Positions 1 to 64,000 of a stretch of 64,000 nucleotides of DNA are shown here, one piece after another. The first letter of the stretch is position 1; the number at the start of each line of letters is the position of its first letter. A program made the position numbers and the translations under genes. Under the pieces are notes generated by a model. The model worked only from the letters and a program-made list of their open reading frames with translations. It searched no databases and was not told the DNA's origin. Source of the DNA: Planctomycetota bacterium (GTDB taxonomy: Bacteria > Planctomycetota > Phycisphaerae > WQYP01); assembly GCA_021819825.1 (NCBI GenBank), contig JAKAEZ010000014.1:1-64000 (forward strand), given 5' to 3'.

Positions 1-2
1 CC

Positions 3-113
3 GCCACATGGCAAAGCGACCGCAATGCTGCGGCTGTGAAGGTGAACTGGCAGTTTACCACGGCCGACGCACGAATAAAGCTCCGCAGGCTTTATCCGTC
101 AATCGACGGATGA
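3..113 (+). CDS. IS630-family transposase, C-terminal end (partial)
   Basis: The open frame runs from the window edge to TGA at 111-113 and gives 36 residues with WQSDRNAA, then NWQFTTADARIKLRRLYPSI. That FTTADARxKLxRLYP ending is what I recall as the C-terminus of one branch of IS630 (DDE_3) transposases, downstream of the last catalytic acidic residue. Nothing of the catalytic core lies in the window. About ten bases after the stop the sequence reaches a CTAG, the usual IS630 target, so this is probably the intact 3' end of an element that continues to the left. The outer end of the element, read inward on the minus strand, is AGTGCTCCGTCA; the neighbouring structured element begins AGTGCTCTGTCA. 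The family call rests on remembered similarity, so moderate confidence. Confidence 0.65.
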   Translation, partial: ATWQSDRNAAAVKVNWQFTTADARIKLRRLYPSIDG

Positions 114-121
114 CGGAGCAC

Positions 122-381
122 TAGTGCTCTGTCACGCCTAAATATTAGGATTGACGGAGGGCCAGAGGGCTGTGGGCGCGAAGCGAGGAGGATTGTGTAT
201 GGATGCTACGTTGACGACCAGCGACAAAGCCCGCGGCCCCTTGGCCCCCGCCCGAAGGGTTGGCCTTAAACCGGCCATCTGCGGCGTCGCGTCGGCTCAA
301 GGGGCTTACGAACCCGGTTCTCGCCGCATCTGCCCGGTTTAAGGCCAATCAACCCGTAATTATGACCGGAACAGGGCACTA
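122..381 (+). mobile_element. Structured TA-flanked element, copy 1 (chimeric ends)
   Basis: The element is 260 bp, bounded by TA (122-123 and 380-381) inside CTAG, and abuts the IS630 end with a shared TA. The left end is type A (AGTGCTCTGTCACGCC), the right end type B (complement reads AGTGCCCTGTTCC). Only the outermost bases of the two ends therefore pair, unlike copies 2 and 3. Internal stems remain: 167-177 with 229-239 (two T-G pairs that become U.G in a plus-strand RNA), and 262-276 with 332-346. No conserved protein is encoded. The element interrupts the end of the Fis-like gene on the minus strand. Confidence 0.85.
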
Positions 382-586
382 GCCCCCCTCCATGATGCGC
401 CAGCCTGCGTTGCAGCGTGCGCACGGAAATTCCGATAGCACGGGCGGCTTTAGTCCGGTTGTTGGAAAATCGCGCCATCGCGGCGTCAATGGCCTGCCCT
501 TCCAGTTGAGCCAGCGTCGGCGGCGGCGCAGCGTCGCCGAGCGGCACAACTCCGCCGGCGTTGCCATCAAGGTTCGTGGCGTTCAT
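266..586 (-). CDS. Fis-like small DNA-binding protein, 3' end replaced by mobile element
   Basis: The protein carries a Fis/NtrC-type C-terminal helix-turn-helix: a helix around AIDAAMARFSNNRTKAARA, then GISVRTLQRRL, which matches the pattern of Fis and of the DNA-binding end of sigma-54 activators (family knowledge). No AAA+ domain precedes it, so it is a small stand-alone Fis-like protein. I start at ATG 586; GTG 595 is also possible, and the frame stays open to about 637. After residue 65 or so (HHGGGL) the frame enters the structured element at 381, and the last ~35 residues down to 266 are element sequence that also appears in other copies. The native C-terminus is lost, although the recognition helix is intact. 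The HTH call is fairly secure. Whether the product is functional is unknown. Confidence 0.6.
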   Translation of the reverse strand: MNATNLDGNAGGVVPLGDAAPPPTLAQLEGQAIDAAMARFSNNRTKAARAIGISVRTLQRRLAHHGGGLVPCSGHNYGLIGLKPGRCGENRVRKPLEPTRRRRWPV

Positions 587-817
587 GCGATCCACTGCCG
601 CGTAAACATTTTCCAGAAGAGTTGATTTTTTCCACCATTAATGGATAGCTTGAAAAACCGTTGGCCAATCTGGCCGGTACGTCGGTGTCGGTGGTGTCAA
701 GTTGTCGCGGTCGGGTTTGGTGCTTGTTACTGTGGACAATTCCATTAAATAGCCGATGATGATGAGGAATTATGACCCGGGGCTGTAGCGTTCCGGTACG
801 AAAGGATTAACAGCGGT

Positions 818-2605
818 ATGAAGACAGTCGTTCACGTCACACATGAAGCAGTTCAAAAAATCGGCGGCATCGGGGCGGTGCTCCATGGCTTGTTGACCGC
901 CAAATATTATGCGGAACATGTGGATCGCAATATTCTGGTCGGACCCTTGTTTAATACTGACGGCCCGGCTGAGTTACGACTGGGCCATGACGGTGAAGTG
1001 CTATACAGTTCCATGGACGGATTGATCCATCATCCGTTGGCCGGTGCCCTGGCGGATGTGGAGCGTAAATACCACGTGGAGTTGATCTACGGGCGCAAAG
1101 CTTTTCATGACAAATTCACGGGTATAACATCGCACCCGGAAGTTCTGCTGATCAATGTAAATCATTTTGATCAGGCCCGCATTGGCATGTTTAAGTTTCA
1201 TCTGTTTGAAAAGTTTGGCATTGAATCCAACCGGTATGAATATATCTGGGATTATGAGCAATATCTGCGTATCGCCGAGCCGGCCATTGACGCCCTTCTG
1301 GCCATCGGGTGCGGCAGCGTGCAGCACCCGGCAGTGATTTTTTCCCATGAATATATGGGAATGCCCACGGCCCTGGCGGCGCGCCTGAACGCCCCGGCCC
1401 AATTCCGCACGATCTTTTACGCCCATGAAGTGGCCCCGATGCGCCGGATTGTGGAGTCACATCCCGGGCAGGATATCGCCTTTTATAACGCCATGCGCCA
1501 GGCCACGCGCGAAGGGCTGAACCTTAATGATGTATTTGGTTCGCAGAAATTCTTTTATAAATATCCGCTGGTGGATGCCGCTAAACATTGTGACAATATT
1601 TTCGCCGTGGGCGATTATGTTGTGGATGAATTGCGATTTCTGGATTCGGCATTTAAGCATAAGAATATTGATCTGGCGTATAACGGCGTTCCGGCGTTTG
1701 AGCTATCGCTGGAAGAAAAGATGGCCTCACGCAACCGCCTGCAACATTATTGCGAAACGCTGCTGGGTTACCGGCCTGACTTTGTGCTGACGCATGTCAC
1801 CCGTCTGGTATTATCCAAGGGGTTGTGGCGCGATGTGCGCGTGATGGAACATCTGGAAAAATTATTGCGGCATGAAAACCAATCCGCCATACTGCTGGTG
1901 CTTTCCACCGAAACTTCCGGCCGGCGCACCGATGATGTACAAAATATGGAAGCCTCATACAAGTGGCCTACCGCGCACCGCGAGGGCTATCCGGACCTTA
2001 CCGGAGGTGAGGCCGCATTTTATGCCGGCGTACAGGAATTCAACGCCCGCAGTAGAAATGCCAAAATTATTTACATCAACCAGTTCGGCTTTGATCGCCG
2101 AACCTGTGGCGACCGTATGCCCGCCGATATGGAATTTATGGACATCCGGCATGGATCGGATCTGGAATTCGGGCAATCCGTTTATGAGCCGTTTGGCATT
2201 GCGCAAATTGAACCGATATCTTTTGGCGCGATATGCGTATATACCGCCCTATGCGGATGCGCGGGCTTTGTGCGCCATGTCGCGGGACCAGCCGGCACAG
2301 AAAACGCCATTGAAGTGGATTACACCCAATCCAACGAAGTGCATCCCCACTCTATCGAAGATTGTCTGCTGATTGATCGCGCTAATCGCGAGTATATCGA
2401 AGGTACGGTTGCTCAGACGATTGCGGCGGAAATACATCGGCGATTGCCCCGATCACCAGCGCAGTTTGAGCGTCTCCTGCGACAAGGCTACAAACTGGCC
2501 TCACGCATGAGCTGGGAAGTTGTAGCGCGGGATTATGTCCTTCCGGGCATAGAAAAGGCGTTGGCCCAACCGACGGCGGTCATTAGGCAGACGGCTGCGG
2601 TATAG
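818..2605 (+). CDS. Glycogen/starch synthase-like glycosyltransferase (GT-B fold)
   Basis: The 595-residue protein begins with the nucleotide-sugar loop KIGGIGAVL (residues 14-22), equivalent to the KxGG motif of glycogen/starch synthases. It ends with the retaining GT-B signature YEPFGIAQIEPISFGA, an E-x7-E pair near residue 460. Family knowledge predicts transfer of glucose from ADP- or UDP-glucose to an alpha-glucan in the cytoplasm. The length exceeds bacterial GlgA (about 480), with extra sequence in the middle, so a GT3- or GT4-like relative acting on another acceptor is possible. AAGGATT lies upstream of ATG 818. No glg partner gene is adjacent; it stands alone after a 220-base gap. 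Enzyme class likely, exact substrate not shown. Confidence 0.7.
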   Translation: MKTVVHVTHEAVQKIGGIGAVLHGLLTAKYYAEHVDRNILVGPLFNTDGPAELRLGHDGEVLYSSMDGLIHHPLAGALADVERKYHVELIYGRKAFHDKFTGITSHPEVLLINVNHFDQARIGMFKFHLFEKFGIESNRYEYIWDYEQYLRIAEPAIDALLAIGCGSVQHPAVIFSHEYMGMPTALAARLNAPAQFRTIFYAHEVAPMRRIVESHPGQDIAFYNAMRQATREGLNLNDVFGSQKFFYKYPLVDAAKHCDNIFAVGDYVVDELRFLDSAFKHKNIDLAYNGVPAFELSLEEKMASRNRLQHYCETLLGYRPDFVLTHVTRLVLSKGLWRDVRVMEHLEKLLRHENQSAILLVLSTETSGRRTDDVQNMEASYKWPTAHREGYPDLTGGEAAFYAGVQEFNARSRNAKIIYINQFGFDRRTCGDRMPADMEFMDIRHGSDLEFGQSVYEPFGIAQIEPISFGAICVYTALCGCAGFVRHVAGPAGTENAIEVDYTQSNEVHPHSIEDCLLIDRANREYIEGTVAQTIAAEIHRRLPRSPAQFERLLRQGYKLASRMSWEVVARDYVLPGIEKALAQPTAVIRQTAAV

Positions 2606-2625
2606 CAATACGCGGTGCAACGCAG

Positions 2626-2997
2626 TTAATCAAGCGTGTAGATTGCCGTGCAGCCCGGTGCTTCCGTGATGGCTATACTGCAAAGTTTGGCCGGCGGCGG
2701 GATTTTTGGAGCCAACAACTCTGCCAGCCGCTGGGCTACCCGTTCCGCACTGGGATTTATCGTGCGATCAAACGGGGAAATATCATTAAGGCAGCGGTGA
2801 TTCCAGGGATCGCAGATTTCCTTGAGAGATCGTTCCAAATCGTGAAAATCCAGGACTGTTTCAATGGCATCGAGTTGTCGTGACGCTACGCGGGCGGTCA
2901 CACACCAGTCGTGCCCGTGCAGCGGCTCCAAGGCTCCGCCGGGCAATCGCAACTGGTGCGAAGCACAAAAAGTCGCACGTACTTCAATGGCAAACAT
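2626..2997 (-). CDS. 6-pyruvoyl-tetrahydropterin synthase/QueD-family protein, PTPS-III-like motif
   Basis: The 123-residue protein has the PTPS fold signatures: FCASH with H14, then LHGHDW with H27 and H29 (zinc ligands), DFHDL near 71, and a C-terminal TEAPGC. QueD and classical PTPS carry a catalytic Cys in CxxxHGH. Here that position is Leu23, followed by Glu24, giving ExxHGH. As I recall, that is the mark of PTPS-III proteins, which cleave the dihydroneopterin side chain and can replace FolB in folate synthesis. No queC, queE or fol gene is adjacent; its partners are proC (21 bp upstream, same strand) and the convergent glycosyltransferase. Family call is firm. The choice between a folate and a queuosine role is inference from one motif. 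Confidence 0.82.
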   Translation of the reverse strand: MFAIEVRATFCASHQLRLPGGALEPLHGHDWCVTARVASRQLDAIETVLDFHDLERSLKEICDPWNHRCLNDISPFDRTINPSAERVAQRLAELLAPKIPPPAKLCSIAITEAPGCTAIYTLD

Positions 2998-3018
2998 CGG
3001 TGGTTACCCTGTAAGCAA

Positions 3019-3834
3019 CTAGCGTGACAGTTCAGAGCCGCGCTTAACCGCGGCAGCCAATGCGGCGGCGATGGTATCGGCGAAGCGTTGGCCGGCCATG
3101 GTATTAATGGCGGCTTCCGTAAATCCCCCGGGGCTGGTCACTTTACGCCTTAACTCTGATGCGGAATCTTCGGATTGTTCCAAAAGTCTTCCCGCCCCGA
3201 TCATGGTTTGCCGGGCCAGCAATTGGGCATCAGCGGGAGGTAGCCCTAAGCTCACGGCGGCAGCCGTCATTGCTTCCGCGAGGTAAAACACGTATGCCGG
3301 CCCCGACCCGGATAAACTTGTCACGACATCCATCAGCGACTCCGGCACGGTGGCAACCGTGCCGCAGGCTCCGAAAATGCTTACGGCAAACCGCATATCC
3401 ACACCGGTCGCGGCGCTGCCTTGGCAAATACCGCTGGCACCCGCCCCCACAAGCACGGGGGTATTGGGCATGACCCGCACCACCCGAACACCGGGTCCGA
3501 GTTGCTTTTCAATAAAACCCGTAGAGACCGCCGCCACGATGGAAATAATAAGTGTGGAGGGGTCCAGGGCGGGCTTTATCTGCTGCAAAGCTTCCTCAAT
3601 TTTCTGCGGCTTGACCGCCAGAAGAATGGATTCCGATTGACCAACCACTTCAGCGGATTCAGCCGAAACGGCAATGCCCAATTCTCCGGCGAGCAATTCA
3701 CGCCGCAGGGCGGATGGATCAGCGATAAATAATTCCGTCGGCTTAAAAAGCCCGGCGCTAATCCCACCACGGGCAATAGCTTCCGCCATGTTGCCGCCAC
3801 CGATGAAACCGAGTTTATACATTTTTTCGTTCAT
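3019..3834 (-). CDS. proC: Pyrroline-5-carboxylate reductase
   Basis: The 271-residue length is normal for ProC, which reduces 1-pyrroline-5-carboxylate to proline with NAD(P)H as the last step of proline synthesis. The N-terminus has the Rossmann loop GFIGGGNMAEAI (about residues 9-20). The middle shows VKPQ and MPNTPVLVGAG, and the C-terminal half has the family block LSGSGPAYVF followed by TSPGGFTEAAI. The start at 3834 has GAGGTGG a few bases upstream on the minus strand. The pterin enzyme follows 21 bp downstream in the same direction, so the two may be co-transcribed. No anomaly seen. Confidence 0.95.
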   Translation of the reverse strand: MNEKMYKLGFIGGGNMAEAIARGGISAGLFKPTELFIADPSALRRELLAGELGIAVSAESAEVVGQSESILLAVKPQKIEEALQQIKPALDPSTLIISIVAAVSTGFIEKQLGPGVRVVRVMPNTPVLVGAGASGICQGSAATGVDMRFAVSIFGACGTVATVPESLMDVVTSLSGSGPAYVFYLAEAMTAAAVSLGLPPADAQLLARQTMIGAGRLLEQSEDSASELRRKVTSPGGFTEAAINTMAGQRFADTIAAALAAAVKRGSELSR

Positions 3835-3909
3835 AACACCACCTCTCTTTACTTTACGGGAAAGTGCTCACAAAAACCATTAAATTCCTTTCTGCCATTG
3901 AAACATGTT

Positions 3910-4005
3910 CTACCATATCCGGTCAATACTGTGTTGATCGAAGATTTTGTCCTTTCCAATAATGGCCATGAATTCGATAGGCGCCTGGGCGATGAGCATG
4001 CGGTT
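3910..4005 (-). pseudogene. VapC-type PIN toxin, C-terminal remnant
   Basis: On the minus strand a short frame ending at TAG 3910 reads NRMLIAQAPIEFM, then GKDKIFDQHSIDRIW. This closely follows the end of VapC toxins (FDRMLIAQA...DxxFxxYxVxxIW). The rest of the PIN domain is missing: upstream of about 4005 the frame loses similarity and reaches a stop near 4048. It is therefore a relic of a second toxin gene, about 400 bp from the intact PIN/antitoxin pair at 4410-5447. No matching antitoxin was found. Confidence 0.65.
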
Positions 4006-4012
4006 GCAGCCA

Positions 4013-4062
4013 ACAAGAAAAAGGCACAACAAAAAACCCGGTTGGTATTACCGGTCGGGCCT
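4013..4062. repeat. Diverged copy of the ppdK terminator hairpin
   Basis: The stretch contains AAGAAAAAGGC, then GGTATTACCGG and CGGGCCTTT. The same blocks occur at 5650-5686 in the ppdK terminator, in the same orientation, here with an insertion between the first two. The hairpin arm pairs only with G-T wobbles on the plus strand. The two copies bracket the toxin-antitoxin pair and may mark an insertion or duplication. It could also act as a weak terminator for the toxin operon on the minus strand, because T6 follows CCGGG there. Confidence 0.5.
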
Positions 4063-4121
4063 TTAGAGTTCCGTTTGACCGGTCACACGCTTTTGCTTAC
4101 TTGGTGAAATAGCGGCTGCTG

Positions 4122-4283
4122 ATGGGGACGTATCTTACCAACTGGCTGGCAGGCCGTAACGCAAATGCCTTTCACATCGAGTTCCTTCGGCCCATCCCGA
4201 AGGCGGATATCATGGGTGGCACCACGGAATATGAGGGTCAATCGCTCAATTACTGCTTATATTGCGGTAAAACCTGCGGATAA
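4122..4283 (+). CDS. Short open frame, uncertain (53 aa)
   Basis: ATG 4122 to TAA 4281-4283 encodes MGTYLTNWLAGRNANAF and ends with YCLYCGKTCG, a possible Cys cluster. No ribosome binding site is visible and I do not recognise the protein. It lies in the otherwise empty 3835-4409 interval with the VapC relic, so it may be a fragment of a decayed gene. Listed because that interval exceeds 300 bases and holds nothing better. Confidence 0.2.
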   Translation: MGTYLTNWLAGRNANAFHIEFLRPIPKADIMGGTTEYEGQSLNYCLYCGKTCG

Positions 4284-4409
4284 AAATGCTGCGATCCCAT
4301 TGCCTTGGTCCGAAAAGAGCCCGGAGCAACAGATTCAATAGGCGACCATTCATGGTATGTTTTCGGAATTGCTCCAAGTCGTGAAATATATCCTTGGAAT
4401 CCGCCCTCA

Positions 4410-4979
4410 TTAAATCACGTCGTTGAACAACTGGAGCCTCTGCTCGAACTGCAGGAGTTGCTGCTGTCGTAGGATCGCCAAATATGCCGCCACATTCATT
4501 GGTGGATTCTTCAATCGGTTTCGCAACCTCTTGATGGCTGTGCAGACCGGCCCACGAGCCAGATCAAACTGGGAGATTAGATAGTCGTCAGGGTGTTGAG
4601 CCTTCAAGCCATAGGGCTTCAGTGCGTGCTCCGGGAAATCCTTGGTATTGAAAGTGACGATTACCCCGGCACGGGCAACGACAGCGGCTGCCAGGACGTG
4701 CCGGTCATTTTTGTCCGGCAAATTCAGGCTGTTAATCAAGTGTTCATACCCGACGACCAGACAGTCCGGCACCGCCTTATCCATCAGTTGCCGTGTTCGC
4801 GCCAGTTGTTCTGGTTTGATGTGCCTGTTGTTGTCTAATACGTTTCTGATCCATTCATTGTGAATCTGGTCGGTCCAGCGGACGCGGAAAATTCCTTCAC
4901 CACTGAGCTCCAGAAAGATGTCGCGCAAAGGCGCCGAATAAAACACGCATGAGTCAACGACGGCTGTGAAGGTGTCCAT
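4410..4979 (-). CDS. PIN-domain ribonuclease toxin of a type II toxin-antitoxin pair
   Basis: The 189-residue protein has the PIN acidic residues in order: D9 (VVDSCVF), E42 (HNEW), D92 (LPDKNDRHVLAAA) and D114 (TFNTKDF). These bind divalent metal in this RNase H-like nuclease family. An extra ~55-residue C-terminal part (about 135-189) sets it apart from the 130-residue VapC class and fits the longer PIN_3-type proteins. Its ATG (4979) directly follows the TGA of the upstream gene with no spacer, so translation is probably coupled. The upstream product is a helix-turn-helix protein, the usual antitoxin arrangement. Predicted role: cleavage of RNA, possibly tRNA or mRNA, when free of antitoxin. 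The target cannot be told from sequence. Confidence 0.82.
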   Translation of the reverse strand: MDTFTAVVDSCVFYSAPLRDIFLELSGEGIFRVRWTDQIHNEWIRNVLDNNRHIKPEQLARTRQLMDKAVPDCLVVGYEHLINSLNLPDKNDRHVLAAAVVARAGVIVTFNTKDFPEHALKPYGLKAQHPDDYLISQFDLARGPVCTAIKRLRNRLKNPPMNVAAYLAILRQQQLLQFEQRLQLFNDVI

Positions 4980-5447
4980 TCACTGGTAGCCCAACTTGAG
5001 ATCTTGAGCCTGCCGGACTAACTCGTCCATCGCACGGTTATGGTTGCTGCGACACTTCTGCTTATAGTCCATCAGATCCTTGTATGCAATGCGGCGATGG
5101 GTCCCGACGATCTGGAAGGGGATGCGCTTTTTCTCCAGCTCTTTGATAAGAAAGGGCCGTGAGACCCCTAGAAGTTCTGCGGCCTGTTGGGTGGTTAGAT
5201 GAGCGTGGATCGGCATAAGAGTGACGGCGTTGCCCTGACTCATTTCCGTCAGAATCCTCATCAGGAGCAAGAAGACTGACGACGGCAGACGAATTGTCTG
5301 CCCTTTGCCCGTGTCGGACGCGGTAACTCGGACTTCCACTGTACGTGGTGACGCCGTAGCCAATGGGGCCAGCTTGCGGCTGGACTCCTTGGCAATCTGC
5401 GTATCTTCGCTGGTAGGCAGTACAGGTTCTATGGCCAAGGTGCTCAT
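4980..5447 (-). CDS. Excisionase-type helix-turn-helix antitoxin partner
   Basis: The 155-residue protein has a MerR/excisionase-like winged HTH at about residues 84-130: LTTQQAAELLGVSRPFLIKE, then KKRIPFQIVGTHRRI. The N-terminal 80 residues are low in motifs, with a TIRLPSSVFLLLMRIL helix that may dimerise. GGAG lies 7 bases before ATG 5447. It is the first gene of a two-gene operon with the PIN nuclease immediately behind it, so I read it as antitoxin and autorepressor (inference from order and domains). Near-palindromic AT-rich sequence upstream (5455-5475) could hold its operator, but I see no clean inverted repeat. Confidence 0.75.
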   Translation of the reverse strand: MSTLAIEPVLPTSEDTQIAKESSRKLAPLATASPRTVEVRVTASDTGKGQTIRLPSSVFLLLMRILTEMSQGNAVTLMPIHAHLTTQQAAELLGVSRPFLIKELEKKRIPFQIVGTHRRIAYKDLMDYKQKCRSNHNRAMDELVRQAQDLKLGYQ

Positions 5448-5649
5448 ATTAAGGCTCCATTAATCTTAATCATGATTGTATCGGCTGGATCATTAAAAGC
5501 AATAAACAAAACTAACGCAATATTCGCAGCGTGAAAGGGAAGGGGTGACGACGAGGTAATCATGGACATGAACGTGTGACACGGAAAGCCATTCGATACG
5601 TCATTATGCTTTGCAATTGCCCGGTATGTCAGACGACCGCGCCGCCACT

Positions 5650-5686
5650 AAGAAAAAGGCCCGGCGGGTATTACCGGCCGGGCCTT
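5650..5686 (-). terminator. Intrinsic terminator of ppdK
   Basis: AAGGCCCGGC (5656-5665) pairs with GCCGGGCCTT (5677-5686) around a 10-base loop. On the minus strand the stem is followed by TTTTTCTTAG, a normal U-run. It lies 35 bases after the ppdK stop. The rest of 5448-5720 holds no gene I can support. Confidence 0.8.
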
Positions 5687-5720
5687 CTGATTTTGACTTA
5701 GCACATCCTGGCGGATGCGG

Positions 5721-8387
<2,667 letters not shown>

Positions 8388-8578
8388 GGGGTGGTACCTC
8401 CAGGGAAAAATTAAACCGGTGAAAACATCAAATCCGCTGATTGTTCGCCCAGCCGGTGCAACGAACGCGGAAAGTGTAAGAGTATAAAGGCCGTGCGCCG
8501 GGCGTCAAACGATTCGCGTGGGCACATTCTCGTGGGTGAACTGTCCCGCCGGGACCGGGAGCCTTTCCGATCAGGGTA

Positions 8579-9181
8579 TCACGGTGCTGCCGCGGCCTGT
8601 CGCGCGGCGGCCAGTACGGGAGCATAATGGGGCGGATGTGCGATGTTGGGCACCAATTGCATGTAGACAATTTTTCCATTCTTTCCGACCACAACCACTT
8701 GGCGTGCCAGTAAGCCGTTCTGTTTCATCAGCACGCCATAGGCCTTGGCGAAGCTATGAAAGCGGTAGTCGGAAACGGTCATAATATGTTTGACGCCTTT
8801 ATCGCCGCACCAGCGTTTTTGCGCAAATGGCAGGTCCATACTGATTGTGATAATTCCCACATTCTTTCCCAGCGTAGAGGCTACAACATTAAAGTGCCGG
8901 GTTTCCAGGCTGCATACCGGAGTATCCAGGGACGGAACGCTGGACAATATCCAAACTTTGCCGTGGCCGGGGTGGAAATGAAATACGGTCATATTGTTGG
9001 CTACTGCCTTGAATGCCGGAGCCTTTTCCCCCACATGCACCGGCTTACCGAGCAAGGTAATCGGCCGGCCGTTAAGCGTTACAAGCCCGTTGCGCTGGAC
9101 CGGCGGGGCAACCGCACATCCGGCGACAGTAAGCAATAATACGGACATCAACGCGACAACAAAACATTGGACGATTTTCAT
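8579..9181 (-). CDS. Thiol peroxidase (Tpx-like) with lipoprotein signal
   Basis: The 200-residue protein has a signal peptide ending in a lipobox, LLTVAGC (Cys22), so it should be processed and lipid-anchored outside the cytoplasmic membrane. The remainder is Tpx-like: PVHVGEKAPAFKAV, the peroxidatic block SVPSLDTPVCSLETRHFN (Cys90), and a second cysteine, KRWCGD (Cys125), at the usual place for the resolving residue. Family knowledge: it reduces alkyl and hydrogen peroxides using thioredoxin-like donors. AGGAG precedes ATG 9181. Most Tpx proteins lack a lipobox, so an envelope-located version needs an envelope reductant; none is encoded next to it. Stands alone between ppdK and the cupin gene. 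Confidence 0.85.
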   Translation of the reverse strand: MKIVQCFVVALMSVLLLTVAGCAVAPPVQRNGLVTLNGRPITLLGKPVHVGEKAPAFKAVANNMTVFHFHPGHGKVWILSSVPSLDTPVCSLETRHFNVVASTLGKNVGIITISMDLPFAQKRWCGDKGVKHIMTVSDYRFHSFAKAYGVLMKQNGLLARQVVVVGKNGKIVYMQLVPNIAHPPHYAPVLAAARQAAAAP

Positions 9182-9426
9182 TTTGTTACTCCTGAAATAC
9201 TGAACCGCAATTGAACGCGGTAAAGCCTATTATAGACCATGGCGATCGTTAAAACATCCCATAATCACTTCCCCCGCAAGAAAGATAAACTCGGCGTGCC
9301 ATTGTGCCGAAGATTATAACAGCCCGTTTGGGGAATCTTATCAAACAGGATTCCCTGATAGTTTGTACCGTTCCGGGCTGGTGAAAAGTATTGTTTGGTC
9401 CGATGTAAATTGACGGAGGTCATGCT

Positions 9427-9834
9427 ATGGAATCGCAGGAAATACTTAAGCAACTCGAGCAAAAACAACGCTTGGGCAAAGTTCGCGCCTTGGCATCACC
9501 CGAAAATGGATCAAATAATTGTACCGTCATGGAAGAATACTATGAAGCTTGTGGGCACTGCCCGCCGCATTACCATGATTGTGATGAGGTACTGGTGTTT
9601 CTGGAAGGGGAAGGGACTTTGTTTGTCGGGCAGGAGCCGCGGCCCGTTTTCGCGGGCACTACCGTAACAATTCCCGCCACCACGCCCCACTGCTTTTATA
9701 ACACCGGCATCGGCCATGTGCGCATGATGGCGATTTTACCAAAGGGCAATGCCGAAATTGTATTTGTAGACGGACTGTTTACCAGCGGCCCGCCGGTAAT
9801 CGCCACAGAGGAAATGTTCGCCGGAATGTTGTGA
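9427..9834 (+). CDS. Single-domain cupin protein
   Basis: The 135-residue protein has cupin motif 1, PHYHDCDEVLVFLEGEG (two His and a Glu as metal ligands, about residues 58-74), and motif 2, PATTPHCFYNTG, with the third His near 91. GGAGG stands eight bases before ATG 9427. Small cupins bind a metal and act as isomerases, dioxygenases or sugar/ligand sensors; nothing here decides between these. The N-terminal 30 residues are a charged helix (EILKQLEQKQRLGKVRA). It is a single gene, with no obvious operon partner on either side. Confidence 0.75.
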   Translation: MESQEILKQLEQKQRLGKVRALASPENGSNNCTVMEEYYEACGHCPPHYHDCDEVLVFLEGEGTLFVGQEPRPVFAGTTVTIPATTPHCFYNTGIGHVRMMAILPKGNAEIVFVDGLFTSGPPVIATEEMFAGML

Positions 9835-9947
9835 GGCAACCCACTATTCCTCCAAGGGGGAGGAGGTTTGTTTCAGCGACAAAGTCGCTTATGAGCGCAG
9901 CCCTATTTGCGCTCTTGCTTATCCCTCTACGAACCGTAGCCTACGGT

Positions 9948-10060
9948 CGTGGCAATAAATCCGGGCGGGCCTCTGCGATGGGAGTTTCCAGGGCCGAGCA
10001 TTCTCTTGGCGCCGGCATTTATGCCATCGATTTCGCCGCATGCCCGGAAATCTTGCCACG
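9948..10060 (+). repeat. Interspersed repeat family 2, copy a
   Basis: The 113-bp unit starts CGTGGCAATAAATCCGGGC and ends with the imperfect inverted counterpart (complement CGTGGCAAGATTTCCGGGC). A core near 9983-10020 contains GGCCGAGCATTCTC, followed by CGGCATTTATGCC. Related units lie at 51936-52051 (inverted) and 58468-58575. All are intergenic. The rest of 9835-10243 shows no gene; a long frame crossing it is an accidental reading of the repeat. Confidence 0.7.
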
Positions 10061-10243
10061 CTGTAGCCTGCTAATGGTACAGGCAGCAAATTTCCAGTTC
10101 GCATATATTGTGTTACTATTGACGTCGCAAGGTCTTATACGCTGGCACCCAACAAGTTGGTTGTTGAGGTTCGTGGCGTATTAAACCGATGGTCGAATGG
10201 CCCCTGCCCATGGCCTATGCGGCAGCGGCCCAATGGAGAATCA

Positions 10244-11683
10244 ATGCAAACGCCCCCGGAAATGCTCGTTTTTCAAAGCCCGCTGGTTACACGTAATGCT
10301 TCGGCTGAAATGCTGGAAGTGTTTTCTCCGCAAAGAAAATTTTCCACCTGGCGCAAAATCTGGCTGGCTCTGGCGGAAGCACAGCAGCAGCTCGGTATGC
10401 CGATCACTGCTGAGCAGCTCGCACAGATGAAGGCTCATCTCCATGATATTGATTTTGATGAGGCTGCCCGGCAGGAGGCCACGCTGCGCCATGATGTCAT
10501 GGCCCATCTGCATACGTTTGCCAAAGCCGCTCCCGCAGCCAAGGCTATTTTGCATCTTGGTGCCACGTCCATGGATATTGTGGACAACACCGATGTGCTG
10601 CTGCTGCGTGATGCGCTGGACGTTGTCGCGCGCAAGCTGGCCATTGTCATTGATCATGTTGCCACATTTGCCCAGCAATGGCGTGACCTGCCTGTGTTGG
10701 CCTACACGCATCTGCAACCTGCCCAACCCACGACGCTGGGTAAGCGCGCGGTCCTGTGGTGTTATGATTTTGTGCTGTGTCTGGCGGATATTGAACTGCG
10801 CCAGCAGACGCTGATGCTGCGAGGTATCAAAGGTACGACCGGCACACAGGCCTCATTCCTGGAGCTTTTTGACGCGGATCATGAGAAAGTCAAAAAGCTG
10901 GAATTTGCGGTCGCCGAAAAACTCGGTTTCAAGCGCGTGCATCCGGTTTCCGGACAAACGTATTCGCGCATTGTGGATGTGCAGATTATTTCAAGCCTTG
11001 CGGCGCTGGGGGCCGGCGCTCATAAATTGGCCCAGGATGTGCGCCTCCTGGCCGCCTTTAAGGAAGTGGAGGAACCATTTGAGGATCAACAGGTTGGGTC
11101 CTCGGCCATGGCTTACAAGCGCAACCCCGTGTTGTGTGAACGCATTACCGGCCTGGCCCGGTGGCTTATGGGTATTGTGCAGCAACCCCTGTTTACCGCC
11201 GCCCAGCAAATGTTTGAGCGTACACTCGACGATTCGTCCAACAAGCGGCTTTCCATTCCGGAAGCGTTTCTTACTGCCGACGCCATACTGGACATGCTGG
11301 TGCATGTGTCACGCGGTCTGGTAGTCAACCAGAATGTCATTGCCCAACGCCTGGCGGCGGAATTGCCATTTATGGCTACGGAAAACATTCTCATGGCGGC
11401 CGTAAAGGCCGGGGGAGACCGGCAGGATTTGCATGAACGTATTCGTCGGCATTCCATGGCGGCAGCCGCGGAAGTTAAACAGCATGGTCGGCCTAATGAC
11501 CTGATCAGCCGGTTGAAGGCGGATGCGGCGTTTAAATCTGTGGACCTGGATGGTTTAATGGATGCGCGGAAGTATATCGGGCGATCCCCGCAACAGGTGG
11601 ACGATTTTATCCGGCAGATTGTTGAACCCATCCGGCAGCGTTATCAAGGCCGCCTGGAACACGATGTGGTACTAAAGGTCTAA
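10244..11683 (+). CDS. purB: Adenylosuccinate lyase (eukaryote-like form)
   Basis: The 479-residue enzyme of the fumarase/aspartase superfamily splits adenylosuccinate to AMP and fumarate, and also acts on SAICAR in purine synthesis. Signatures in order: LGATSMDIVDNTDVLLL (substrate loop), YTHLQPAQPTT with the general-acid His region, and GSSAMAYKRNPVLCER, the superfamily GSSxMPxKxN box with Ala in place of Pro. Length and the KRNP box resemble the vertebrate-type enzyme more than the 430-residue Bacillus type. I start at ATG 10244 (GGAGA upstream); the frame is open 29 codons further but lacks a site there. rlmN follows after 9 bases. Confidence 0.92.
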   Translation: MQTPPEMLVFQSPLVTRNASAEMLEVFSPQRKFSTWRKIWLALAEAQQQLGMPITAEQLAQMKAHLHDIDFDEAARQEATLRHDVMAHLHTFAKAAPAAKAILHLGATSMDIVDNTDVLLLRDALDVVARKLAIVIDHVATFAQQWRDLPVLAYTHLQPAQPTTLGKRAVLWCYDFVLCLADIELRQQTLMLRGIKGTTGTQASFLELFDADHEKVKKLEFAVAEKLGFKRVHPVSGQTYSRIVDVQIISSLAALGAGAHKLAQDVRLLAAFKEVEEPFEDQQVGSSAMAYKRNPVLCERITGLARWLMGIVQQPLFTAAQQMFERTLDDSSNKRLSIPEAFLTADAILDMLVHVSRGLVVNQNVIAQRLAAELPFMATENILMAAVKAGGDRQDLHERIRRHSMAAAAEVKQHGRPNDLISRLKADAAFKSVDLDGLMDARKYIGRSPQQVDDFIRQIVEPIRQRYQGRLEHDVVLKV

Positions 11684-11692
11684 TCGTAGATC

Positions 11693-12640
11693 ATGGCGGA
11701 TAGTGTGGACACAGGCGAATTATTTACCGTTTCACGCGTCGTGCGGGAGGGGGCTGCGGTAAAATTTTGTCTGCCCGCCGGAACTTACAAAGAGCAACAC
11801 CTTGAATCCGAATCAGTGATTATTCCCATGAAGAATTTTCATGGCGGCCAGTGGTTTACACTGTGTGTATCCTCGCAGGTGGGCTGCCGCATGGGGTGCA
11901 CCTTTTGCCAGACCGGCATGATGGGATTACTTGCGCAGCTGACATCAGAACAGATTTTGCAACAAATTAGAACCGCCCGTGAACTATTGCGCGCTGATGC
12001 AACGCCTGGCCTGCCGGTACCGGATATCCGCAACATTGTATTTATGGGTATGGGTGAGCCTTTGGATAATTTTGATGCTGTAACTGGGGCGATTGCGGCA
12101 ATTTGTGCCCCGGGAGAATTTAATATCCCGCTTTCGCGCATCACCGTTTCAACCGTGGGCCGGGTAGATGGCATCCGCAAGCTGGCGGATATGAATTGGC
12201 CATCCCTGCGTTTGGCGGTTTCCCTGACGGCCGCAACGGACGCCTTGCGCAGCACGCTTATGCCAATCAATAAAGCGGTTCCGCTGGCAGAGTTGCGTCA
12301 GGCATTGCTGGATTATCCGCAGACGCGCCGCACGCGATTTCTGATTGAATATGTCATGCTGCACGATGTTAATGATTCACTGGCGGATGCGGAGAATCTG
12401 GCAAAGTGGTGTCAGGGCCTGCCGGTAACGGTGAATCTTATCGCCTATAATCCCCAAACTCCGGCGCGGTTTTCTCCCAGCAATTCTGAGACTATTGTTG
12501 CGTTTCTTCAGCACTTGCGGGGATTGGGAATTCTGGCTAAACGACGGGCCACCATTGGCCAACCGCTGATGGCGGCCTGCGGCCAACTGGGAAATCCCGA
12601 GTTGCGGCGGCGGCCGATCAGTTTTTCTGGTTTGCGGTAA
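11693..12640 (+). CDS. rlmN: RlmN-type radical SAM 23S rRNA/tRNA adenine-C2 methyltransferase
   Basis: The 315-residue protein has the radical-SAM cluster CRMGCTFC (about residues 65-72) preceded by TLCVSSQVG. Further on come GMGEPLDNFD for SAM binding and the C-terminal AACGQL, where the Cys that carries the methyl group in RlmN/Cfr proteins is expected. These enzymes methylate C2 of A2503 in 23S rRNA, and some also act on tRNA A37. It is shorter than E. coli RlmN (384) because most of the N-terminal helical RNA-binding domain is missing. No ribosome binding site is visible, so it may be coupled to purB nine bases upstream. Its last 23 bases overlap the end of the convergent glycosyltransferase gene. 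Confidence 0.88.
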   Translation: MADSVDTGELFTVSRVVREGAAVKFCLPAGTYKEQHLESESVIIPMKNFHGGQWFTLCVSSQVGCRMGCTFCQTGMMGLLAQLTSEQILQQIRTARELLRADATPGLPVPDIRNIVFMGMGEPLDNFDAVTGAIAAICAPGEFNIPLSRITVSTVGRVDGIRKLADMNWPSLRLAVSLTAATDALRSTLMPINKAVPLAELRQALLDYPQTRRTRFLIEYVMLHDVNDSLADAENLAKWCQGLPVTVNLIAYNPQTPARFSPSNSETIVAFLQHLRGLGILAKRRATIGQPLMAACGQLGNPELRRRPISFSGLR

Positions 12641-13787
12641 TCGTATTTTCAAGAATCGTCAGCAATTGTCGTCCGGAATGTTCCCACGTGAATTCACTGC
12701 TGCGTTGCAACCCGCGCTGCCGCAACTGTCGGCGGAATTCCGGATCATCCACCAGGGATGAGATAGCCTCGGCCATAGAATCTTCTTCATCATGTGAAAA
12801 ATAGAGCACCGCATCACCCGCCAATTCCCGCAGCGACATCATGTCACTGCAGGCCACGGCACAGCCGCAAGCCATTGCTTCAAGTACGGACAATCCAAAA
12901 CCTTCAAAGCTGGACCCGCAACAGGTTAACATCGCATCACGGTAAAGCTGCGCCAGCACCTTGTCGGAGGGGGATTCGATAAACGTGACCCGTCCGAGAA
13001 AACCATCCGCGCTGATCCGGTGATATAAGGAGGTCTGATTCCATCGGTTTCGTCCAGCCAGAATCAGTTGCAGGCGGGGATGGGTGCGCAGTACCCGCAC
13101 CATCGCCGGCCAGACCCGCTGATAATTACGCCGTGGAATGTCTGACCCCACCATCAGAATGTAACGGCGATCCGTATGAAAATGCTCAATAAGCTGCTGA
13201 TGCAATTCAGCGTCGGGGTCACGGGTAAAGGTTGGATTAATTCCGTTATGAATAATATTCACACGGGTTTGTGGCACTTTATACAGAGCGATTATGTCAT
13301 CTCGGGTCTGCTGGGATACCGCGATGGTGCGGCTGGCCCGCCGCACGGCACTACGGTGAATTTTCCGTTGCATGGCTCCTTCATGCGTGCGGCGCACATG
13401 CGGGTCAAGTTCGCAGGATAGATCGTGAATGGTGTGAACCATCGGGACACCTGAAACCCGCGGAAGCCAAGCCGAAAAACTGTGTAAAATATCCCACGGC
13501 TCTTTTCCGCCCGGCCGAGGCGCATTTCGTCGCAAGAACCCTTCAATGCTTTCCATGGTGGAAAATCGCCGTTCAGGATGAATACGGGTAATGTGAAAAT
13601 TGGCAGGTAAGGCATCAATTACGCTGGAATCAAAGTCCCGGTGATACGGGAGATGATCTTCAAGCAATATGAAAAAGGTGTGTTGCCCAGCCAGCGTGAC
13701 CCATTGGGCAACAATATTTCGGGCAAGCTGCTCAATGCCCGTAATATGCCGGGTGACCAGCGGGGCGGCATAAATCGCAATTTTCAC
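12618..13787 (-). CDS. GT4-family glycosyltransferase
   Basis: The 389-residue GT-B enzyme has an N-terminal loop TRHITGIEQLARNI, a linker SVP-like region near SQQTRDDIIALYK, and the C-terminal retaining signature SSFEGFGLSVLEAMACGCAV (E-x7-E, around residues 290-310). Family knowledge: it transfers a sugar from a nucleotide-sugar donor to a polysaccharide, lipid or glycan precursor at the inner face of the membrane. GTG 13787 has AAGGAGAG upstream. No other polysaccharide gene is close, so acceptor and sugar are unknown. Its 3' end overlaps rlmN by 23 bp tail to tail. Confidence 0.82.
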   Translation of the reverse strand: MKIAIYAAPLVTRHITGIEQLARNIVAQWVTLAGQHTFFILLEDHLPYHRDFDSSVIDALPANFHITRIHPERRFSTMESIEGFLRRNAPRPGGKEPWDILHSFSAWLPRVSGVPMVHTIHDLSCELDPHVRRTHEGAMQRKIHRSAVRRASRTIAVSQQTRDDIIALYKVPQTRVNIIHNGINPTFTRDPDAELHQQLIEHFHTDRRYILMVGSDIPRRNYQRVWPAMVRVLRTHPRLQLILAGRNRWNQTSLYHRISADGFLGRVTFIESPSDKVLAQLYRDAMLTCCGSSFEGFGLSVLEAMACGCAVACSDMMSLRELAGDAVLYFSHDEEDSMAEAISSLVDDPEFRRQLRQRGLQRSSEFTWEHSGRQLLTILENTITANQKN

Positions 13788-13903
13788 GATCTCTCCTTGG
13801 CGCTTGAAAAGATGTGATGCGGAATACTAAGGTTTCATTGCCCGCGGCACTTGCACGTTGTACCCATGCTTATCTATTCATGCGCAGCGTCTCATGCGCA
13901 ACG

Positions 13904-14641
13904 TCATGAAGGTCTGGCCATCTGGCTTTTTGCGATGGCTTCCTTCGCGGCTTTATCCGTTTCTTCCAGCACTTCATCCACCAGGCCGTAGGCTTTCGCT
14001 TCTTTGGCATCAAAATATTTATCGCGTTCCTGATCTTCCGCGACTTTCTCACGCGGTTGGCCGGTGAGTTTCGCCAGAAGATCAGTCAGGGTTTCTTTGG
14101 TTTTCAGGATTTCTTCCGCCTGGATGGCAATATCCGCGGTCTGGCCGTAGATGCCGCCAAACGGCTGGTGAATCATCACCTTGGCATGGGGGAGGGCATA
14201 CCGCTTGCCTTTGGTGCCGGCGGCCAATACCACCGCACCACCGCTCATAGCCTTGCCCACACAGAATGTCGCCACATCGCACGTCATAAACTTCATGGTG
14301 TCGTAGATCGCCAGAGTATCATCCACAGCGCCGCCAGGGGAGTTCACATACAAATTGATATCCTGATCTTTGCGGATGGATTGCAGATAGAGCAATCGCA
14401 TAATTACGCCGGTGGCGGAGGCGTGATCAATTTCGCCCACCAGAAACACCACGCGGTTCTCCAGCAACATTTCATCCACGGTCATTTGCCGCCACCGCTG
14501 ATATTCCGCAATCCGCGGGCGCATGGGCATGTGATCTGACGGCGCGGCCATCTCCTGGGAAAATACCTGCTGCACCGGAGTAACAATCGGGGAGACCGGG
14601 CGACCCTGCGAATCAAAAAGTGTCATTGTGTTTACTTCCAA
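13904..14641 (-). CDS. clpP: ATP-dependent Clp protease proteolytic subunit
   Basis: The 245-residue ClpP has its catalytic triad visible as S133 (GKAMSGGAV), H158 (KVMIHQPFGG) and D203 (VAEDQERD). The oxyanion and handle region NLYVNSPGGAVDDTLAIYDT is well kept. ClpP forms the tetradecameric chamber that degrades proteins fed by ClpA, ClpC or ClpX; no Clp ATPase is in the window. The N-terminus is about 30 residues longer than in E. coli and probably includes a propeptide. The usual GxSMG around the Ser reads MSGGA, a tolerated variant. ATG 14626 (GGAAG upstream) is an alternative start. The partly used gap 14642-14827 has no gene I can support. Confidence 0.93.
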   Translation of the reverse strand: MEVNTMTLFDSQGRPVSPIVTPVQQVFSQEMAAPSDHMPMRPRIAEYQRWRQMTVDEMLLENRVVFLVGEIDHASATGVIMRLLYLQSIRKDQDINLYVNSPGGAVDDTLAIYDTMKFMTCDVATFCVGKAMSGGAVVLAAGTKGKRYALPHAKVMIHQPFGGIYGQTADIAIQAEEILKTKETLTDLLAKLTGQPREKVAEDQERDKYFDAKEAKAYGLVDEVLEETDKAAKEAIAKSQMARPS

Positions 14642-14827
14642 TTACTTTCTTAACTGTGTCCACCTGCGACACGTTCCATCATACGCGCAGGATTGGCTCT
14701 CGGCCAGTATGCCCGTTGAACGGTTTTTGCCGGCGGCAATTTTATCCTCGGCCAGGCATCCTTTTCCACGTCCCTGTTGCCGCCCGAATCCTTAAATCAG
14801 ACAAATACAGCAGAGGCGTTACCGCAA

Positions 14828-15955
14828 TCACCCACGTGCCCCGGCCAGGCCGACGGTTAGTTTATGTTCGGGTCCGGTAAACGGCAGGCTGGGAACGCTT
14901 TGGCCTTTCTGATAACTGCTGCGCGCGATGCCGGAAACCGATACGCTGCTTTTAACATCACAGGCATGGGCGTCGGCTCCAAGGCCAAAATCACTTTCCA
15001 CCAGGTCCTGAATTTCGCGCATTTCTTCGCTGGTAAGTAAGTCCCCGTCACAGGCGGCCACAAATTCATTGAGTTCAGCTTCCGTGGCGATATTCGGTTG
15101 CGCGCTAACGCAGGCGGGCCAAGTTAAAAGCCACTTCAGCGCCAGTTGCCCCATCGTACAGCCGTGCCGTTTTTGAATGTGCCGCAGTTTTTCAACCTTT
15201 TTCAAACCGTAGACCAGCCAATTGCGATCACGGAACTTGCGGTGATCAGTAAACGTGGAATTTTCCGTGTACAGGTCCTGCAAAATGCCCGAGCTGTGCG
15301 GCACGCGGCTTATAATGCCGCCGACACCCAGTTCCTGTGCCAGTTCGCAGAATTCTCTGCCGGGGTGTTGTTCCAGCATGTTAAACACGGTTTGCACCGT
15401 TGCGACTTTCCAATCTTTCAATGCCACCACGCCCTCTTCCCGCCAGCCGATGGCGGGCCCTAAAGCGATCCCCCAGTGGCGGATTTTTCCCTGCTTTTGC
15501 AGGCTATTGAGTGCGTCAACCAACGCGTCATTCATCTGCGGCAGTTTGATGTTATGCGCCTGCCACAGATCAATATGATCCGTTTGCAGTCGCTTGAGCG
15601 ACTCTTCCAGGGCTTTTTGAATAAAAGCCGGCGAAAAATCCTGTTTACGTTCCTTATGAGAACCCTCGGTGCCCGGATCGGCATAAAAGTCGTAGCCGAA
15701 TTTGGTGGACAGGATAATATTTTCACGTCCCGCAAACCGCAGCGTCTCCACCATAAGTTTTTCCGCCCGGCCATTATCATAAGCGTCGGCGGTATCAAAA
15801 AAATTCACGCCCAGTTCAAACGCCCGGTTTTGCAGACGAATTCCCTCCCCCTCATCAGCCGGTCCCTTGCCCCACATAAAACTGCCAAAGATAAAATTAC
15901 CAAAAGAAAGCTCAGAAACCCTAAGTTCCGTACCCGGAATTAAACGATAACGCAT
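14828..15955 (-). CDS. Aldo/keto reductase
   Basis: The TIM-barrel oxidoreductase of about 375 residues has the NADPH enzyme signature: FFDTADAYDNGRAEKLM (catalytic Asp and Tyr, near residues 45-62), LSTKFGYDF with the catalytic Lys, and DHIDLWQAHN with the His position. A CAGGAG site 8 bases upstream fixes ATG 15955; the frame is open 14 codons earlier without one. The C-terminal ~40 residues (after SDFGLGADAHACDV) are extra and of low complexity. Substrate unknown; members reduce sugar aldehydes, ketones or act as channel-like subunits. No operon partner. Confidence 0.87.
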   Translation of the reverse strand: MRYRLIPGTELRVSELSFGNFIFGSFMWGKGPADEGEGIRLQNRAFELGVNFFDTADAYDNGRAEKLMVETLRFAGRENIILSTKFGYDFYADPGTEGSHKERKQDFSPAFIQKALEESLKRLQTDHIDLWQAHNIKLPQMNDALVDALNSLQKQGKIRHWGIALGPAIGWREEGVVALKDWKVATVQTVFNMLEQHPGREFCELAQELGVGGIISRVPHSSGILQDLYTENSTFTDHRKFRDRNWLVYGLKKVEKLRHIQKRHGCTMGQLALKWLLTWPACVSAQPNIATEAELNEFVAACDGDLLTSEEMREIQDLVESDFGLGADAHACDVKSSVSVSGIARSSYQKGQSVPSLPFTGPEHKLTVGLAGARG

Positions 15956-16136
15956 AACAAACAACTCCTGCATGTCGCGCACGGCCGCCGCGTGCAATAA
16001 AGTAGTCTAGCCGAAATAAACGCCGGATTAAACCCCTGCGGCACCCCTGCAACGCCTTATTGGTATAATATGCCCAAGGCTCCGTGGATGTTAATGTTGA
16101 ACCACGGTGGCGGAGGATTCCAGGAGTATGTTGTAT

Positions 16137-16862
16137 ATGAAATGGCGAGACGTGGTGCTTGGTGCTCTGCACCGGTTCAGTATGCGTCACGGAACGCGAA
16201 GCGTTGATCGTCAAAGCTTCCTTCTGGAAGAGCTCAACGCCATGATTATTGAGGCGGATAGCCTTGGCAATACTCCCGATCAAACCGTCAGTAGAGTTTT
16301 GCAGGAGCTTCGTGATGAACAACTCATTGAATTCTTTGGTAACGGGAAATATCTGCTCCTCGACTCTCCCCTGCAGGTTGAAACCGAGGACCTTCCGGAT
16401 GAGGCCCTTGATTTCGCCATCAAGCACGGCAAACTGAGGATTGGTGACATTTTGCCGGAGGACGTTATTGTTTTAGCACGGCACCGTAAAGGCCAGGATC
16501 GGATCAGGGCGCTGACGTTGGAAAACTATCAAGGCTGCTGTGCGCTCTGCGACGTGCGGGAGCAGGGATTCCTTCGCGCGGCACATATCGCACGATGGGC
16601 GGACGATATTGAAGGCCGAGCTAACTTACATAATGTGATCACGATGTGCCTCATACATGACGCACTTTTCGAACAGGGCTATTTTACTCTGGCAGATGAC
16701 AATCGAGTCTTGATCAAAACGACCGCAAGCCGGACCTTATCCGACATCTTAAGGCAGCACACGAGATATCGACCCCCGAAAGAGTTTCATCCAGAGCCGC
16801 AGTTTCTGCGGCAACATCGCGAACGGATAAAGTTTCAGTGGAACTCTTACGTTCCACAGTAA
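16137..16862 (+). CDS. HNH nuclease with N-terminal winged-helix domain (restriction-like)
   Basis: Residues 1-75 look like a winged helix (TPDQTVSRVLQELRDEQLIE, then FFGNGKYLLL), the sort of domain found at one end of DpnI-like and other restriction enzymes. Residues 130-190 are an HNH_2-type nuclease: C135/C138 (CALC), H150 (AAHIARW), N166 (HNVITMC) and H174 (CLIHDALFEQG). It probably cuts DNA with a single metal ion. There is no methyltransferase next to it, so it could be a methylation-dependent enzyme or a solitary nuclease (inference). TATAAT lies at 16064-16069. I take ATG 16137 with CAGGAG ten bases upstream; ATG 16128 and GTG 16107 are in frame. Between 16863 and 17014 nothing is seen. 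Confidence 0.78.
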   Translation: MKWRDVVLGALHRFSMRHGTRSVDRQSFLLEELNAMIIEADSLGNTPDQTVSRVLQELRDEQLIEFFGNGKYLLLDSPLQVETEDLPDEALDFAIKHGKLRIGDILPEDVIVLARHRKGQDRIRALTLENYQGCCALCDVREQGFLRAAHIARWADDIEGRANLHNVITMCLIHDALFEQGYFTLADDNRVLIKTTASRTLSDILRQHTRYRPPKEFHPEPQFLRQHRERIKFQWNSYVPQ

Positions 16863-17014
16863 TTTGTTCAGTTCGGAGAGCCGCCACGTGCGTCGGTAAG
16901 ACAAATTCTCTGCCGCCGAATCATGGCGTCAGCTCACCCGATTTATTCCTCTCGCTTTAAGTGTCAGGGAATACGGCGAGGCGTAATCCTTGGAACCAAT
17001 CGGCTGTTTTTAAC

Positions 17015-19660
17015 TCACTTCCCCGCGCCGTCCAGCAGCGGGGTTTCGTCGTCTTTGTCTTCGGGGGCGACGCGGGCTACGTTGACCAGGATATCGCCTT
17101 CGTCAAGACGGATCAGGCGGACGCCTTGGGTGGCTCGGCCCATTTCACGCAGTTCACCGGTTACGCCGATGCGCACCACCTGGCCGTTACGGGTGATCAT
17201 CATCAGCTCATCATTATCCGTTACCGGCTTGACGGAAACCACCGGGCCGTTGCGATCCGTGGTGCGGATGTTGATAACGCCTTTGCCGCCGCGATGGGTC
17301 AGGCGGTATTCTTCCACCCGCGTGCGTTTGCCGTAGCCGTGTTCGCAAGCCGTCAGCAATGTGACCTGATTGTCGCCATGATCCAGCCCCTGCGGCACGA
17401 TGACCATTTCCACGACCGCGTCGTCTTTATCCAATTCCACGCCTTTAACGCCGCCGGCCTGCCGACCCATGTCGCGCACTTCGGTTTCCTCAAAGCGCAC
17501 CGCCATGCCGCCGCGGGTGGCCAGGACGATCTGATCCTTGCCATTGGTAACACCCACGCCTATCACGCTGTCCCCTTTATCCAATCCGATGGCGATAATT
17601 CCGCGCTTCATGGGATTGCCATACGCCTTCAGGAGCGTCTTTTTGATAATGCCTTTGGCGGTGGTCATCACCAGGTGCTTGGCTTCATCCGAGAAATCCC
17701 GCACGACCAGAACCGCGGCGAGTTTTTCATCCGCCTGCATTTCCACCAGATTGGCAATAGATCGACCTTTGCTTTGCCGACTCATCTGCGGTACGTCATA
17801 AACCTTATGCCAATAGCATCGGCCCAAGTTGGTAAAGAACATCAGATAATCATGCGTGGACCCGATGAAAAGATGTTCAATAAAATCGCCTTCCTTGGAA
17901 TCGGCACCCACCACGCCGCGCCCGCCCCGGCCCTGTTTGCGATAGGTATCCAGCGGCATGCGTTTGATATATCCCTCGTGGCTGATGGTGACCACCACCT
18001 GCTCATCGGCAATGAGGTCTTCGATGTTAATATCCGTGGCATCGTTGGTAATTTGCGTGCGGCGGTCATCGCCGAACTTTTCCTTTAATTCAATGGTGTC
18101 TTCCCGGATAATATCCAAGACGCGTTTTTCATCGCTGAGAATCAGCTCAAAATCTTCAATTTCACCCACAAGTTTGTTGTATTCTTCCGTGAGTTTGTCA
18201 ATTTCCAAGCCCACCAGTCGTTGGAGTTGCATGGATAAAATCGCATCGGCCTGCGCGGAAGACAGCAACATGCCGCCAATTTCCGTTGTGGCCTGATCAA
18301 TGCGTTTCTTAAACGCTTTGGGAATGGCCGCTTTCCAGGTCAGCGCTTCATCAATGGTAAAGCGCTTACGCATGAGGTTGGCTTTGGCGGTGGGGACATC
18401 CGGGCTGATTTTGCGATTGCGCAACAGCTCAATAATGCCCATGACTTCAATTTTTCCGCCGGTGGATTTACCATTGACTTCTTCCGTATGAATATCCGCC
18501 AACGCCAGAATCAGGCCTTCCAGAATATGGGCGCGTTGCCGGGCTTTTTTCAGGCGAAACGCGGTCCGGCGGCGAATGACTTCTTTACGGTGCAGAATAA
18601 ACTGCTCAATCATATCGCGGATGCTTAGCGTGCGCGGTTGCCGATTCACCAGGGCAATATTAATAATGGAAATGGTGCTTTGCAGCGGCGTGTACTGATA
18701 TAACTGATTGATAACCACATTGGGGTCCGCATCGCGTTTCAGTTCCACCACCACGCGCACCGCGTGCTCCCGATCCGATTCATCGCGCACATCGGAAATG
18801 TCTTTGATCTGCTCTTCTTTTACCCGTTCCGCGATCGATTCAATAATGGTTTTCTTCAACACTTGGTACGGAATTTCTGTAATGACAATCTGTTCTTTAC
18901 CGCCTTTGAGCTGTTCGGTATGCACTCTGCCCCGCACGGTTACCTTGCCCCGGCCGGTTTCGTAACCATCCACAATTCCCGATCGCCCGCAGATCACGCC
19001 ACCGGTGGGGAAGTCGGGGCCTTTAATGATTTTCATGAGATCGCGCACCGTGCTGGTGGGTTCATCAATCATTTTGATGATGCCATCACAAACCTCGCGC
19101 AAATTATGCGGCGGCAGGCTCGTGGCCATGCCCACCGCGATGCCCTGCGATCCGTTTACCAGCAAGTTGGGAAATTTGCTGGGCAGCACGGTCGGCTCCA
19201 TCCGGACTTCATCATAATTGGGAATGAAATCAACGGTGTCTTCCTTCAAATCCTCCATCATTTCCGCAGCCGCCTCGGCCATGCGGGCTTCGGTGTACCG
19301 CATGGCAGCCGGTGGGTCGCCATCCAGCGAACCAAAGTTTCCTTGTCCATCCACCAGGAGGTGCCTCATGTTCCAACTTTGGGCCATACGCACCAACGTG
19401 GGATAAATGACCGCTTCGCCATGCGGGTGGTAATTTCCGGACGTGTCGCCGGCAATCTTGGCGCATTTACGGTGTTTCGAGCGAGGCCCAAGCTGTAAAT
19501 CATTCATCGCCACAAGAATTCGCCGCTGCGATGGCTTTAAGCCGTCGCGGACATCCGGCAGAGCACGATCCATAATCGTGCTCATGGCGTAGGTGAGATA
19601 ACTTTCGGAAAGTTCCGTTTCAATTTGCAGATCAGTTATCCGGGATTCATTTTCGAGCAT
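17015..19660 (-). CDS. gyrA: DNA gyrase subunit A
   Basis: The 881-residue protein has catalytic Tyr122 in AAMRYTEARM, numbered exactly as in E. coli. The C-terminal domain holds a GyrA-box-like QGRGGRGV, which separates gyrase from ParC, and repeated beta-pinwheel blades. With GyrB it introduces negative supercoils using ATP. The quinolone-determining loop reads HPHGEAVIYP: position 83 is Ala and 87 is Pro instead of the Ser and acidic residue that hold the drug's water-metal bridge. AGAGGA precedes ATG 19660. gyrB is not in the window. comEC is divergent, with 270 bases between containing an inverted repeat GTTGAC/GTCAAC at 19847-19872. Confidence 0.97.
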   Translation of the reverse strand: MLENESRITDLQIETELSESYLTYAMSTIMDRALPDVRDGLKPSQRRILVAMNDLQLGPRSKHRKCAKIAGDTSGNYHPHGEAVIYPTLVRMAQSWNMRHLLVDGQGNFGSLDGDPPAAMRYTEARMAEAAAEMMEDLKEDTVDFIPNYDEVRMEPTVLPSKFPNLLVNGSQGIAVGMATSLPPHNLREVCDGIIKMIDEPTSTVRDLMKIIKGPDFPTGGVICGRSGIVDGYETGRGKVTVRGRVHTEQLKGGKEQIVITEIPYQVLKKTIIESIAERVKEEQIKDISDVRDESDREHAVRVVVELKRDADPNVVINQLYQYTPLQSTISIINIALVNRQPRTLSIRDMIEQFILHRKEVIRRRTAFRLKKARQRAHILEGLILALADIHTEEVNGKSTGGKIEVMGIIELLRNRKISPDVPTAKANLMRKRFTIDEALTWKAAIPKAFKKRIDQATTEIGGMLLSSAQADAILSMQLQRLVGLEIDKLTEEYNKLVGEIEDFELILSDEKRVLDIIREDTIELKEKFGDDRRTQITNDATDINIEDLIADEQVVVTISHEGYIKRMPLDTYRKQGRGGRGVVGADSKEGDFIEHLFIGSTHDYLMFFTNLGRCYWHKVYDVPQMSRQSKGRSIANLVEMQADEKLAAVLVVRDFSDEAKHLVMTTAKGIIKKTLLKAYGNPMKRGIIAIGLDKGDSVIGVGVTNGKDQIVLATRGGMAVRFEETEVRDMGRQAGGVKGVELDKDDAVVEMVIVPQGLDHGDNQVTLLTACEHGYGKRTRVEEYRLTHRGGKGVINIRTTDRNGPVVSVKPVTDNDELMMITRNGQVVRIGVTGELREMGRATQGVRLIRLDEGDILVNVARVAPEDKDDETPLLDGAGK

Positions 19661-19930
19661 TCTGGTGTTCCTCTACCGTTTATTTTGCGTGGCGTCCGTC
19701 GCCGTGGGAGCGGCCAACTCCAGCCGCTTTTGAATCGCATTATTTTACCATAAAATGCTCCCTCATGGCCACTGCCCGTACAGATGCGCAATAGTCATCA
19801 ATTTCAGCCTTGGGATCGCCGGCACTTCCCTTTTTACGCGCCTGACGTTGACAATCATTTAATTTCCGTCAACATGACGGCTGCCTGAATTCGGAAGTAT
19901 TACCTGGCACCTGCGTCGGCGAGGGATGAA

Positions 19931-22582
19931 TTGGAAGCTATCGCAATAGATCATCCGCATCCGAGAAAGTGGTTGTATACCGATCCCATGGTTATTGTGG
20001 CGGTGCTGTTTATCATTGGAATTATTCTCGGGCGATACACCCGTTTGCCAATGATCGCGCTATGGATAGCCGCCGCCGCGTTTTTTACCGCGGCACTGGC
20101 GCTGCTGCTTGGAGCGGCATTGGCCACGGATGATCGCCCGCGTCCACACACGTCAATACCCGGCGGAAAAGATGCGTCGCTACCATCAAGGCGCATTTGC
20201 CCCAAATTGCTTATCAATTATCCGCAACTGGCACGCTACACGGCGTGGGCATTGATGGCCTTAACTCTTGTGGCCGTTGGAATGGCTCGTTGGCAGATAA
20301 ATCAACGTCGGCTGTCCGTCACCAACATAGCCCGAGCCGCACCTGCGAAAGGGCGCAGATTTATTACCGCCCGCATGCTTATTATTTCCGAGCCGCAGTT
20401 TCATCCGGCCCCGCCACGCGGCATTCTGTTTTCCGCGGTGGGGCCGTCAACGACCTTTTTCGCCCGCGTAAATGCCACGCGCGTCAGGCGTCGCTGGATA
20501 CCGGCTACGGGAAACGTGGTTGTGCGGGTGCCGGGGTATTTGCCGGCCCTGCGCAATAATCAGTACGTCGCGTTAACCGGATGGCTGACTCGACCGCCAC
20601 CGTCGGAAAATCCCGGCGGTTTTGATTATCGTCAATACCTCACGGCGTTTCGGGTCTTTGCTGAACTCTCGGCGTCGCAAGCCGAACAAATTCATGTCCT
20701 TTCCACCAAACAAACGCTCTTTCCTCTAAGCGGTTGGTTGGACGCCTGGAGATCGCACCTGCGTCAAAGGCTCATTGCGGATCATCCGAAAAATCAACGT
20801 ACCGACGGCTATGCGTTAATCGCCCTGTTGTTAGGCTACCGTGATCCCGCTATCCGTCCGCTGGCCAGAGCCTTCTCCAGAGCTGGTGCTGCCCATCTGC
20901 TGGCGCTGTCCGGCATGCACGTTGTCATTATTGCCGCCGCTATTTGGCTGCTGTTAAAGTTCTTCATTCACCGCCCAAGGCGTCGCGCCCTGGCTACTGT
21001 TATTCTTGTATTTATTTATATGCTTATGACGCCTTGCGGGCCGCCCGTCGTCCGGGCCGCCGTCGGAACCGGTCTGGTGCTGATCTCGTGGATGTTGGGG
21101 CGGCCGGTTCGGGTGCTGAATATTCTGGCGACCACCGCGCTGGTTGTCACGCTCTGGCGGCCCGCGGAATTATTTCAGCCGCCGTTCCAACTTAGTTTCA
21201 TCGTCACGCTCGGACTTATTCTCCTGGCGCACCGTGTGCATCTGGTGCTTTTTCACTCCTGGCTTACACGGCAGGGTGATATCGCTCGAGCCATCGGCAG
21301 TCGCTGGGCTTTGTTCAAAGTCAGTGCACTGGCCTGGTTGGCGGCCATCACCACCGCCAATATGGTCGGGTCTTTTGTGGCCCTGCCGCTGGTGGCGTAT
21401 CACTACAATCAGCTTAATCCGCTGGCGATCATCAACGGCCTGATCCTGCTTCCACTGGTGGCGGCGGCACTGATCGCCGGCCTCATTGAAATGGCCGCGG
21501 GTTTCGGTTCTTTAACTCTTGGCCATGCCGCCGCCATGGTTGCCGCCCCGATTGCCCATGCGCTGGCTTGGACGGTCACGCACCTGGCGGCCCTGCCGGG
21601 CAGCGAAATTATCGTGCGATCTCCACCGATGATATTGGTTCTTCTATTCTTCCTAATTCTCCTCGCCTGGATGTTCCGCCGAAATGTACGGCTTTCGCGT
21701 TGGGTTATCGCCGGGGCATTTGCATGTTGGGCGGCGGGCTGCGGCATCTGGTATACGGCTGCCGACTCGAACAAGAATGCACATATATGGGTGCTTAATG
21801 TCGGCAGCGGCGATTGTGTGGTTATCCACGCGCAGCGCACGGTGTTATTGGATGCCGGCTCTTTGGGTTCCGCCACACGGATGGCTGAAACCGTGGATAG
21901 CGCGCTAAGACAACTGGGGTGGTGGCATATTCATAGCGCGATTATCACCCAGATTGATTCAGCACACGCTGCCGCCATTCCCAATATTGCGCAGCGTCAC
22001 GGCGGTTTGACCGGCTGGTGCGATGCCTGGGACATCCACCATCGACTGACGGCATCGGCGAAATTTTTAAAAGCGGCCGCTACCGCGGGATTCATACCTC
22101 AGGCCGCGCAATCAGGGCAGGCCCTGGACGTTGGCCTGCATTATCACCTCTCGGTGCTATGGCCCAAATCGGGAAGCAAAATAGCGCGAAAATTTCGCGG
22201 TTTGATTCTGCTTCTGCACCGCCGAACCCAACGGGTGATGTTCATCGGACGCACCGAGGCTGTCGCCGGGGTCCTGCGGAAAATTCATATCGCCGCGCCG
22301 CTGACCGGTGTCGTGCTGCTGGGATCAGGCGCGATCCATCCGCCGCTGGTGCATTGGCTGGTCAAGGAACATCCGCAGTGGGTTATTGCCACCGGCGAGG
22401 CTCGCGCGGCCAGCCGATCAGATAAAACCATGTTGGCACCTGCGGCCATACATTTTTTTCAAACGCGTGCGTCGGGAGCTATACATATTGTTTTGCGCCA
22501 CGGCGCGTCACTGATTCGCAGTCAATCGCCGCCGGGGGCACCTGTCGCGGTTATTGGCACGCACGCCGCCGACCCGCGATAA
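19931..22582 (+). CDS. comEC: ComEC/Rec2 DNA-uptake channel
   Basis: The 883-residue membrane protein has two N-terminal TM helices, an OB-like periplasmic part, the Competence block HLLALSGMHVVIIAAA (about residues 323-338), many helices to ~620, and a C-terminal metallo-beta-lactamase-like domain starting at VLNVGSGDC. Family role: it carries single-stranded DNA across the inner membrane during transformation. The lactamase-like domain looks degenerate: the usual SHxDxDHxGG metal motif reads TQIDSAHAAAI. Start TTG 19931 has GAGGG five bases before it; ATG 19988 is the alternative. With the pilus-like cluster at 58-64 kb this suggests possible natural competence (inference). Confidence 0.9.
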   Translation: MEAIAIDHPHPRKWLYTDPMVIVAVLFIIGIILGRYTRLPMIALWIAAAAFFTAALALLLGAALATDDRPRPHTSIPGGKDASLPSRRICPKLLINYPQLARYTAWALMALTLVAVGMARWQINQRRLSVTNIARAAPAKGRRFITARMLIISEPQFHPAPPRGILFSAVGPSTTFFARVNATRVRRRWIPATGNVVVRVPGYLPALRNNQYVALTGWLTRPPPSENPGGFDYRQYLTAFRVFAELSASQAEQIHVLSTKQTLFPLSGWLDAWRSHLRQRLIADHPKNQRTDGYALIALLLGYRDPAIRPLARAFSRAGAAHLLALSGMHVVIIAAAIWLLLKFFIHRPRRRALATVILVFIYMLMTPCGPPVVRAAVGTGLVLISWMLGRPVRVLNILATTALVVTLWRPAELFQPPFQLSFIVTLGLILLAHRVHLVLFHSWLTRQGDIARAIGSRWALFKVSALAWLAAITTANMVGSFVALPLVAYHYNQLNPLAIINGLILLPLVAAALIAGLIEMAAGFGSLTLGHAAAMVAAPIAHALAWTVTHLAALPGSEIIVRSPPMILVLLFFLILLAWMFRRNVRLSRWVIAGAFACWAAGCGIWYTAADSNKNAHIWVLNVGSGDCVVIHAQRTVLLDAGSLGSATRMAETVDSALRQLGWWHIHSAIITQIDSAHAAAIPNIAQRHGGLTGWCDAWDIHHRLTASAKFLKAAATAGFIPQAAQSGQALDVGLHYHLSVLWPKSGSKIARKFRGLILLLHRRTQRVMFIGRTEAVAGVLRKIHIAAPLTGVVLLGSGAIHPPLVHWLVKEHPQWVIATGEARAASRSDKTMLAPAAIHFFQTRASGAIHIVLRHGASLIRSQSPPGAPVAVIGTHAADPR

Positions 22583-22715
22583 CAAGCATGAGCAGCCAAA
22601 GGTGGAGTAAGCTGATTGTTCGCTGCTGCTGTGACTTGCGCTAACAGACTCGAAAAAGCCGGAGAATAACGTATCATACCGCTGTCGATTGCGACTTGTT
22701 TTGGAGTGTTGTTGC

Positions 22716-23240
22716 ATGCTGGAATTGCATAAGCTCATACGCGACGTGCCGGATTTTCCCAAGCCGGGAATCAATTTCAAGGATATTACGCCTTTGTTAC
22801 GCGACCCGGCCGGCCTGGCGCTATCCGTCGAGTTGCTGGCGAATCCATTTCGGGGCAAGGGTGTCGAACTGATCATCGGTGCCGAATCACGTGGATTTAT
22901 TTTTGGCACTGCTCTGGCGCAGGCCTTATCCTGCGGTTTTGTGCCCATTCGCAAACCGAAAAAACTGCCTGCCCGGAAAACTTCTCTTACTTATGATCTT
23001 GAATATGGCCAAGATACACTGGAGATTCATTTTGATGCCATCCAACGCGGCCAGAAGTGTTTGCTTGTGGATGACCTATTAGCCACCGGCGGCACCATGG
23101 ATGCCTGTTGCCAACTTGTGGAGAGTCTTGGCGGCAATATCGTCGGCATCGCAGTACTGATTGAATTAAGCTTCCTTAATGGCCGGAAGAAATTTCAAAA
23201 ATATGATCTCCACAGCGTAATAAATTACATTGGGGAATAA
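22716..23240 (+). CDS. apt: Adenine phosphoribosyltransferase
   Basis: The 174-residue APRT joins adenine and PRPP to AMP in purine salvage. Signatures: the N-terminal IRDVPDFPKPGINFKDITPL, then IIGAESRGFIFG, and the PRPP-binding loop CLLVDDLLATGGTMDAC (about residues 118-134). GGAG nine bases before ATG 22716 sets the start; the nine codons upstream in frame give an unlikely Cys-rich leader. Cytoplasmic, single gene. Between apt and the next gene (23241-23478) only a small hairpin CTGGAG/CTCCAG near 23390-23410 was noticed. Confidence 0.95.
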   Translation: MLELHKLIRDVPDFPKPGINFKDITPLLRDPAGLALSVELLANPFRGKGVELIIGAESRGFIFGTALAQALSCGFVPIRKPKKLPARKTSLTYDLEYGQDTLEIHFDAIQRGQKCLLVDDLLATGGTMDACCQLVESLGGNIVGIAVLIELSFLNGRKKFQKYDLHSVINYIGE

Positions 23241-23478
23241 TGTTCCCGGCGTGATGGAAATTCATCTTTTTACGTTCGACAAATACATTCGTATATGCGT
23301 TGAATTATTGTGCCCCAGCCTCATCGAGATCATTTCTTCTCCGCATCCCCGTCGAAGTGCAAATTCTCTGCAATCCCCGGTCTACTGGAGCGTTGAACCC
23401 TCCAGAGGGTTAAGGTCGGCATCTGTCTCACCGGCGCGTGGCATTTGCCAGAAAATGTGTTCCTAGGAGGACTTTGTT

Positions 23479-24255
23479 ATGCGGAATCACTTTTTGCGCT
23501 GTTCCGTTCTTGTCGCTTTGTTGACTGGTGCCCCCATTGTTGTTGGCGACGGTGTATCCGCGAACAGCACCGCGACTGGTCCGGCGTCGGCACCGGCGGC
23601 AGGCTACACGGACGCACGCTACGCCACCCCAACCGCCGTTATTAAAACCTTGGCCTTGGCCATTGAATCCGGAAATGGCAAAACTATCCGCCAGTGCTTG
23701 GCCATTCAAGGCCGTGCCGGGCGTGCGGCGGTGGCGGCTTTCGCAAATATCTCATCCGCCAGTGAACGGTTTACAAAAAGCGCTGTTGCCAAACTGGGAA
23801 CTCCGCCTTCCGGCATGGCTCATGCCTTTGGTTCTATTAAAGCGGGTATGGATCGGCTTTTGGCGCTTTTGCCCAAGGCCGTTGTAACGATTCATGGTAC
23901 GGTAGCTCAAGTCACATTTCCCGCCAGTGCCACGGGGCCTGGTCAGACCATTTTTGTGCGACAATCGTCCCATGGATGGCACGTAGATGGTGCGCGACTC
24001 CTGCATTTAAACCAGCATGGAATGGCAGGCAACGCTGTCCGGCGTCGTGCCGCCCAACTTAATTCCCTGGCCGCGGCATTAAATCAAACCACGGATGATG
24101 TTAATGCTGGAAAAATAAAAACATGGATGAGCCTGGAAAAGGATATGGAACTACATATCCTTGAAGCTCAAGCTGCGATGGAATCCCGCCGCCAAGCCCA
24201 ATCCGCACCGCCGGTCATGGCGGCATCGCCGCCACCGCCGCCACCGGCCAAATAA
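23479..24255 (+). CDS. Exported protein of unknown function
   Basis: The 258-residue protein has a cleavable-looking signal peptide (RNHFLRCSVLVALLTGAPIV), then an Ala/Thr/Pro linker and a globular part from about residue 50 (TPTAVIKTLALAIESGN). A helical stretch QLNSLAAALNQTTDDVNAGK follows, and the tail ends in eight prolines. AGGAGG stands 7 bases before ATG 23479, so expression looks real. I do not recognise the family. The TPTAVIKTLALAIESGNGKT region resembles the small alpha/beta DUF4878/SnoaL-like folds only in style. It has no operon partner and is convergent with the dnaJ group. Confidence 0.7.
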   Translation: MRNHFLRCSVLVALLTGAPIVVGDGVSANSTATGPASAPAAGYTDARYATPTAVIKTLALAIESGNGKTIRQCLAIQGRAGRAAVAAFANISSASERFTKSAVAKLGTPPSGMAHAFGSIKAGMDRLLALLPKAVVTIHGTVAQVTFPASATGPGQTIFVRQSSHGWHVDGARLLHLNQHGMAGNAVRRRAAQLNSLAAALNQTTDDVNAGKIKTWMSLEKDMELHILEAQAAMESRRQAQSAPPVMAASPPPPPPAK

Positions 24256-24296
24256 TGCCGCCTGGGGCCTGAATTTTCGTCTTCGCAGCCATGGCT

Positions 24297-24641
24297 TTAG
24301 CCCGGGGAATCTTCGTGCGCTTCGGTATCGGAATCGGTTTTTAGCCTTTGACCCGCAATCTTCCAAGCATCAACATGCGCTGTTTTTTCATGGCCCTTGC
24401 CCCGCTTTGCCAGCATAATTCTTCGTATCGCAACCAGCAGACTGACCATAAAAATAAAAAACAGGATCAGAAAAATGCTAAGAATCAGAAGTTGCGCCAA
24501 GCCTGATACCGTGTGGGCGGATTTTATTATCGGCGATATCGGCTTCGCTGGTCGAGTTGCCACGCTCCCTGCGGCCAGCGCCACCGGAAGTATTCCCCCC
24601 CAAAGACTGCCGCACCCATGCCAATACGCTTTGCATTTCAC
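24297..24641 (-). CDS. Small membrane protein downstream of dnaJ-like gene
   Basis: GTG 24641 is preceded by AGGAAGGGA seven bases upstream, a strong site. The 114 residues include a hydrophobic N-terminal stretch (GGILPVALAAGSVATRP) that may be a signal peptide. A clear TM helix of about 25 residues follows (LLILSIFLILFFIFMVSLLV), then a basic, charged tail (RRIMLAKRGKGHEKTAHVD). It lies 100 bp downstream of the dnaJ-like gene on the same strand and may be co-transcribed. I do not recognise it. The strand is supported by the site and the TM segment; the overlapping frames on both strands lack these. Confidence 0.55.
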   Translation of the reverse strand: MKCKAYWHGCGSLWGGILPVALAAGSVATRPAKPISPIIKSAHTVSGLAQLLILSIFLILFFIFMVSLLVAIRRIMLAKRGKGHEKTAHVDAWKIAGQRLKTDSDTEAHEDSPG

Positions 24642-24741
24642 GGATATATCCCTTCCTTAACGACCCCGCCACATTCCCGTTTTCCGGGCCACATGACTTG
24701 ATCAGCTTGGCTTTTCCAACCCGCTTAGCCAGGCACCCCAT

Positions 24742-25767
24742 TTAATGTGTGCCGGGGAATTTCCAGGGCACCGTGTGTCGCGCATCAAAATGATGAGCTT
24801 GGTCCATGGCGGCTAACGCCGCCTTTTCCGACTCCGTCAGGGAATCAGGAAGCACAACAAGAACGCGGCATAACTGATCGCCGCGGCTCCCATCGCGCCC
24901 GGCGATTCCCCGTTCCTTAATCCGCAATTTTTTACCCGAGTTAATCCCCGGTGGAACCCGCAATTCCACCGGACCATCCAGCGTGGGCACACGCACGGTG
25001 GTGCCGGCTGCGGCCTCCGAAGCACTTAGCGGCAATTCCAGTAAAACATCCTGGCCCGAACGCGTGAAGTAGGGGTGTGCGGCAACATGCGTAATAATGA
25101 CCAGATCTCCGCGGCTGCTGCCCATCATGGAGGGTTGTCCTTTTCCGCGCACGCGAACCTTGGACCCTTCATCCACGCCGGGAGGAATTTTTATGCTGAT
25201 CGTCTCAGAAAAAGCTTTATTAGCCGCGTCAAAACGCAAATCTAAGGTTGTCCCGCGCGCCGCTTGTTCAAAACTTAACGTCACCTGATGTACAATATCC
25301 GTGCCGGCGGCTTCCGGCATATCACTGGTTTCCGCGGCAAAAGGTGAAGCCGCGGCATTGCGCCGACTCTTTCTGCGCCGCGATCCCCCCATGGATGCAA
25401 AAAGATCCTCAATATCCACATCGCCGAAATCTACCGTCGCGCCTCCCGGCGTGCGGCGCGAATAGCGGAATCCGGAGCCTTCCCGCGGCGAACCTGCCGC
25501 GGCTGCGGCTGCGGCTGCTTCGGCGGCGGCGGCACTGCTTACGCCGGCATGGCCGAACTGATCATACGCCTGACGTTTTTTACTGTCGCTTAAAATATCG
25601 TAGGCTTCCTGCACCTCTTTAAATTTAGATTCCGCCGATTTATCGCTTCTGTTGACATCCGGATGAAATTTACGCGCCAGCTTGCGGTATGCGGATTTAA
25701 TCTGATCCGCCGCCGCGGATTTGCTCACGCCCAGTATTTCGTAGAAATCTCTTTTTTTGTCAGCCAT
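24742..25767 (-). CDS. DnaJ/CbpA-type co-chaperone (type II J protein)
   Basis: The 341-residue protein has an N-terminal J domain with RKLARKFHPDVNRSD (HPD about residues 36-38), an Ala-rich and Gly/Ser linker (about 75-150), and two C-terminal beta domains: VTLSFEQAARGTTLDL, then KIPPGVDEGSKVRVRGKG and VPTLDGPVELRVPPG. There is no CxxCxGxG zinc domain, so it is type II (CbpA-like), which stimulates Hsp70 ATPase and delivers substrates. It lies upstream of a small membrane protein gene on the same strand. dnaK and grpE are absent from the window. The linker contains a run of eight or more alanines. Confidence 0.9.
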   Translation of the reverse strand: MADKKRDFYEILGVSKSAAADQIKSAYRKLARKFHPDVNRSDKSAESKFKEVQEAYDILSDSKKRQAYDQFGHAGVSSAAAAEAAAAAAAAGSPREGSGFRYSRRTPGGATVDFGDVDIEDLFASMGGSRRRKSRRNAAASPFAAETSDMPEAAGTDIVHQVTLSFEQAARGTTLDLRFDAANKAFSETISIKIPPGVDEGSKVRVRGKGQPSMMGSSRGDLVIITHVAAHPYFTRSGQDVLLELPLSASEAAAGTTVRVPTLDGPVELRVPPGINSGKKLRIKERGIAGRDGSRGDQLCRVLVVLPDSLTESEKAALAAMDQAHHFDARHTVPWKFPGTH

Positions 25768-25954
25768 AATTCAACACCTGTCTTCACATTTCATTAATTA
25801 TAACTAATCCGTCAGGACTATCGACTCTCAACTGCCCCGCGATATAGTACCCGCGCTAAACTCGATAAAAAGCGTGCAGGGCACTTGCAAAGAACATTGC
25901 GGCGTATATCCTGCCATTTTGTAATTGTCCGGTGCTCTATGCAGAGGTTAAGCG

Positions 25955-27328
25955 ATGAGTGATCTGATTATCAGTGTGTCGGGGGTACGGGGAATTATCG
26001 GGGATTCCCTGACACCCTGTGTGGCTATGGAATTAGGTCAGGCGTTCGGCGAATTGTTAAAGCAGACGGCCCTGGATGACCAGACCGTTACGCCGGTAAA
26101 AGTGGCCATCGGTCGTGATTCACGTATTTCCGGTCCTATGATTCAAGCCGCTTTTTCCGCGGGTCTTATGTCAGTGGGGGTGCATGCCGTGGATATGGGA
26201 ATCACGACAACACCCAGTGCGGCCCTGATGGGGCGATTCCTGAAAGCCGATGCGGCGGTGGTCATTACCGCATCCCATAATCCGCCGGAATATAACGGTA
26301 TAAAATTTATTTCCCATGACGGAATCGCCTATTCGGGCGATATTATTTATCAGCTTCGCAAGATGTATGAATCGCGGTCATGGAAGCTGGAATCCATTGA
26401 TCATATCGGATCACTGACCAGCGACAGCCGATCCCATGCCAATCATGTTCAGGCCATCCTCCAACTCGTGGACGCCAAGGGCATAAGTACCCAGCGGTAC
26501 CGCGTGGTGCTCGACAGTATTAATGGTGCCGGCTGCGCGCCATCGCCCATGCTGCTAGGCAAGCTCGGCGTGGAGCTGGCGCATGTGAATAATCAGGCGA
26601 CGGGCCGCTTTGCCCATCCGCCGGAACCGACTCGGGAAAACCTCACGGACTTGTGCCATCAGGTGACGCGCCATCGCGCCGCGGTTGGCTTCGCCCAGGA
26701 CCCTGATGCCGACCGCCTCGCGGTGGTGGATGAGCGCGGCGTGTACATCGGTGAGGAGTATACGCTGGCTCTGGCGGCCTTAAGCCGGGTAATGGTCAAG
26801 CCCGGGGTGATTGTCTGCAATCTTTCCACCAGCCGAATGGTCGACGATATCGCGGCTAAATTTCATTCCACCGTCATTCGCACGCCAGTGGGGGAGGCCA
26901 ATGTGGCTGCCGCCATGATGGAACATCAGGCTGTGATCGGCGGGGAGGGCAACGGCGGTGTTATTGATCCACGTATCGGGCTGATTCGTGATTCGTTGAT
27001 CGGTATGACGCTTATTCTCGAACTTATGAACCGCACCGGGAAAACGCTCTCCCAACTCGTCAATGCTATTCCCCGGTACGCCATGATTAAAACCAAATTT
27101 TCCGCCACGCGGGCTGATGCCGATGAATTGGTGGAAAAAGTGAAATTGGAATTCGCCGATAAAAAACTGGATTTACAGGATGGCGTTCGTATCGACTGGC
27201 CGGAAGGCTGGGTGCATGTGCGCCCCAGTAACACCGAACCCATCGCCCGGGTAATCGCCGAAGCCGCGGATGAAAAAACCGCCCAGGAACTCATCGACCG
27301 GGTACAGCGCATCAGCGGCACCCGGTGA
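25955..27328 (+). CDS. glmM: Phosphoglucosamine mutase / phosphohexomutase
   Basis: The 457-residue alpha-D-phosphohexomutase has the N-terminal SVSGVRGIIGDSLTP, the phosphoserine loop VITASHNPPEYNGIKF (Ser107), the metal loop DPDADRLAVVD (about residues 248-258), the sugar-binding GEGNGGVI, and the phosphate-binding RPSNTEP at the end. The SVSGVRG start is like the archaeal/deep-branching GlmM group and not the DGIRG form of E. coli. It converts glucosamine-6-P to glucosamine-1-P for UDP-GlcNAc; phosphomannomutase or phosphoglucomutase activity cannot be excluded. A hairpin GACGGCA/TGCCGTC overlaps its stop (27327-27346), but T-run placement is poor. Single gene. Confidence 0.85.
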   Translation: MSDLIISVSGVRGIIGDSLTPCVAMELGQAFGELLKQTALDDQTVTPVKVAIGRDSRISGPMIQAAFSAGLMSVGVHAVDMGITTTPSAALMGRFLKADAAVVITASHNPPEYNGIKFISHDGIAYSGDIIYQLRKMYESRSWKLESIDHIGSLTSDSRSHANHVQAILQLVDAKGISTQRYRVVLDSINGAGCAPSPMLLGKLGVELAHVNNQATGRFAHPPEPTRENLTDLCHQVTRHRAAVGFAQDPDADRLAVVDERGVYIGEEYTLALAALSRVMVKPGVIVCNLSTSRMVDDIAAKFHSTVIRTPVGEANVAAAMMEHQAVIGGEGNGGVIDPRIGLIRDSLIGMTLILELMNRTGKTLSQLVNAIPRYAMIKTKFSATRADADELVEKVKLEFADKKLDLQDGVRIDWPEGWVHVRPSNTEPIARVIAEAADEKTAQELIDRVQRISGTR

Positions 27329-27528
27329 CGGCAACACGGTGCCGTCCGGACCGTGCCCAGTATTTTTCCATAAAAGCCCATGTTTCCGGACGCTTGGATT
27401 TATTCAGGTCGGTAAAAAAATATTAAAGTTTTTTTCTTCCCTTCGTTGAAGTGATGTGCTACGATCAATTTATAGCCCGGTGGCCATTGTTAATCGGGCC
27501 GGAGGAATAGTGAGACGAGGAGAGATTT

Positions 27529-28044
27529 ATGGTAAAACGCATGGGCATTCATCGATCTGAACTGCCGGTCATTCTGGCTGCCTTGATTATTATCATCGGT
27601 GTCATATCCTGGAGCCACACCGAGCAAAAGCGCACCGATGCGATGACCAATACCCGCATTACGCTGGCGTCGCTGCAAGTGGCATTTCAACAATATCAGG
27701 AATTTGGCGGCCCCATGCCCAAGTTGCGGCCGGGGCACCCCAGCGTTTACAGTTTTCTTGCGGCCTATCAGCGGTTTTATGCCACTCGCAATGCACAGGG
27801 GCACTGGAATAACAGTCCGCATTTACTGATTTATCTGCGGCCAAAACTTACGACCATGGGCTGGATTCCCATGCCTGGAGGTGGAAAAATGCGGGGGATC
27901 GTTTGCGTACGCGACGGATTCGGCCATGTGATACATTTTCTTAATAACCCGGCTAAAAATCTGCACGCCCCCTGCTTTGCCGTTGAACTGCCAATGCAGT
28001 CCGGGCAGCGTAAATGGATTTATAGTTCCGATGAAGTGCGATAA
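27529..28044 (+). CDS. Membrane-anchored pseudopilin-like protein of unknown function
   Basis: The 171-residue protein has one N-terminal TM helix (LPVILAALIIIIGVISW, about residues 12-28) and a long amphipathic continuation TRITLASLQVAFQQYQEFGG. That pattern is like the alpha-1 helix of GspG-type pseudopilins, in which a short ordered list of residues precedes a Pro. The classical GFTLIE prepilin cleavage site is missing, so it is not processed in the usual way. The remainder (GIVCVRDGFGHVIHFLNNP) is a small beta-rich domain. GAGGAGAG stands close to ATG 27529. It is convergent with the fab operon and has no partner in its own direction. Confidence 0.6.
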   Translation: MVKRMGIHRSELPVILAALIIIIGVISWSHTEQKRTDAMTNTRITLASLQVAFQQYQEFGGPMPKLRPGHPSVYSFLAAYQRFYATRNAQGHWNNSPHLLIYLRPKLTTMGWIPMPGGGKMRGIVCVRDGFGHVIHFLNNPAKNLHAPCFAVELPMQSGQRKWIYSSDEVR

Positions 28045-28056
28045 AAGCCCGCACAT

Positions 28057-28218
28057 CTAATAAAACATCAAAGCGTAGGCAAGTGCGAACAATGTTATCA
28101 CGAACAGTGCCTGGCCACAGCCGCCGGACTGGACCAGATAGGTGCCCATGTATTCCCAAGCGGCAGTTCTCGGATGCTTTTGTTCGCGGTGAGTTCGCCA
28201 CGCAATGGTCAAAGCCAA
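28057..28218 (-). CDS. Candidate small membrane protein behind fabF (53 aa)
   Basis: The minus-strand frame starts with TTG three bases after the fabF stop and ends at TAG 28057. It encodes 53 residues: a basic N-terminus (WRTHREQKHPRTAAWEY) and a C-terminal TM helix, GQALFVITLFALAYALMFY, ending exactly at the stop. Tail-anchored composition and tight spacing to fabF suggest a real coupled gene, but no clear ribosome binding site precedes the TTG, and ATG near 28149 would give a shorter form. I do not recognise it. It fills the gap between fabF and the convergent gene. Confidence 0.42.
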   Translation of the reverse strand: MALTIAWRTHREQKHPRTAAWEYMGTYLVQSGGCGQALFVITLFALAYALMFY

Positions 28219-28221
28219 AGA

Positions 28222-29466
28222 TTATATTTTTCCGATGAGGATACTGGTGTTATGGCCGCCAAAACCAAAGCTGTTGCTCATAGCATAGGAAACCGCGGCC
28301 TGACGTGCGATATTCGGAATATAATCAAGATCGCATAATGGATCTGGTTCCAGGTAATTGATGGTGGGGGGCAATTCGCCGCGTTGCAAAGCCAGACAGG
28401 TAATCGCCAATTCAATACCACCTGAGGCTCCCAGACTATGGCCTAACGCGCCTTTCGTAGAGCTTACCTGAACTTTTTTGGCAAAGGCCCCAAACACGCG
28501 ATGCACCGCCCGCGATTCCGCGAGGTCTCCAAGTTCCGTGCTTGTGCCATGGGCATTGACGTAGCCAATTTTGTCTGGACTGATGCCTGCCTCATGCAGA
28601 GCTTTTTCCATGGCCTTGGCCGCACCAGTTCCGTTTTCATCCGGTGCGGTAATATGGCAGGCATCGCCGGTGGCTCCGCAGGCCAGCAGTTCCGCGTAAA
28701 TGCGAGCGCCACGGGCTTTGGCGTGTTCATACTCTTCAAGTACCACCACGCCCGCGCCTTCCGCCATGACAAAGCCATTGCGATTTTTCTCAAATGGCCG
28801 ACTGGCCAGGTGCGGTTCGTCATTCCGCGTGGATAAGGCACGCAAGGCGCAGAATGCCGCGAGGCCCAATTTAGTCACCGCCGCCTCTGCTCCGCCGGCG
28901 AGCATAATATCGGCATCACCGTACTGAATGATTCGCAAGGCATCGCCGATGGCATTGCCCGATGTGGCACACGCGGTAGCAGTGGCGGATACCGGCCCGC
29001 TTAATCCCCATTGAATGGAAAGATTTCCCGCCGCCGCGTTGACCATTAATTTTGGAACGGTAAATGGTGAAACGCGGTCAACTCCCCGCGCCAGCATTTT
29101 ATCGTATTGTTGCTCCATTTCTTCAATGCCGCCAATACCGGAGCCGACAACAACGCCTGCCCGATCACGGTTGCATTTGGAAAAATCAATGCAGGAATCG
29201 TTAACGGCATGGATGCCCGCCACCATGCCGTAAACTGAAAAGCGATCCAGTCGTTTGATCTCGCGATGCGGCAGAGTCTTTTCAGGATTAAAAATCGCCG
29301 ACGTGATTTCCCCGGCAATCCTACAGGGGTATTTGCTGACATCAAAGCGGGTAATTGGACGAATGCCGCAGTTTCCCGCCAGCAGACTGGCCCAAAACTG
29401 TTCGAGGTCATCACCCAGGGGCGTAACCACTCCCAGGCCTGTAATAACAACTCTGCGCTTGCTCAT
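28222..29466 (-). CDS. fabF: Beta-ketoacyl-ACP synthase II
   Basis: The protein of about 414 residues begins SKRRVVITGLGVVTPLGDD. It carries the KAS II catalytic set: Cys in TATACATSGNAIGDA, His in VNAHGTSTELGD, and His in KGALGHSLGASGG. It condenses acyl-ACP with malonyl-ACP in fatty-acid elongation. I choose ATG 29466, which fits the family start; a TTG six codons upstream (29484) is in frame. It is the last enzyme gene of the operon rpmF-plsX-fabH-fabD-fabG-acpP-fabF, 90 bp after acpP. Confidence 0.95.
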   Translation of the reverse strand: MSKRRVVITGLGVVTPLGDDLEQFWASLLAGNCGIRPITRFDVSKYPCRIAGEITSAIFNPEKTLPHREIKRLDRFSVYGMVAGIHAVNDSCIDFSKCNRDRAGVVVGSGIGGIEEMEQQYDKMLARGVDRVSPFTVPKLMVNAAAGNLSIQWGLSGPVSATATACATSGNAIGDALRIIQYGDADIMLAGGAEAAVTKLGLAAFCALRALSTRNDEPHLASRPFEKNRNGFVMAEGAGVVVLEEYEHAKARGARIYAELLACGATGDACHITAPDENGTGAAKAMEKALHEAGISPDKIGYVNAHGTSTELGDLAESRAVHRVFGAFAKKVQVSSTKGALGHSLGASGGIELAITCLALQRGELPPTINYLEPDPLCDLDYIPNIARQAAVSYAMSNSFGFGGHNTSILIGKI

Positions 29467-29555
29467 TGTGCCGAGCAACTCCAAAAGAAACTAGGGGTCC
29501 ATCATACGCCAATGGCATGAAGACGTGTCTGTAAGGACAGGCGGGAACCGGAGCG

Positions 29556-29828
29556 TTACTCCTGCGATTTCAACTTCGCGGCAATGGTCTTAATGTAGTC
29601 AATTGCCTGCCCGACAGTCTGAATCTTTTCCGCTTCTTCATCGGGAATGGACATTTCGAATTCATCTTCGAATTCCATAACCAGTTCCACGGTATCGAGA
29701 CTGTCGGCATTCAGATCATTGACAAAGCTGGTATCGCGAGTGATTTCCGCTTTGTCGACGCCCATCTGCTCAGCGACGATGTCGATTACTTTTTGTTCAA
29801 TCTGCTGGGATTCATCCATTTCAGCCAT
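29556..29828 (-). CDS. acpP: Acyl carrier protein
   Basis: The 90-residue acidic four-helix protein has the phosphopantetheine site [12 protein letters not shown] (Ser43). It carries growing acyl chains as 4'-phosphopantetheine thioesters for FabD, FabH, FabG and FabF, all encoded beside it. GGAGG lies nine bases before ATG 29828. It is slightly longer than the 77-residue E. coli protein owing to an N-terminal [10 protein letters not shown] and a lysine-containing tail. Between it and fabG (29829-30028) there are 200 bases with no gene seen, perhaps an internal promoter for high ACP output. Confidence 0.97.
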
Positions 29829-30028
29829 AATTACAGGCCTCCAATAAAATTAACAGTAGGTTCCAACCTAAAAATCGCCCGGATTTCCTGCCGGGCGGAT
29901 AGAGTATCGCAGACTCACAAAATTCGCAACGTCCAAACCGGATTTTTATCAGGTTCGTTTATCCGAATTAGTCCATTATAACCTATTTCCGCCAACCGTC
30001 ACGTCTCCGCGATTGCGCCATCTGGCCG

Positions 30029-30778
30029 TTACATGCACATCCCGCCGTCCACGACCATCACTTGCCCCGTAATATAACCTGCCGCATCGCCGGCTAAAAA
30101 CCCAACCATGGCCGCCACCTCTCCCGGTGAGCCAAAGCGCCGCAAAGGGATCATTTCAAGAACTTTGTCTTTAATCGGTGGCGGCAGGATATCCGTCATA
30201 TCCGTCGTGGTGAACCCCGGTGCCACGCAATTGGCCGTAATCTGTTTGGACGCCAATTCCCGCGCGATTGATTTAGTCAGACCGATTAGCCCGGCTTTCG
30301 AGGCCGCATAATTAACCTGCCCGGCATTTCCCATAATCCCGGAAACCGAAGCGATATTAATAATGCGCCCGAATTTTGCCCGAATCATCGTGCGCGATGC
30401 CGCACGACAGGCCACAAACGCCGCCCGCAAATTCGTGTTGATGACATCATCAAAATCTTTATCCTCCATACGCATAAACAGGCCGTCACGCGTTATGCCC
30501 GCGTTGTTCACCAGCACGTCCAGCCGGCCATGTTTTTCGATGGTGCTTTCAATCGAAGCGGCCAAGGCAGCGGAATCCGCAATATCCAGTACCGCTGGTT
30601 CTACACTTTGGCCCAGGTGTCCCAGTTCATTGACCAGCGCCCGCAGTTTTTCTTCATTGCGGGCCACCGCGACGACATGGTGTCCATCCAGTGCCAGAGT
30701 TTTTACAATCGCTTCGCCAATCCCGCGCGAACCGCCGGTGACGTAGGCAACTTTTTTCTGATTTTTCAATTCCGCCAT
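30029..30778 (-). CDS. fabG: 3-oxoacyl-ACP reductase
   Basis: The 249-residue short-chain dehydrogenase has the NADPH loop TGGSRGIGEAI (about residues 14-24), NNAG (91-94), and catalytic Ser144, Tyr157 and Lys161 (NYAASKAG). It reduces beta-ketoacyl-ACP to beta-hydroxyacyl-ACP. The C-terminus YITGQVMVVDGGMCM is typical of FabG. CAGGAG precedes ATG 30778. Position between fabD and acpP is the classical fab operon order, which supports FabG over other SDR enzymes. Confidence 0.95.
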   Translation of the reverse strand: MAELKNQKKVAYVTGGSRGIGEAIVKTLALDGHHVVAVARNEEKLRALVNELGHLGQSVEPAVLDIADSAALAASIESTIEKHGRLDVLVNNAGITRDGLFMRMEDKDFDDVINTNLRAAFVACRAASRTMIRAKFGRIINIASVSGIMGNAGQVNYAASKAGLIGLTKSIARELASKQITANCVAPGFTTTDMTDILPPPIKDKVLEMIPLRRFGSPGEVAAMVGFLAGDAAGYITGQVMVVDGGMCM

Positions 30779-30872
30779 CTTTGGCTCCTGATTCTTCTTA
30801 TTGCGCCGCTAAGTTTTTCGCCGGCCAAACGCCTATGTCCGGCACATCCGGCCATTCCGCCAGCCGCTTATT

Positions 30873-31805
30873 TCAGACTGCGGACAACTGCTTAATCGCA
30901 TCAACCGTTGACACGTTCGTGACTTCCGCCCGTCGGTCGATGCGCTTGTGAAGGCCGGTTAAAACTCTTCCCGGGCCAAGTTCCATATAGCAATCCACGC
31001 CTTGTCCCTTGAGGTATTCCATGCCCTGATACCAGCGAACCGGGGCGATGATCTGCCGGACCAGTAAATCTTTAATTTCTTGGACCTCCGTACCATGCGG
31101 CCGGGCCGTCACATTGCTGATCACCGGGCAGGAAGCGGGTTTGAATGGTGTGTTCTCCAACACCTGGCGCATTTCATCGGCGGCACTTTGCATAAAGGGC
31201 GAATGGAACGCTCCAGCCACCGATAGCAGGACCGCCCGCAGCCCCCGCGACTGGGCTATCGTCGCCGCTTCTTGACACGCCGCCACCGCTCCGGATAGCA
31301 CAATCTGGCCCGGTGCATTGAAATTGGCCGGTACGATAATGCCTTTATCGCCCGCCAAGCGGCAAATTTCTTCGGCTGTCGGTTCGTCGGCTCCGACCAT
31401 CGCCAGCATTGTGCTTGGCGCACTGGTGGCCGCGGCCTGCATCAACTGTCCGCGCGCCCGCACGAGCCTGACCCCATCTTCAAAGCTAAATACCCCGGCA
31501 ATGCATAATGCGGTGTATTCACCAAGTGATAACCCCGCAATGAAATCCGGAACTGCCGGCAACTTCTTTTCCGCACCAAGCGTTTGATAAATCGCCATAC
31601 TGGTGACAAAAATTCCCACTTGCGCGTTGTCTGTCGCCTGCAGATCGGCATCCGGACCATTAAAACACAGATCGGAAAGTCGGAATCCCAATAGGGCGTC
31701 CGCGGCGTCATACACCGCCTTGGCCTGCGGATACTGATCATAAAAGTCTTTGCCCATACCCATGGCCTGCGCGCCTTGACCGGGACAAAGTAGTGCAAAT
31801 TTCAT
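30873..31805 (-). CDS. fabD: Malonyl-CoA:ACP transacylase
   Basis: The protein is 310 residues from ATG 31805 (GGAAGCAGG upstream). It opens with FALLCPGQGAQAMGMGKDF and carries the nucleophile Ser93 in GLSLGEYTAL, with catalytic His201 in AGAFHSPFM. It moves malonyl groups from CoA to ACP, supplying FabH and FabF. The open frame extends 13 codons upstream into the fabH end, but the recognised N-terminus and the site argue for 31805. Fourth gene of the plsX-fab operon; it follows fabH with 47 bases between. Confidence 0.96.
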   Translation of the reverse strand: MKFALLCPGQGAQAMGMGKDFYDQYPQAKAVYDAADALLGFRLSDLCFNGPDADLQATDNAQVGIFVTSMAIYQTLGAEKKLPAVPDFIAGLSLGEYTALCIAGVFSFEDGVRLVRARGQLMQAAATSAPSTMLAMVGADEPTAEEICRLAGDKGIIVPANFNAPGQIVLSGAVAACQEAATIAQSRGLRAVLLSVAGAFHSPFMQSAADEMRQVLENTPFKPASCPVISNVTARPHGTEVQEIKDLLVRQIIAPVRWYQGMEYLKGQGVDCYMELGPGRVLTGLHKRIDRRAEVTNVSTVDAIKQLSAV

Positions 31806-31852
31806 AGCCTGCTTCCAAGAGTTACGGGAAACATGTCCCGCCATAAAGTTAT

Positions 31853-32845
31853 TTATAATTTAACCGTAGCCGACGCCCAGGTGAGGCCCGCGCCAAATGC
31901 CACCATGATAATCCAATCGCCCGCACCGCAGGCACCGGACCGCAACGCTTCATCCAGCGCCAAAGGCACCGAGGCCGCCGATGTGTTGCCGTACCGGTCG
32001 ATATTGACAAAAACTTTCTCTTTCGGAAATCCCATTTTCTCCGTGGCACTGTCAATAATGCGCTGGTTGACCTGATGGGGCACGACAAGCTTTACATCCG
32101 CTGCAGTGAGTTTACAGGCCTCCATGGCTTTTTTCAGACTGTCCGTCATCTGGTGGACCGCAAATTTATAAATTTCGCGGCCATTCATTTTCAGGTAATG
32201 CTGACGGTTGGCAATGGTTTGGGCACTGGCGGGCAGGCGTGATCCGCCGGCCGGTACGTACAGCATTTCACCATCCATGCCGTCAGCACCGAGTTCAAAT
32301 GCCTGAATTCCCCGCTGTGTATCTTCCGTGGCTGAAAGCACCACGGCTCCGGCTCCGTCGCCAAATAAAATACAAGTTCCCCGATCCGTGTAGTCCACAA
32401 TTCTGGTCAGCGTTTCCGCACCGACGACAAGAATATTTTTGTACGCGCCGGTTTGAATAAACTGCGCCGCTGTGGCAATGGAATACACAAAACCCGAGCA
32501 GGCGGCCCCCATATCAAAGGCACCAATATGCCGCTTAACTCCTAATTTTTCCTGCAACAGGCAGGCGGTGGAAGGCGTAATTAACTCGGGCGTCAGCGTG
32601 GCGACAATGATCAGATCCAGATCATCAGCGGAAATTTTGGCGCTTTCCAAGGCTTTCTGCGCCGCCTGCAGGGCCAGCGTCACCGTGGATTCGCCTTCAC
32701 TGACAGCGCGGCGTTCCCGGATGCCGGTGCGTTGAACAATCCATTCATCGTTGGTGTCCACCAATTTTTCGAGATCGGCATTGGTTAAACGCCGCTGGGG
32801 AACGCAACTTCCGGAACCGGCAATATTGGCTCCAAATCGGGCCAT
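31853..32845 (-). CDS. fabH: Beta-ketoacyl-ACP synthase III
   Basis: The 330-residue enzyme has catalytic Cys116 (DMGAACSGFVYS), His257 (VVPHQVNQR) and Asn287 (DRYGNTSAAS), the FabH triad. It starts fatty-acid synthesis by condensing acetyl-CoA or another short acyl-CoA with malonyl-ACP. AGGAG lies eleven bases before ATG 32845, which also matches the family start (ARFGANIAGSGSCVP); ten codons upstream are open without a site. It follows plsX and precedes fabD in the same operon. Confidence 0.96.
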   Translation of the reverse strand: MARFGANIAGSGSCVPQRRLTNADLEKLVDTNDEWIVQRTGIRERRAVSEGESTVTLALQAAQKALESAKISADDLDLIIVATLTPELITPSTACLLQEKLGVKRHIGAFDMGAACSGFVYSIATAAQFIQTGAYKNILVVGAETLTRIVDYTDRGTCILFGDGAGAVVLSATEDTQRGIQAFELGADGMDGEMLYVPAGGSRLPASAQTIANRQHYLKMNGREIYKFAVHQMTDSLKKAMEACKLTAADVKLVVPHQVNQRIIDSATEKMGFPKEKVFVNIDRYGNTSAASVPLALDEALRSGACGAGDWIIMVAFGAGLTWASATVKL

Positions 32846-32946
32846 AAATACAACCACTCCTGATGACAGTACCAATCCGCCGCATTACCGAAACAAAGCG
32901 GGACCATCCGCGGATTACTGAAATTAGATTAACGCCTTGGCAGGTT

Positions 32947-33945
32947 TTACGCCACCCGTTCGGACAGCCGGGCGGAAATTCGTTCATTGATGTTATGTAC
33001 AGTGGCCTGTTTAGCGGCGTGGACTGCATTACGAATCGCCTTATGACCGGCCGATCCATGTACCTTTAGAAACAGCCCCGATACCCCCAGCAACAACGCT
33101 CCACCATACTCTTCATGATCATACAGCTTGAACGTTTTTTTAATGATCGGCGCAAGCTCCGCGGCACTTGGTGCCGGCAATTGCGTCATTTGCCCTTTGA
33201 GTGTACGCAACAGAGACCCGCCCATTCCTTCAATGACTTTCAGCACCACGTTGCCGGTAAAGCCATCGGTAATCACCACATCGCATCGATCGGTGAAAAT
33301 ATCTCGACCCTCAATATACCCGACAAAATTTAAGCCGCTGTCTTTTTCCAAAAGCAGCCGCGTTTCTTTTACCAGCGCTGTGCCTTTTTCCTCTTCGGTG
33401 CCGATGTTCAGCAGCCCTACCCGCGGCGCTGCAACATCATAAAGCGTTTGCGAATACACGGACGCGAGAATGGCGTATTGATGCAGATGAGCGGCTTTGG
33501 GCTGTACATTGGCCCCGGCATCGCAAAGCAGAACGCGGTTATAACCATTGGGTATCGGGATGGCGATTCCCGGGCGTTCCACACCCGGAAGGGCATCCAG
33601 CATCAGCACGCCTGCCGCCACTAAGGCACCGGTGTTTCCCGCGGATATGATTGCATCCGCTTTGCCGGCGGCCGCGAGTTTTACCATGCGCACAATCGAA
33701 CTGTCACGCTTCTGCCGCACCGCCTCCACCGGGGAATCATCCATACCGATGACTTGCGATGCCGGTTCTATATGTACGTTGGAATGTCGCGCCATGACCG
33801 CGGCCAGCTTTTCGCGCAGCAATTCTTCCGGGCCAACCAGGATGATTGCATCATCGGACGGTAAAAATTCCAATGACTCAATGGCTCCCTGAATGATTTT
33901 ATCCGGAGAGTGATCGCCACCCATGGCGTCTATCGCGATGCGCAT
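32947..33945 (-). CDS. plsX: Phosphate acyltransferase PlsX
   Basis: The 332-residue PlsX makes acyl-phosphate from acyl-ACP for glycerophospholipid synthesis. It starts with the hallmark RIAIDAMGGDHSPDKII and shows LLCDAGANVQPKAAHLHQYA, GLLNIGTEEEKGT and VVTDGFTGNVVLK in the usual order. GAGGCAAG stands upstream of ATG 33945. It sits between rpmF and fabH, the standard rpmF-plsX-fabH arrangement; the partners plsY and plsC are not in the window. Confidence 0.96.
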   Translation of the reverse strand: MRIAIDAMGGDHSPDKIIQGAIESLEFLPSDDAIILVGPEELLREKLAAVMARHSNVHIEPASQVIGMDDSPVEAVRQKRDSSIVRMVKLAAAGKADAIISAGNTGALVAAGVLMLDALPGVERPGIAIPIPNGYNRVLLCDAGANVQPKAAHLHQYAILASVYSQTLYDVAAPRVGLLNIGTEEEKGTALVKETRLLLEKDSGLNFVGYIEGRDIFTDRCDVVITDGFTGNVVLKVIEGMGGSLLRTLKGQMTQLPAPSAAELAPIIKKTFKLYDHEEYGGALLLGVSGLFLKVHGSAGHKAIRNAVHAAKQATVHNINERISARLSERVA

Positions 33946-34061
33946 CGCCCGACTTGCCTCAAAAAGTTACACAACGGTCCAACAGCTTACCTTGGAAAAA
34001 GCAGGGTACCTCTCGCCGCTATAAGGCGGCCTTGTTTATCTTAACGTCCCACGGCGGTGGA

Positions 34062-34253
34062 CTATTTCTTGGCGGTGGTTTCTTCGAGTTCCAGACTCAG
34101 CGAGCGGTTCACATATCCGCAGTTGCTGCACATTCGATGCGGCAGACGGCTTTGCCCACATCCCGGACAGCGCGAACTGGCGACTCCAGTCAGGGCCTGA
34201 TGGGCCCGGCGCATACCTTTACGGGATTTGCTGGTTCTTGCAACAGGTAACAT
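34062..34253 (-). CDS. rpmF: 50S ribosomal protein L32
   Basis: The 63-residue basic protein opens LPVARTSKSRKGMRRAHQAL and has a zinc ribbon: CPGCGQ (about residues 29-34) and CSNCGYV (about 42-48), the C+ form of L32. AAGGAG eight bases before ATG 34253 is shared with the stop of the small upstream frame (TAAGGAG). First recognised gene of the plsX-fab operon, linking ribosome and lipid synthesis, as in many bacteria. Confidence 0.95.
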   Translation of the reverse strand: MLPVARTSKSRKGMRRAHQALTGVASSRCPGCGQSRLPHRMCSNCGYVNRSLSLELEETTAKK

Positions 34254-34265
34254 GTCGTCTACTCC

Positions 34266-34412
34266 TTAGCATTGCGCCAATCTTGCCGCGCAGAGGCTGT
34301 TTTCCATTCCTTTGATGATCGGAGCATCGCTTTTAATGCCGACATGTTCATCCCATGCCACGGCGAGTCGTCGCGAACCTTCCGATCCAACCGGCTTTAC
34401 ATTCCGGATCAT
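34266..34412 (-). CDS. Candidate 48-aa leader protein of the rpmF-plsX-fab operon
   Basis: The minus-strand frame from ATG 34412 to TAA 34266 has 48 codons: MIRNVKPVGSEGSRRLAVAW, then DEHVGIKSDAPIIKGMENS and a Cys-containing end. Its stop overlaps the rpmF ribosome site (TAAGGAG), so the two could be translationally coupled. ATG lies only about 11 bases after a good -10 box (34424-34429), with no Shine-Dalgarno, suggesting leaderless translation. In many genomes the much longer YceD/DUF177 gene occupies this spot, and this frame is too short to be that. A second frame is also open here for ~30 codons, so coding status is uncertain. Confidence 0.42.
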   Translation of the reverse strand: MIRNVKPVGSEGSRRLAVAWDEHVGIKSDAPIIKGMENSLCAARLAQC

Positions 34413-34423
34413 TCGAGCTAAAC

Positions 34424-34452
34424 AACTTAAGAAAAAAGCCTGAATATGTCAA
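34424..34452 (-). promoter_or_regulatory. Sigma-70-type promoter for the rpmF-plsX-fab operon
   Basis: Read on the minus strand: TTGACA (34452-34447), a 17-base spacer, and TAAGTT (34429-34424). The -35 box is a perfect match and the spacing is ideal. Transcription would start near 34417, about 165 bases before rpmF. The rest of 34453-34637 shows no gene. Confidence 0.65.
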
Positions 34453-34637
34453 GACAACCTCATGCTTAAACGTTTTTGCGAATAATATGGCACCCCGCTA
34501 AATAGCCCTCGCGCACCTTGGGCCTTCCGGTCGTTACAGGCAAAATAGGGCCGGAAATCGCCAACTATATAAAGGCGAGCAATTACTGCGCATTGACTAA
34601 CGGATCATTATTCCCGCGAAGACGGTCTTAATACCCA

Positions 34638-35666
34638 TCAATGTGCTGCGGATTCTACCAGTTCCGGTTGCACCAGCATCATGATCCGGTCTGTCACGTC
34701 CTGATGCTTGATACGCCAGCGGATTTGGGCCACTCCGCGTTGCCCGATGGCGCTGGCCCGGATGTCTATCACCGTGGGCCGCGGATTTAGTCCTATGAGA
34801 TACGGCTGCTCATTGTTCACTGAAACAATTTCAACTTCGCCGGGGCGGATTTGCACGCCTTTCCGTTGCAACACCGGCTGGATCATCGCCGCCTGCATGT
34901 CATCGGCAATCATAATTCCGGTGGGACGCGGGGATAGCGCCAAGTACCGGTCCGCAATACTCTCAATGGTCGATTGATCATATTTGAACCAATAGTCCAA
35001 GCTTGGTTTTATGACCGTATCGATGCGCGTTACCGTAGCGCCAAGTTGTTCGCCGGCGGCGGCAAAAGCCTGATAGTAAAGTCGAAAAGGCCAATGTTGC
35101 GCGTCCATATTCAGAAACACCAGATGTTGATGCCCATGGGAATGCAGGTGCTCTGCCGCCAGGCTGCCGACCTCGTAATGATTCGGCATGACCTGATCAC
35201 CCCATGTCGGGCGCTGATGATTACCCATTAGCCATACTGCGGGAATTTTTCCGAATTTATCCTGAACCTCGGGGCTGGGAATTTCCCCGTGCAGCAGCAG
35301 TCCGTGCACGGCGCTATCCAGCAGGCGATCCGGCGGCCGGGCGGAATCCTGGTGATGGAATATGGCCAAGCCCATCGAACTTTTATTAACCGCTTCAGAT
35401 ACGCCGCGGACAAGCTGTTCAAATCCCGGCGTATTACCGTGTTGGGAGGTGCCAAAAATAATAAAAGCCACTGTAGGTTTAGCCGGCACAGCGCGGTGCA
35501 GGGGTTTTGGGCCGGGGCGATTATCGGATGGCACATAGCCCAGTTCAGCCATTACTTTCCGCACGGCGCGAGCCGTTTCCGTGGCCACGCGCGGGTGATC
35601 ATTCATGACGCGTGAAACCGTGGAAGGTGACACGCCCGCTTTTTGAGCAACCTCAATAATTGACAT
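34638..35666 (-). CDS. LacI/GalR-family transcription regulator
   Basis: The 342-residue protein has an N-terminal HTH, SIIEVAQKAGVSPSTVSRVM, with hinge region to about residue 60, followed by a periplasmic-binding-protein-like sensor (TVAFIIFGTSQHGNTPGF; later GIMIADDMQAAMIQPVL). It binds a palindromic operator and releases it, or gains affinity, on a sugar-like ligand. The ligand is unknown: neighbours are tgt (divergent) and the fab operon, neither a sugar locus. It therefore probably controls genes elsewhere or itself. The inverted repeat CAATGCAA/TTGCATTG at 35764-35796 lies in the divergent region. Confidence 0.88.
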   Translation of the reverse strand: MSIIEVAQKAGVSPSTVSRVMNDHPRVATETARAVRKVMAELGYVPSDNRPGPKPLHRAVPAKPTVAFIIFGTSQHGNTPGFEQLVRGVSEAVNKSSMGLAIFHHQDSARPPDRLLDSAVHGLLLHGEIPSPEVQDKFGKIPAVWLMGNHQRPTWGDQVMPNHYEVGSLAAEHLHSHGHQHLVFLNMDAQHWPFRLYYQAFAAAGEQLGATVTRIDTVIKPSLDYWFKYDQSTIESIADRYLALSPRPTGIMIADDMQAAMIQPVLQRKGVQIRPGEVEIVSVNNEQPYLIGLNPRPTVIDIRASAIGQRGVAQIRWRIKHQDVTDRIMMLVQPELVESAAH

Positions 35667-35763
35667 AAAAAGCCATCCATTTCGGCAGAAAAGTAGTGTA
35701 AAATCGAGCTTAACAGGCGTTCATACACTGCCCGCCTGCAAAAGTGTAGCAGCGCGGCAAGTC

Positions 35764-35806
35764 CAATGCAATATTATTTACCATTAATTTGCATTGCCGC
35801 TATACT
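35764..35806 (+). promoter_or_regulatory. tgt promoter with overlapping inverted repeat
   Basis: TTACCA (35778-35783), a 17-base spacer and TATACT (35801-35806) form a plausible sigma-70 promoter. The first base of the transcript would be about 35813, two bases before the tgt ATG, so the message is probably leaderless; no Shine-Dalgarno is seen. CAATGCAA (35764-35771) and TTGCATTG (35789-35796) make an inverted repeat around the -35 box, a possible operator. Confidence 0.5.
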
Positions 35807-35814
35807 CTTCCGCC

Positions 35815-36927
35815 ATGACGCTGAAATTTGAAATTATTGCCAGAGATTCCTCCACCAAGGCCCGCCTGGGGCGCGTGCATACGCCGCATGGAAGCTTTGA
35901 CACACCCGCCTTCATGGCCGTGGGAACCCGCGGTACGGTCAAAGGCCTTACTCCTGATATGCTCCATCAGGCCGGATGCCAGATTATCCTGGGAAATACC
36001 TATCATCTTATGCTGCGCCCGGGATCCGAGGTGGTGCGTGACTTGGGGGGCTTGCAGAAATTTTCCGGCTTCAACGGGCCTATGCTTACAGATTCCGGCG
36101 GGTTTCAGGTTTTTTCCCTCGCGGATTTGCGTCATTTTGACCGCGATCATGTGGTGTTTAAATCGCACATTGACGGCTCGGCCATTCGCCTGGGGCCGGT
36201 GGAATCCATGAAAATACAGCATGACCTCGGGGCGGATATAGCCATGGCCTTTGATGATTGCCCCCCCGCGGATTGTCCGCCGGAACGCCTGGCCGAGTCG
36301 ATGGATCGGACGATTCGCTGGGCCGGTATATGCCGTGAGGAACATGAAAAGCTTGACCCGGAAAACCGGCAGGCGTTATTTGGCATTGTGCAGGGCGGAA
36401 CCGATCCGCAGCAGCGGTTGCGTTGTGCAGAGGCGCTAACTGCCATGGATTTTGACGGCTACGCCTTGGGTGGCTTGGCGGTGGGGGAGGGGCACGACCG
36501 CATGATTGCCACTATTGACCACGCCGCGCCCCTGTTGCCGGAAGACCGGCCGCGATATTTAATGGGCGTGGGATATCCCCTGGATATTTTGGAAGCGGTT
36601 AAAAGAGGTGTGGATATGTTCGACTGCGTATTGCCCACGCGTAATGGCCGCAATGCGTTGGCATTTACCTCCACCGGCCCGATCCGCCTGCGCAACAGTA
36701 AGTATATTCGTGACATCAGTCCGCTAGATGCTTCATGCGATTGTATGTGTTGTCGGCATTTTTCCCGCGGTTACCTGCGGCACTTATTCGCGGTCGGGGA
36801 AATGCTGGGGCCAACGCTGATCTCGCTGCACAACCTCCGATTCTTCCAACGCTGGATGCTGGACATTCGACAGGCGATACGCGACAATCACGGATCTATG
36901 CTCGTTGCGCCGGGCACGGCGGAGTAA
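35815..36927 (+). CDS. tgt: tRNA-guanine(34) transglycosylase
   Basis: The 370-residue enzyme exchanges G34 in the anticodon of GUN tRNAs for preQ1 in queuosine synthesis. General acid/base Asp93 lies in LTDSGGFQVF, substrate recognition in GIVQGG (190-195), the nucleophile Asp270 in FDCVLPTRNGRNA, and the zinc site in C308, C310, C313 and H339, with family-exact spacing. I start at ATG 35815; an in-frame TTG at 35794 adds seven unlikely residues. It leads the tgt-yajC-secDF cluster; queA is not adjacent. Confidence 0.96.
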   Translation: MTLKFEIIARDSSTKARLGRVHTPHGSFDTPAFMAVGTRGTVKGLTPDMLHQAGCQIILGNTYHLMLRPGSEVVRDLGGLQKFSGFNGPMLTDSGGFQVFSLADLRHFDRDHVVFKSHIDGSAIRLGPVESMKIQHDLGADIAMAFDDCPPADCPPERLAESMDRTIRWAGICREEHEKLDPENRQALFGIVQGGTDPQQRLRCAEALTAMDFDGYALGGLAVGEGHDRMIATIDHAAPLLPEDRPRYLMGVGYPLDILEAVKRGVDMFDCVLPTRNGRNALAFTSTGPIRLRNSKYIRDISPLDASCDCMCCRHFSRGYLRHLFAVGEMLGPTLISLHNLRFFQRWMLDIRQAIRDNHGSMLVAPGTAE

Positions 36928-37142
36928 GTAACCTCCGGAACTTTGGAGTTTGGAGTTTGGAAACGAGTCGGCGGGATAGGGCGGCCTTGGCCGTTTGCAA
37001 CACAATGTTACGGAAGTATTCGGTTTTGGATGTTATGTGAATTTGGGATATGAAAAGTTAGCAGGTTGAACAAGAATGGCGGGTAGATTGTGAACCATTC
37101 TAACTCTAACTCCTTAGTTCTCGTCCCTTTTGGAGATTTTCC

Positions 37143-37718
37143 ATGAAGTCATGGATCGTATTAGCTTTGTTTTGTCTGTCCTGCGCATTTTTTGGCGCGC
37201 CATCGTTTACCAGGGCTGCCGCGCAGCCGGCCATTGCCACGGCCAAGCCCGTCGCGGGAACCGGGAATGCCGCCGCACCCACAGCCGCCACCCCGGCTCC
37301 GACTGCCGCTCCGACAGCGGCACTGCCAACTGCATCCACGACCGGCGCAGCGCCGGCCAGCGCAGCGGCGGGCGGTTCCAGCGCCACCGCCCCCGCCAGT
37401 CAGCCGGCCCAGCCGCCGGAAACATTAACCAGTGAAATTATGAGTTTCGCGCCGCTGGCGTTGATGCTCATTGTGGTGTTTTTCTTCATGAGTTCCGGAC
37501 GTAAACGCGAACAGAAGAAGCGCGATCAAATGTACAACGCCATGAAGCGCGGGTCACGTGTGGTCACGGCGGGTGGCTTGATCGCTTCGGTCGTGGAAGT
37601 TCGAGATGATGAAGTGGTCTTGAAAGTTGATGAGGCCAACAACATCAAAGAGCGCTATACCAAATCAGCAATTATTAAGGTGCTGGATGAAGGTGACGCG
37701 GCTCCGGATAAAAGCTGA
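37143..37718 (+). CDS. yajC: Preprotein translocase subunit YajC
   Basis: The 191-residue protein is about twice the usual 85-110. The C-terminal half is YajC: a TM helix (LALMLIVVFFFMSSGRKREQ, about residues 103-122) followed by MKRGSRVVTAGGLIASVVEV. The N-terminal half is a signal-like hydrophobic stretch and about 70 residues of Ala/Pro/Thr-rich low-complexity sequence, so the helix could be the second membrane segment. YajC accompanies SecDF in the Sec translocon. GGAG stands eight bases before ATG 37143. secDF follows 85 bp downstream. Confidence 0.9.
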   Translation: MKSWIVLALFCLSCAFFGAPSFTRAAAQPAIATAKPVAGTGNAAAPTAATPAPTAAPTAALPTASTTGAAPASAAAGGSSATAPASQPAQPPETLTSEIMSFAPLALMLIVVFFFMSSGRKREQKKRDQMYNAMKRGSRVVTAGGLIASVVEVRDDEVVLKVDEANNIKERYTKSAIIKVLDEGDAAPDKS

Positions 37719-37803
37719 CCGAGATATTTTGGTTAAAGCCCGGTAGCGCCGGGGGGTACACAAAGGCGGGCCGCCGCGGCGGCCGGAGAATTCTGGAAAC
37801 ACA

Positions 37804-40800
37804 ATGAAATCCAATCTGCTTTCCCGGTTTATTCTGATCTTCGGTGCCATTGCTTTGGCGCTGTTCTGTATTTTTTCCAATGGCCTTAAGGGCGGAATTG
37901 ATCTATCGGGTGGAACCGATTTAATCTATCAGCTCAATGTGCCGCCCGGGTACAAGGGAGATCCCAATATCCTCGCCCAGCAGGTAATTTCCGTGTTGCG
38001 CCGACGCGTGGATCCGGGGAATGTGCATAATCTGGTCTGGCGGGTTCTCGCCGGTGAACGTATTGAAATCCAGATGCCTCTGGCCAGCGCCGAATCACGA
38101 CAGGCCCAAAGCCATTACCAGAACCTCGTTGATAAACTCCTGGCGGATAATATCATGCCCTCCCAGATCGGCGCGGCGATGGCATTATCGGGAAACCAGC
38201 GGCAGGCCCAGATAAAAATTCTCGCCCAGGGCAATCCCGCACGTTTAGCCCTGCTGAAAACGCTGGCAACCCGCTATGACGCTTTGGCTGCCGCCCGCAA
38301 AGTCGCAGCCAAATTTGCCAACGATCCGCAAAATATGCCGGCCCATGATATTGCCTTGTTAAATAATACTACTGCCGCCTACCAGAACACCCTGCAAAAA
38401 GTGCTTGCCTTTAATGTCAATGTGCAGCATCTGGCGAATCTGCTTTCGTCAACCTATGGCCGAAAAAATCCGCAAGCGCAGGCCGCCTTAAGTGATCTGA
38501 TCAAACGCCATTCCGATCGGAAAAATTTAATTCTCCAAATTCAGGCCGCCTACAAGCAGGTCCGCCTGCACAGCGCCGGCCTGGACAGCCCGCAGGAACT
38601 TGAACGCATGTTGCGCGGTGCGGGCGTTTTGGACTTCCGCATTACCGTTACTCCGCAAAATACCGGTGCCCAGCGAGCGCTGGCCCAATTGGCCACCAAG
38701 GGGCCGCATAATGGATACACCCCCGCCGGCACTGCCTGGTTTGAAGTTGATCCGCGCGATGGCAAAGATATTTTGCGATCGCGCGAACTATATGTCGTGG
38801 GGGAGTATGAGGGGCAACATTACATCCTGCTTTACACCAACAGTGCCCGCGCTTTAACCCATAGTGCCAACCGCGCGCACTGGCAGGTCAGCAATGCCCA
38901 ATTACAAACCGATCCGCAAACCGGCGAATTGGCGGTGGGATTTAATTTGGATACCGTCGGCGCTGCGTTCATGCGGCAGCTTACCAGCCATAATATAGGT
39001 CGCGATATGGCCATTTTGCTGGATGGCAAAGCCATCACCGCTCCGACTATCCAAAGCACCATCGCCGGTTCGGGGCAAATTACCCTGGGAATGCCGTCCG
39101 CCCGCAACCCCGCCAAGGATATTCAGCAGGAAGGGCAGTTGCTGGTGCAAACCCTCAATGCCGGTTCATTGCCGGCCACGCTGCAATCGCAACCGATCTC
39201 CGTGCAGACGATTGGTGCCACGCTGGGTGCCGACAATCTCAAGGCCGGTTTACGCAGTGCCATCATCGCGGTGATTGTGGTTCTGGGATTCATGTTTGTT
39301 TATTACACCATCACCGGCTTGTTTGCTGATGTGGCGTTAATGTTGAATTTGCTTTTGACGCTGGGCGTCATGGCTCTCTTACATGCCACGTTCACCCTGC
39401 CCGGAATCGCCGGTGTGGTATTGACCCTGGGTATGGCGGTGGATGCCAACATCCTTATTAATGAACGTATCCGTGAGGAAATTCATAAAGGGGCGTCGCT
39501 TTGGCTGGCGGTTAAACAAGGGTATGACCGCGTATTCTGGACAATTTTTGATGCCAATTTAACCACATCTCTGACCAGCATCGTGCTGATATTCATGGGG
39601 TCGGAAGATGTTAAAGGTTTCGGTATTACGCTGTTAATCGGTTTGGCTGTGCACATGTTCACGGCCCTGTTTGTTACCCGCACGCTGATGATTGCGGCCA
39701 TCCGGGCCGGCATCATGCGGAAAATTGATGATCTTTCCATCCAGGAATATTTCCGCGATCTGTTTACCTTTACCTGGCTTAAAGGCCGCTGGCCGTTTAT
39801 GCGGGTTTTTACCGTTACCAATTTTGACTGGATCGGCAAGCGGCGGATTTTCTGGGTCATTTCCGCCATCATCATGATTTCCGGCATCATCACCTTTATT
39901 GCCCGCGGCAACAAAAAATATGACACCGAATTTAACGGCGGCACCCAGGTTACCCTGCAATTGCGCCCGGGCTTGCAAATGTCCGTATCCGCGGTGCGAA
40001 AACGTGTACAGGATATTGGCCGGCATGATACAGCTCTTAAGGCCTTGCGCCATGCCACGGTTTATTCCGTGGGCACGCATCACGATGAATTTGTGATTAT
40101 CACCAGTATCGTCAACCCGCCGCAAAATAAGCCGGTCGCGCCAACCGCGGTTTCCACCGCGCCATCCGATGTGCCGGTCCAGCAGCTTACGCACGCGTTG
40201 GAATCGCAATTCGCCGATTCCATTAAGGTAACGCGAAAGCTGAAATTTATGCACGTGGCCGTTCGATCCCGGCATATTCAGGATCTGCTGGATGATCATA
40301 CCGTCATGCCTATTACGCATGCCAACCTCACCAACATGGGTCCCGGACTGCCCAGTGTGGACATTGGTGATTTCCGCGGGGGTGTGGCGATTTTCCTGCG
40401 GCACATCAGCCCGGCGCAAAGCGCTTCGGAAATTGAATCGCGCATTCGGGCTATGAGTCAGGAGCCGGATTTTGCCTCTCTGCAATACCGCCCATTTAGA
40501 GTTATTGCGCTGGCGTATGCACCCGCGGTGCCGGGCCACAAGCCAGCAGCCACCGATGCGGTGGTGGTCGCTTTGGACCCCAGTTTGCTTTATAAAGCGG
40601 ATAACACCGGCTTAGTTGCGCAGTGGAAATCAGAAGTTGCCGCCCCGGAATGGCGCATCGTTCGTACCGCTTTGACGACCTCCGGCGGATTGGCTGGTGT
40701 GACAAGTTTTGCCCCGCAGGTGGCCAGCGAGGCGCGGCTTAATGCCGTGATGTCGGTTCTGGTATCCCTACTGCTGATTGTGGCTTATGTGTGGATCCGA

Positions 40801-41310
40801 TTCGGCGGTGTGCGTTACGGCTTTGGCGTCATATTCTCATTGCTGCACGACGCCATTGTCGCGGTTGCCGCAACGGTTTTGGCGGTTTACATCCACCGGA
40901 CCTGGTTCGGTCATTTTATGCTCGTGGATAATTTTAAGATCAATATGACGATGATCGCCGCGTATCTGACCATTATTGGTTACAGCGTTAATGATACCAT
41001 CGTAATTTTTGACCGCGTGCGTGAAAACCGCGGCCGGTCCCGTCAACCGCTGACCGCCAAACTTGTTAATGACTCCATCAATCAATGCTTTGGCCGAACC
41101 GTTTGGACCACGTTCACCGTATTTTCAGTGGTGCTGATTCTGTATATCTGGGGCGGTCAGGGGGTGCACGGCTTTGCGTACGCCATGCTGATCGGCGTGA
41201 TCACGGGTGCCTATAGCACTTTAGCTATTGCCTCACCGATGCTGCTGCACATGAAAGACGCCCCGGTAAAAAAAGCGATTCCGGATAATCCGTATAAAGG
41301 TGGCGACTAG
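37804..41310 (+). CDS. secDF: SecD-SecF fusion protein
   Basis: The 1168-residue single chain joins SecD and SecF, the proton-driven factors that pull preproteins through SecYEG. The SecD half has TM1, GGIDLSGGTDLIYQL, an enlarged periplasmic P1 region with long helices (about residues 90-260), and a six-helix bundle with GMAVDANILINERIREE near 545-560. The SecF half restarts around residue 685 with FDWIGKRRIFW, then EFNGGTQVTLQL, and its own bundle with IGYSVNDTIVIFDRVREN near 1060-1075. Only a weak site (GGAAA) precedes ATG 37804. The TAG stop (41308-41310) is itself the TA target of the solo palindromic element. Confidence 0.96.
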   Translation: MKSNLLSRFILIFGAIALALFCIFSNGLKGGIDLSGGTDLIYQLNVPPGYKGDPNILAQQVISVLRRRVDPGNVHNLVWRVLAGERIEIQMPLASAESRQAQSHYQNLVDKLLADNIMPSQIGAAMALSGNQRQAQIKILAQGNPARLALLKTLATRYDALAAARKVAAKFANDPQNMPAHDIALLNNTTAAYQNTLQKVLAFNVNVQHLANLLSSTYGRKNPQAQAALSDLIKRHSDRKNLILQIQAAYKQVRLHSAGLDSPQELERMLRGAGVLDFRITVTPQNTGAQRALAQLATKGPHNGYTPAGTAWFEVDPRDGKDILRSRELYVVGEYEGQHYILLYTNSARALTHSANRAHWQVSNAQLQTDPQTGELAVGFNLDTVGAAFMRQLTSHNIGRDMAILLDGKAITAPTIQSTIAGSGQITLGMPSARNPAKDIQQEGQLLVQTLNAGSLPATLQSQPISVQTIGATLGADNLKAGLRSAIIAVIVVLGFMFVYYTITGLFADVALMLNLLLTLGVMALLHATFTLPGIAGVVLTLGMAVDANILINERIREEIHKGASLWLAVKQGYDRVFWTIFDANLTTSLTSIVLIFMGSEDVKGFGITLLIGLAVHMFTALFVTRTLMIAAIRAGIMRKIDDLSIQEYFRDLFTFTWLKGRWPFMRVFTVTNFDWIGKRRIFWVISAIIMISGIITFIARGNKKYDTEFNGGTQVTLQLRPGLQMSVSAVRKRVQDIGRHDTALKALRHATVYSVGTHHDEFVIITSIVNPPQNKPVAPTAVSTAPSDVPVQQLTHALESQFADSIKVTRKLKFMHVAVRSRHIQDLLDDHTVMPITHANLTNMGPGLPSVDIGDFRGGVAIFLRHISPAQSASEIESRIRAMSQEPDFASLQYRPFRVIALAYAPAVPGHKPAATDAVVVALDPSLLYKADNTGLVAQWKSEVAAPEWRIVRTALTTSGGLAGVTSFAPQVASEARLNAVMSVLVSLLLIVAYVWIRFGGVRYGFGVIFSLLHDAIVAVAATVLAVYIHRTWFGHFMLVDNFKINMTMIAAYLTIIGYSVNDTIVIFDRVRENRGRSRQPLTAKLVNDSINQCFGRTVWTTFTVFSVVLILYIWGGQGVHGFAYAMLIGVITGAYSTLAIASPMLLHMKDAPVKKAIPDNPYKGGD

Positions 41311-41351
41311 TGCCCTGTTCCGGCCGTAATTATGGCCGGAACAGGGCACTA
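41308..41351 (+). mobile_element. Structured element, solo 44-bp palindrome of type B ends
   Basis: AGTGCCCTGTTCCGGCC and its exact complement flank an 8-base centre, with TA on both sides inside CTAG. These are the two type B outer arms without the interior, either a deletion derivative or a minimal unit. Directly behind secDF it could also fold in the mRNA as a strong hairpin, although no T-run follows. The interval 41352-41396 shows nothing else. Confidence 0.8.
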
Positions 41352-41396
41352 GCAACTTACAACAGGAAACTAAGGTCAATTTGCGGATCGGGATTC

Positions 41397-41668
41397 TAGT
41401 GCTCTGTCACGCCTAAATATTAGGATTGACGGAGGGCCAGGGGGCTGTGGGCGCGAAGCGAGGAGGATTGTGTATGGGAACATACATTGACGACGAGCGA
41501 CAAAGCCCACAGCCCCGTGGCCCCCGCCCCGCGGGGTTGGCCGCAAACGCCCCATCTGCGGCGTCGCAGCAGCTCAAGGGGTCTATGGACCCGGTTTTCG
41601 CCGCTGCTTCTTGCATCTGGGGCGTTTGCGGCCAATCAATCCTAATATTTAGGTGTGACAGAACACTA
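41397..41668 (+). mobile_element. Structured TA-flanked element, copy 2 (type A ends)
   Basis: 272 bp between TA dinucleotides in CTAG. The type A arms pair with each other (left AGTGCTCTGTCACGCC, right complement AGTGTTCTGTCACACC, continuing through AAATATTAGGATTG). Interior stems: 41441-41452 with 41505-41516, all Watson-Crick; a 15-bp stem with GGCCGCAAACGCCCC arms; a tip stem GGGTC/GACCC. It ends only two bases before the ribosome site of the next gene, so it has replaced or displaced that gene's promoter region. Confidence 0.85.
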
Positions 41669-41678
41669 GGGAGTCTTA

Positions 41679-42191
41679 ATGACACGTGAATATCGACTAA
41701 CCTGTCAACTTTGGCTTCCCTTGCCGTTGGAAAAGGTTTTTCCATTTTTCGCCGATGCGGGAAATCTTTCCCGCATAACCCCGCCTTGGTTGAATTTTAC
41801 CATCAGCACGCCCGGCGATATCCTCATGCGGGATGGCACACTCATCGACTACACCATCAAATGGATGCGCCTGCCGATCCGTTGGAAAACGCGCATTGCC
41901 ATGTACAATCCGCCTCGGCAATTCCGTGATGAACAGCTTCAGGGGCCTTATCTCAAATGGGTGCATACACACCGCTTCTGGCCCGAAGATCAGGGGACCG
42001 TTATTTTTGATGAGGTGCTTTATCGGCTGCCGTTGGGGGCCTTGGGCGTTCTGATGCACCGAATCCTGATCCGCCGGCAGCTTACTGAGATATTTACCTT
42101 CCGCCAGCGTGTCATTCCCGAACTGCTTCTGGGTAAACAAAGTGGCACCGCCCGGCAAATCGAACCGGTGACCATTCACCGGCAGGGGTGA
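41679..42191 (+). CDS. SRPBCC (START-like) ligand-binding family protein
   Basis: The 170-residue protein has the start of the SRPBCC fold: CQLWLPLPLEKVFPFFADAG, then NLSRITPPWLNF. The later blocks RWKTRIAMYNPPRQFRDEQL and WVHTHRFWPEDQGTVIFDEV are seen in the cell-division-inhibitor-like/CDP-paratose-associated group (COG4276-like). It is cytoplasmic and binds a hydrophobic ligand; the role is unknown. AGGGAG lies eight bases before ATG 41679, and the structured element ends immediately upstream of it. It is convergent with comB, 33 bp apart. Confidence 0.75.
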   Translation: MTREYRLTCQLWLPLPLEKVFPFFADAGNLSRITPPWLNFTISTPGDILMRDGTLIDYTIKWMRLPIRWKTRIAMYNPPRQFRDEQLQGPYLKWVHTHRFWPEDQGTVIFDEVLYRLPLGALGVLMHRILIRRQLTEIFTFRQRVIPELLLGKQSGTARQIEPVTIHRQG

Positions 42192-42223
42192 CGCCCGCAA
42201 GGATGTGGTTGAGTTTTCAATTT

Positions 42224-42967
42224 TCAACGTGCCGTCGGCACCGCCAATGCCCGCAATGGATTTTTCTGCACACGCACCGCAAGGGGCATTGAATTAAGCT
42301 GTGAACATAAATCAATATCATCCTCTAAGCCGCTCTCAATGATATTGATCCCGCCGGCCCCCAGTCGCAATGCCGCTCCCAGCCGCTCCCGCACGGAGGC
42401 AAAGCAGTGGTAGGCCATCCAGGCGGTGTCGGTGTACGGCAGATCAATGCGATACGTTCCACCGAGCAGATGCCACAAAACCGCCCCGGCCCCGATGACA
42501 TCTTCCTGGGATATCCGGCCATCGGTTCCCGCAAGTACCATCAGTGTATGCAGATGATCCAGTTGTCCGTTTAACGCTTCCGCGGTCGCCTGGGCGTTAA
42601 GCAGTGAGCCGATGAAAATGTCAGCCGCGGCCTGTGCGGCCACGACAGCGCGTGTGCCATTGGTGGTGCTTAACAGCACGGATGCCCCGCCCACCCGGTG
42701 CGTCTGATATTCCGCCGGAGAATTGCCCAGATCGAAGCCCGGCACCATGACGCAGCCGCGTTCGCCTGCGGAAAGCACAGGCGGAGGCACGTGGCTGCGG
42801 GCGTGGAGAACCGCGTCCACATCGGAAAATAACCGTACTTCCCTTGCTCCGTTGTGTAGCGCGGTGACAATGGTGCTGCTGGCGCGTAAAACATCAAAAA
42901 CCACAACCTGACTTTGCGGCAGGAGCATCTCGTTGAGCATGGCAGGTAGTAATACAACATCAATCAT
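42224..42967 (-). CDS. comB: 2-phosphosulfolactate phosphatase family protein
   Basis: The 247-residue ComB-family protein has VVVFDVLRASSTIVTALHNG (about residues 20-39), GFDLGNSPAEY, and STTNGTRAVVAAQAA in the family order. In methanogens ComB makes sulfolactate from phosphosulfolactate on the way to coenzyme M. In bacteria the homologues occur without the rest of that pathway, and their substrate is uncertain. I start at ATG 42967 because GAGG is six bases upstream; ATG 42973 is overlapped by that site. No com or sulfonate gene is nearby. Confidence 0.85.
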   Translation of the reverse strand: MIDVVLLPAMLNEMLLPQSQVVVFDVLRASSTIVTALHNGAREVRLFSDVDAVLHARSHVPPPVLSAGERGCVMVPGFDLGNSPAEYQTHRVGGASVLLSTTNGTRAVVAAQAAADIFIGSLLNAQATAEALNGQLDHLHTLMVLAGTDGRISQEDVIGAGAVLWHLLGGTYRIDLPYTDTAWMAYHCFASVRERLGAALRLGAGGINIIESGLEDDIDLCSQLNSMPLAVRVQKNPLRALAVPTAR

Positions 42968-43170
42968 CGGCATCCTCATCCAAAAACAGAAGATATCATA
43001 CCGCATCCGCAATTTAACCGGTCAACTTGACTTTGCCATTCAATCGGATATACTTCCTCCAACGATTGTGGAGAAGGCCCGACGACCGTCATTACTGGAA
43101 ATAGAGGGGCTGATCTTCAATCGGAAATCCGGGTTTCTTCGTGCTTCCATGCGGACAGAAGTAATAATTG

Positions 43171-43199
43171 ACCGGTTTATGAAATTAAGCCGGTTTTTT
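43171..43199 (+). terminator. Intrinsic terminator in the comB-trmB intergenic region
   Basis: ACCGG-TT (43171-43177) pairs with AA-GCCGGT (43187-43194, one bulge), followed by T6. No plus-strand gene precedes it: 42968-43170 is open only to doubtful frames. It may therefore end a small RNA or a leader starting divergently from comB. Confidence 0.6.
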
Positions 43200-43222
43200 G
43201 TTATTAGTTTGTCCGTCAGTTT

Positions 43223-43344
43223 GGCGGAGGAGCGAAACGAACCTCGGATGCAGTTGATTTTGAAACTGCCGCCACCGTGTGGGTTCCCACTTTGCCTGCA
43301 CGAAAGCTGTCGCGCCCCACTCGGCAGCCCGTGGCGGCTTTTTT
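43223..43344 (+). promoter_or_regulatory. Riboswitch/attenuator-like leader before trmB
   Basis: GGCG (43223-43226) can pair with CGCC (43270-43273), closing a three-way junction with stems GAGG/CCTC (43227-43230, 43242-43245) and GCAGTT/AACTGC (43250-43255, 43264-43269). Alternatively GCCGCCAC (43268-43275) pairs exactly with GTGGCGGC (43331-43338), directly followed by TTTTTT (43339-43344), a terminator. The two pairings use the same bases and exclude each other, the usual logic of a transcriptional switch. No known riboswitch consensus was recognised. It lies 70 bases before the trmB start. Confidence 0.5.
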
Positions 43345-43411
43345 ATAGCCACATTTTCTGACGTTGCACGGGTTACGTAATTCCGAATTTTTCCTATTCA
43401 AGGATTTTCCT

Positions 43412-44086
43412 TTGGCCTTAAAGCCCAATTTAATTCCCGAACCGGCCTTGCTGGTTGTCCCCGATGATGCGGGTCTGCTTTCCTGGCGGGATATTTTTCA
43501 AAATGATCATCCCGTGCAAATGGAGATTGGCTCCGGAAAAGGCACGTTCCTTTTGGCTGCTGCCACTGAATTTCCCAGTCATAATTTTATCGGAATTGAG
43601 TGGGCGCGAGCCTATTGTGATTTTGCCGCCGACCGAATCCGTCGGCATCAACTTCCCAATGCCCGCATGGTTCGCGCCGATGCCAACTGGTGGATTCGCG
43701 CCCACGTTCCGGACCAGTCGATCCACGCGCTGCATGTCTACTTTCCTGATCCGTGGCCCAAAGCTCGCCATCACAAACGCCGACTAATTCAAACGCCGTT
43801 CCTTCTCCACGCGCTGCGCATTCTTGTGCCGGGCGGTATCTTGCGCATCGTCACCGATCACGCCGGTTATTTTGAACACATTCGCACGGTATGCTCCGAA
43901 TTCAAAGCTTTGCGCATCATTGATTTTGTGCCCCCATTGCCCACTGCCGATGGCCTGCTGGTGGGCACCAATTTTGAAAAAAAATACATCCTGCAAAACC
44001 GAAGTTTCAACAGCATCGCCCTGAAAAAACCAATAACTCAATGCGGCAGCGTTGAGCCTAACGCGGAGCAGGATTTGCTCTCATAA
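43412..44086 (+). CDS. trmB: tRNA (guanine-N7)-methyltransferase
   Basis: The 224-residue SAM-dependent enzyme makes m7G46 in tRNA. Motif I is QMEIGSGKGTFLLAAA, the SAM acidic residue lies in FIGIEWARAY, and the TrmB-specific block is HVYFPDPWPKARHHKRRLIQ, followed by GGILRIVTDHAGYFE. The start is TTG 43412 with AAGGA seven bases upstream; the frame is open 16 codons earlier but only through a poor context. It sits behind the attenuator-like leader. The last 29 bases overlap the convergent SGNH hydrolase gene. It ends with an extra ~20 residues (TQCGSVEPNAEQ) past the usual core. Confidence 0.92.
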   Translation: MALKPNLIPEPALLVVPDDAGLLSWRDIFQNDHPVQMEIGSGKGTFLLAAATEFPSHNFIGIEWARAYCDFAADRIRRHQLPNARMVRADANWWIRAHVPDQSIHALHVYFPDPWPKARHHKRRLIQTPFLLHALRILVPGGILRIVTDHAGYFEHIRTVCSEFKALRIIDFVPPLPTADGLLVGTNFEKKYILQNRSFNSIALKKPITQCGSVEPNAEQDLLS

Positions 44087-44939
44087 CGTGGTTCGCCTCC
44101 GTCGCGGCCGGCCTTTTCAAAATAGCCATGATGGCTTTGAACCAGGTATGGGCCATCAGGCGGTACCCGTAAGAATCCGGATGGCATTTATCCGGCAAGT
44201 GCTTCCAGATTGGCTTACCGGCCGGCGTGGAAAAATTGGCATATTGATTCACCGCGGTGACCCGTTCCCCTTTGGCCTGACATGCCGGTACCAACCGCGT
44301 TTTCACAAACGCATTAAATTCTCGCACTTCCTTATTCCACAGCGCCGACTTAAGTTTAGAAGACCACCCGCCCAACGGAATGACCTCTGCCACCAGCAGA
44401 TGAGCCTTGGGGCGCAAGGTTACCAGTTCCTGAACAAGCTGCGTCATGCGGGATTCCATATCGCGCATAAATTGCGATTCGGATTCATTTTTAGCCGGAT
44501 ATTTCGGATCAAAATGCTGAATAATATCATTGGTGGAAATATGCAGCAGGATAAAATTGGGATAGGCGGGACCTTTGAATCGGTAGCCGCTGTGGGCCAG
44601 CCATTGTTTAACATGGGAGGCAATCTGATCAATCCGCCAACCGGGCCAGCCATCATGCTGTGTCGCATGATGGCGCTTCAGAGTTCTTGTGGCGTTGCGG
44701 GTATTGGACCCGACAAAATGCACGGTGTAGCCGGCATGGGTCAAAAGCGTATAAAGTTCCGCCCGAAAGCCTCCCGGTATGCGGTGATCCTTGGTCACGC
44801 GGCTCCAGCCAAACGTGATGGAATCCCCAAGCGGATAAATCGTGACGGTTTTACCGACGGCCGCGGCCGGCACATTTCCACTACCGATCATCGCCAGCAA
44901 TGCTGCGGCGATCAGGCCATAAAATAAACGCATGGACAT
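44058..44939 (-). CDS. Exported SGNH/GDSL-type hydrolase
   Basis: The protein of about 293 residues has a signal peptide (RLFYGLIAAALLAMIGSG). The SGNH blocks are IYPLGDSITFGW (nucleophile Ser), the Gly block DGWPGWRIDQI, HISTNDIIQHF (Asn), and the catalytic Asp-x-x-His in DKCHPDSYGYRLMA. Predicted esterase or carbohydrate de-acetylase acting in the envelope; Planctomycetota encode many such enzymes for polysaccharide breakdown. ATG 44939 is taken, with alternatives at 44951 and 44933. No polysaccharide locus is adjacent. Its 3' end overlaps trmB by 29 bp. Confidence 0.82.
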   Translation of the reverse strand: MSMRLFYGLIAAALLAMIGSGNVPAAAVGKTVTIYPLGDSITFGWSRVTKDHRIPGGFRAELYTLLTHAGYTVHFVGSNTRNATRTLKRHHATQHDGWPGWRIDQIASHVKQWLAHSGYRFKGPAYPNFILLHISTNDIIQHFDPKYPAKNESESQFMRDMESRMTQLVQELVTLRPKAHLLVAEVIPLGGWSSKLKSALWNKEVREFNAFVKTRLVPACQAKGERVTAVNQYANFSTPAGKPIWKHLPDKCHPDSYGYRLMAHTWFKAIMAILKRPAATEANHVMRANPAPR

Positions 44940-44988
44940 AATAAAACCCATCGAAAAATATCAACCGGACACGCAAGGCGGGATCGTA

Positions 44989-46017
44989 TCATATCCCGTG
45001 CGTGAGATCAATATTTTTGGGCCAAACGGCATCCCAGGTCCATCCTTCAATCCGTGCCAGCTTCCGCAAAAGTCGCCGCCGTTCGGTCTGGCCTTCCAGC
45101 GCTTTGGCATAGGTCGCATCATCCACCACGGGCAGGCCGATTTCCCGCAACGGTGCCAGCGAGGGCACAGGAGGGTCGCCGTCATCGTAAACGAGCATCA
45201 ACACTGGCTTGAGTGTCACAATGTATTCGCTGATCGCCTCACGCACCGCGCCCAGGGATGGCAAATCCAGACTGCATCCCTTTTCCAGACCGCATTCCAT
45301 GATGGTAATGGCCTCATCCAGAATGGCGATGTTCGCTCCAACCCCGGCCGAGCGCTTGGAGGAATGAAAAAAGTGCAGCACCGGGTACGTGAGATGATTT
45401 TCCCCCAGGCCCAGGAGCATGGCGGTCAACGCGATGAAGTGCGGCTGCAAAGCGGTGGTATCGGCACCGTTCCACGCCCGGAAAATAACATCGGCGGGAT
45501 TTTTCCCCAGCGACCATATATACACACCCACCTGCCGCTTTTGCGTAGCCGCGGAAATCACCGGAACTAAATACGCAATCGCCGCCCCGAAAAGGAAAAA
45601 GCCGCTGGCGCAGCACACATCTGTAAGAATCTGAAATAGCCCGCCCCGCGGGACAAAATCGCCCAGGCCCAGCGTAAAGAGGTTGTATCCCGTAAAGTAA
45701 ATTCGCTGGACAACATCGGCGGGATGACCGGTACTGGCGGCAACCACCGCGGTGGGCCATGAGCAGAAAATCAGCGTCCATCCGGTCCAGATTAACAGCG
45801 TCCACGTGGCCAGCGATGCCATGACCACCAGTAGCCCGCCCCATGCCATCAGGCGGCGTGTTTTCCCATGCAGCACCGAATAGCGTAATAACTTACCCAC
45901 CAGCAACGCCACACGCAGGCTCATCGGCCCGACACCCTCAACAAAGGTCGTCCACAGAAGATCAATGCTGGTTAAGATCAGAACCAGCAAACCCAGAATT
46001 CCCAGAAGAATGGTCAT
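44989..46017 (-). CDS. Potassium-channel-family membrane protein (Ion_trans_2)
   Basis: The 342-residue protein has TM1 (ILLGILGLLVLILTSIDLLW), TM2 (about residues 58-84), a pore loop with YNLFTLGLGDF in the place of the TVGYGD filter, and an inner helix (GFFLFGAAIAYLVPVISAA). A ~200-residue cytoplasmic part follows. Family knowledge: two-TM voltage-independent cation channels; the altered filter (LGLGD) leaves selectivity uncertain. The C-terminal part (about 160-342) is helical and not a recognised RCK domain. Upstream spacing and strand do not tie it to neighbours. Confidence 0.75.
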   Translation of the reverse strand: MTILLGILGLLVLILTSIDLLWTTFVEGVGPMSLRVALLVGKLLRYSVLHGKTRRLMAWGGLLVVMASLATWTLLIWTGWTLIFCSWPTAVVAASTGHPADVVQRIYFTGYNLFTLGLGDFVPRGGLFQILTDVCCASGFFLFGAAIAYLVPVISAATQKRQVGVYIWSLGKNPADVIFRAWNGADTTALQPHFIALTAMLLGLGENHLTYPVLHFFHSSKRSAGVGANIAILDEAITIMECGLEKGCSLDLPSLGAVREAISEYIVTLKPVLMLVYDDGDPPVPSLAPLREIGLPVVDDATYAKALEGQTERRRLLRKLARIEGWTWDAVWPKNIDLTHGI

Positions 46018-46110
46018 CGTTGCGGTGACTCCTTAGTCTTTTTATTTATGGGCCATTGTGTCGGCAATTGGCCAGGCTCATCGTGTCGGCTTGCCTTCCG
46101 CAGCCCGGTT

Positions 46111-46686
46111 TCACGTCGGCGGGTTCTGCCCGGCGGAGGCCGTTGATTTCTCGGCTATTGCTTGCAGCAGGGCGGTAGTCAGGGTTCGCTTATCAAACCC
46201 GCCATTATGCCGCCGGCCATTGATATAAAACGTGGGCGTGGTATTAACGCCGCTGCGCAGGCCACTGGCAATGTGTCGGCGAATAAGCTCCCCGTAGCGG
46301 TTTTCATCCCATGCCGCTATGACTGTTTGTGGATCAATTTGCACTTGCCGAGCGTATTGTAGAAGATTTTCCCGCGATAATTTGCCGGGATCGGTAAATA
46401 GCAGATTGTGCATGTGCCAGAATTTATCTCCGCACGCTTCCGCCGCCATTGCGGCATTTCGCGCATCAGGGTGAATTTTGCTTAACGGAAAGTGCCGCCA
46501 GCCAAAGCGCAGTTGTCCCGCAAATTCCTCAATCAGCGACTGGGTGATCGGGTGGGCGGTATGACAATGCGGGCACTGATAATCCCCATAGGCCACAAGT
46601 TCCACAACCGCGTCCGCCGGCCCGTAAATATGGTCTTCCGGCCCCAACGGCGGAGCAAGGGCCGGACGCGGCGGTTCTGGTCGCAT
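46111..46686 (-). CDS. DsbA-family thioredoxin-fold oxidoreductase
   Basis: The protein of about 191 residues has the CPHC redox site in VAYGDYQCPHCHTAHP (about residues 33-48). The cis-Pro block TTPTFYINGRRHNGG lies near the end, with a helical insertion between, as in DsbA/FrnE and NhaA-linked relatives. There is no signal peptide, so it should act in the cytoplasm. ATG 46686 has GGAG six bases upstream; ATG 46698 immediately follows the TAA of the peroxiredoxin gene. That peroxiredoxin precedes it in the same operon, suggesting joint peroxide and thiol protection (inference). Confidence 0.83.
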   Translation of the reverse strand: MRPEPPRPALAPPLGPEDHIYGPADAVVELVAYGDYQCPHCHTAHPITQSLIEEFAGQLRFGWRHFPLSKIHPDARNAAMAAEACGDKFWHMHNLLFTDPGKLSRENLLQYARQVQIDPQTVIAAWDENRYGELIRRHIASGLRSGVNTTPTFYINGRRHNGGFDKRTLTTALLQAIAEKSTASAGQNPPT

Positions 46687-46698
46687 AGGATACTCCAT

Positions 46699-47190
46699 TT
46701 ATGCCTGAACATGATTGATGGTAAGCGATTCCAGTGCATGTAAAATGCCATCGGCACCGGGATTAATTTCAATCGGTGAAACATAGCGCCAGCGGATGAC
46801 GCCCGCCGCGTCCAGCACAAAAATGGCACGTTCGCAAAAGCCATCATCATTGCGGTATACGCCATAGCGCCGCGCCACCATTCCCTTGGGTTCAAAGTCC
46901 GCCAGAAGCGGAAATTCCAGCTTGCGGCTCTGACTATACGCCTTGTGGCACCAGGTGCCATCCACGGATATTCCCACCAGTAAGGCATTAAAGCGTCTGA
47001 ACTCTTCAAGCAGTTCATTGTAAATGGTAAGTTGATCACTGCACACCGGGCTGAAGTCTGCCGGGTAAAACACCAGCACGCGCGGCCGACCCAGCGTCTG
47101 GCTAAGCGTCCAATTCTTTCCCGGCGCTTCCAGCAGCGTAAAATCCGGTGCCACAAACCCAACCTGTGAACCCTGGTTCGTATTTTTCAT
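46699..47190 (-). CDS. Peroxiredoxin (AhpC/TSA family)
   Basis: The 163-residue protein has FVAPDFTLLEAPGKNWTL and the peroxidatic site YPADFSPVCSDQL (Cys about residue 50, with Ser in place of the usual Thr before Pro-Val-Cys). Arg is present near residue 120. A further Cys (GTWCHKAYS) could resolve the sulfenic acid. It resembles the AhpE/BCP-like group and reduces peroxides with thioredoxin-type donors. AAGGGG stands seven bases before ATG 47190. Its stop codon abuts the start of the DsbA-like gene. Confidence 0.85.
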   Translation of the reverse strand: MKNTNQGSQVGFVAPDFTLLEAPGKNWTLSQTLGRPRVLVFYPADFSPVCSDQLTIYNELLEEFRRFNALLVGISVDGTWCHKAYSQSRKLEFPLLADFEPKGMVARRYGVYRNDDGFCERAIFVLDAAGVIRWRYVSPIEINPGADGILHALESLTINHVQA

Positions 47191-47426
47191 CCTGCAACCC
47201 CTTGCTTATTATATTTCGCGCACATGTCCTGCACGCCACATTAGTTTACGCCCAAAACCTTGAAATGTCCTGCACCTCCCAAAGAACCAAAGAACCATGG
47301 CAACGCAAACCATGCGCAAGCCGCTGATGGTGAACACGATCACGCAACTTCAATAGGCCTGCGGCTCATGAGCCGCCGAAAGCTGACGGACGATTTTAAT
47401 CGTCCAGAACTATTAGAAGTGTGTGG

Positions 47427-47552
47427 AAGATTTGAAATTTGAAATTTGAGAGGTGAGAGGTGAAATTGACAGGTGAGATTTAAGATTTGATTTGTGATAT
47501 GTGAAATTTGAAATCTCAAATTTGAAATTGAGCAGTGAGATCTGAAATTTCC
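47427..47552 (+). repeat. AT-rich 7-mer repeat tract, left flank of S23 gene
   Basis: A degenerate tract of GAAATTT/GAGATTT-type 7-mers (GATTTGAAATTTGAAATTTG and variants) lies directly 3' of the S23 gene. Before it, 47361-47376 is a perfect palindrome (GCGGCTCATGAGCCGC) and 47388-47405 an inverted repeat (GGACGATT/AATCGTCC). The rest of 47191-47360 shows no gene. The matching, inverted tract is at 48131-48299. Confidence 0.75.
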
Positions 47553-47563
47553 AATAAACGCTC

Positions 47564-48115
47564 TCACGCCCGGTCGGGCGTATTCTCGGGAGTCGGGGGA
47601 ATTTGCCGCATGGATCGTTGAATATTTTCTTCTGTCACACGCCGGATATGGGCGTCAAGGTCCATGGCCCGCTGTGCCTGGTGGTATTGCTGTTTGCTTT
47701 CGGCGGTAAGATGCCGCTGGTCGCGAATATCCCCATCCTTCAGACTTTGCGCCCAGGCGCGGATTTGCCGCGAGACGGATTCACATGCAGTCACGCAATG
47801 CGCAATTTGCGACGGCATATCGGTGGTGTCGCATTTGACGCCCTCTTCCAGCAGCAGAGCGCAGATTCGGCAGCCGTTGCGAGCTTCACCGGCCGAACCT
47901 CGGGCGATATAAAGGAACATCAGCAGTTCTGATGTGGTGCCGCGCTCAAATCCCTCGGCAATATTATTGGAAACCGAAAGTGCCGCCCGGCGCATCTGGT
48001 CGCGCACATCCGCCTTATCCGCAAACCAGCGCGGATTGGTCAGGCGATAGACCTCAACCCCAAGTTTTATAGCGGCCTGCCAGACCGGCAAGTCCTCAAA
48101 TCGTTGATAAGTCAC
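47564..48115 (-). CDS. Four-helix-bundle (S23) protein
   Basis: The protein of about 183 residues begins YQRFEDLPVWQAAIKLGVEV, then has DQMRRAALSVSNNIAEGFER and ELLMFLYIARGSAGEAR. These are the diagnostic blocks of the S23/four-helix-bundle family, first found in 23S rRNA intervening sequences and related to Avd of retroelements. The C-terminal ~60 residues are an extra helical extension. GTG 48115 has GGGAG upstream; TTG 48121 is too close to it. The gene is wrapped in inverted AT-rich repeat tracts that start just outside its site and stop. Function of solitary members is unknown. Confidence 0.82.
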   Translation of the reverse strand: MTYQRFEDLPVWQAAIKLGVEVYRLTNPRWFADKADVRDQMRRAALSVSNNIAEGFERGTTSELLMFLYIARGSAGEARNGCRICALLLEEGVKCDTTDMPSQIAHCVTACESVSRQIRAWAQSLKDGDIRDQRHLTAESKQQYHQAQRAMDLDAHIRRVTEENIQRSMRQIPPTPENTPDRA

Positions 48116-48130
48116 ACCCAATCTCCCCCA

Positions 48131-48299
48131 AAAATCTCAAATTTCAAATGAGGAATCTGATATTTCAGATTCCAAGTCTCAAACCCGAAGGTCCAAATCT
48201 GAAATCTGATACTTCAAATTTTTGAATTGGTGTCCCGCCGTCACCCAAAAATGTCAAATCCGCACGCGGAAATCTGAAATCTGAAATCTCAAATCCCAA
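48131..48299 (-). repeat. AT-rich 7-mer repeat tract, right flank of S23 gene
   Basis: Tract with AAATCTGAAATCTGAAATCT and related 7-mers, interrupted twice by unique sequence (about 48192-48200 and 48225-48265). It is the inverted counterpart of 47427-47552. It enters the end of the csb2 relic, whose stop codon lies in the tract. I see no spacers of even length, so this is not a CRISPR array. Confidence 0.72.
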
Positions 48300-48789
48300 C
48301 CGCAACCGCGGCACAAACCCCCAACCTACAATGCCGCCCGGCACCAATGGTGATGGGGCCGGGGACGCGGGTTTGGAATGTCAGACGGGCGTGAACCAAA
48401 GTGAATTTTTCCAAGTGGTTCGGCCGGAAGTAACCGATATGACGGCCGTGCCGATCATGTTTATATGCGGGCAGGCAGTGCGGGAAATTAGGCACGGCAC
48501 TCCAAGTGAATTCACAGGGCTGTTCAATACAGCTTTGTCGTAATGCGGTTTCCAGCAGTTTTTTAGTTTTGGCTGGCTTATGATCGTCATGGCCGGGAAG
48601 GATGATGGGAGTAACCGTTGCCCAAACCTTGGATTGCTTGATGTATTGCGCGGTTACACCGTCGCCGCGCAAGCGGCGGAGGACCGGGGCGAGGCCGCCA
48701 CCCTCGCGTTTCAGCGGTTGGCCGTCAAGCTGTTCGGCCATGTAACATTGCCATGTAACATGGCATTGCCATGCGTTTCTGGCTTGCAC
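48289..48789 (-). pseudogene. Csb2 (Cas5/Cas6-like RAMP of type I-G CRISPR), C-terminal relic
   Basis: On the minus strand about 150 residues read as the end of Csb2 proteins: SKVWATVTPIILPGHDDHK, then KLLETALRQSCIEQP. They finish with PGPITIGAGRHCRLGVCA, whose Gly-rich loop is the RAMP hallmark. As I recall, full Csb2 proteins are about three times longer; the N-terminal domain is absent. The first ~18 residues (ARNAWQCHVTWQ) do not look native. There is no cas3, cas7, cas8 or cas1 nearby. The gene ends inside the S23 repeat flank, so that module probably inserted at its 3' end. Together with the repeats at 49611-49736 this marks a lost CRISPR locus. Confidence 0.68.
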
Positions 48790-48846
48790 AACTAAGTATA
48801 GCGGTATTATGTGCTTTGAGATGCTATTATTCTTTTATGAGCTAAG

Positions 48847-49104
48847 TTAATTCATTGGCTCAAATTCCGCAGACAGGATGCGGGACGGCTGCGGGCCGGG
48901 GTGGAGTTTCACTCGCCAACGTTGAGGTGTTTCATCAATGGTTACAATGACCTCACCAGTGCGCTCGCATTCGGATAGCGTAACGGGGGCATCGAAAATC
49001 AGTTGTCCACCCCCAGCCTGCGCGACGGGCAGACATCGGCTGGCAACATGCAGATCAATGCGAACTTTGGCGGAGAAGGAATCTGGCGACGAGGCTTGAA
49101 TCAT
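48847..49104 (-). CDS. Small conserved-looking protein of unknown function
   Basis: The 85-residue protein starts at ATG 49104 (GGAG eight bases upstream). It has a beta-rich look: KVRIDLHVASRCLPVAQAGG, then GEVIVTIDETPQRWRVKLHP. I do not recognise the family. Its start codon shares bases with the start of the divergent gene at 49103 (TCATGA), so both cannot have separate upstream promoters. Each promoter must lie within the other's coding sequence or further off. It lies between the csb2 relic and the kinase-like gene. Confidence 0.55.
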   Translation of the reverse strand: MIQASSPDSFSAKVRIDLHVASRCLPVAQAGGGQLIFDAPVTLSECERTGEVIVTIDETPQRWRVKLHPGPQPSRILSAEFEPMN

Positions 49105-49600
49105 GACTGTATCTCCGCAAGTTTCAGACGCACGCGCCGGTATTTTTGCCGGCCAACGTGGCTTGCTTATCACCGCACAGTTGGGCCGTGGAATTCACGG
49201 CAGCGTACACCTAACCAGTGCGATGACGGCGGTTAAGGCACATAAAGTGCATCAATCATACCGCCGCGAGTGTGATTGTTACAACCGGCTGCGTGAGCGG
49301 AATATTACCGAGATTTGCGGTCACCATGTTCCGCAATACATTGGTTGTGATGATACGTTGTGGGTCATTGAGATGACCATTGTCACCCCGCCGTTTTTGT
49401 TGGATTTCGCCGGCGCTTATCTGGATTGGCCGCCGGAATTTTCACCGGAGGCAATAGAGTATTGGCACAACGACAAGCAGGAACAATTCGGCACACGCTG
49501 GAAGGAGGTGCAAAATATTTTGGCCATGCTCAGTGAGCAGGCTGAAATATATATGCTGGATGTAAATCCAGGCAATATTATGTTCCAAGTTGAACGTTAA
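49103..49600 (+). CDS. Kinase-fold-like protein of unknown function
   Basis: The 165-residue protein has an N-terminal glycine-containing strand (LLITAQLGRGIHGSVHL) followed by a Lys (AVKAHKVHQS). Near the C-terminus comes YMLDVNPGNIMF, which follows the catalytic-loop pattern HxDxxPxNI of kinase-like folds with Leu in place of His. The protein ends there, without an activation segment, so it is at most a minimal or degenerate kinase fold. GAGG lies eight bases before ATG 49103. The start overlaps the divergent gene. Function not assignable. Confidence 0.55.
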   Translation: MTVSPQVSDARAGIFAGQRGLLITAQLGRGIHGSVHLTSAMTAVKAHKVHQSYRRECDCYNRLRERNITEICGHHVPQYIGCDDTLWVIEMTIVTPPFLLDFAGAYLDWPPEFSPEAIEYWHNDKQEQFGTRWKEVQNILAMLSEQAEIYMLDVNPGNIMFQVER

Positions 49601-49610
49601 AATGATCGCC

Positions 49611-49736
49611 CATGTTCCGTTTCGGCATGCCGAAGCGGCCCCATTGAAGCATTATCTTGGGCGGTTATTCCATGCTCGCAAGGGCATTTTCCACGGCGGC
49701 TGCGATTTTTCGCAGCCGCCGTGGCCCCATTGAAAG
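49611..49736 (-). CRISPR. Decayed CRISPR: two hairpin repeats and one spacer-like interval
   Basis: Read on the minus strand, 49736-49684 starts TTTCAATGGGGCCAC and folds into a perfect 15-bp hairpin (arms 49691-49705 and 49710-49724). A second unit, 49650-49611, starts CTTCAATGGGGCCGC and has a shorter hairpin CTTCGGCATGCCGAA. The 33 bases between (49651-49683) are the length of a spacer. The shared TTCAATGGGGCC start followed by a GC-rich palindrome resembles type I-G repeats. The stems differ in length and sequence, so no array is active. The csb2 relic is 0.9 kb away. Confidence 0.5.
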
Positions 49737-49765
49737 GAAACCCCATCCTTACCGATGGCGTTGGC

Positions 49766-49834
49766 CGCCGACTCCTTGCATCTGGCCGGTTTAAGGCCAA
49801 TCAACCCGTAATTATGGCCGGAACAGGGCATTAG
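49766..49834 (+). mobile_element. Structured element, 3' fragment (type B right end)
   Basis: Sixty-nine bases match the right end of copy 3, from the CTCCTTGCATCTGGCCGG arm through ACAGGGCATTAG; the left part is missing. The terminal CTAG is changed to TTAG. The remainder up to hpnH (49835-50110) has no gene; a TATAAT at 50063-50068 may be the hpnH -10 box. Confidence 0.75.
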
Positions 49835-50110
49835 GAAGGAAACGGCGTGCGGCGTTGGTGATCGGTCTGAGAATACACAGCCAAAATAGCGAAGGTGATC
49901 CGCATAAGTGAAAAAGTGGTGCCGCAGGGTGCGGCATAGCGCTTGGCGGGGATGGTGCGGGCGGGTATGATTTCGTGGCGGCAAGGCTGTAGGTTTATGA
50001 CGTGCGAGCCTGTGAATAATGACTGCCGGAAGAGCCGCTCGCGTGGTATTCTGGTGTGCGGCTATAATTTTACTCTCTTGGCCAAAAAAATGCGGGCCGG
50101 AAAGGAACTC

Positions 50111-51280
50111 ATGGGCGTCCCAATTTCACAAATGTGGACTGTTGCTACATATGTTTTGTCGCAGCGATTAAAAGGTCGCAAGCGCTATCCTTTGGTTTTA
50201 ATGCTTGAACCGCTGTTCCGTTGCAATCTGGCCTGCGCGGGGTGCGGGAAAATTCAGTATCCGGCGCATATTCTTAAGTCGCAACTCACGCCGGAGCAAT
50301 GTTTTGACGCCGTTGAGCAATGCGGTGCTCCGATGGTCAGCATCCCCGGTGGTGAGCCGTTGCTGCATCCGCAAATTAAAGAAATTGTGGAGGGGTTAAT
50401 CGCCCGTAAGAAATATATCTATCTGTGCACGAATGCCTTGCTGCTTAAGCAGAAAATTGATCTGTTCAAACCCTCGAAATATCTGACATTCAGCGTGCAT
50501 CTGGACGGCCAGAAGGAACACCATGATTTTTCAGTGTGTCGGGAAGGCGGTTATGACATTGCCGTTGAAGGCATTAAGGAAGCGGTGAAGCGCGGTTTTC
50601 GGGTCACCACCAATACCACATTGTTTGATGGAGCCGATCCGGCGAGTGTGCGGAGCTTTTTTGACGAAATGATGCAACTGGGGGTGGAAGGCATGATGCT
50701 TTCACCCGGTTACAGCTACGACAAAGCACCGGATCAGCAGCACTTTCTGGGGCGGGCAAAGACCCGGCGGCTTTTCAGCACGATTCTCAGCAATCGGGAT
50801 AAAAAGTGGCGATTTAACCAAAGCCCGTTGTTTTTGGAATTTCTCATGGGGAAGCGGTCGTATGCCTGCACGCCATGGGGCATGCCCACGTACAACGTCT
50901 TTGGTTGGCAGAAACCGTGTTACCTGCTGCAGGACGGCTATGCCGACACATTCAGCGAGTTGCTGGAAACCACCAGTTGGGACCATTACGGGGCGGAATC
51001 GGGTAATCCGCGCTGCGCCAACTGCATGGTTCACAGCGGGTATGAAGCCAGTGCGGTCAATGACACCTTTGGATCTTTGCGGGGCCTGCTGGCCACGGCG
51101 CGGGCAACCCTGTTCGGGGGCAGTTATGTGAACCGTGAGGCCCTTGACGCATTGCGGCAACCGGTGGAAAACACGCGCCATCATTTCATTCCCTTAAGCG
51201 TCAGCGCCGGTAAAACGGCATCCACCGAAAATCACGAAGCGCGATCGACGCAACGGGCCAATGATGAGGTCAAGGTTTAA
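50111..51280 (+). CDS. hpnH: Adenosyl-hopene transferase (radical SAM)
   Basis: The 389-residue protein has the radical-SAM cluster CNLACAGCGK (about residues 38-47) and GGEPLLHP. The HpnH-type C-terminal Cys-containing domain reads YACTPWGMPTYNVFGWQKPC, then NPRCANCMVHSGYEA. HpnH adds the 5'-deoxyadenosyl group to diploptene, giving adenosylhopane, the precursor of extended hopanoids. ATG 50111 has AAAGGAAC upstream; the longer open frame upstream has no support. The C-terminus is extended by about 40 residues. No squalene-hopene cyclase or other hpn gene is in the window, and the next gene is a conserved-looking small protein. Confidence 0.92.
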   Translation: MGVPISQMWTVATYVLSQRLKGRKRYPLVLMLEPLFRCNLACAGCGKIQYPAHILKSQLTPEQCFDAVEQCGAPMVSIPGGEPLLHPQIKEIVEGLIARKKYIYLCTNALLLKQKIDLFKPSKYLTFSVHLDGQKEHHDFSVCREGGYDIAVEGIKEAVKRGFRVTTNTTLFDGADPASVRSFFDEMMQLGVEGMMLSPGYSYDKAPDQQHFLGRAKTRRLFSTILSNRDKKWRFNQSPLFLEFLMGKRSYACTPWGMPTYNVFGWQKPCYLLQDGYADTFSELLETTSWDHYGAESGNPRCANCMVHSGYEASAVNDTFGSLRGLLATARATLFGGSYVNREALDALRQPVENTRHHFIPLSVSAGKTASTENHEARSTQRANDEVKV

Positions 51281-51324
51281 CTCAAGACCGCCGCTTATAG
51301 CTTATAATGGATTGAAATTTTTAT

Positions 51325-51759
51325 ATGACAACACAAGAACATATCTCTAAATCGCCATCTCTGGCCGATAGCCCCGCGGATGGCCCTTTGGTGACGGAAC
51401 ATGAAAATCTTGAGGGGTACAATCCCCGGCTTGATTCCCTGCCGATGGTTCGGGATGTCGTGGAAAAAGCTTTCAGCTACCGCGGGGATGTGACGATTGT
51501 TAACCGCAAGGGCGATGCGGTTGAAGGCTATATCTTTGATCGGCAGGCGGAATCATCGGATACCGCCCAATGGATTCTTCGGATGATCATCAAAGATTCC
51601 ACCGACCGCGTAACGATTCGTTACGACGATATCGTCTCCATTCATTTCACAGGTAAAGACCCGGCGGCGGGCAAGAGCTTTCAGACCTGGCTGAAAAAAT
51701 ATCAGGAAAAAAAGGCGGCCGGCGAAAAAAATATCCGCATTGATCCTGAACCGCTATAA
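51325..51759 (+). CDS. Small protein of unknown function behind hpnH
   Basis: The 144-residue soluble protein has a disordered-looking N-terminus (about residues 1-40), then VVEKAFSYRGDVTIVNRKGD, YIFDRQ and VTIRYDDIVSIHFTGKDPAA. That small beta-barrel-like pattern is reminiscent of Sm/PilZ-type folds; the similarity is only in style. A basic helical tail follows (WLKKYQEKKAAGEKN). It starts 44 bp after hpnH on the same strand, so a shared operon and a hopanoid-linked role are possible. No clear ribosome binding site was seen before ATG 51325. Confidence 0.6.
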   Translation: MTTQEHISKSPSLADSPADGPLVTEHENLEGYNPRLDSLPMVRDVVEKAFSYRGDVTIVNRKGDAVEGYIFDRQAESSDTAQWILRMIIKDSTDRVTIRYDDIVSIHFTGKDPAAGKSFQTWLKKYQEKKAAGEKNIRIDPEPL

Positions 51760-51935
51760 CGTGATCCGCCATTCGATCATAAGCGAGGCTTTGCCGGTCA
51801 GTTCTCCGGCAACGGGTGGAAGCCGCCTGAAAGACGAAAAAACCGTTGATTTTATTGAGCATTATCGCTGGGAAAGCCGGCGGATTTTGCCGCAACATCC
51901 GTTAAAGAATTCGATTGGGCTGGGAACAGCAGGGG

Positions 51936-52051
51936 CGTGGCGATTTTTCCGCGCCGGCGGCAAAATCGAAGGCGTAAATCTCGGCGCTAAGAGAATAACG
52001 GTTGGTCTGGGAAACTCGCACCGCAGGGGCCTGCCCGGATTTCTTGCCACG
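51936..52051 (-). repeat. Interspersed repeat family 2, copy b (inverted)
   Basis: On the minus strand it reads CGTGGCAAGAAATCCGGGC, continues with a GAGTTTCCC...TTCTCTTAGCGCC core, and closes with an inverted end (CGCGGAAAAATCGCCACG). It is the most diverged of three copies. The remainder of 51760-52166 contains no gene that I can support. Confidence 0.6.
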
Positions 52052-52166
52052 CCCGAAACCGGGATAATGCGAATCCAGATAGTGCGAATCCATGCTCGCC
52101 GGAATCCGTGCTTCACGTTATTATGCCCATCCGAGGAAACAGGCGGTTATTCGGAGACGAATCGTT

Positions 52167-53618
52167 ATGCGGGATCAGCGGTATATTGCGGTGGACCTGG
52201 GAGCTGAGTCAGGCCGCGTGATGCTCGCAACCGTCAGTAAGGCGGGCATTGCCTTATCGGAAATGCACCGCTTTCCCAATGGGCCGGTGCGGTTGGGAAA
52301 TGTTCTTCACTGGGATATTCTTCGGTTGTGGGGGGAAATTCAAACGGGTATAGGCCGGGCCGTTGCCGAGGCGGCATCCGCGGGAAAAACAATTTCCGGC
52401 ATCGGGGTCGATACCTGGGGTGTGGATTTTGGTCTGCTGGATAACAATGGGGAATTGCTGTCCAATCCGATTCATTACCGCGACAGTCGCACGGTGGGTA
52501 TGCCGGAAAAATTTTTCTCCCGGATGCCGTGGGAACGGGCGTATACCATCAGCGGCATACAAACCATGAACTTCAACACGTTGTTTCAACTCTGTGCTCT
52601 GGCGGAGCATCGTCCGGACCATTTGGATCGGGCCCGACATTTATTATATATTCCGGATCTGCTGGTGTACTGGCTTTGCGGTCGCATTGCCAATGAATAT
52701 ACCATTGCCAGCACTTCTCAAATGCTCGACGCCCAAAGGCGTGAATATTCCAGGGAGATTTTGGCGTGCATACCCGTTCATCCGCCGATCTTGCCGGACT
52801 TGGTGATGCCCGGAAGTTTACTGGGGCATGTATCTGGTTCGGCGGCCGAGGTAACGCAGGCGCATGGCATACCGGTTTTGGCGGTGGGATCGCACGACAC
52901 CGCAAGTGCCGTGGCGGCGGTGCCGGCTGGTACGGAAAACTGGCTGTTTTTATCCAGCGGCACGTGGAGTCTGCTGGGGGCGGAAATAGATCAACCGATT
53001 TTAACCCCGGATGCCATGAATTTTAATCTTACCAATGAAGGTGGAGTGGGAGGGAAAATCCGCCTGCTGAAAAATATCGCCGGCCTGTGGCTTTTGCAGG
53101 AATGCCGCCGGGCCTGGGCGCGCGACGGCAAGGATTTTGATTACCGTACGCTGGTCCAACTGGCCCGCGAGGTGCCGCCGCGCGGCGCGCATCTGGACCT
53201 TGATGATCCACAGATGCTCGCTCCCGGAGATATGCCGCTGAAAATTATGGCACAGTGCCGTCGAATGGGACAGAAAGTTCCCGAAACGCCGGGAGAATTT
53301 ACCCGGGTCATTCTTGAATCGCTGGCCGCCACGTACGCGCGCGCCCGGGATACGATTGAAAAAGTAACCGGGAAAACATACACCCATCTACATATTGTTG
53401 GGGGCGGCTCGCAAAATGATTTGCTGAATCAGTTGGCCGCAGACGCCACGGGTCTGCATGTTCTTGCCGGACCGGTGGAAGCCACTGCGCTGGGCAATGT
53501 CATGGTCCAGGCCATGGCCTGCGGGGAACTGGATTCTTTAACTGCGGGCCGTGAACTGGTTGCCAAATCCTCGCAACTGCGTGAATTTATCCCGCATGAA
53601 AAAAGCAAGAAATCATAG
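52167..53618 (+). CDS. rhaB: Rhamnulokinase (FGGY family)
   Basis: The 483-residue sugar kinase starts RYIAVDLGAESGRVML (phosphate loop). It has GIGVDTWGVDFGLLDNNGEL, NPIHYRDSRT and the C-terminal ATP site IVGGGSQNDLLNQLAADATG; the pattern VDLGAESGR and the WGVDFGL region identify rhamnulokinase within FGGY. It phosphorylates L-rhamnulose, and fuculokinase activity is the nearest alternative. GGAG lies nine bases before ATG 52167. A FucU-type mutarotase follows 20 bp downstream, so the pair probably handles L-rhamnose or L-fucose. rhaA and rhaD are not in the window. Confidence 0.9.
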   Translation: MRDQRYIAVDLGAESGRVMLATVSKAGIALSEMHRFPNGPVRLGNVLHWDILRLWGEIQTGIGRAVAEAASAGKTISGIGVDTWGVDFGLLDNNGELLSNPIHYRDSRTVGMPEKFFSRMPWERAYTISGIQTMNFNTLFQLCALAEHRPDHLDRARHLLYIPDLLVYWLCGRIANEYTIASTSQMLDAQRREYSREILACIPVHPPILPDLVMPGSLLGHVSGSAAEVTQAHGIPVLAVGSHDTASAVAAVPAGTENWLFLSSGTWSLLGAEIDQPILTPDAMNFNLTNEGGVGGKIRLLKNIAGLWLLQECRRAWARDGKDFDYRTLVQLAREVPPRGAHLDLDDPQMLAPGDMPLKIMAQCRRMGQKVPETPGEFTRVILESLAATYARARDTIEKVTGKTYTHLHIVGGGSQNDLLNQLAADATGLHVLAGPVEATALGNVMVQAMACGELDSLTAGRELVAKSSQLREFIPHEKSKKS

Positions 53619-53638
53619 CTGTTTTACGGAGTATCGGT

Positions 53639-54082
53639 ATGCTTAAAACACCGCTGTTGCACCCGCAGATTCTTTCGGCTCTTGGGCGGGGCGGCCATAG
53701 CAGCAAAGTGCTGATCGCTGATGGGAATTATCCCGCCTGGACGCGCCGCGGACCCAATGCGGAAGTGGTAAATTTGAATCTGGCCGCGGATTTGCTCAAA
53801 GCGACGGATGTGCTGAATCTGATTTTGCAAAGCATTCCGGTGGAGGCCGCGGTGGTCATGGCTCCAAACAAAACCGGCCCGTATAAACTTACGCGCGATC
53901 CGCCGATATTTGCCGAATATCAGACGCTGTTGGATACGTGGGCGGCCGGCAATAAATTGAAAAAAGTTGAACGCTTCGCCTTTTATGATGCCGCCTCCAC
54001 ACCGGATGTATGTCTGGCCATTGCCACGGGCGAAAGCCGGATCTATGCCAATATTCTTTTGACCATCGGTGTGGTGCGCTAG
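53639..54082 (+). CDS. RbsD/FucU-family sugar mutarotase
   Basis: The 147-residue protein matches FucU along its length: GRGGHSSKVLIADGNYPA (catalytic His20 and Asp region), VERFAFYDAAS, and the C-terminal ATGESRIYANILLTIGVV. Such proteins interconvert anomers of L-fucose, D-ribose or L-rhamnose so that transport and kinase steps are not rate-limited. Next to rhaB it most likely serves L-rhamnose or L-fucose (inference). GGAG precedes ATG 53639. The TAG stop (54080-54082) contains the TA target of structured element copy 3. Confidence 0.85.
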   Translation: MLKTPLLHPQILSALGRGGHSSKVLIADGNYPAWTRRGPNAEVVNLNLAADLLKATDVLNLILQSIPVEAAVVMAPNKTGPYKLTRDPPIFAEYQTLLDTWAAGNKLKKVERFAFYDAASTPDVCLAIATGESRIYANILLTIGVVR

Positions 54083-54351
54083 TGCCCTGTTCCAGCCATA
54101 ATTGCGGGTTGACGGAGGGCCAAGGGGTTGTGGGCGCGAAGCGAGGAGGATTGCGTATAAATGCATACGTTGACGACGAGCGACAAAGCCCACGGCCCCT
54201 TGGCCCCCGCCCGAAGGGTTGGCCTTAAACCGGCCATCTGCGGCGTCGCGTCGGCTCAAGGGGTTTACGAACCCGGTTCTCGCCGCCGGCTCCTTGCATC
54301 TGGCCGGTTTAAGGCCAATCAACCCGTAATTATGGCTGGAACAGGGCACTA
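54080..54351 (+). mobile_element. Structured TA-flanked element, copy 3 (type B ends)
   Basis: 272 bp with type B arms that pair with each other (AGTGCCCTGTTCCAGCC and complement, through AATTACGGGTTG). Interior stems: 54124-54135 with 54188-54199 containing two T-G positions; a 15-bp stem with GGCCTTAAACCGGCC arms; and a tip GGGTT/AACCC. It begins in the stop codon of the mutarotase gene. The remaining 54352-54474 before aroK has no gene. Confidence 0.85.
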
Positions 54352-54474
54352 GACCAGCTTTACCGATGCGTGGGTGGGGCGCTCAATGCGACGGTATCGA
54401 GGATGTTTAGATTGTTGCGGGGGAGGAGCATTACGGCTGACTGTCGCTTTTTTTTGAGGGGGCAAAAGGATTTT

Positions 54475-54984
54475 ATGAATATCGTTCTTATCGGTTATCG
54501 GGGCGTGGGGAAATCCACCATCGGCAAACAACTGGCCGGCCGCATGGGTATGAATTTTGTGGATACCGATGAGCTGATTATGCAACGGGCGGACAAGACC
54601 ATTCGGGAAATATTCCAGCAGGGCGGCGAGGCGTTATTTCGCGATCTGGAGTCCGCAGTCGTTGATGATTTGGCGGAAACGGATAATACCGTCATTGCCG
54701 CGGGCGGGGGAGTTGTGCTGCGAAAATCCAACGTCGAAAAATTGCAGGCCAACGGGCGAATTGTCTGGCTGCAAGCGCCGGCGGAAGTATTATGGGAACG
54801 AATCCGCGCCGATACGCTCACCGCCGCCAATCGGCCGAATCTTACCAGTGCCGGTGGTTTGGAAGAAATTTTGCGACTGTTGCAGATACGCGCCCCGCTT
54901 TATGCCGCCGCTGCGGACATCGCATTGGATGTTGCCAATATGCACCCGGATCAGATTGTGCGTTATCTGGCGGAAATGGCTTAA
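54475..54984 (+). CDS. aroK: Shikimate kinase
   Basis: The 169-residue P-loop kinase has Walker A GYRGVGKST (7-15), shikimate-binding FVDTDELI (Asp30, Asp32), GGEALFRDLE with Arg, the AAGGGVV loop and the lid ANRPNLTS. It phosphorylates shikimate in the aromatic amino-acid pathway. AAAGGA directly upstream fixes ATG 54475; the frame is open 35 codons earlier into unrelated sequence. It ends 17 bp from the convergent regulator gene. No other aro gene is present. Confidence 0.94.
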   Translation: MNIVLIGYRGVGKSTIGKQLAGRMGMNFVDTDELIMQRADKTIREIFQQGGEALFRDLESAVVDDLAETDNTVIAAGGGVVLRKSNVEKLQANGRIVWLQAPAEVLWERIRADTLTAANRPNLTSAGGLEEILRLLQIRAPLYAAAADIALDVANMHPDQIVRYLAEMA

Positions 54985-55001
54985 GGTCGGTGCGGTGGGG
55001 C

Positions 55002-56141
55002 CTAATCGGCCTCAATTTGAAAGCCCTGCGTGGCGGATTGGATATAACGGCTTGGCGACGCATTCCCCTGCGCAGCGGCGGCAGGCGGCAATTCAGGGCT
55101 GCTTGGGGGCCGGGTGTCCGGCGGTGCGGTGCGGCGTTTATGGCGTTTGCCCGACGTGGCTTTGCCAGGATTGTTCGCGGCACCGGATGCACAGTAATCT
55201 TCCGCGGGACTGCGTCGGGGTGTGGGGGTAATTTTCCAAATCGCGGGATGCAGGCTGGTAATGTGTTCGCGTGCGACAATGCGCTTGGCATGACGCGGAT
55301 TCAACGGACAAAGTTGCACATGGCCGGAATCGCTTTGTGGATTTCCCTGTGCGTCCACAAAGTAAATGCGTTTGAAAGTTGTGGCAAAATTGTCCTGCTC
55401 ATCAAGACGAACCAAACAGTCATCCCCATCCGATGGCGTATCAACGCTCGAGAGCACAATAATATCTCCCGGCAAATACTGCGGCGACATGGAATCGCCC
55501 TCTACGCGCAATGCGAACATGCCGGCGTAAGGATCGGCGCTTTGCGGGCTTGTTTCCGCCGGGGCCTTAGTCGGCGGCGGAGCCGGAACGTATTGATCGG
55601 CAATGCCCGCGGGATAATCCAAATCTGTAAATTCCGCCGGCGTTCCGGCCGCAACACGATTAATTAATGGTACATGAATCAAAGCGGGAAATCGGAAATC
55701 ATCATCCGTAGGATTCACGGATTTTGCGGTGCCGGACTTCTCATTTGTCCGCACCGGACCGCTGCGGCGCAGCCATTCATCAAGATCCACCGCGCCGCTG
55801 CCCAGGCGGGGCAACGCGGAATTGTTCGTTTCCGGCATGAGTTGCCGGATACTTTCCGGCGTGCGCAGCCAATCCGCCAATCGGACTAACTCACCGGTGG
55901 CGAAGGTCAACGCTTTTTCAATGTGCGCCAATTTTTCAGAGGATGGCGGCCCGACAAGCCGAGCGGTTTCAATATTGGACAAATACGGCTTGCTGATGCC
56001 CGTGGCAGCGGCGAGCTCATCAAGTGTCATGCTCATTTTTTGGCGTTGCAGCCGAATTCGCCGGCCCATCTCAGCAAGCGTGGCAGGGGAAACTGGCGTG
56101 TCCAAGTCCTCAATTTTATCATCAGAAACAGGCAATTTCAT
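55002..56141 (-). CDS. XRE HTH - S24 peptidase repressor (LexA/CI-like)
   Basis: The 379-residue protein has an HTH at about residues 25-85 (SMTLDELAAATGISKPYLSN) and a LexA-like S24 domain: cleavage dipeptide Ala165-Gly166 in NRVAAGTPAEF, nucleophile Ser217 in VEGDSMSPQYLPGDIIVLSS, and Lys257 in TTFKRIYF. All parts needed for self-cleavage are present. A ~75-residue Pro/Ala/Arg-rich tail (after about 305) is added. AGGAAG precedes ATG 56141. A perfect inverted repeat (56160-56183) stands over its promoter, so it probably represses itself and may respond to DNA damage or another signal (inference). It could be a prophage-derived repressor, although no phage genes were seen. Confidence 0.85.
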   Translation of the reverse strand: MKLPVSDDKIEDLDTPVSPATLAEMGRRIRLQRQKMSMTLDELAAATGISKPYLSNIETARLVGPPSSEKLAHIEKALTFATGELVRLADWLRTPESIRQLMPETNNSALPRLGSGAVDLDEWLRRSGPVRTNEKSGTAKSVNPTDDDFRFPALIHVPLINRVAAGTPAEFTDLDYPAGIADQYVPAPPPTKAPAETSPQSADPYAGMFALRVEGDSMSPQYLPGDIIVLSSVDTPSDGDDCLVRLDEQDNFATTFKRIYFVDAQGNPQSDSGHVQLCPLNPRHAKRIVAREHITSLHPAIWKITPTPRRSPAEDYCASGAANNPGKATSGKRHKRRTAPPDTRPPSSPELPPAAAAQGNASPSRYIQSATQGFQIEAD

Positions 56142-56159
56142 TGTACGACTTCCTTTTAA

Positions 56160-56183
56160 TATGTTTGTTAAATAACAAACATA
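56160..56183 (-). promoter_or_regulatory. Palindromic operator over the XRE-S24 promoter
   Basis: TATGTTTGTTA (56160-56170) and TAACAAACATA (56173-56183) are exact inverted repeats with two bases between. On the minus strand TTGTAT (just upstream) and TATTAA flank it at about 17-18 spacing, so a bound repressor would cover the promoter of its own gene. Confidence 0.7.
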
Positions 56184-56235
56184 CAATGTTGTTGAGAAAA
56201 TTGCAAATGCCGTTGCTTGGGCCGCTTCCGCGAAC

Positions 56236-56264
56236 CTGCAATTATTTTGGCCGCGTGTTACACT
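56236..56264 (+). promoter_or_regulatory. hemL promoter, probably leaderless
   Basis: CTGCAA (56236-56241), 17 bases, then TACACT (56259-56264). The start site would fall at about 56271, the hemL ATG itself, and no Shine-Dalgarno is present. The -35 box is weak. Confidence 0.4.
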
Positions 56265-56270
56265 CTTTCT

Positions 56271-57593
56271 ATGAAGAAAAAAACGCCGCCCGTGAATCGT
56301 TATGCCAAATCCGAGGCGCTTTTTGCCAAAGCGCGTGATCTCATGCCCGGAGGCGTCTCCTCACCTGTGCGATCATTCAAAAGCGTGGGGCGTGATGCAT
56401 TGTTTATTAAATCCGGGGAAGGCTCGGCAATAACGGATGTGGATGGCAACTCCTACATTGATTATGTCATGAGTTACGGCCCACTGATTCTGGGGCATGC
56501 TCATCCGGCAATACGGGCGGCAGTGGCCCGGCAGATTAGCCGCGGCAGCAGCTTCGGCTGCTGCACCGCCTCGGAACTCGAATTGGCGGCAATGATCCAA
56601 AAGGCCATGCCCGCGGTGGAAATGATTCGTTTCGTCAACAGCGGTACGGAAGCGGTGACCAGCGCCCTGCGACTGGCGCGGGGATTTACCGGGCGGTCGC
56701 TGATTGTCAAAATGGCCGGCGGATATCATGGCCATGTTGATTCTCTGCTGGTTCAGGCCGGCAGCGGCGCTACCACGCATGGTCATCCCAGCAGTCCAGG
56801 CATACCCGAAAGCGTCACCGCCAATACGCTGGTCATCGCTTTTAATGATTGGCCGGCGGCGCAGGAGGTTTTCACAAAATTCGGCCCGCAGATCGCGGCG
56901 GTTATTACCGAACCGATCATGGGCAATATTGGTGTGGTGATGCCGCAGGCTGGTTATCTGGACGCATTGCGGAAACTATGCGACGCGGCCGGGGCACTGC
57001 TGATTTTTGATGAAGTCATGACCGGTTTTCGCGTGCATCCTTCGGGTGCCCAGGGGTTGTTGGGGGTGACGCCGGATTTAACCTGTCTGGGGAAAATCAT
57101 CGGCGGCGGATTGCCGGTGGGCGCGTATGGCGGGCGGCGGGATATTATGAATCGGGTATCTCCGGCCGGGCCGGTGTATCAGGCGGGAACCCTTTCGGGC
57201 AATCCATTGGCCATGCAGGCGGGAATCACCACATTGCGGCTTCTACAAGAGACCGACATATATCAACGTCTTGAAGTATCAGGCAAGCTGCTGGAAGACG
57301 GCCTGCGACAAAGCGCTATAGCCGCCTCCTGCCCGGTATCGGTGCAACGGTGCGGCAGCATGATCACGCCATTTTTCTCTCCCGGCGGCACACGCGTCCA
57401 AAATTACGCCGACGCGCTGACCTGTGATCAGACGGCATTTGCAAAATTCTTCCAGGTACTTCTGGATGGTGGCGTATTAATTCCGCCCTCCCAGTTTGAA
57501 GCCTGGTTTGTCAGCGCCGCCCACACGGAAAGAGACCTTGAAAATACGATCGCACTGGCCGAACAAGCCCTGCGAGCTGTCCGGGAAAAATAA
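56271..57593 (+). CDS. hemL: Glutamate-1-semialdehyde 2,1-aminomutase
   Basis: The 440-residue PLP enzyme forms 5-aminolevulinate from glutamate-1-semialdehyde in the C5 route to tetrapyrroles. It starts YAKSEALFAKARDLMPGGVS and has VNSGTEAVTSALRLAR, FDEVMTGFRV and the PLP lysine K275 in TCLGKIIGGGLPVGAYGG, all family marks that separate it from other class III aminotransferases. ATG 56271 fits the family start; no ribosome site is seen and a leaderless message is likely. The divergent regulator upstream shares the intergenic region. hemA is not in the window. Confidence 0.95.
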   Translation: MKKKTPPVNRYAKSEALFAKARDLMPGGVSSPVRSFKSVGRDALFIKSGEGSAITDVDGNSYIDYVMSYGPLILGHAHPAIRAAVARQISRGSSFGCCTASELELAAMIQKAMPAVEMIRFVNSGTEAVTSALRLARGFTGRSLIVKMAGGYHGHVDSLLVQAGSGATTHGHPSSPGIPESVTANTLVIAFNDWPAAQEVFTKFGPQIAAVITEPIMGNIGVVMPQAGYLDALRKLCDAAGALLIFDEVMTGFRVHPSGAQGLLGVTPDLTCLGKIIGGGLPVGAYGGRRDIMNRVSPAGPVYQAGTLSGNPLAMQAGITTLRLLQETDIYQRLEVSGKLLEDGLRQSAIAASCPVSVQRCGSMITPFFSPGGTRVQNYADALTCDQTAFAKFFQVLLDGGVLIPPSQFEAWFVSAAHTERDLENTIALAEQALRAVREK

Positions 57594-57662
57594 CCCCGCT
57601 GGCGCTAAGACGCTTTATTGATCATCGGAATTGAATGATCATCGTTCGGGCTCGTTCGGGCC

Positions 57663-57692
57663 TTGACACAACCCGCCAAGTCAAGATAGGGT
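57663..57692 (+). promoter_or_regulatory. Candidate promoter of the 57759 gene
   Basis: TTGACA (57663-57668) is a perfect -35 box; TAGGGT (57687-57692) is a weak -10 with an 18-base spacer. It is preceded by the motif GAATTGAATGAT...CGTTCGGGC (57628-57661), which recurs at 58583-58607 before the next transcript. Confidence 0.4.
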
Positions 57693-57758
57693 CATGGTAT
57701 GGGCCAAGGGTCGCGGTGCCCAATGGCTTGCGTGTGGCTTTGCCGGAGGTGATTTTAA

Positions 57759-58283
57759 ATGGATTCCGAAATAAGCAGCCTTTTTGATAGCCTTGCTCAA
57801 ACGGCGGAGCCGGGTAAATTAACAACGATCGCCAAGCTCGCCATCATCGATCATTCCACCGGCGAATTGGAAATCACCATCGGTGATGTGACGCATCGGC
57901 GTTTTGCAAAACCCCTGAAAGAATTATACGGCCCCGGTATTAACGCGCCGAGCCTGGATGTGACCTCCGAAGAGTACCGTCCACTGTTAATGGAGATTGA
58001 ACGCAGCATCACCGCGTTTGACCAGCGGCGTTCCCGCCTGACCGACGCCATGGTGGCTTCCGCCCTGAATCGCATGGGCATCAACCCGGAGATGGATCCC
58101 GGCAAGGATGAATTGGTTCGGAGTTTGCAAATGGATTTGCGCGTGCTTTTAAGCCTCAACGATTATTCGCGCCAGGATTTAATTCAGGCCATCCGCAAAA
58201 TCAATAAATCCGTCGCCCGACATACCCGCGCCGACGGCCCGCGCGGCTATTTGGATTTCATCTCTAAATATGTCGCGAGTTAA
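57759..58283 (+). CDS. Cytoplasmic protein of unknown function
   Basis: The 174-residue protein is mostly helical, with a small beta start (KLAIIDHSTGELEITIGDV) and a central helix MEIERSITAFDQRRSRLTDA. The end, VARHTRADGPRGYLDFISKY, looks like a fold-closing helix. There is no signal peptide or TM segment. A strong GGAGGTGAT site seven bases before ATG 57759 argues for real expression. I do not recognise the family. It precedes the pilus/secretion-like cluster by 400 bp and is not clearly part of it. Confidence 0.65.
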   Translation: MDSEISSLFDSLAQTAEPGKLTTIAKLAIIDHSTGELEITIGDVTHRRFAKPLKELYGPGINAPSLDVTSEEYRPLLMEIERSITAFDQRRSRLTDAMVASALNRMGINPEMDPGKDELVRSLQMDLRVLLSLNDYSRQDLIQAIRKINKSVARHTRADGPRGYLDFISKYVAS

Positions 58284-58467
58284 TCATAAAAGTGGGTGAT
58301 CGCCATTGTTGGCGGGGCGGCCACCTTTGGCTTTCAGTTCCGCCCATGAGTCGAGTATCGTGCGTGGCGGCGCGTTTTCCGGCGCACAGATGTTCCATAC
58401 CTGATTCTGAATTTCCCTGTACCGCAAGCCTTACTCGCCATGGTCCTGGGAAAGAATCTTGGAGTGA

Positions 58468-58575
58468 GCGGCAATAAATCCGGGCGGGCCTCCGCGATGC
58501 GAGTTTCCAAGGCCGAGCATTCTCCTAGCGCCGGCATTTATGCCGTCGATTTCGCCGTATGCCCCAGAAAATCGG
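58468..58575 (+). repeat. Interspersed repeat family 2, copy c
   Basis: About 108 bp; reads GCGGCAATAAATCCGGGCGG and keeps the GGCCGAGCATTCTCC and CGGCATTTATGCCG core of copy a, with roughly nine in ten bases the same by eye, but the right end is decayed. The rest of 58284-58467 shows no gene. Confidence 0.7.
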
Positions 58576-58633
58576 CGCACCCGAATTGAACGATTCTCGT
58601 TCGGGCCTGTCAGCCATTAATCTGTCATTAATC

Positions 58634-58677
58634 TTGCATACGGGGGTATTCAGTGTTATAAGACGATTAATTCGTCT
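58634..58677 (+). promoter_or_regulatory. Promoter with operator-like inverted repeat for the GspE-like cluster
   Basis: TTGCAT (58634-58639), 17 bases, TATAAG (58657-58662). AGACGA/TCGTCT (58661-58666, 58672-58677) forms an inverted repeat across the expected start site, a natural place for a repressor. The GspE-like gene starts 25 bases further. Confidence 0.55.
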
Positions 58678-58701
58678 AATGCAGATACTGGGTTGTGTGG
58701 T

Positions 58702-59808
58702 ATGAAACCAGCCGCGACAACTTTTCCTGATGTGCGTCCGATGGTGGATTCCCTGATCGCCCGTGCCTTGGATCGCCGCGCTTCGGATATTTATATCGAA
58801 CCGGTTGCGGACGGATTTCAGATTCGCTTTCGTATTGACGGGCTGCTGGAAACCATTGAGCAACTCCCCAGTGAGACGGGAGAATCCATTGTTAATCGAC
58901 TGATGGTCATGGGGCATTTACTGACGTATCGTCGGGATATTCCGCAAGAGGGGCGGATGACGGTAGAGACTCCACGCCGACTGGATGTGCGATTGTCGGT
59001 TATACCCACGCTCCACGGTCTGCGGGCCGCGGTTCGTATGCCCGCGGAATTATTTGCGCCCCATCAACTCTCGGATTTATTTCTGCCCCGTCATACGTTG
59101 GATTTTCTCATGGAATTCTGCCGCTCGGACTGCGGCATGTTGGCGGTCATCGGTCCGGCCGGGGCGGGCAAAACCACGACAATTTATGCCCTGCTGGATC
59201 ACCTGGCCCGCACGCAGCCGGGTATCAGCATTGTTTCGCTGGAAGACCCCATTGAGCGCGGTATTGCGGGCGTAACCCAAATTGAGGTCAGTCCGTTTGG
59301 CGAGTTGGATTACCAACGCGCTTTGCGCAGCATGTTGCGGCAAGATCCGCAGGTATTGTCCATGGGTGAAATTCGCGATAACGCCACAGCCTCTCTGGCG
59401 GTGCAGGCGGCGTTGACGGGACACCGTCTGGTGTGCACCATGCACGCAGGATCAGCGGCCGGGGCGATCAGCCGAATGTTGGAAATGGGTATTCAGCGCT
59501 ATCAGATTACCAGCAGCCTCTTTGGCATATTGAATCAGCGCCTGGTACGGAGAAAGACGGATACCGGATATTCCGGACGCCTGCCGATTGCCCAGTGTGT
59601 CCGTATGGATCAAACCGTGCGTTCGGCGCTGCTGGATCAAAGCGATTCCGCCGTCCTGGAAGCGGCGATGCGCAAATCAGCGGCGTATCATGGGCTGGAT
59701 GATGCGGCACGGGATTTAACCGCCCGCGGTGTCACCGATCAAGCCGAAGTGGATCGGATTCTGGGTCCGCAGGTTGATAGCGCGGCAGTTGCATCACCGA
59801 TGCTCTGA
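58702..59808 (+). CDS. GspE/PilB-type secretion or pilus ATPase (short form)
   Basis: The 368-residue protein has an N2-like domain (ASDIYIEPVADGFQIRFRID), Walker A GPAGAGKTTT (about residues 154-163), Asp box VSLEDPIE, Walker B VLSMGEIRDNATASLA and His box HRLVCTMHA. It powers pseudopilus or pilus assembly on the cytoplasmic face. It lacks both the N1 domain that binds GspL/PilM and the tetracysteine zinc motif of typical GspE/PilB; length is nearer to PilT, but the box sequences resemble GspE. The GspF-like gene follows 76 bp downstream. ATG 58702 is chosen; TTG 58693 is also in frame. Confidence 0.85.
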   Translation: MKPAATTFPDVRPMVDSLIARALDRRASDIYIEPVADGFQIRFRIDGLLETIEQLPSETGESIVNRLMVMGHLLTYRRDIPQEGRMTVETPRRLDVRLSVIPTLHGLRAAVRMPAELFAPHQLSDLFLPRHTLDFLMEFCRSDCGMLAVIGPAGAGKTTTIYALLDHLARTQPGISIVSLEDPIERGIAGVTQIEVSPFGELDYQRALRSMLRQDPQVLSMGEIRDNATASLAVQAALTGHRLVCTMHAGSAAGAISRMLEMGIQRYQITSSLFGILNQRLVRRKTDTGYSGRLPIAQCVRMDQTVRSALLDQSDSAVLEAAMRKSAAYHGLDDAARDLTARGVTDQAEVDRILGPQVDSAAVASPML

Positions 59809-59884
59809 CCAGATATCGCGCAACAGCGTACACTGATTCCCGTGAAAATCGCGGGCGCATCACGGTGGAAGTAAGGAGTGAACC

Positions 59885-61123
59885 ATGGATGGCAGTTTTG
59901 GCTATCGAGCCCAATTGGATTCCGGTCGCGAACTTTCCGGCACGCTTAACGCGCCGGATCAAGCCGCCGCGCTTTCGGCGCTAAACGCATTGCAGTTGAA
60001 AGTACTGGAACTTTGGCCCGCCGGTGCCCCTACGCGCACGCGGCCGCTGGGCGCTGAGGATTTTAAGAGTTTTAATCAGCAGTTGGCGTTGCTGATAAAG
60101 TCCGGCTTGCCGCTGGAGACGGGATTGCAATTATTGTCGGCCGATGCGCCGCGCGGTCGGCGTTCAAGCGTTCTGTCGGCGATCAGCGCGGATTTACAGG
60201 CAGGCCTTACGCTGCCGCAGGCGGTGGCAAAACATCGCAGCGAATTTCCTCCGGATTATGCCCTGCTGCTGGATGCGGGCATCCGTACCAGTAATCTTTC
60301 CGAGGTGCTGGTGAATTTGGGCAATCATCTGGATTTGCGGCAAAAGCTCAGGGAGAGTATTTCCCGCGCGGTGGCGTACCCGATATGTGTGATCGCTGCG
60401 ATGCTGGCGGTACTGATGTTTTTGGGATTAAAAGTATTTCCCTATTATCAGAACTTTATTCAGCGGTGGATGACCCCCAGCCGGGAGCACATCTTCTACG
60501 GCATGTACAATTTTCACACGCCGCTGATTACGAAAGTGATTCTGTATTGCGGTGCGCGTACTCCGATCTTTGCGGCCTTGATTGGGACCCTTGTCGTGTT
60601 GATGTTGGGATTCTGGCTGATATTCCGCAAACGCCCGGTGATGTTGCACGTGCAGGACTGGGTGGCTTTGCACATCCCGGTGTTGGGGCCAACGTTGCGG
60701 GCGGGGTTTGTGGCCCGCTGGTGTGATGCGTTGCGCATTGGCGTTGTCAGCGGGCTGGATTTGCCGCAGGCCGTCGAACTGGCCAATTCCGTTACGGGTT
60801 CGCCCGCTTTAACTGCCGACGGTGTGCAGATGAATCAGGCAATGGCGCGAGGGCTACCGCTGAACCAGATTACCCCCGGACAGATGTTGCCGGCCTCGGT
60901 TGCCGCGACGATTCAAAGCGGCATTGCGGGGAATAATTTGCCGGAAACATTAACCGTGCTGTCAGAAGCTTATACCCGTGAGGCCCAAACGCGAATGAGC
61001 ATTGCTCCGGCGGTGGTGACGCCTGTGTCACTGCTGCTGATCGGAGTGGTGGTCTTTCTAGTCATATACTCCATGGAACAGCCGTTTGCGTACCTTCTGC
61101 GCGGCTTGGCCGGTCCGGGATAA
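59885..61123 (+). CDS. GspF/PilC-type inner-membrane platform protein
   Basis: The 412-residue protein has the classical layout: a short cytoplasmic start (GYRAQLDSGRELSGTLNA), first T2SF domain (FNQQLALLIKSGLPLETGLQ), TM pair around residues 160-235 (ICVIAAMLAVLMFLGLKVFP), second T2SF domain (ARWCDALRIGVVSGLDLPQA) and a C-terminal TM (SLLLIGVVVFLVIYSM). It forms the platform on which pseudopilins polymerise, with the GspE-like ATPase encoded 76 bp upstream. AAGGAG stands six bases before ATG 59885. The next two GspF-like genes are much more divergent. Confidence 0.9.
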   Translation: MDGSFGYRAQLDSGRELSGTLNAPDQAAALSALNALQLKVLELWPAGAPTRTRPLGAEDFKSFNQQLALLIKSGLPLETGLQLLSADAPRGRRSSVLSAISADLQAGLTLPQAVAKHRSEFPPDYALLLDAGIRTSNLSEVLVNLGNHLDLRQKLRESISRAVAYPICVIAAMLAVLMFLGLKVFPYYQNFIQRWMTPSREHIFYGMYNFHTPLITKVILYCGARTPIFAALIGTLVVLMLGFWLIFRKRPVMLHVQDWVALHIPVLGPTLRAGFVARWCDALRIGVVSGLDLPQAVELANSVTGSPALTADGVQMNQAMARGLPLNQITPGQMLPASVAATIQSGIAGNNLPETLTVLSEAYTREAQTRMSIAPAVVTPVSLLLIGVVVFLVIYSMEQPFAYLLRGLAGPG

Positions 61124-61165
61124 GCGCAACGGGAATAGTTTCCTCTAATGCCTGACAAGGTGAGT

Positions 61166-62416
61166 ATGCTTAAAAACTTGAGAATCCGGATGGCTCGACG
61201 GCGCATCGCCCGGCGGCAGCGCCAGCGCGGCGTTCTGGAATTTCTCGGAACTTGGCTGCCGGTGTGGTGTTTTACCGCGGTATTGCTGTTTTTGGTCAGT
61301 GGATTGGGTGACGTGCTCCTGCTGATGATTCCGGTTTGGGTCATCGGGAGATATTTTATAGCCCGGCGACGCAGTGACATTGTTATTCAGAAAATTTACG
61401 GCATTATTCGCCTGAATCATCAACTGCCTGAAAATTTACTGTCTGCGGCAAATTGCGACGCGGGGGCCGTAGGAGTGCGGCTCCATATCTTATCCGAGTT
61501 ATTACAACAGGGGCTGCCCCTTGCGGAAGCATTGCGCCTGGCACTGCCGGAATTACCAGCCGCCGCCTGTGCGTCAATTGACGAAGCCGATAGATCCGGC
61601 CGCCTGCGGCAGGAACTTGAGCGATTAAACGCCCGAGGGAAGCGGTGGCCTTTCACCAGTGAGTTGGACGGGAGCTATTGGTTCTATGTTATTGCAACGT
61701 TCGGCTTTTTTATCTTCGCAGCCGCGGGATTCGCAAACTTAGTGGCACCGAAGTTGCGGAAAATGTTCCACGCGTATGGAATTCCTTTTGAGAATCAGTG
61801 GTTATCGCAAGTGATTTTTAGGGTGCCAAAGTGGTGGTGGATGCCCATATTGGCCTTCGTGGCTGTGGTTGCCGTCGGTGCGGCCGGCGCGGCGCTTCGC
61901 CGGCTGGTCATGCCGTTTTTCCGCACGGGAACGGTGACCATATATATTCGCGACAGGGTCGCATGGTGGTTGCCAATCCTGGGACCCCTGATTCGTTGGC
62001 GAGCCTGGTCCGATGGTACGCGGATACTGGCTCAAGGCATCGCCGCGGGTCAGCCGCTGCCTGAGGTTTCGCAATCCGCTGCCATGGCTGTTTGCAGCCG
62101 GGTTGCGCGGCGGCGATTCCGGCAATGGCGCGAAAGAATGTTGGCGGGAATGTCGGCGGATTCCGCAGCAAGAAAATCCGGCCTGCCACGAATAGTATGC
62201 CGTGCCTTGGCCCAACCATTGGGTTCAACCGGCTCTGCGCTGGCATTGGTGGCGGGCTATTACGATCTCAAATATCGCCGCAGGGTGGAATTCATTCGCG
62301 CTGTGAGTATTCCTCTGGCGGTGCTGTGCATGGGAACGCTGGTTCTGATGGTGTGTTTGGCGCTGTATGTTCCCTACGTTGAGTTGCTGCAGGTTATCGG
62401 CGGAGGCGGTGGATAA
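61166..62416 (+). CDS. Divergent GspF-like membrane protein, copy A
   Basis: The protein of about 416 residues starts with a basic stretch and a TM pair (about residues 28-60, FLGTWLPVWCFTAVLLFLVS), then a T2SF-like domain (HILSELLQQGLPLAEALRLA). A large TM loop follows, then a second domain (RAWSDGTRILAQGIAAGQPL, then LPEVSQSA) and a last TM (VLCMGTLVLMVCLALYVPY). It is a close paralogue of the gene at 62565 and a distant one of the GspF at 59885. AAGG lies five bases before ATG 61166; ATG 61148 is the alternative. Its TAA overlaps the ATG of a short prepilin-like frame. Confidence 0.8.
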   Translation: MLKNLRIRMARRRIARRQRQRGVLEFLGTWLPVWCFTAVLLFLVSGLGDVLLLMIPVWVIGRYFIARRRSDIVIQKIYGIIRLNHQLPENLLSAANCDAGAVGVRLHILSELLQQGLPLAEALRLALPELPAAACASIDEADRSGRLRQELERLNARGKRWPFTSELDGSYWFYVIATFGFFIFAAAGFANLVAPKLRKMFHAYGIPFENQWLSQVIFRVPKWWWMPILAFVAVVAVGAAGAALRRLVMPFFRTGTVTIYIRDRVAWWLPILGPLIRWRAWSDGTRILAQGIAAGQPLPEVSQSAAMAVCSRVARRRFRQWRERMLAGMSADSAARKSGLPRIVCRALAQPLGSTGSALALVAGYYDLKYRRRVEFIRAVSIPLAVLCMGTLVLMVCLALYVPYVELLQVIGGGGG

Positions 62417-62565
62417 TGGCTCGCCGACGCGGATTTTTCTTATTTGATTTAACCTTGGTGATTGCAGTGCTCCCCGTCGCGGCGTTCGCGCGGATTGTTG
62501 CAGAGGGTAGGCGGTCCAAGATAATTGTAAGCGGAACTTGTGTTGGAGATCGGTGGGCAAAGTGA
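62416..62565 (+). CDS. Short prepilin-like peptide (49 aa), possibly truncated
   Basis: ATG 62416 overlaps the TAA of the GspF-like gene (TAATG), and its TGA overlaps the next ATG (TGATG). The product starts ARRRGFFLFDLTLVIAVL, a type III prepilin-like signal (basic residues, Gly-Phe, then a hydrophobic helix with acidic Asp at about the +5 site). It then runs into ~30 residues without a pilin-like head. The counterpart after the second GspF-like gene (63827) continues longer, so this one looks cut short. Coupling by overlapping codons supports translation. Confidence 0.55.
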   Translation: MARRRGFFLFDLTLVIAVLPVAAFARIVAEGRRSKIIVSGTCVGDRWAK

Positions 62566-63830
62566 TGCGTAAAAGCTTACAACTTTGGCTGGCGCGCAAG
62601 CGCATTGCACGATGGAAGCGAAAACGCGGGGTGCTGGCGTTTCTTGGAACTTGGCTGCCGGCGTGGTGCCTAATAGCCAGTCTTGTCCTTCCCCCGATTC
62701 CGCCCATCATACTTGCGGCCATTTTTTCTCTACCAGTGATGGTGATTGCCCGGTATTTCATCGCCCGGCAGCGAGCCCAAGTTGTGCTGCAGAAAATATA
62801 CGACGCTATGCGACTCAATCATCCGCTTTACGACAACCTGCTTCTAGCTGGTGGGGGCGAGCCGGGGATTCTGGGAGTGCGGCTACAAACGCTCGCCGAG
62901 GAATTACACCGCGGGATGCCGCTTGCGGGGGCTCTACGATTGGCGGTGCCGGAGGTGGCGGCGGCGGACTTGGCATCGATCGAGGAAGCCGAGAAATCTG
63001 GATTCCTGTTGAACGAACTTCATCGCATTTGTGATCGCCGCAGGAGTTGGCCCAGCACCTCGGAACTTGATGTGGACTTCCTGGCTTATTTTATCTGCCT
63101 TTTGATCACGTTCGCTCTGGCTCTGATGGTGTTCCGTTCGATGATCGCGCCTCACCTTTATCGGGGAATGGGCCCCGGCTCTTTTCCATTCTCGCGGCCG
63201 ATTATGGAAGCCACGTCCTTCCTCAGCTACCGCTTGGTCAAACACATCGCCATCGGCTTCCTCGTCGGATTGCCCTTCGCGATCCTCATCATTGCGGCCA
63301 TCCTGCTTCGTCGGCTTGCGATTCCTTTTTTCAGGCGGGGAACTGTCTCGATTTATATCCGCGATGCCGTGGCGTGGCATCTGCCTATCATGGGTTCCCT
63401 GATTCGCTGTCGATCTTGGTCCGACGGTGCGCGGATATTGGCTCAAGGCATCGCCGCGGGCCAGCCGTTGCCGGAGGTTTCGCAATCCGCAGTAGAAGCT
63501 GCGGGTAGCCGTGTCGCAAAGCGGCGACTGCGGCGATGGCGAGAAATGGTGCTGACGGGAACGTCGGCGGACCGGGCGGCGCGGCAGTGCGGGCTGCCGA
63601 GACTGTTGTGCGGCGCTCTGGCCCAACCGCTGGGTTCAACAGGTTCGGCATTGGGGCTGGTGGCGGGCTATTACGATCTCAAATATCGCAGCAAGGTGGA
63701 CCTGCTCCGTGCATGCAGCATTCCCATTGCCGTATTGTGTATGGGAATTTTGGTGCTGCTATTGTGTTTGGCATTATATGTGCCATACGTTCATATTTTG
63801 CGGATGATCAGTGGAGGCGCTGGATCATGA
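62565..63830 (+). CDS. Divergent GspF-like membrane protein, copy B
   Basis: The 421-residue protein is a tandem paralogue of copy A: both share RGVLxFLGTWLPxWC, RYFIARR, a repeated SELD before the second TM pair, LPEVSQSA, and the end ALAQPLGSTGSALxLVAGYY followed by YDLKYR. The middle TM region (about residues 175-245) is the most different. ATG 62565 overlaps the stop of the short prepilin-like frame, and nine codons upstream are open but inside that frame. It ends ATGA with the next prepilin-like gene. Function as for copy A: probably a platform for a specialised pseudopilus (inference). Confidence 0.8.
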   Translation: MRKSLQLWLARKRIARWKRKRGVLAFLGTWLPAWCLIASLVLPPIPPIILAAIFSLPVMVIARYFIARQRAQVVLQKIYDAMRLNHPLYDNLLLAGGGEPGILGVRLQTLAEELHRGMPLAGALRLAVPEVAAADLASIEEAEKSGFLLNELHRICDRRRSWPSTSELDVDFLAYFICLLITFALALMVFRSMIAPHLYRGMGPGSFPFSRPIMEATSFLSYRLVKHIAIGFLVGLPFAILIIAAILLRRLAIPFFRRGTVSIYIRDAVAWHLPIMGSLIRCRSWSDGARILAQGIAAGQPLPEVSQSAVEAAGSRVAKRRLRRWREMVLTGTSADRAARQCGLPRLLCGALAQPLGSTGSALGLVAGYYDLKYRSKVDLLRACSIPIAVLCMGILVLLLCLALYVPYVHILRMISGGAGS

Positions 63831-64000
63831 ATCGAAGTCGTGGCTTTTTTATGTTCGATCTGACGCTTGCCATTGCGCTGCTTTTGGTGCTGGCGTCGGC
63901 GTTCGTGCATGTGGTGTGGCTGTATAACCGGGACTGCTCGCGCTTGGCGGCGATTCGTAATGCGGCCCGCAATGAGCAGACCATGCTGTATCGTGCCACG
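63827..64000 (+). CDS. Prepilin-like protein, N-terminal part (runs off the window)
   Basis: ATG 63827 overlaps the stop of the GspF-like copy B (ATGA). The first residues read NRSRGFFMFDLTLAIALLLV, a prepilin-like leader with Gly-Phe and Asp at the usual +5 acidic position. An amphipathic helix follows (WLYNRDCSRLAAIRNAARNE), as in pseudopilins. The frame is still open at base 64000. The homologous start after copy A is only 49 residues long. Confidence 0.65.
   Translation, partial: MNRSRGFFMFDLTLAIALLLVLASAFVHVVWLYNRDCSRLAAIRNAARNEQTMLYRAT

Follow-up and report, generated by a model that had tools for sequence, protein, structure and literature searches.

Does the structured sequence in front of trmB in a Planctomycetota contig serve trmB, or is it the end of a gene of its own? 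The window, by which we mean the whole 64,000-nt stretch analysed, carries trmB (43412..44086, + strand), which encodes the tRNA m7G46 methyltransferase (Pfam PF02390, E 4.3e-39) and begins 67 nt behind a run of six T residues (T6). The original prediction for this locus was a ligand- or tRNA-sensing switch with tandem terminators and mutually exclusive pairings. When the terminator in front of a tRNA-modification gene is really the 3' end of another gene, it can pass for a riboswitch. The start of trmB itself is most likely TTG 43412 (MALKPNL...) rather than the first in-frame TTG at 43364; the aligned trmB genes of relatives start with ATG or TTG at the position matching 43412.

Conservation and structure of the element

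A DNA search of 60 relatives located homology to other genera within window positions 43255-43357 at most, and usually within 43267-43346, the matches having 87-96% identity and E values of ~1e-22 to 1e-30. The conserved element (43268..43345, + strand), delimited by homology search, alignment and folding, was 85-100% identical over 10 genera of one Phycisphaerae family. Between genera, its identity was 85-97% and that of the region 5' to it no higher than for shuffled sequence; within the genus, the corresponding values were 96-100% and 63-81%. TrmB proteins of different genera were 49-68% identical, below the level of the element. Bacterial non-coding RNAs (ncRNAs) that are ~90% conserved over genera with dissimilar surroundings are usually needed by the cell.

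The 78-nt element folded into a three-way junction ending in a U-run, with a free energy of -39.0 kcal/mol (z -4.7) that none of 200 shuffles equalled. Its closing helix P1 pairs GCCGCCAC (43268..43275) with GTGGCGGC (43331..43338) and encloses two hairpins: P2 (43276..43302), with the stem CGUGUGGG / CCUGCACG and the loop UUCCCACUUUG, and P3 (43306..43328), with the stem GCUGUCG / CGGCAGC and the loop CGCCCCACU. Both loops are invariant and have CCCACU in common. The T6 run (43339-43344) follows P1 directly on its 3' side, so that 43331..43344 has the form of an intrinsic terminator, and a U-run of at least five T lay no more than two bases from P1 in 21/21 family members. The terminator stem and the helix that closes the conserved RNA are thus one and the same. 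The P1 helix and the six T residues had been predicted at exactly these positions, as had a three-way junction; a junction is real, but the strongly conserved one, overlooked in the prediction, lies inside P1 (43268-43338). A hammerhead-like reading of a GAAA junction was discarded: the stretch between P1 and P2 offers no CUGANGA to match it, and the GAAA is not invariant, being GCAA or GCCA in other aligned members.

In an alignment of 19 members, 98.3% of cells paired; sliding the partner strand brought this down to 44% or less. P1 was invariant. Compensatory changes occurred at two pairs of P2, each of which had changed in two separate lineages of the TrmB tree, and the P3 stem showed changes from U-G to C-G, one of its pairs being U-G in 10 of 18 sequences. 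Further G-U pairs were found in P2. These assign the RNA to the + strand, because on the other strand they would be A-C mismatches. The strong conservation of the element leaves room for only modest covariation.

The claim that no known riboswitch consensus fits was borne out. There was no match to Rfam 15 anywhere in the window (cmscan), and a cmscan search of the window and seven relatives at permissive E-values likewise gave nothing over the element. The same eight sequences had no T-box covariance match at any threshold used. There was no tRNA-like match, and the window contains no tRNA gene. SRP RNA and 6S RNA were dismissed as identities of the element, which fits neither model; their matches lay on other contigs. 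Among these, the candidate 6S RNAs (G000:C36:4703-4909 and family orthologues, L102-L105) scored mostly below the Rfam gathering score, which suggests that 6S RNA is divergent in this family.

Distribution and gene neighbourhood

A covariance model found exactly one copy of the element in each of 21 of the 28 family genomes, all of them metagenome-assembled (MAGs), and one copy in 17/17 of those at least 90% complete. Six of the seven genomes in which it was missing (G001, G003, G009, G021, G025 and G027) are incomplete assemblies that also have no good TrmB match; in the seventh, G016, trmB stands at a contig end. Among 397 genomes of the class, a single further covariance match was obtained (G324), and 392 genomes of the phylum gave none beyond the window's own. 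The match in G324 and a partial BLAST match in G037 were judged to be chance, since both fall within coding sequence or at its end (a MATE-like transporter, assigned by eye, and an oxidoreductase-like ORF). A match upstream of the trmB of another family (L133) was set aside on similar grounds, as it hit both strands of what appears to be coding sequence. An exact pattern run over ~85,000 genome assemblies hit 20 contigs, all from Planctomycetota MAGs and several named Phycisphaerales; in many cases the isolate name suggests an acid mine drainage site. No match to the element turned up in phage, plasmid or viral collections.

In 19 of the 21 genomes with the element, trmB was the next gene on the same strand, 12-133 nt behind the U-run. 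The conserved structure that the prediction expected upstream of trmB in relatives is therefore present in these 19, and it shows covariation. The distance from the U-run to the start codon was as short as 12 nt (G017 and G022) and 16 nt (G014). In G013, an unrelated gene of 456 aa with no Pfam match is placed between the element and trmB; counting this genome, trmB lies downstream in 20/21. The exception is G011, in which a promoter-like site and an element 97% identical to that of the window are followed by no co-directional gene: a GH28 gene behind is convergent, the gene before the element reads away from it, and the trmB of this genome lies on a different contig and lacks the element.

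The genes upstream of the element vary: members of the window's genus have comB, those of genus g4 an RNase Y-like gene and the remaining ones various others (identities outside the window's genus were assigned by eye). In the window, ComB (42227-42967, - strand; 2-phosphosulfolactate phosphatase, PF04029) is divergent from the unit formed by the RNA and trmB, and a SecD-SecF fusion is encoded at 37804-41310 (+ strand) as a single protein of 1168 aa. In 24 genomes from other families of the class, trmB had no such leader, and a terminator within 300 nt upstream in only a few cases.

Promoter, 5' region and the proposed switch

A sigma70-type promoter, TTGACT-16-TATACT, is predicted at 43027..43054 (+ strand; score 11.7 versus 7.0 +/- 1.4 for shuffled sequence), with a start at ~43061. 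The form TTGACW-16-TAWACT is kept in G002, G005, G006 and G007, the four other genus members whose sequence reaches that far, and equivalent promoters with a 16-nt spacer occur in 11 family genomes of other genera. Over the 19 loci scored, 15, including that of G011, had a promoter-like TTGACW-16-TANNNT 95-263 nt upstream of the element (scores 10.6-14.5 versus ~7 +/- 1.5 for shuffled sequence); the site of G013 is less typical (TTGACG-17-AATAAT), and G012, G015 and G020 had no outstanding one. These calls, like those of terminators, are consensus matches rather than transcripts. Since a promoter-like site stands upstream at most loci, the conserved unit comprises promoter, variable 5' region, conserved domain and terminator. 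A promoter immediately before the element had also been considered; it was superseded by the more distant one of most members, a clear TATAAT being confined to G011. That second site (L030, ~4540-4570, - strand), with its TATAAT 7 nt before the element, occurs only in the genome that has the element alone.

The predicted 5' region of the transcript (43061..43267, + strand; ~90-260 nt in relatives) is folded and not conserved between genera. It includes T1 (43170..43199, + strand), a terminator-like hairpin of 10 bp (43170-43195) with a T-run to 43199 (-13.1 kcal/mol; 0 of 200 shuffles as good). T1 is present where it was predicted, and restricted to the genus: one pair is compensated in G007, the hairpin is broken in G005 and the U-run is interrupted in G002. 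Within the genus, no part of the 5' region is better conserved than the block TTTGGCGGAGGAGCGAAACGAA (43220..43243, + strand), which hardly varies even in G005, the member that has diverged most, and is absent from other genera.

Could the block and the element encode a short peptide? Translation from ATG 43248 (MQLILKLPPPCGF...) gives a frame that is open in the window, and GGAGGAG precedes the ATG. In several genera, single-base indels inside the element break this frame; stops occur just before the element in G002 and G005, and nearly all substitutions in the frame preceding the element are non-synonymous. These observations contradict the peptide, and we attach practically no credence to it.

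The proposed mutually exclusive pairings proved to be half right. A competing upstream junction (~43221-43274), in which 43222-43226 pair with 43270-43274 around two inner hairpins, can form (-19.6 kcal/mol, z -3.2) and shares bases with P1; a functional relevance of this alternative was not supported. The switch built on it would have the junction (43222-43274) as antiterminator or aptamer and T1 and T6 as alternative terminators. It draws on the ability of the pairings to form in the window, on closing pairs that are invariant within the genus, and on the strong conservation of 43220-43243 there. The invariance of the closing pairs makes them uninformative, the inner arms are broken without compensation in three of the five genus members (G005, G006 and G007), and outside the window's genus the upstream DNA does not align. 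The upstream form is also ~19 kcal/mol weaker than the terminator form, and T1, the other half of the tandem design, is lost in G005. Thus, no conserved antiterminator/terminator pair was found, the upstream arm being confined to one genus with its inner helices broken. Together with the absence of T-box or tRNA-like matches and with G011, which keeps promoter and RNA with no trmB behind and has a trmB without the element, these results argue against a ligand- or tRNA-sensing switch for trmB, and we consider the version built on the upstream junction very improbable.

An RNA gene or a trmB leader

The element looks like a member of a new ncRNA family that has one copy per genome and a promoter of its own, terminates at T6 and usually lies just before trmB. 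Own promoter and intrinsic terminator, as expected of an sRNA gene, are represented by promoter-like sites at 15/19 loci and a U-run in 21/21. Conservation independent of the neighbours is seen in the differing upstream genes, in G011 with no trmB behind and in G013 with its inserted gene. A riboswitch would always be in cis to the gene that it regulates, and in G011 there is no co-directional gene. The explanation that we judge probable from the comparative evidence is an autonomous ncRNA gene with 43268-43345 as its conserved 3' domain, a product that acts in trans or in a ribonucleoprotein, and a trmB fed partly by read-through. Its independence from trmB rests mainly on G011, a single MAG, and against a purely independent sRNA stands the adjacency of trmB in 19/21 genomes, for which such an RNA would have no need.

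RNA polymerase would start at the promoter 43027-43054 and transcribe the fast-evolving 5' region and then the invariant three-way junction, where the closing helix formed by P1, together with T6, would provide a compact end-paired domain and termination at once. The product would be ~285 nt, or ~80 nt if processed, and may act in trans or within a ribonucleoprotein via the loops UUCCCACUUUG and CGCCCCACU, both C-rich and invariant. Where trmB sits directly behind, as it does in most genomes, it would owe at least part of its transcription to read-through of T6, so that the RNA would set a basal level of trmB. Such read-through probably feeds trmB, because a start codon 12 nt after the U-run (G017 and G022) is too close for trmB to have a promoter of its own beyond the element.

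The same short gaps speak for a cis-acting attenuator of trmB, in which the junction would be an aptamer or protein site, P1 the terminator, and a ligand, a protein or TrmB itself would shift termination at T6. With trmB next in 19/21 genomes and gaps down to 12 nt, any transcription of trmB has to pass through T6 or begin within the element, and loops as conserved as these are typical of aptamers. Against this, the promoter and element of G011 are followed by nothing that they could regulate, and the trmB of that genome does without the element; the terminator, which in riboswitches usually competes with the aptamer, is here the closing helix of the conserved domain, with no conserved antiterminator; Rfam offers no match; and in the 24 genomes from the class's other families, trmB lacks a comparable leader and is hardly ever preceded by a terminator. 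We regard an attenuator as unlikely. Within the autonomous-gene explanation, a special case is an architectural or protein-binding RNA, a sponge or ribonucleoprotein component that pairs with no mRNA and whose similar loops bind a dimeric protein. The two invariant loops, both with CCCACU, would suit it, as would the single copy, as in housekeeping RNAs, the absence of Hfq and the lack of any excess of extended complements in the genomes; the similarity of the loops could be coincidence, and the partner is hypothetical, which leaves this version rather doubtful.

The 28 genomes showed no enrichment of exact matches to the 12-mer complement of the P2 loop (6 non-self matches versus ~two dozen for the reversed control), and we therefore propose no target. 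The matches in G016 and G009 were rejected as candidates, as they lie in coding sequence in genomes where no element was found. Hfq (PF17209) was detected in 0/28 family genomes, which makes a classical Hfq-dependent sRNA unlikely. Tentatively, we propose an undescribed and probably important single-copy ncRNA class of one Phycisphaerae family, many of whose members seem to come from acid environments, in which the closing helix is the terminator, the CCCACU loops would act free of Hfq, and trmB would be set by read-through. To our knowledge, few searches for such RNAs have covered the Planctomycetes. A universal single-copy RNA in a family without Hfq would give a handle on Hfq-independent RNA biology.

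Among known systems, 4.5S SRP RNA and 6S RNA are likewise present in one copy per genome, highly conserved and end-paired, but in these genomes SRP RNA and a 6S-like RNA have loci of their own, and the element fits neither model. T-box and other tRNA-sensing leaders also place a terminator upstream of a tRNA-related gene; here there is no T-box match, and trmB is neither an aminoacyl-tRNA synthetase nor an amino-acid gene. The three-way-junction riboswitches for purines and TPP resemble the element in conserved loop and junction bases, closure by P1 and position before a gene, and differ in that its P1 is the terminator, no alternative arm is conserved, it occurs with no gene downstream and Rfam has no match. 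The nearest models appear to be published terminator products of 5'UTRs that are RNAs in their own right. They include Rli51, a 5'UTR-derived, terminator-ending sRNA before mpl in Listeria (PMC11394854), and 5'UTR RNAs of Escherichia coli found by 3'-end mapping (PMC7815308). Compared with these, the element is set apart by a conservation far above that of the gene, by its persistence without the gene, by a terminator stem that closes a three-way junction rather than forming a simple hairpin, and by a host without Hfq. With Rli51, the E. coli 5'UTR RNAs and rnTrpL, it would share a promoter, a structured RNA, an intrinsic terminator and a gene reached by read-through, and possibly an action in trans.
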